Shown piece by piece: positions 1 to 12,200 of a stretch of 12,200 nucleotides of DNA. The position numbers and the translations under genes were made by a program. The stretch covers positions 1 through 12,200 of the forward strand of contig JAIPJR010000117.1 of the NCBI GenBank assembly GCA_021734045.1, written 5' to 3'. How positions within the stretch are numbered: the first letter of the stretch is position 1; each line of letters opens with the position of its first letter. The notes below the pieces were generated by a model that was not told where the DNA came from, searched no databases, and saw only the letters and a program-made list of their open reading frames with translations. The stretch is from Fidelibacterota bacterium. GTDB lineage: Bacteria; Fidelibacterota; UBA8477.

Positions 1-1
1 A

Positions 2-409
2 CAGGACTTTTCGCCAGCGGAGGAGGTAATCCTTACTGAAACGCCAGATCGCAGCCCTCTGCAAAATGCCAGCCTTGGTGTAGTGCAAACCATTAAGCAC
101 GAGCCTCAGTACTATGAATTTCGGACATCCAATAAGGAACCGGGGATCTTTGTTTTGAGCGAAGCCGGTTATCCACCAGGCTGGCATGCCCAAATTGATG
201 GCGAGGATGTAAAAATTTACCAAGCGAATCATATTCTGCAGGCTATTTCGGTACCGGCGGGAGACCATACCGTCACATTTGAGTATCATTCGAAAACGTT
301 TCGATCAGCACTCTGGCTTTCCAGAATACTTTTCTATGGTGTCATCTTTACACTCATTGGATACGGCGGATGGCATGCGTATCAGATTAGATTCAGTTCC
401 CGTTCGTAA
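2..409 (+). CDS. YfhO-like membrane protein, C-terminal fragment (5' end outside window)
   Basis: The frame is open from base 2 through the stop at 407-409, so the 135 visible residues are the end of a longer protein. The GTG at 83 is internal and not a start. The visible part matches the C-terminal architecture of YfhO-type membrane proteins. A small beta-rich extracytoplasmic domain carries the typical pattern of a hydrophobic strand, a PPGW turn (PGW in most relatives), IDG, YQANH, then VPAGDHTVTFEY. One hydrophobic helix (about visible residues 103-125) and a basic tail follow. YfhO proteins are large multi-spanning proteins resembling GT-C glycosyltransferases and are linked to glycosylation of surface polymers. 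A glycosyltransferase gene starts 12 bases downstream, which fits a role in the same glycan cluster. The catalytic N-terminal half is not visible, so the exact reaction cannot be assigned. Confidence 0.8.
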   Translation, partial: QDFSPAEEVILTETPDRSPLQNASLGVVQTIKHEPQYYEFRTSNKEPGIFVLSEAGYPPGWHAQIDGEDVKIYQANHILQAISVPAGDHTVTFEYHSKTFRSALWLSRILFYGVIFTLIGYGGWHAYQIRFSSRS

Positions 410-421
410 AGCACGATTGAC

Positions 422-1570
422 ATGAGTATCAAACGCGTCATTCTCTGCACACAACAATTCGGTAATTACTGGTCCGGTCTAGGTGCATATTCCACAAGCT
501 TGGCCAAGGGTTTATTGGAGCGAGGGATTGAAGTTGTGGTCATCGCCCCGGTGGGGGCAGAGCCGATTGAGGGGATCGGTTGGATTGAAGTGGAACCGGC
601 TAAATGGGATTTTACCCATGGCAAATGGTTATCCTTGAGTTATGCCTATGCTAAGGCGATAAGGTCCCTGGAGGCTGATCTGATCCACTTTACAGATGCA
701 CGAGAGTGTTACGCCTACCACGGTGAAATACCCGCGGTAGGTACATTACATGATGATTACTTCGCCCGGCATCGGTGGTGGCCGTGGTATTACCGTCGGG
801 ATTATGTGGACTGGCTGCAACGCTGGGCGTATTATTCATTCGTCACATTGCTGGAACGTAAGGCAATACGCAACTTAAAAGCACTCGCGGCGAACAGTAA
901 TGCCACGGCAGAGACCATCAGTACCCGGTATGGCATTCCCCGGGAACGAATCACGACGATTTATTTGGGCTTAGATTTGAAAATTCAACCGGTTGATGAA
1001 GTATTGGAGATGGAGCGGTTGGAAAATCCGAAAATTATATTTGTAGGCGGCAATATGCAGCGCAAAGGTCTGCCGATGGTCTTAAAAGCGATGCAAAGTC
1101 TCATCCCCAATTATCCGAAATTGCGGCTCCAGGTGTTAGGGAAGAACCAAAATCTGGAGAAAATGCAAAGTTTGGCGGCTCAATTGGGTGTTGCAGAGCA
1201 TGTGGATTTTCTGGGCTGGGTTTCACCGGAGAAAGTGGCGTATTACTTTCGTCATGCCGCTATTTTTGTCATGCCGTCCCTGATGGAAGGATTTGGGCTG
1301 GTGTTTCTTGAAGCCATGGCGGCAGGTGTGCCGGTAATCGGGGGAAATGTGGGGGGAACGCGGGAATTGATAGAGGATGGCGTGAACGGTGTGTTGGTGG
1401 AGCCTCATTCATCAACCTTAATAGAGAAGAGTATTCGAATATTATTATGGAATACGAAGCTACGAACAAAATTGCTAAATCACGGGTTTCGAATGGTTGA
1501 AAAATTTAGTATGCAACCCATGTTGACAAACACATTACACTTTTATGAAACGGTAATGGTCGATGACTGA
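422..1570 (+). CDS. GT4-family (GT-B fold) glycosyltransferase
   Basis: A 382-residue retaining glycosyltransferase that transfers a sugar from a nucleotide donor to a growing glycan at the cytoplasmic face of the membrane. The N-terminal acceptor domain (about residues 1-190) has the glycine-rich GNYWSGLGAYSTSLAKGL loop after the first strand. The C-terminal donor domain begins near residue 200 with the strand leading into VGGNMQRKG (residues 208-216). It contains the E-x7-E signature as E289 and E297 (EGFGLVFLE), followed by AAGVPVIGGNVGGTREL and an NGVLV segment. All key parts of a GT4 enzyme are present at normal length. The ATG at 422 follows the upstream stop by 12 bases, so the two genes are probably co-transcribed. 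No good SD is visible before it. Donor and acceptor sugars cannot be read from the sequence. Confidence 0.93.
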   Translation: MSIKRVILCTQQFGNYWSGLGAYSTSLAKGLLERGIEVVVIAPVGAEPIEGIGWIEVEPAKWDFTHGKWLSLSYAYAKAIRSLEADLIHFTDARECYAYHGEIPAVGTLHDDYFARHRWWPWYYRRDYVDWLQRWAYYSFVTLLERKAIRNLKALAANSNATAETISTRYGIPRERITTIYLGLDLKIQPVDEVLEMERLENPKIIFVGGNMQRKGLPMVLKAMQSLIPNYPKLRLQVLGKNQNLEKMQSLAAQLGVAEHVDFLGWVSPEKVAYYFRHAAIFVMPSLMEGFGLVFLEAMAAGVPVIGGNVGGTRELIEDGVNGVLVEPHSSTLIEKSIRILLWNTKLRTKLLNHGFRMVEKFSMQPMLTNTLHFYETVMVDD

Positions 1571-1622
1571 TATAGTGACACATAAATGATTGAGAACTGA
1601 AAAACACTACTTCATGGTATAA

Positions 1623-2573
1623 GTGAATTATAAAAAAAATATATACCGGTCGATGATTGTCGCGCATAAGCTCACCAAGTTTGGAAGTGTACCCTTACAT
1701 AATGATGAAAGTTATCACCCTTTTTTCATTATCGGGTCAGGGCGGTCTGGGAATACACTTCTAAGAAGGATTCTGAATAATCATCCTACGCTATTTATAC
1801 CTCCTGAAACCTATGAATTGGGTCGCTCGATTCGGCAAAGCTTGAAATACCCATTTATGTCATGGATGGATCTGGTTAGCTTAATTTATAGTAATTTTCA
1901 GTTTAACGCTGAGTTTGAGACTTTCGGCATGGATAATTTAGCTGAGCTGTATCATCGGGTCGCCCAAGTCAAAAAGCCCCTGCGAAGTGTAGCCTATGTC
2001 ATTAACGCATTCTATGGATATTATCGTGAAGTGCATAAGCTTGATTCATCCCGTTGGGGTGATAAAACACCGCTGAACACTTTCTCCATTTCGGAGATTC
2101 ATTCAGTATTTCCAAATGCAAAGTTTATCCACATTATGCGTGATCCAGTTGATTGTGTAGCGTCTTTTTTAAAAGCCGAACTATTTGGTGATATAAGAGC
2201 TGCTACATCACGATGGCAGCAATCGTTAGAAGCGTCGATACGCTTTGGGAGAACTCATTCCGACCAATATTTAGAGTTAACATATGAAAATCTCGTGCGC
2301 ACTCCCGAGAGTACTGTTCAGCGAGCCTGCGCTTTTCTGAAAGTAGATTATCTGCCAAGCCTTCTATCTCTTACTGACACAAACCATTTGGGCGATGTTG
2401 CACTTCGAAAGCATCATTACAATGTAAAAAATCCTATCAATACTCAAAGTATTGGCAACGGTTATCGTCAGCTCCATCCAAAGGATATCGAGCTAATTGA
2501 GGGAATATTGATGAAGTCTAAAAATAGACGAGTTCGAAAGATTTTATCTCAATACTGGTCGGGCAGATTGTAG
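1623..2573 (+). CDS. PAPS-dependent sulfotransferase family protein
   Basis: A 316-residue protein of the sulfotransferase family, which moves a sulfuryl group from PAPS to a hydroxyl or amino group. The 5'-phosphosulfate loop is IGSGRSGNTLLRRIL starting at residue 37. A WGDKTPLN segment follows near the middle. The 3'-phosphate-binding signature is FIHIMRDPVDCVASF (residues 168-182), with R173 and S181 in the expected positions. No signal peptide or membrane helix is evident, so it should be cytoplasmic. The GTG at 1623 gives the longest frame; an ATG at 1653 (residue 11) is an alternative, and neither has a clear SD. Lying between two glycosyltransferases and just before a flippase, it most plausibly sulfates the glycan or its lipid carrier before export. 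That target is an inference. The gene looks more AT-rich than the preceding glycosyltransferase gene. Confidence 0.88.
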   Translation: MNYKKNIYRSMIVAHKLTKFGSVPLHNDESYHPFFIIGSGRSGNTLLRRILNNHPTLFIPPETYELGRSIRQSLKYPFMSWMDLVSLIYSNFQFNAEFETFGMDNLAELYHRVAQVKKPLRSVAYVINAFYGYYREVHKLDSSRWGDKTPLNTFSISEIHSVFPNAKFIHIMRDPVDCVASFLKAELFGDIRAATSRWQQSLEASIRFGRTHSDQYLELTYENLVRTPESTVQRACAFLKVDYLPSLLSLTDTNHLGDVALRKHHYNVKNPINTQSIGNGYRQLHPKDIELIEGILMKSKNRRVRKILSQYWSGRL

Positions 2574-2587
2574 CAAATTATAACCTA

Positions 2588-3745
2588 ATGTTTCACATCC
2601 TTATCATTTCCTCCTGGTACCCGAATCAAGCAAATCCATTGGCGGGCATATTTGTTCGTGAACAAGCCTTGGCATTGCATTTACGTGGACTCAAGGTTGG
2701 CGTAATTGGACCAACGGTCTTTAGACCTCACTTGAAGACAAACACAACAAAAAAAACACTTCCGTCGGTGCCTTTTCCGGAATTGGTACCACAACTGATT
2801 AATTGGGGATTTTTCATCCCCGGTAAACTTGCTACCGTTTGGGAGAAAAATGTGACGAGACTATTCAGTGAATATATTGCCACTTATGGTACTCCTGACA
2901 TCATCCATGCCCATAATATGTTGTATGCGGGTTATGCAGGGATGTCTTTATCCAAGTCTTATCAAATCCCCTTAGTGTTGACGGAACATCATTCGCGACA
3001 TTTTGACAACTCGTTTAAATTTTGGCAACGAGGCTTAGTACATCGTGGGCTAAGGCAGATTGATCATGGCATAGCTGTGAGTGGACATCTAAAAAAAGCA
3101 ATTCTCTCGCAAGTCCATTGTCGAAGTGATAAATGGACTGTGGTGCCGAATATGGTCAGCGATATCTTTATTTCAAGGCCCATCACGAACCTTCCGGTGG
3201 AGAATGAATTCAGATTTATCACGGTTGGTAATCTGGTTCCCATAAAACGCCAAGATTTGATTTTAAAAGCTATTTATCAAATTAAATCAGAGTGCCGGTT
3301 AAAAGTGAGGCTTGACATAATTGGTGCCGGACCGGAAAACCAACAATTAAAAGAATTGGTTAAAGCTTTTCATCTTGAGGAAATTGTGCGGTTCCGGGGT
3401 CCTTTGAACCGGGAAGCATTATTGGATGCCCTTGATAATTCACATGCGCTGATTTCCGCCAGCAATTTTGAAACTTTTGGCCTGGTAATTTGTGAAGCCC
3501 ATGCTAGAGGTAAACCGGTGATATCTACCCAATCGGGAGGGCCTAATGAAATTATTAACATTGAAAATGGCCAGCTAATTCCTGTCAATGATGTTAACTC
3601 GCTTGTTCGGGCAATGGAAGATATGATGACCAATTATTCGGCCTACGATGGGGAGAAAATCCATCAATCCGCAGTTAATCGCTTCAGCCCTGCTAAGGTT
3701 ACCAAGCAGTTATTGACCTATTATGAAAAAATATTAAAGAATTGA
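2588..3745 (+). CDS. GT4-family (GT-B fold) glycosyltransferase
   Basis: A second glycosyltransferase, 385 residues, of the same GT-B fold as the one at 422 but clearly a different subgroup. The N-terminus, ILIISSWYPNQANPLAGIFVREQA, is the classic opening of GT4 enzymes acting in polysaccharide synthesis. An IIHAHNMLYAG segment and LTEHHSR follow in the acceptor domain. The donor domain begins at VGNLVPIKRQD (residues 213-223). The E-x7-E pair is E295 and E303 (ETFGLVICE), followed by ARGKPVISTQSGGPNEII and NGQLIPV. Length and motifs are complete. It starts 14 bases after the sulfotransferase stop and ends directly at the flippase start, which indicates one transcription unit. No clear SD precedes the ATG. 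The sugar specificity is unknown. Confidence 0.93.
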   Translation: MFHILIISSWYPNQANPLAGIFVREQALALHLRGLKVGVIGPTVFRPHLKTNTTKKTLPSVPFPELVPQLINWGFFIPGKLATVWEKNVTRLFSEYIATYGTPDIIHAHNMLYAGYAGMSLSKSYQIPLVLTEHHSRHFDNSFKFWQRGLVHRGLRQIDHGIAVSGHLKKAILSQVHCRSDKWTVVPNMVSDIFISRPITNLPVENEFRFITVGNLVPIKRQDLILKAIYQIKSECRLKVRLDIIGAGPENQQLKELVKAFHLEEIVRFRGPLNREALLDALDNSHALISASNFETFGLVICEAHARGKPVISTQSGGPNEIINIENGQLIPVNDVNSLVRAMEDMMTNYSAYDGEKIHQSAVNRFSPAKVTKQLLTYYEKILKN

Positions 3746-3747
3746 AG

Positions 3748-5076
3748 ATGATGCCGCGTAGCGAAAATTTAGTACTTGGTATCAATATAGGGACGACAAT
3801 GGCTCGTCAGGTCGTGGCCGGGGGCTTGTCTCTTTTCCTGTCCATTTTTCTCGCCCGATCGCTTGGTACCCAAGGTAATGGTATATACAACCTGGCGCTA
3901 CTTTTACCCGTACTTTTAGGCCAATTGTTTAATCTTGGGATCGGTCCGGCAAATGTTTATCACATTGCAAAAAATGAAATCAGTTTGAAAGGTGTTGTCA
4001 GGATCACAATGAATCTTTGGGGGATTCTAAGTGTGATTGGTCTTGGTGTTGGAGCAATACTGATATTCGTGTTTCGTGTTGAATTATTTCCAGATATTTC
4101 TCACTCGATTTTAATGATCGGTTTAGCAATTTATCCGATCATACTTGGGCAATTGCTCTCGGTAAGTATCCTACAAGGCTTGCAAGACTTTAAACATTTT
4201 AATTTTGTATTAATCCTAAATCCTTTGCTGACATTAATCCTGGCAGTAGTGTTCATTTCATTCCTTGCGGACCAACCTATCCTTGCTCTGGTTGCATTTG
4301 GTGCATCACAACTGATTGTCGTAATCTTGAGTTGGATCCATATATCACAGCATTTTAAATGGCATTCTGCCCCCGCTACCTTGAATCGATCAGATTATAA
4401 GAAGACGATTGCTTTCGGTTGGAAAAGCCACCTTGCCAATCTTATGAGTTTTCTTAATTACCGTATTGATCTCTTGTTGTTAAATATATTAATAGATGTA
4501 AGTGCTGCGGGTGTGTACATCATTGCAGTAAACCTCCTCGAGAAACTTTGGCTTTTGTCACAGGCTGTGAGTACAATTCTTTACCCGAAGTTAGCCTCGT
4601 TGCACGAAAATGAAGAGAAACGGCGACTTCTAACGCTCTTTATAACGAAGGTGAGTTTCGTTCTGACTTTTATCGGTGCACTTTTAGTAGCTTTAGTTGC
4701 ATCTCCAGCAATCAGAATTTTATATGGTATGGATTTCATGGGCGCAGTATCTGCACTATTTTTATTGTTACCTGGTATCATAGCTGGTAGTGTGGCCAGA
4801 ATTCTTTCTAATGATATTTCGGCACGCGGACGTCCTGAGCTTAATATGTATGTCGGGTTGGCAAGTGTAATTGTCAATATTCTTGCGAATTTGATTCTTA
4901 TTCCGCTATTTGGGATCAACGGTGCTGCAGTGGCAACAAGTATTTCTTATGGATTGAATGCGATACTAAAATTAATCATCTATCGCCGTTTTAGTGGCGC
5001 AAGAATATTTGCACCAGTTCTATTTGGACGTCAGGACATGAAACGGTTAGTCCGGATTATCACGGAGAAACTTTAA
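3748..5076 (+). CDS. Wzx-type oligosaccharide/lipopolysaccharide flippase (MOP superfamily)
   Basis: An integral membrane protein of about 442 residues that is hydrophobic over nearly its whole length, with roughly 12-14 membrane helices. The N-terminal pattern is typical of polysaccharide flippases: a helix ending in LSLFLSIFLARSLGTQGNG, then YNLALLLPVLLGQLFNLGIGPANVYHI. A later helix pair reads GLASVIVNILANLILIPLFGINGAAVATSISYG, the usual C-terminal-half signature. Proteins of this type flip undecaprenyl-linked oligosaccharides across the inner membrane. Three starts are close together: TTG 3742 (overlapping the upstream stop), ATG 3748 and ATG 3751. I chose the first ATG; only a weak GAAG lies nearby. 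The tight junction with the upstream glycosyltransferase supports translational coupling. Its cargo is presumably the product of the neighbouring transferases. Confidence 0.88.
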   Translation: MMPRSENLVLGINIGTTMARQVVAGGLSLFLSIFLARSLGTQGNGIYNLALLLPVLLGQLFNLGIGPANVYHIAKNEISLKGVVRITMNLWGILSVIGLGVGAILIFVFRVELFPDISHSILMIGLAIYPIILGQLLSVSILQGLQDFKHFNFVLILNPLLTLILAVVFISFLADQPILALVAFGASQLIVVILSWIHISQHFKWHSAPATLNRSDYKKTIAFGWKSHLANLMSFLNYRIDLLLLNILIDVSAAGVYIIAVNLLEKLWLLSQAVSTILYPKLASLHENEEKRRLLTLFITKVSFVLTFIGALLVALVASPAIRILYGMDFMGAVSALFLLLPGIIAGSVARILSNDISARGRPELNMYVGLASVIVNILANLILIPLFGINGAAVATSISYGLNAILKLIIYRRFSGARIFAPVLFGRQDMKRLVRIITEKL

Positions 5077-5084
5077 ATTTTAAG

Positions 5085-6404
5085 ATGCCTCCTCATCCCC
5101 CCATCCTCCTCATCTCTCTCGATGCTACGCGTTATGATTACCTGATAGATTTTGATCAGACCTATCGATGGCCATTCTTCCGGCAATTTGTTAATCAGGC
5201 GCATCATTTTGCCCATGCCTACACGCCATCACCCTGGACACCACCTGCTCACGCATCTTTGTTTACCGGTCTGGCGCCCTGGGAGCATGGTGTGGTGGAA
5301 GGACAACTCTGGCTGGAGAATCAACATTTAACACTGGCTGGATTTTTAGGAGAACGGGACTATCGGACAATCGGAATTTCATCCAACCCGCTGCTGGGGC
5401 CGGTAACGAACCTGAATAAAGATTTTCAATCGTTTTATGAAGTTTGGAAAAACCCGGAAAGACTTCAACAGGGAGCTCAGTTTTTACGATTCGATGATAT
5501 TATCCTGAATTCCTCACAGGTACAGACGAAGGTGTTGGAAATTCTGGCATCTGAGCTAGATGAAAATTTGGAGAGGCCAACTTTCCTATTCCTGCAGCTC
5601 ATCGGTCCACACAATCCCTTCCAGCCCTCCCAGGGAGCTTTGGAAAAATTTGTAGGATTCTATCCGGATACCGTCTGGGAGCAAGTAATTCGGTATAATC
5701 AAGATTGGCGTAACTACTACGCTGAGGGTCGGAATATGACGACTCAGGAGCAAAGCCTGTTGCTGGGACTTTATCAAGCGGAGCTGGATGATCTAAATTC
5801 CATGCTGGCAACCTTATTCACCTTACCTTGGTTCCAGCATGTTATGGAAGTTGGTCATGTCATCATTACAGCCGATCACGGCGAGATGCTGGGCGAACAT
5901 AATCACATTCACCATCTGTTTAATCTCTACGAACCTCTAATTCACGTTCCTCTTCTATGGCGAATCCCTCATCAGGGAAAAATGATTATCCATGATGAAT
6001 TTATCCAGCACCAGCACATTTTCCCACTGCTGCAACAGATGTTAATCGGGGAGCAAGATGTGCTGGATGAATGGCAATCCAACGCACCCGAGCAGGTTGT
6101 GGCACAATTGCTGGAACCGGTAGAAATTTTACAAGGCCTCGATAAGCTGAATCCACATACGGGGGATATCTTCAGGCACCACCAGATTGCTATTCAAGAC
6201 AATATGGAGAAGACCATATGGCATTCAAATGGCCAGCACGAATTTTTTGATATAAGCATAGACCAGGGTGAAAATTCTAACCTATTTCCAACGGATGCTG
6301 GTCATTTTCGTAAGAAATTGGAGGAATGTGAAGCTATCTTCGCTGCCAATCATCCCAATCAAACACGGGTGAACGAACTCATGTGGAAACTTGGCTATTT
6401 TTAA
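5085..6404 (+). CDS. Alkaline-phosphatase-superfamily (sulfatase-like) hydrolase or transferase, Thr-type
   Basis: A 439-residue protein with the fold and metal-site motifs of the sulfatase/phosphotransferase branch of the alkaline phosphatase superfamily. The first metal motif is LISLDATRYDYL with D13. The nucleophile loop, TPSPWTPPAHASLFTGL (residues 47-63), has T52 where true sulfatases carry Cys or Ser that is converted to formylglycine. The second metal motif is ITADHGEMLGEH with D264 and H265; histidines at 276/277 and LYEPLIHVPLLW follow. The C-terminus ends in a WKLGY-like segment usual for the family. A Thr nucleophile is typical of members that hydrolyse or transfer phospho-esters, so a phosphodiesterase or phospho-group transferase role on a glycan is at least as likely as sulfatase activity. 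No signal peptide or anchor is visible. It starts 8 bases after the flippase stop, as the last gene of the cluster. Confidence 0.85.
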   Translation: MPPHPPILLISLDATRYDYLIDFDQTYRWPFFRQFVNQAHHFAHAYTPSPWTPPAHASLFTGLAPWEHGVVEGQLWLENQHLTLAGFLGERDYRTIGISSNPLLGPVTNLNKDFQSFYEVWKNPERLQQGAQFLRFDDIILNSSQVQTKVLEILASELDENLERPTFLFLQLIGPHNPFQPSQGALEKFVGFYPDTVWEQVIRYNQDWRNYYAEGRNMTTQEQSLLLGLYQAELDDLNSMLATLFTLPWFQHVMEVGHVIITADHGEMLGEHNHIHHLFNLYEPLIHVPLLWRIPHQGKMIIHDEFIQHQHIFPLLQQMLIGEQDVLDEWQSNAPEQVVAQLLEPVEILQGLDKLNPHTGDIFRHHQIAIQDNMEKTIWHSNGQHEFFDISIDQGENSNLFPTDAGHFRKKLEECEAIFAANHPNQTRVNELMWKLGYF

Positions 6405-6494
6405 TCTGGCAAATGATTCTGAATATCCTAAAACTCGTATTAGATTTATACGCATAAAGCACGAGAACAAACTATCAGGCGGTGTCCCCTGAGG

Positions 6495-7685
6495 ATGCTG
6501 AAAATCATGCGCTCCTCTTTCAATATTAAAGTTATTTTATTTGTTACGGCAATTCTTATTGTGGGTGGTGTGCTCTTTTACACCAATCGAATCGTTGAAA
6601 AATTGCGGGACGACAGTCGTCGTTTTTTGACTTACAATGCCCAACTGGTGGCGAATGCCCTCTCATCAGATGATCAGAATCTCGACTTTGTATTTAACGA
6701 GATCATTAATCACATCTCTTTTCCAGTCATTATCTCCGTAGAGCCTCAGACAGGTATTTATGCCTATAAAAATGTGGATTTACCGCAGGATGCGACCGAT
6801 GAAGAAAAAGAACGGTTATTAACAGAGCTAATTGTCTCCATGGATTCAGAAAACGAGGCGGTTCCCATTGATTACATGGATACACCTGTCATGTTCATCC
6901 ATTATGGAGATTCTGAACTCATTCGACAATTGCGTTGGCTGCCATACATAGAAATCACGATTGTCGCGCTATTTATCCTGTTGGGATTCATAGGGTTTCA
7001 ATTTATTCGTAGCGCGGAACGCCGTGGGATTTGGGTGGGAATGGCCAAGGAGACTGCGCACCAATTGGGAACTCCGCTGAGTTCCCTTATGGGCTGGTTG
7101 GAGCTATTAAAGGACAGGTTTTCCCAAAATAGTGATGACCAGGAAGTGCTGGCGGATATGGAAAGCGATTTACAGCGACTCAATCAGGTCGCCCAACGCT
7201 TTTCCAAGATAGGGTCCGGCGTTACCCTGATCCCGCTGGAAAGTCGTGAACTCATCCAGCCGGTGGTACAATATATCCGCCGCCGGATTCCCTATTGGGA
7301 TAAACGGATTAACATTACAATTGAAAATCCTGAGAATCCCATCATTATGGCCAACATGGAACTCTTTGCGTGGGCTTTGGAGAATCTGTTGAAGAATGCC
7401 ATCGATGCTAATGACAAATCCCTGGGTGAAATTGTTATAACCGTTGAGCAGAAACTCCCCGCCGTGTTTATTGAGGTGAGGGATAATGGCCGCGGCATTG
7501 CCGCCAGGGACCGAAAAAATATTTTCCGACCGGGCTGGTCCTCTAAAAAACGGGGCTGGGGTTTAGGGTTAAGCCTGACAAAAAGAATTATCGAGGAGTA
7601 CCATCACGGTCGGATCTCCGTTCAGTCTTCGCCTGGAAAAGGTACAACTTTTCGGCTGGTTCTGCGTGGTCAGGCGAACCAATAG
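6495..7685 (+). CDS. Membrane sensor histidine kinase (orphan)
   Basis: A 396-residue sensor kinase. A first membrane helix spans about residues 10-30. An extracytoplasmic sensor region runs from about 31 to 150 with no domain that I recognise, and a second helix covers about 150-172. The dimerisation/phosphoacceptor segment is KETAHQLGTPLSSLMGW with the likely phosphorylated H189. The residue after the histidine is Gln rather than the usual Glu or Asp. The ATP-binding domain is complete: N-box ENLLKNAIDAN with N297/N301, G1 box DNGRGI (residues 330-335), an F-box-like IFRPGWSS, G2 box GWGLGLSLTKRI from 354, and GKGTTFRLVL. No response regulator is encoded nearby. AGGCGGTG lies 10 bases before the ATG at 6495; an ATG at 6507 is an alternative. 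The gap from the upstream gene is 90 bases, so it may have its own promoter. Confidence 0.93.
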   Translation: MLKIMRSSFNIKVILFVTAILIVGGVLFYTNRIVEKLRDDSRRFLTYNAQLVANALSSDDQNLDFVFNEIINHISFPVIISVEPQTGIYAYKNVDLPQDATDEEKERLLTELIVSMDSENEAVPIDYMDTPVMFIHYGDSELIRQLRWLPYIEITIVALFILLGFIGFQFIRSAERRGIWVGMAKETAHQLGTPLSSLMGWLELLKDRFSQNSDDQEVLADMESDLQRLNQVAQRFSKIGSGVTLIPLESRELIQPVVQYIRRRIPYWDKRINITIENPENPIIMANMELFAWALENLLKNAIDANDKSLGEIVITVEQKLPAVFIEVRDNGRGIAARDRKNIFRPGWSSKKRGWGLGLSLTKRIIEEYHHGRISVQSSPGKGTTFRLVLRGQANQ

Positions 7686-7786
7686 TTGATGATAAGAAAT
7701 CGCTACTGGTCGAACAGGTCACAGTAAAAATCAATAAAAACAGCATGAATCGGTAGGATTTTGCAGCTTTTAAAAAGTATGGAAGC

Positions 7787-7852
7787 TATTATTTTTTCCA
7801 ATCTTATGTCTATAAAATTATGTTTGACAAGCTATGGCTCGCCGGTTACTTT
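7787..7852 (+). promoter_or_regulatory. Probable promoter of the rplM operon with AT-rich upstream segment
   Basis: A perfect -35 hexamer TTGACA (7824-7829) is followed after exactly 17 bases by TACTTT (7847-7852), which keeps the three most important -10 positions (first T, A, last T). The roughly 35 bases before the -35 are very AT-rich, like an UP element. The bases just after the -10 are ACGCCGC, a GC-rich discriminator of the kind seen at growth-rate- and ppGpp-controlled ribosomal promoters in well-studied bacteria. Transcription would start near 7859, leaving a leader of about 54 bases before rplM. No promoter of similar quality is visible elsewhere in the 227-base gap. The start site is predicted. 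Confidence 0.6.
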
Positions 7853-7871
7853 ACGCCGCTTTTTTCTAACC

Positions 7872-7910
7872 ATAGCTCGAAACCTTTGATAGATACTGAA
7901 AGGGAGCTGT
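7872..7910 (+). promoter_or_regulatory. Predicted SD-sequestering leader hairpin of rplM (candidate L13 autoregulatory site)
   Basis: In the leader, AGCTC (7874-7878) and CCTTT (7883-7887) can pair with the uninterrupted 3' strand AAAGGGAGCT (7899-7908). This leaves a GAAA bulge (7879-7882) and an 11-base loop (7888-7898). Two further pairs, one of them G-U, extend the stem to 7872 and 7910. The 3' strand contains the rplM SD (AAAGGGAG), so the folded form would block ribosome binding. L13 represses its own operon in E. coli, and leader motifs for L13 are known in other groups. L13 binding here is an inference; the pairing itself is read directly from the sequence. Confidence 0.5.
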
Positions 7911-7912
7911 CT

Positions 7913-8344
7913 TTGAAGACTTATAATGTGCGAGCGAGCGAGATTCAGAAAGATTGGTGGGTAGTCAATGCTGCCGATCAAACCCTGGGGCGGCTTGCTA
8001 CGGAGATCGCGCGGATTTTGCGCGGAAAACATAAACCGACATTTACACCACATCTGGACACGGGTGATTTTGTGGTGGTCATTAATGCAGATAAAATCGT
8101 GGTTACCGGGAATAAGGAAATCCAAAAGATTTATCGGCGACATTCCGGATATCCGGGTGGTATGAAAGAATCTCGGTTGGCTGAAGTGCGGGAAAAACAT
8201 CCTGACCGTATTATCCAGAACGCCGTGAAAGGCATGCTGCCCCATACAAGTCTGGGAAGGGCACAGATGAAAAAGCTGAAAATTTATGCCGGCCCGAGCC
8301 ATCCCCACGAAGCACAACAACCCAAAGAATTAAAATTAGGTTGA
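7913..8344 (+). CDS. rplM: 50S ribosomal protein L13
   Basis: Large-subunit protein L13, an early assembly protein that binds 23S rRNA. The protein from the TTG at 7913 is 143 residues, close to the 142 of E. coli L13. It aligns by eye from the first residues: [18 protein letters not shown], then [45 protein letters not shown], and [22 protein letters not shown]. The C-terminal HPHEAQQP is also characteristic. An upstream in-frame start at 7820 would add about 31 unrelated residues and would lie before the predicted promoter. By contrast, the TTG has a strong SD, AAAGGGAG, ending 6 bases before it. The gene heads the operon; rpsI follows 5 bases after its stop. Confidence 0.96.
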
Positions 8345-8349
8345 GGTAA

Positions 8350-8745
8350 ATGAGTACAAGCACCATGTATTATGCAACCGGACGACGGAAAACCGCAATT
8401 GCGCGGGTCTGGGTGAAACCGGGTAAGGGTGAGATAAAAATCAACCATCGCGGAATGGACGAATATTTTGGCCGCAAGACCCTACGGATGGTGGCTAAGC
8501 AGCCCCTTGGTGTGGTCGAAGGTGATGGTGAATATGATATCCATGTCAATGTTGCCGGTGGAGGACTCGCCGGGCAGGCAGGCGCTATTCGTCTGGGGGT
8601 CGCCCGTGCATTACAGTCATTCAATGCTGATTTTCGCGGACCGCTGAAAAAAGCGGGTCTGCTAACACGTGATGCTCGTAAGAAAGAGCGCAAAAAATAC
8701 GGTTTGGCTGGTGCCCGTCGGGCATTCCAGTTCTCCAAACGTTAA
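8350..8745 (+). CDS. rpsI: 30S ribosomal protein S9
   Basis: Small-subunit protein S9, 131 residues, whose basic C-terminal tail reaches the decoding centre and contacts P-site tRNA. The sequence shows the family opening [23 protein letters not shown]. It also has [38 protein letters not shown] and the terminal FQFSKR, the arginine/lysine-ended tail expected for S9. The ATG at 8350 comes 5 bases after the rplM stop. The only SD-like stretch (TGAGGT, 8342-8347) overlaps that stop and is unusually close to the start, so translation is probably coupled to rplM. The rplM-rpsI pair is conserved across bacteria. Confidence 0.97.
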
Positions 8746-8763
8746 TCTGGTCGAGGAGTACAG

Positions 8764-9504
8764 ATGGCGAAAGTCACTTTAGAAAATTTACTAGCTGCCG
8801 GAGCCCATTTTGGTCATGTGACCAGCAACTGGGATCCCAATATGCGGAAGTTCATCTTCACGCAAAAAAACGGTGTCTATATTATCGACTTATATCAGAC
8901 ACTGGAACAGCTCACCAAAGCAATCGATTTTATCGGCCAGCGTGTTCGAGATAACGGTTCAGTTCTGTTTGTGGGAACGAAAAAAACTGCTCGGCAGGTC
9001 ATCCAGGAAGAGGCTGATCGTTGTGGAATGTTTTATGTCACTGAGCGGTGGCTAGGTGGTACCCTAACCAACTTCGTGACCATAAAAAAATCTATTAAAC
9101 GGCTCCATGCATTGGAGAAGGAAAACCAGACGGAACTCGCAGAGACATTAACGAAGAAGGAGATGTTGATGCGGGATCGTGAACGTCAGCGGCTGGAGAC
9201 CCAGCACCGTGGCATCAAGGAAATGCGCCGTTTACCCGATGTTGTGGTGGTTGTGGACGCCCGGAAAGAAGCGATCGCGGTGCAGGAAGCCCGCCGGCTG
9301 GAAATTCCTGTGGTGGCCATTGTTGATACCAATACAGATCCCACAGATATTGATTTTCCCATTCCGGCGAATGATGACTCCATCCAGACGGTTCGCCTTA
9401 TTGTTTCTGCCATGGCTGAAGCGATTATGGAAGCCAAAGGAACTGCCACAGCAAAGTCTGAGGAATTGGAAGCGGGCGAAAACACGGAAGCATCAGCTAA
9501 TTAA
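8764..9504 (+). CDS. rpsB: 30S ribosomal protein S2
   Basis: Small-subunit protein S2, 246 residues, bound at the platform/head junction near S1. Characteristic segments are LLAAGAHFGHVTSNWDPNMRKFIF near the N-terminus, GVYIIDLYQTLEQL, and VLFVGTKKTARQVIQEEA. ERWLGGTLTNFVTIKKSI, LPDVVVVVDARKEAIAVQEARRLEIPVVAIVDTNTDP and the closing NDDSIQTVRLIVSAMAEAI follow. The acidic tail after about residue 225 is variable in the family. A strong SD, GAGGAG (8753-8758), lies 5 bases before the ATG. The gap from rpsI is only 18 bases, leaving no room for a separate leader of the kind known upstream of rpsB in E. coli. Confidence 0.97.
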   Translation: MAKVTLENLLAAGAHFGHVTSNWDPNMRKFIFTQKNGVYIIDLYQTLEQLTKAIDFIGQRVRDNGSVLFVGTKKTARQVIQEEADRCGMFYVTERWLGGTLTNFVTIKKSIKRLHALEKENQTELAETLTKKEMLMRDRERQRLETQHRGIKEMRRLPDVVVVVDARKEAIAVQEARRLEIPVVAIVDTNTDPTDIDFPIPANDDSIQTVRLIVSAMAEAIMEAKGTATAKSEELEAGENTEASAN

Positions 9505-9540
9505 TTAGTTAATCATTTAATCAGGTTCGGAGAGTAGTAC

Positions 9541-10164
9541 ATGGCCATTACGGCAGCAGCAGTTAAGGAATTACGCGATAAAACCGGCGCAGGCATGATG
9601 GACTGCAAGTCAGCCCTGAGTGAAGCGGATGGGAATATAGAAAAAGCAATTGAGCTCTTACGGAAAAAAGGTATTGCCAAAGCTGCAAAAAAAAGTGGTC
9701 GATCTACCAACGAGGGTGCCATTTTCACCTATTCACATGCTGGGAATCAATTGGCGGCTCTGGTTGAGGTAAACTGCGAGACCGATTTTGTGGCCAATAC
9801 GGATGATTTTCAAAACCTGGGCCACGATCTGGCAATGCATATTGCTGCTGCGGCACCGTTAGTGGTGAATAAGGAAGAAGTGCCGGCTGATTTATTAGAA
9901 AAAGAAAAAGAGATTTATAGAACTCAGGCGGAAAATGAAGGGAAGCCCGCTCAGGTGGTTGACCGGATTGTTGAAGGCCGGGTTGAAAAGTATTATAAAG
10001 AAGTTGTTCTGTTGCACCAGCCGTTTATCAAGGAAGATAAGCAAACTGTTGGTGAGCTCATTACAGCCGCCATCGCGAAATTGGGTGAGAACATCTCAGT
10101 AGCCCGTTTTGCGCGGTTTGCATTGGGTGAAACATCAGGTGACGCTTCTGATTCACAGGAATAA
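9541..10164 (+). CDS. tsf: Elongation factor Ts
   Basis: EF-Ts, 207 residues, the nucleotide exchange factor that removes GDP from EF-Tu in the cytoplasm. The N-terminal UBA-like domain reads VKELRDKTGAGMMDCKSALSEADGNIEKAIELLRKKG. The core carries the diagnostic NCETDFVANTDDF motif, in which the TDFV segment contacts the EF-Tu nucleotide site. The protein is shorter than E. coli EF-Ts (about 280 residues). It matches the compact form found in many bacteria with a single, reduced core domain, so it need not be truncated. SD GGAGAG (9529-9534) sits 6 bases before the ATG. It follows rpsB by 36 bases; rpsB-tsf is a near-universal pair. Confidence 0.97.
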   Translation: MAITAAAVKELRDKTGAGMMDCKSALSEADGNIEKAIELLRKKGIAKAAKKSGRSTNEGAIFTYSHAGNQLAALVEVNCETDFVANTDDFQNLGHDLAMHIAAAAPLVVNKEEVPADLLEKEKEIYRTQAENEGKPAQVVDRIVEGRVEKYYKEVVLLHQPFIKEDKQTVGELITAAIAKLGENISVARFARFALGETSGDASDSQE

Positions 10165-10192
10165 TTACCTCTCGCCGTTAAAATAACCCTGC

Positions 10193-10921
10193 ATGCAGCA
10201 GCCAGCGTATAAGCGAATCCTGTTAAAACTCAGCGGAGAATCGCTTGCCGGACCCGCAAAGACGGGTATTAACCCCGAAATAACCCAAAAATTTTCACGG
10301 GAAATAAAAGCCGCATTTGATGAAGGTGTTCAAATTGGCATCGTTATCGGCGGTGGAAATATTTTTCGCGGGTTAAGCGCCAAAGCCGCCGAAATTGAGC
10401 GGGTAGCAGCTGACCACATGGGTATGTTAGCCACGGTCATTAATGCCATCGCTCTCCAGAACGCCATTGAGCAAGCAGGAATTCCAACGCGCATTCTCAC
10501 CGCAATCGAGATGAATGAAATTGCCGAACCCTTTATTCGTCGCAGAGCGTTGAGACATTTGGAAAAGGGGCGCGTAGTCATTTTCGCCGCCGGCACGGGA
10601 AATCCATATTTCACCACAGATACGGCCGCTGCTTTACGAGCGATTGAAATTAACGCGGATGTCGTCATCAAAGGGACTCGTGTTGATGGTATTTACTCAG
10701 CGGACCCCGAAAAATACCCGAATGCCAAAATCTTAAAAACGCTTGATTACATGGATGTCATACAGCAAAATTTGCGCGTGATGGATCAAACAGCGATTAC
10801 ACTTTGTAAAGAGAATAAAGTACCGATTCTGGTATTTAACATGGATATCCCAGGAAATTTGCGCAGGGTCGTCCGTGGTGAGAATATCGGATCGTTGGTT
10901 TCAGGAGGGGAAAATGCTTAA
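10193..10921 (+). CDS. pyrH: UMP kinase
   Basis: Uridylate kinase of the amino acid kinase superfamily, 242 residues. It phosphorylates UMP to UDP with ATP in pyrimidine nucleotide synthesis and is usually a hexamer regulated by GTP and UTP. Visible motifs are [14 protein letters not shown] (phosphate-binding lysine and glycine loop), [11 protein letters not shown], and the [16 protein letters not shown] helix. The UMP/ATP site [19 protein letters not shown] and [15 protein letters not shown] complete the set. The ATG at 10193 gives the normal family length; an in-frame stop (10184-10186) lies just upstream. No SD can be seen in the 28-base gap from tsf, unlike the other genes of this operon, so expression may be lower or depend on readthrough translation. 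Its last 8 bases overlap frr. Confidence 0.97.
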
Positions 10922-11471
10922 AGAATTTACCGAAGACGCCGCTGCTCGCATGGAAAAGGCGGTGGAACATATTCACCACGAATTTGCAGGGATTCGTACG
11001 GGTCGTGCATCGGTTGCATTACTGGATGGCATTAAGGTGGAATATTACGGAACGATGACACCGTTGAATCAGGTCGCCAGCATTTCCATCCCGGAGCCGC
11101 GACTTATCACCATTCAGCCATGGGACAAGTCAATGGTCAGTGCCATTGAGAGAGCGATTCTCGTGGCAGATCTGGGGTTAAATCCTGGCAATGACGGACA
11201 GATTATCCGGATTCCCATCCCGCCGCTCACGGATGAGCGTCGTAAGGAATTAATTCGATTTATGCACAAGCTGGCAGAAGAGGGACGGGTGGCTGTTCGC
11301 AATGTACGACGGGATGTGAATGAGCAAATTAAAAAAAGTGAAGCTGCTCATGAACTATCTGAGGATAATGCTAAACGCGGCCTGGAAAACATCCAAGAAA
11401 TCACCAATAAATACATCGCGGAAATTGATGAATTGGTGAAGAAAAAAGAAGTGGATATCATGGAAGTTTAG
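10914..11471 (+). CDS. frr: Ribosome recycling factor
   Basis: RRF, 185 residues, the same length as E. coli RRF. With EF-G it splits post-termination ribosomes. The sequence begins [33 protein letters not shown] and has [20 protein letters not shown] from the hinge-side domain. The three-helix domain carries [25 protein letters not shown] with the conserved arginines, and it ends [10 protein letters not shown]. The start is fixed by a perfect SD AGGAGG (10903-10908) 5 bases before the ATG at 10914, inside the end of pyrH. An in-frame start at 10875 would add 13 residues and is rejected. The 8-base overlap with pyrH indicates translational coupling. A terminator follows 29 bases after the stop. 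Confidence 0.97.
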
Positions 11472-11500
11472 CGTCGTGCTTTATCAATCCAGAAGAAATT

Positions 11501-11534
11501 AAAAAGAGCCTGTTTCGAACAGGCTCTTTTTTTT
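11501..11534. terminator. Intrinsic terminator, probably bidirectional
   Basis: A perfect 9-bp stem, GAGCCTGTT (11506-11514) with AACAGGCTC (11518-11526), is followed by eight T residues (11527-11534) on the + strand. Five A residues precede it, which give a T run for the minus strand. It lies 29 bases after frr and about 40 bases beyond the stop of the convergent peroxiredoxin gene. It can therefore end both the translation operon and the opposing transcript. Confidence 0.93.
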
Positions 11535-11568
11535 ATGATTAATATCGTTATTCAGAGTAACAGGATAC

Positions 11569-12072
11569 TTATTTCACAATTGAGGTGAAATATTCTTTCA
11601 AGCCATCCCGACTTGGGTTTAAGGCCTTTTGACCAGATTCCCATTCAGCGGGACAGACTTCACCATGCTCTTCTGTGTACTGCAGTGCATCAACCATTCG
11701 CAGGGTCTCATGAATATTACGACCCAAATCCAGGTTATTTATGGTGGCGTGCTGCAGCACCTGGTCCTTATCGATAAGGAATGTTCCTCGTAATGCTACA
11801 CCTGAATTTTCCACCAGAACATCAAACTGGCGGGCAATATCCTTGGTAAAATCAGCGATCATTGGATACTTAATGTCGCCAATACCACCTTCCGAGACAG
11901 GCGTATTCTTCCATGCCAGATGGGAGAATTTGCTGTCGGTAGAAACCGAAATTACTTCCACATTACGCTTCTGGAATTCATTGTACAACTCGTTGAATTT
12001 CAGAATCTCGGTGGGACATACAAAGGTGAAGTCCAGTGGATAGAAAAACAGGGCAACATATTTAGGGTCTCC
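11569..12072 (-). CDS. AhpC/Prx1-type 2-Cys peroxiredoxin, N-terminus missing
   Basis: A thiol peroxidase reducing hydrogen peroxide and organic peroxides in the cytoplasm. Reading the minus strand from 12072, the open frame encodes 167 residues: GDPKYVALFFYPLDFTFVCPTEI with the peroxidatic cysteine (codon at 12016-12018). The GGIG motif of hyperoxidation-sensitive enzymes follows, then EHGEVCPAEW with the resolving cysteine (codon 11653-11655), and a C-terminal YF (GLKEYFTSI). A TGA at 12073-12075 closes the frame, and no ATG, GTG or TTG occurs before a TTG at 11988, which would exclude the peroxidatic cysteine. About 30 N-terminal residues expected for the family are absent in all frames of the remaining bases. 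The gene is therefore interrupted, frameshifted or affected by an assembly error. The C-terminal part shows no decay. Confidence 0.85.
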   Translation of the reverse strand, partial: GDPKYVALFFYPLDFTFVCPTEILKFNELYNEFQKRNVEVISVSTDSKFSHLAWKNTPVSEGGIGDIKYPMIADFTKDIARQFDVLVENSGVALRGTFLIDKDQVLQHATINNLDLGRNIHETLRMVDALQYTEEHGEVCPAEWESGQKALNPSRDGLKEYFTSIVK

Positions 12073-12200
12073 TCAAGAAGCCTTAACCATTAATAAATAC
12101 ATTGACTTAGAGTGTTATAATATTAACTTATCTGCAAGGAAAACAAGCCGTTATATCCAAAACCCTTGCAGACAAAGGTAATTTCAAGATGATTCGTGAC
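12073..12200. other. AT-rich window edge with a 9-bp inverted repeat; no assignable gene
   Basis: These bases sit where the start of the peroxiredoxin gene should be but encode nothing resembling it on the minus strand. A perfect inverted repeat, TCTGCAAGG (12131-12139) and CCTTGCAGA (12164-12172), is separated by 24 bases. On the + strand a frame is open from 12111 to the edge (stop at 12108-12110). Its later part reads LQGKQAVISKTLADKGNFK and then MIRD, which looks protein-like but has no clear start codon before the ATG at 12189. I cannot assign it. Confidence 0.35.

Follow-up and report, generated by a model that had tools for sequence, protein, structure and literature searches.

A bulged hairpin predicted to bury the rplM ribosome-binding site as a candidate translational operator of a six-gene cluster

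The locus described here raises the question of whether the Shine-Dalgarno (SD) sequence of rplM is held in a leader hairpin as a means of control. The window, i.e., the whole stretch of 12,200 nucleotides that was analysed, is contig C38 of G000, a 2.54-Mb metagenome-assembled genome with Candidatus Neomarinimicrobiota as its closest named kin. The sequence-only reading had placed the putative control at the head of a cluster of six genes. The order is indeed rplM-rpsI-rpsB-tsf-pyrH-frr, with the following genes assigned.

7913-8344, forward strand: rplM (uL13), TTG start (TIGR01066, 210.6 bits)
8350-8745, forward strand: rpsI (uS9) (NF001099)
8764-9504, forward strand: rpsB (uS2) (TIGR01011)
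9541-10164, forward strand: tsf (EF-Ts) (TIGR00116)
10193-10921, forward strand: pyrH (UMP kinase) (TIGR02075)
10914-11471, forward strand: frr (ribosome recycling factor), probable start at 10914 (TIGR00496)

The window's family is called f1 here (genus g1), its sister family f2 (genus g3), and f6 is a further family of the same phylum. The rplM start at TTG 7913 is backed by the TIGR01066 match and by the retention of TTG in relatives, and this start codon is conserved across families f1, f2 and f6. An in-frame ATG further upstream at 7820 (ORF 7820-8344) was rejected as the start; its frame meets a TAG in G001 and in f2, and a frameshift and a TGA in G002. Since relatives do not keep this frame open, the rplM start could be wrongly placed there by a gene caller, and L13 would then be longer by 31 residues (window 7820-7912).

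Whether the hairpin is transcribed was judged from the promoter region, which was compared among the relatives. The promoter and the predicted leader are composed of the following elements.

7824-7829, forward strand: -35-type element TTGACA (TTTG with the preceding T), invariant in f1 and f2 relatives, with the same architecture at tRNA genes
7847-7852, forward strand: -10-type element TACTTT (TAnnTT), 17 nt past TTGACA, spacing and TAnnTT fixed in all members of the order
7853-7865, forward strand: GC-rich discriminator and T-run ACGCCGCTTTTTT, common to the tRNA-Leu, tRNA-Cys and tRNA-Asn promoters
7859-7912, forward strand: predicted untranslated leader of about 53 nt, between the promoter and the TTG start

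The rplM promoter (7824-7865) reads TTGACA-N17-TACTTT-ACGC-CGCTTTTTT, and the consensus across two families of the order is TTTGACA-N17-TAnnTT-N4-CGCTTTTT(T); this DNA is conserved between the two families and the DNA further upstream is not. The pattern TTGACA-N16-18-TANNTT-N2-6-CGCTTTTT occurs at four sites in the 2.54-Mb genome and at none in the reversed control, and the four sites precede rplM, a tRNA-Leu gene, a tRNA-Cys/tRNA-Leu cluster and a tRNA-Asn gene. At the tRNA loci the -10 sequences are TATATT or TACTTT, and the tRNA-Leu gene begins 5 nt past the pattern and its T-run. This rare tRNA-type promoter is thus common to rplM (window 7824-7865) and three tRNA genes or clusters (L195, L142, L143), and because the pattern otherwise stands only before these, it points to a promoter of the stable-RNA type with a GC-rich discriminator. 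Its TTTG...TAnnTT form agrees with the promoter type known from Bacteroidetes (FCB-type). The position of the -10 box predicts a transcription start at about 7858-7860, which gives a leader of about 53 nt with the entire hairpin included. The hairpin at 7872-7910 is therefore predicted to sit wholly inside the transcript, and the start near 7859 obtained from the promoter comparison lies upstream of 7880, the limit beyond which a start would have told against the sequence-only reading.

The hairpin itself has the following parts, all within the predicted leader.

7872-7878, forward strand: 5' arm of the outer stem, AUAGCUC, paired in 3 of 3 f1 genomes
7879-7882, forward strand: bulge GAAA (GAAAU in G002), from folding and alignment
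7883-7887, forward strand: 5' arm of the inner stem, CCUUU, from folding and paired in f1 genomes
7888-7898, forward strand: 11-nt loop with two of the leader's few variable positions, from alignment
7899-7903, forward strand: 3' arm of the inner stem, AAAGG (5' part of the SD), from folding and paired in f1 genomes
7904-7910, forward strand: 3' arm of the outer stem, GAGCUGU (3' part of the SD), from folding and paired in f1 genomes
7899-7906, forward strand: SD AAAGGGAG, inside the stem (anti-SD duplex; unpaired probability 0.003)

The pairing comprises 7872-7878 with 7904-7910 (7 pairs, one of them G-U) and 7883-7887 with 7899-7903 (5 pairs), so that a stem of about 12 pairs with a single GAAA bulge and the rplM SD in its 3' strand was recovered exactly as had been claimed, both in sequence and in pairing. 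The isolated hairpin has a folding energy of -10.5 kcal/mol (37 C), and the anti-SD duplex of the overlapping 8-mer AAGGGAGC has an energy of -6.9 kcal/mol. The closed state is predicted over 4 to 55 C with no transition, and a ligand or the ribosome must then open or exploit the hairpin. An alternative hairpin, AGCTATGG/CCATAGCT (7830-7837/7870-7877), was rejected; part of it falls in the promoter spacer, and its pairing is disrupted in G001, G002 and f2.

Burial of the SD exceeds chance only moderately. Among 426 SD-bearing genes of the same genome, the rplM SD had the lowest mean unpaired probability (0.003) and ranked 30th in opening energy (8.8 kcal/mol, top 7%); the background was taken from sampled contigs, and these ranks are approximate because its starts were assigned by a simple SD rule. 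When the leader was shuffled with the SD and the start fixed, 15 of 1000 shuffles were as inaccessible and 101 of 1000 were as costly to open, the latter not being significant, and the global folding energy of the leader is ordinary (z -0.77 and z -0.57). The ordinary folding energy and the 101 equally costly shuffles would agree with a chance fold of an SD-rich leader, in which the conservation derives from the promoter, the initial transcribed sequence, the SD and close kinship. We regard this reading as rather unlikely, and it is opposed by the lowest accessibility among 426 genes and by the 15 of 1000 shuffles. Counted against an operator were the 101 shuffles, the 30th place among the 426 genes and the firmly closed SD itself, which is surprising in a gene that needs high expression.

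The conservation of the hairpin was followed in three f1 genomes of one genus. All 12 pairs are kept in 3 of 3 genomes (36 of 36 cells paired), and the only stem change among the three sequences is one A-U to G-U, with no two-sided change. Elsewhere in the leader, one base is inserted in the bulge, and two positions of the loop and one of the linker differ. That all of these changes spare the stem, where the sole change still pairs, was counted for an operator, and the lack of compensatory changes among the f1 sequences was counted against it. The CCUUU and AUAGCUC arms remain paired though the loop and bulge vary, which argues against a chance fold; that only three related genomes are available and show no covariation argues for it. 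Between G000 and G002, identity is 89% in the leader, 74% in the coding sequence and 61% in the 100 bases that precede the promoter. A leader more conserved than its coding sequence points to constraint beyond the SD, as judged from the rplM leader alone in three sequences, and again speaks against chance. Viral contigs and plasmids yielded no further f1 leader sequences. Conservation in close relatives, without which the sequence-only reading would have been refuted, was seen for all pairs within the genus; the sister family lacks the structure and has an open SD. The structure is also absent from L018. Both absences were counted against an operator, and that of f2 likewise agrees with a chance fold.

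In f2 the promoter is nearly invariant, and the leader is different from that of the window. Right after the T-run it reads (U)AUGACC-GUAGGU-GGUCAU(A), with variants such as UCCGGACC-GUAGGU-GGUCUGGA, which gives a hairpin of 7 pairs and a hexaloop after CGCTTTTT; the SD, AGAAGGA, follows the hairpin and is open (unpaired probability 0.65-0.78). Three pairs of this stem show two-sided changes in 18 cells, and the covariation was 0.414 against 0.205 in shuffles that leave shared ancestry in (0 of 500), 0.491 against 0.226 on 12 gap-free sequences, and 0.03-0.16 in slid controls. The varied types of two-sided change (UA/CG; AU/GU/CG/GC) favour real pairing. A covariance model, R1, built from 12 f2 leaders, matched once per genome in 18 g3 genomes, always at the leader of rplM, and did not match any other genome among the 245 searched in the phylum; scores within f2 were 37-73 bits, and four leaders outside the alignment (L013, L014, L016, L019) scored 37-55 bits. 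The loci of the f2 hairpin are L007 1449-1494 and its equivalents in L004-L020, L165 and L166, with G003/L018 excepted. No Rfam match was found for the f2 hairpin. A single RNA family of f1 and f2 leaders was rejected, the window leader scoring 11.2 bits (E 1.1) with model R1 as a non-member. The two leaders share the gene, the promoter, the place directly after the T-run and some letters (ACCRUAGSU), but the f2 hairpin has 7 covarying pairs, a hexaloop and a free SD, whereas the SD of the window is buried. The f2 hairpin is the better-supported structured RNA of the order and lay outside what the sequence-only reading could see. Since the rplM leader of f2 is likewise structured in the same position, and covaries, structure at this place is under selection in the order, which was counted for an operator.

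In E. coli, uL13 has been demonstrated to repress translation of its own rplM-rpsI operon, as reviewed in PMC10931766 and as the sequence-only reading had stated. The E. coli rplM leader is 157 nt long; it comprises three hairpins, has a single-stranded enhancer and carries GGGU as an unusual SD (PMC10931766), and its hp1 is required for L13 binding in vitro (PMC6736130). Like the window leader it is structured and precedes rplM, and it acts on rplM-rpsI translation (PMC10931766); unlike it, the window leader has about 53 nt, one bulged hairpin and a strong SD in the stem. The L13 leaders put forward in different phyla are unrelated in structure (PMC7247131). Predicted L13 leaders also precede rplM-rpsI(+rpsB) in Bacteroidia (an r-leader candidate, PMC7247131) and in Firmicutes (Rfam). 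The window gave no match to the L13 leaders of Rfam 15 at gathering score, and its leader none to any Rfam family at E up to 10, with only a chance CrcZ hit elsewhere, so that the remark in the sequence-only reading on the lack of resemblance to other L13 leaders stood for those in Rfam. The rplM leaders scanned in the phylum likewise matched no Rfam family.

Mimicry of rRNA is common but not obligatory in ribosomal protein operators. The longest match of the window leader to rRNA is 11 nt in the 3' region of 16S, and 4.3% of SD-bearing 55-mers match equally; AGGGAGCUGUC is also present in the 16S of G002, as chance predicts. That no mimicry beyond chance was seen was counted against an operator. 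With SD-sequestering operators of ribosomal proteins in general, the window shares a hairpin whose 3' strand holds the SD, the ligand and the regulation being putative here, and by prediction the window leader fits such an operator in that its SD is paired in a leader hairpin and that this hairpin is part of the predicted transcript.

We tentatively favour, at somewhat less than even confidence, a lineage-specific, SD-sequestering translational operator of rplM-rpsI-rpsB-tsf-pyrH-frr, which would most likely be kept closed by excess free uL13. The tRNA-type promoter at 7824-7865 would transcribe the six genes with a leader of about 53 nt, and this leader is strongly predicted from its sequence to fold into the bulged 12-pair hairpin with the rplM SD as its 3' strand. 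The 30S subunit would be blocked from the SD while the hairpin is closed. Surplus free uL13 may bind and stabilise the closed form, and L13, together with the products of the next genes by presumed translational coupling, would be made only at the rate at which rRNA takes it up. uL13 is favoured as the ligand because it is encoded by the first gene, is the autorepressor in E. coli (PMC10931766) and has had unrelated leaders proposed for it in different phyla (PMC7247131). Of the autogenous operator proposed from the sequence, the burial of the SD, the position in the transcript and the conservation in the genus have held; the architecture is compatible with an operator, and binding of L13 is putative.

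An unlikely alternative is that the hairpin and the weak TTG start lower rplM initiation against a strong tRNA-type promoter with no ligand at all. The lowest SD accessibility of 426 genes, a TTG start kept in all three families and the strong promoter type fit such damping, which leaves unexplained the bulge, the 5' part of the leader and the conservation of nearly all 53 nt above that of the coding sequence. It is quite improbable that an operator is read by uS9, by uS2 or by some other RNA-binding protein in place of uL13, or is opened by a helicase; genes for uS9, uS2 and EF-Ts do lie in the cluster, and the sequence does not reveal the identity of the ligand, but uL13 is the product of the first gene and is known to regulate the operon in E. 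coli (PMC10931766). Least probable is a transcription attenuator or an RNA thermometer: the stem has no U-run after it, so there is no intrinsic terminator, and a bulged hairpin over the SD is frequent among thermometers, but this one is predicted to stay closed at all temperatures between 4 and 55 C, with no transition, which makes a thermometer unlikely.

In family f6, all ten rplM leaders (L021, L023, L025, L026, L027, L029, L147, L149, L150 and L155) hold AGTCCCGGAA, which lies in a stem-loop in the five leaders that were folded, and the stem sequences vary between genera. No Rfam match was found among the f6 members scanned, and the stem-loop is a separate candidate L13 leader. It is conceivable, though doubtful, that the Neomarinimicrobiota swap rplM leaders by family, with at least three unrelated structures (the bulged hairpin of the window, the GUAGGU-loop of f2 and the AGUCCCGGAA stem-loop of f6) placed at the operon's 5' end and all binding uL13.

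If L13 reads the window leader, the proposed operator would be one more L13 operator and a very compact one, and it would explain how a strongly promoted operon is balanced with a TTG start. Taken with the f2 hairpin and its covariation, it would mean a fast exchange of leaders in one lineage in which the promoter is retained. The exchange from family to family, if true, would offer a natural series of RNAs that serve one protein and arose independently of each other.
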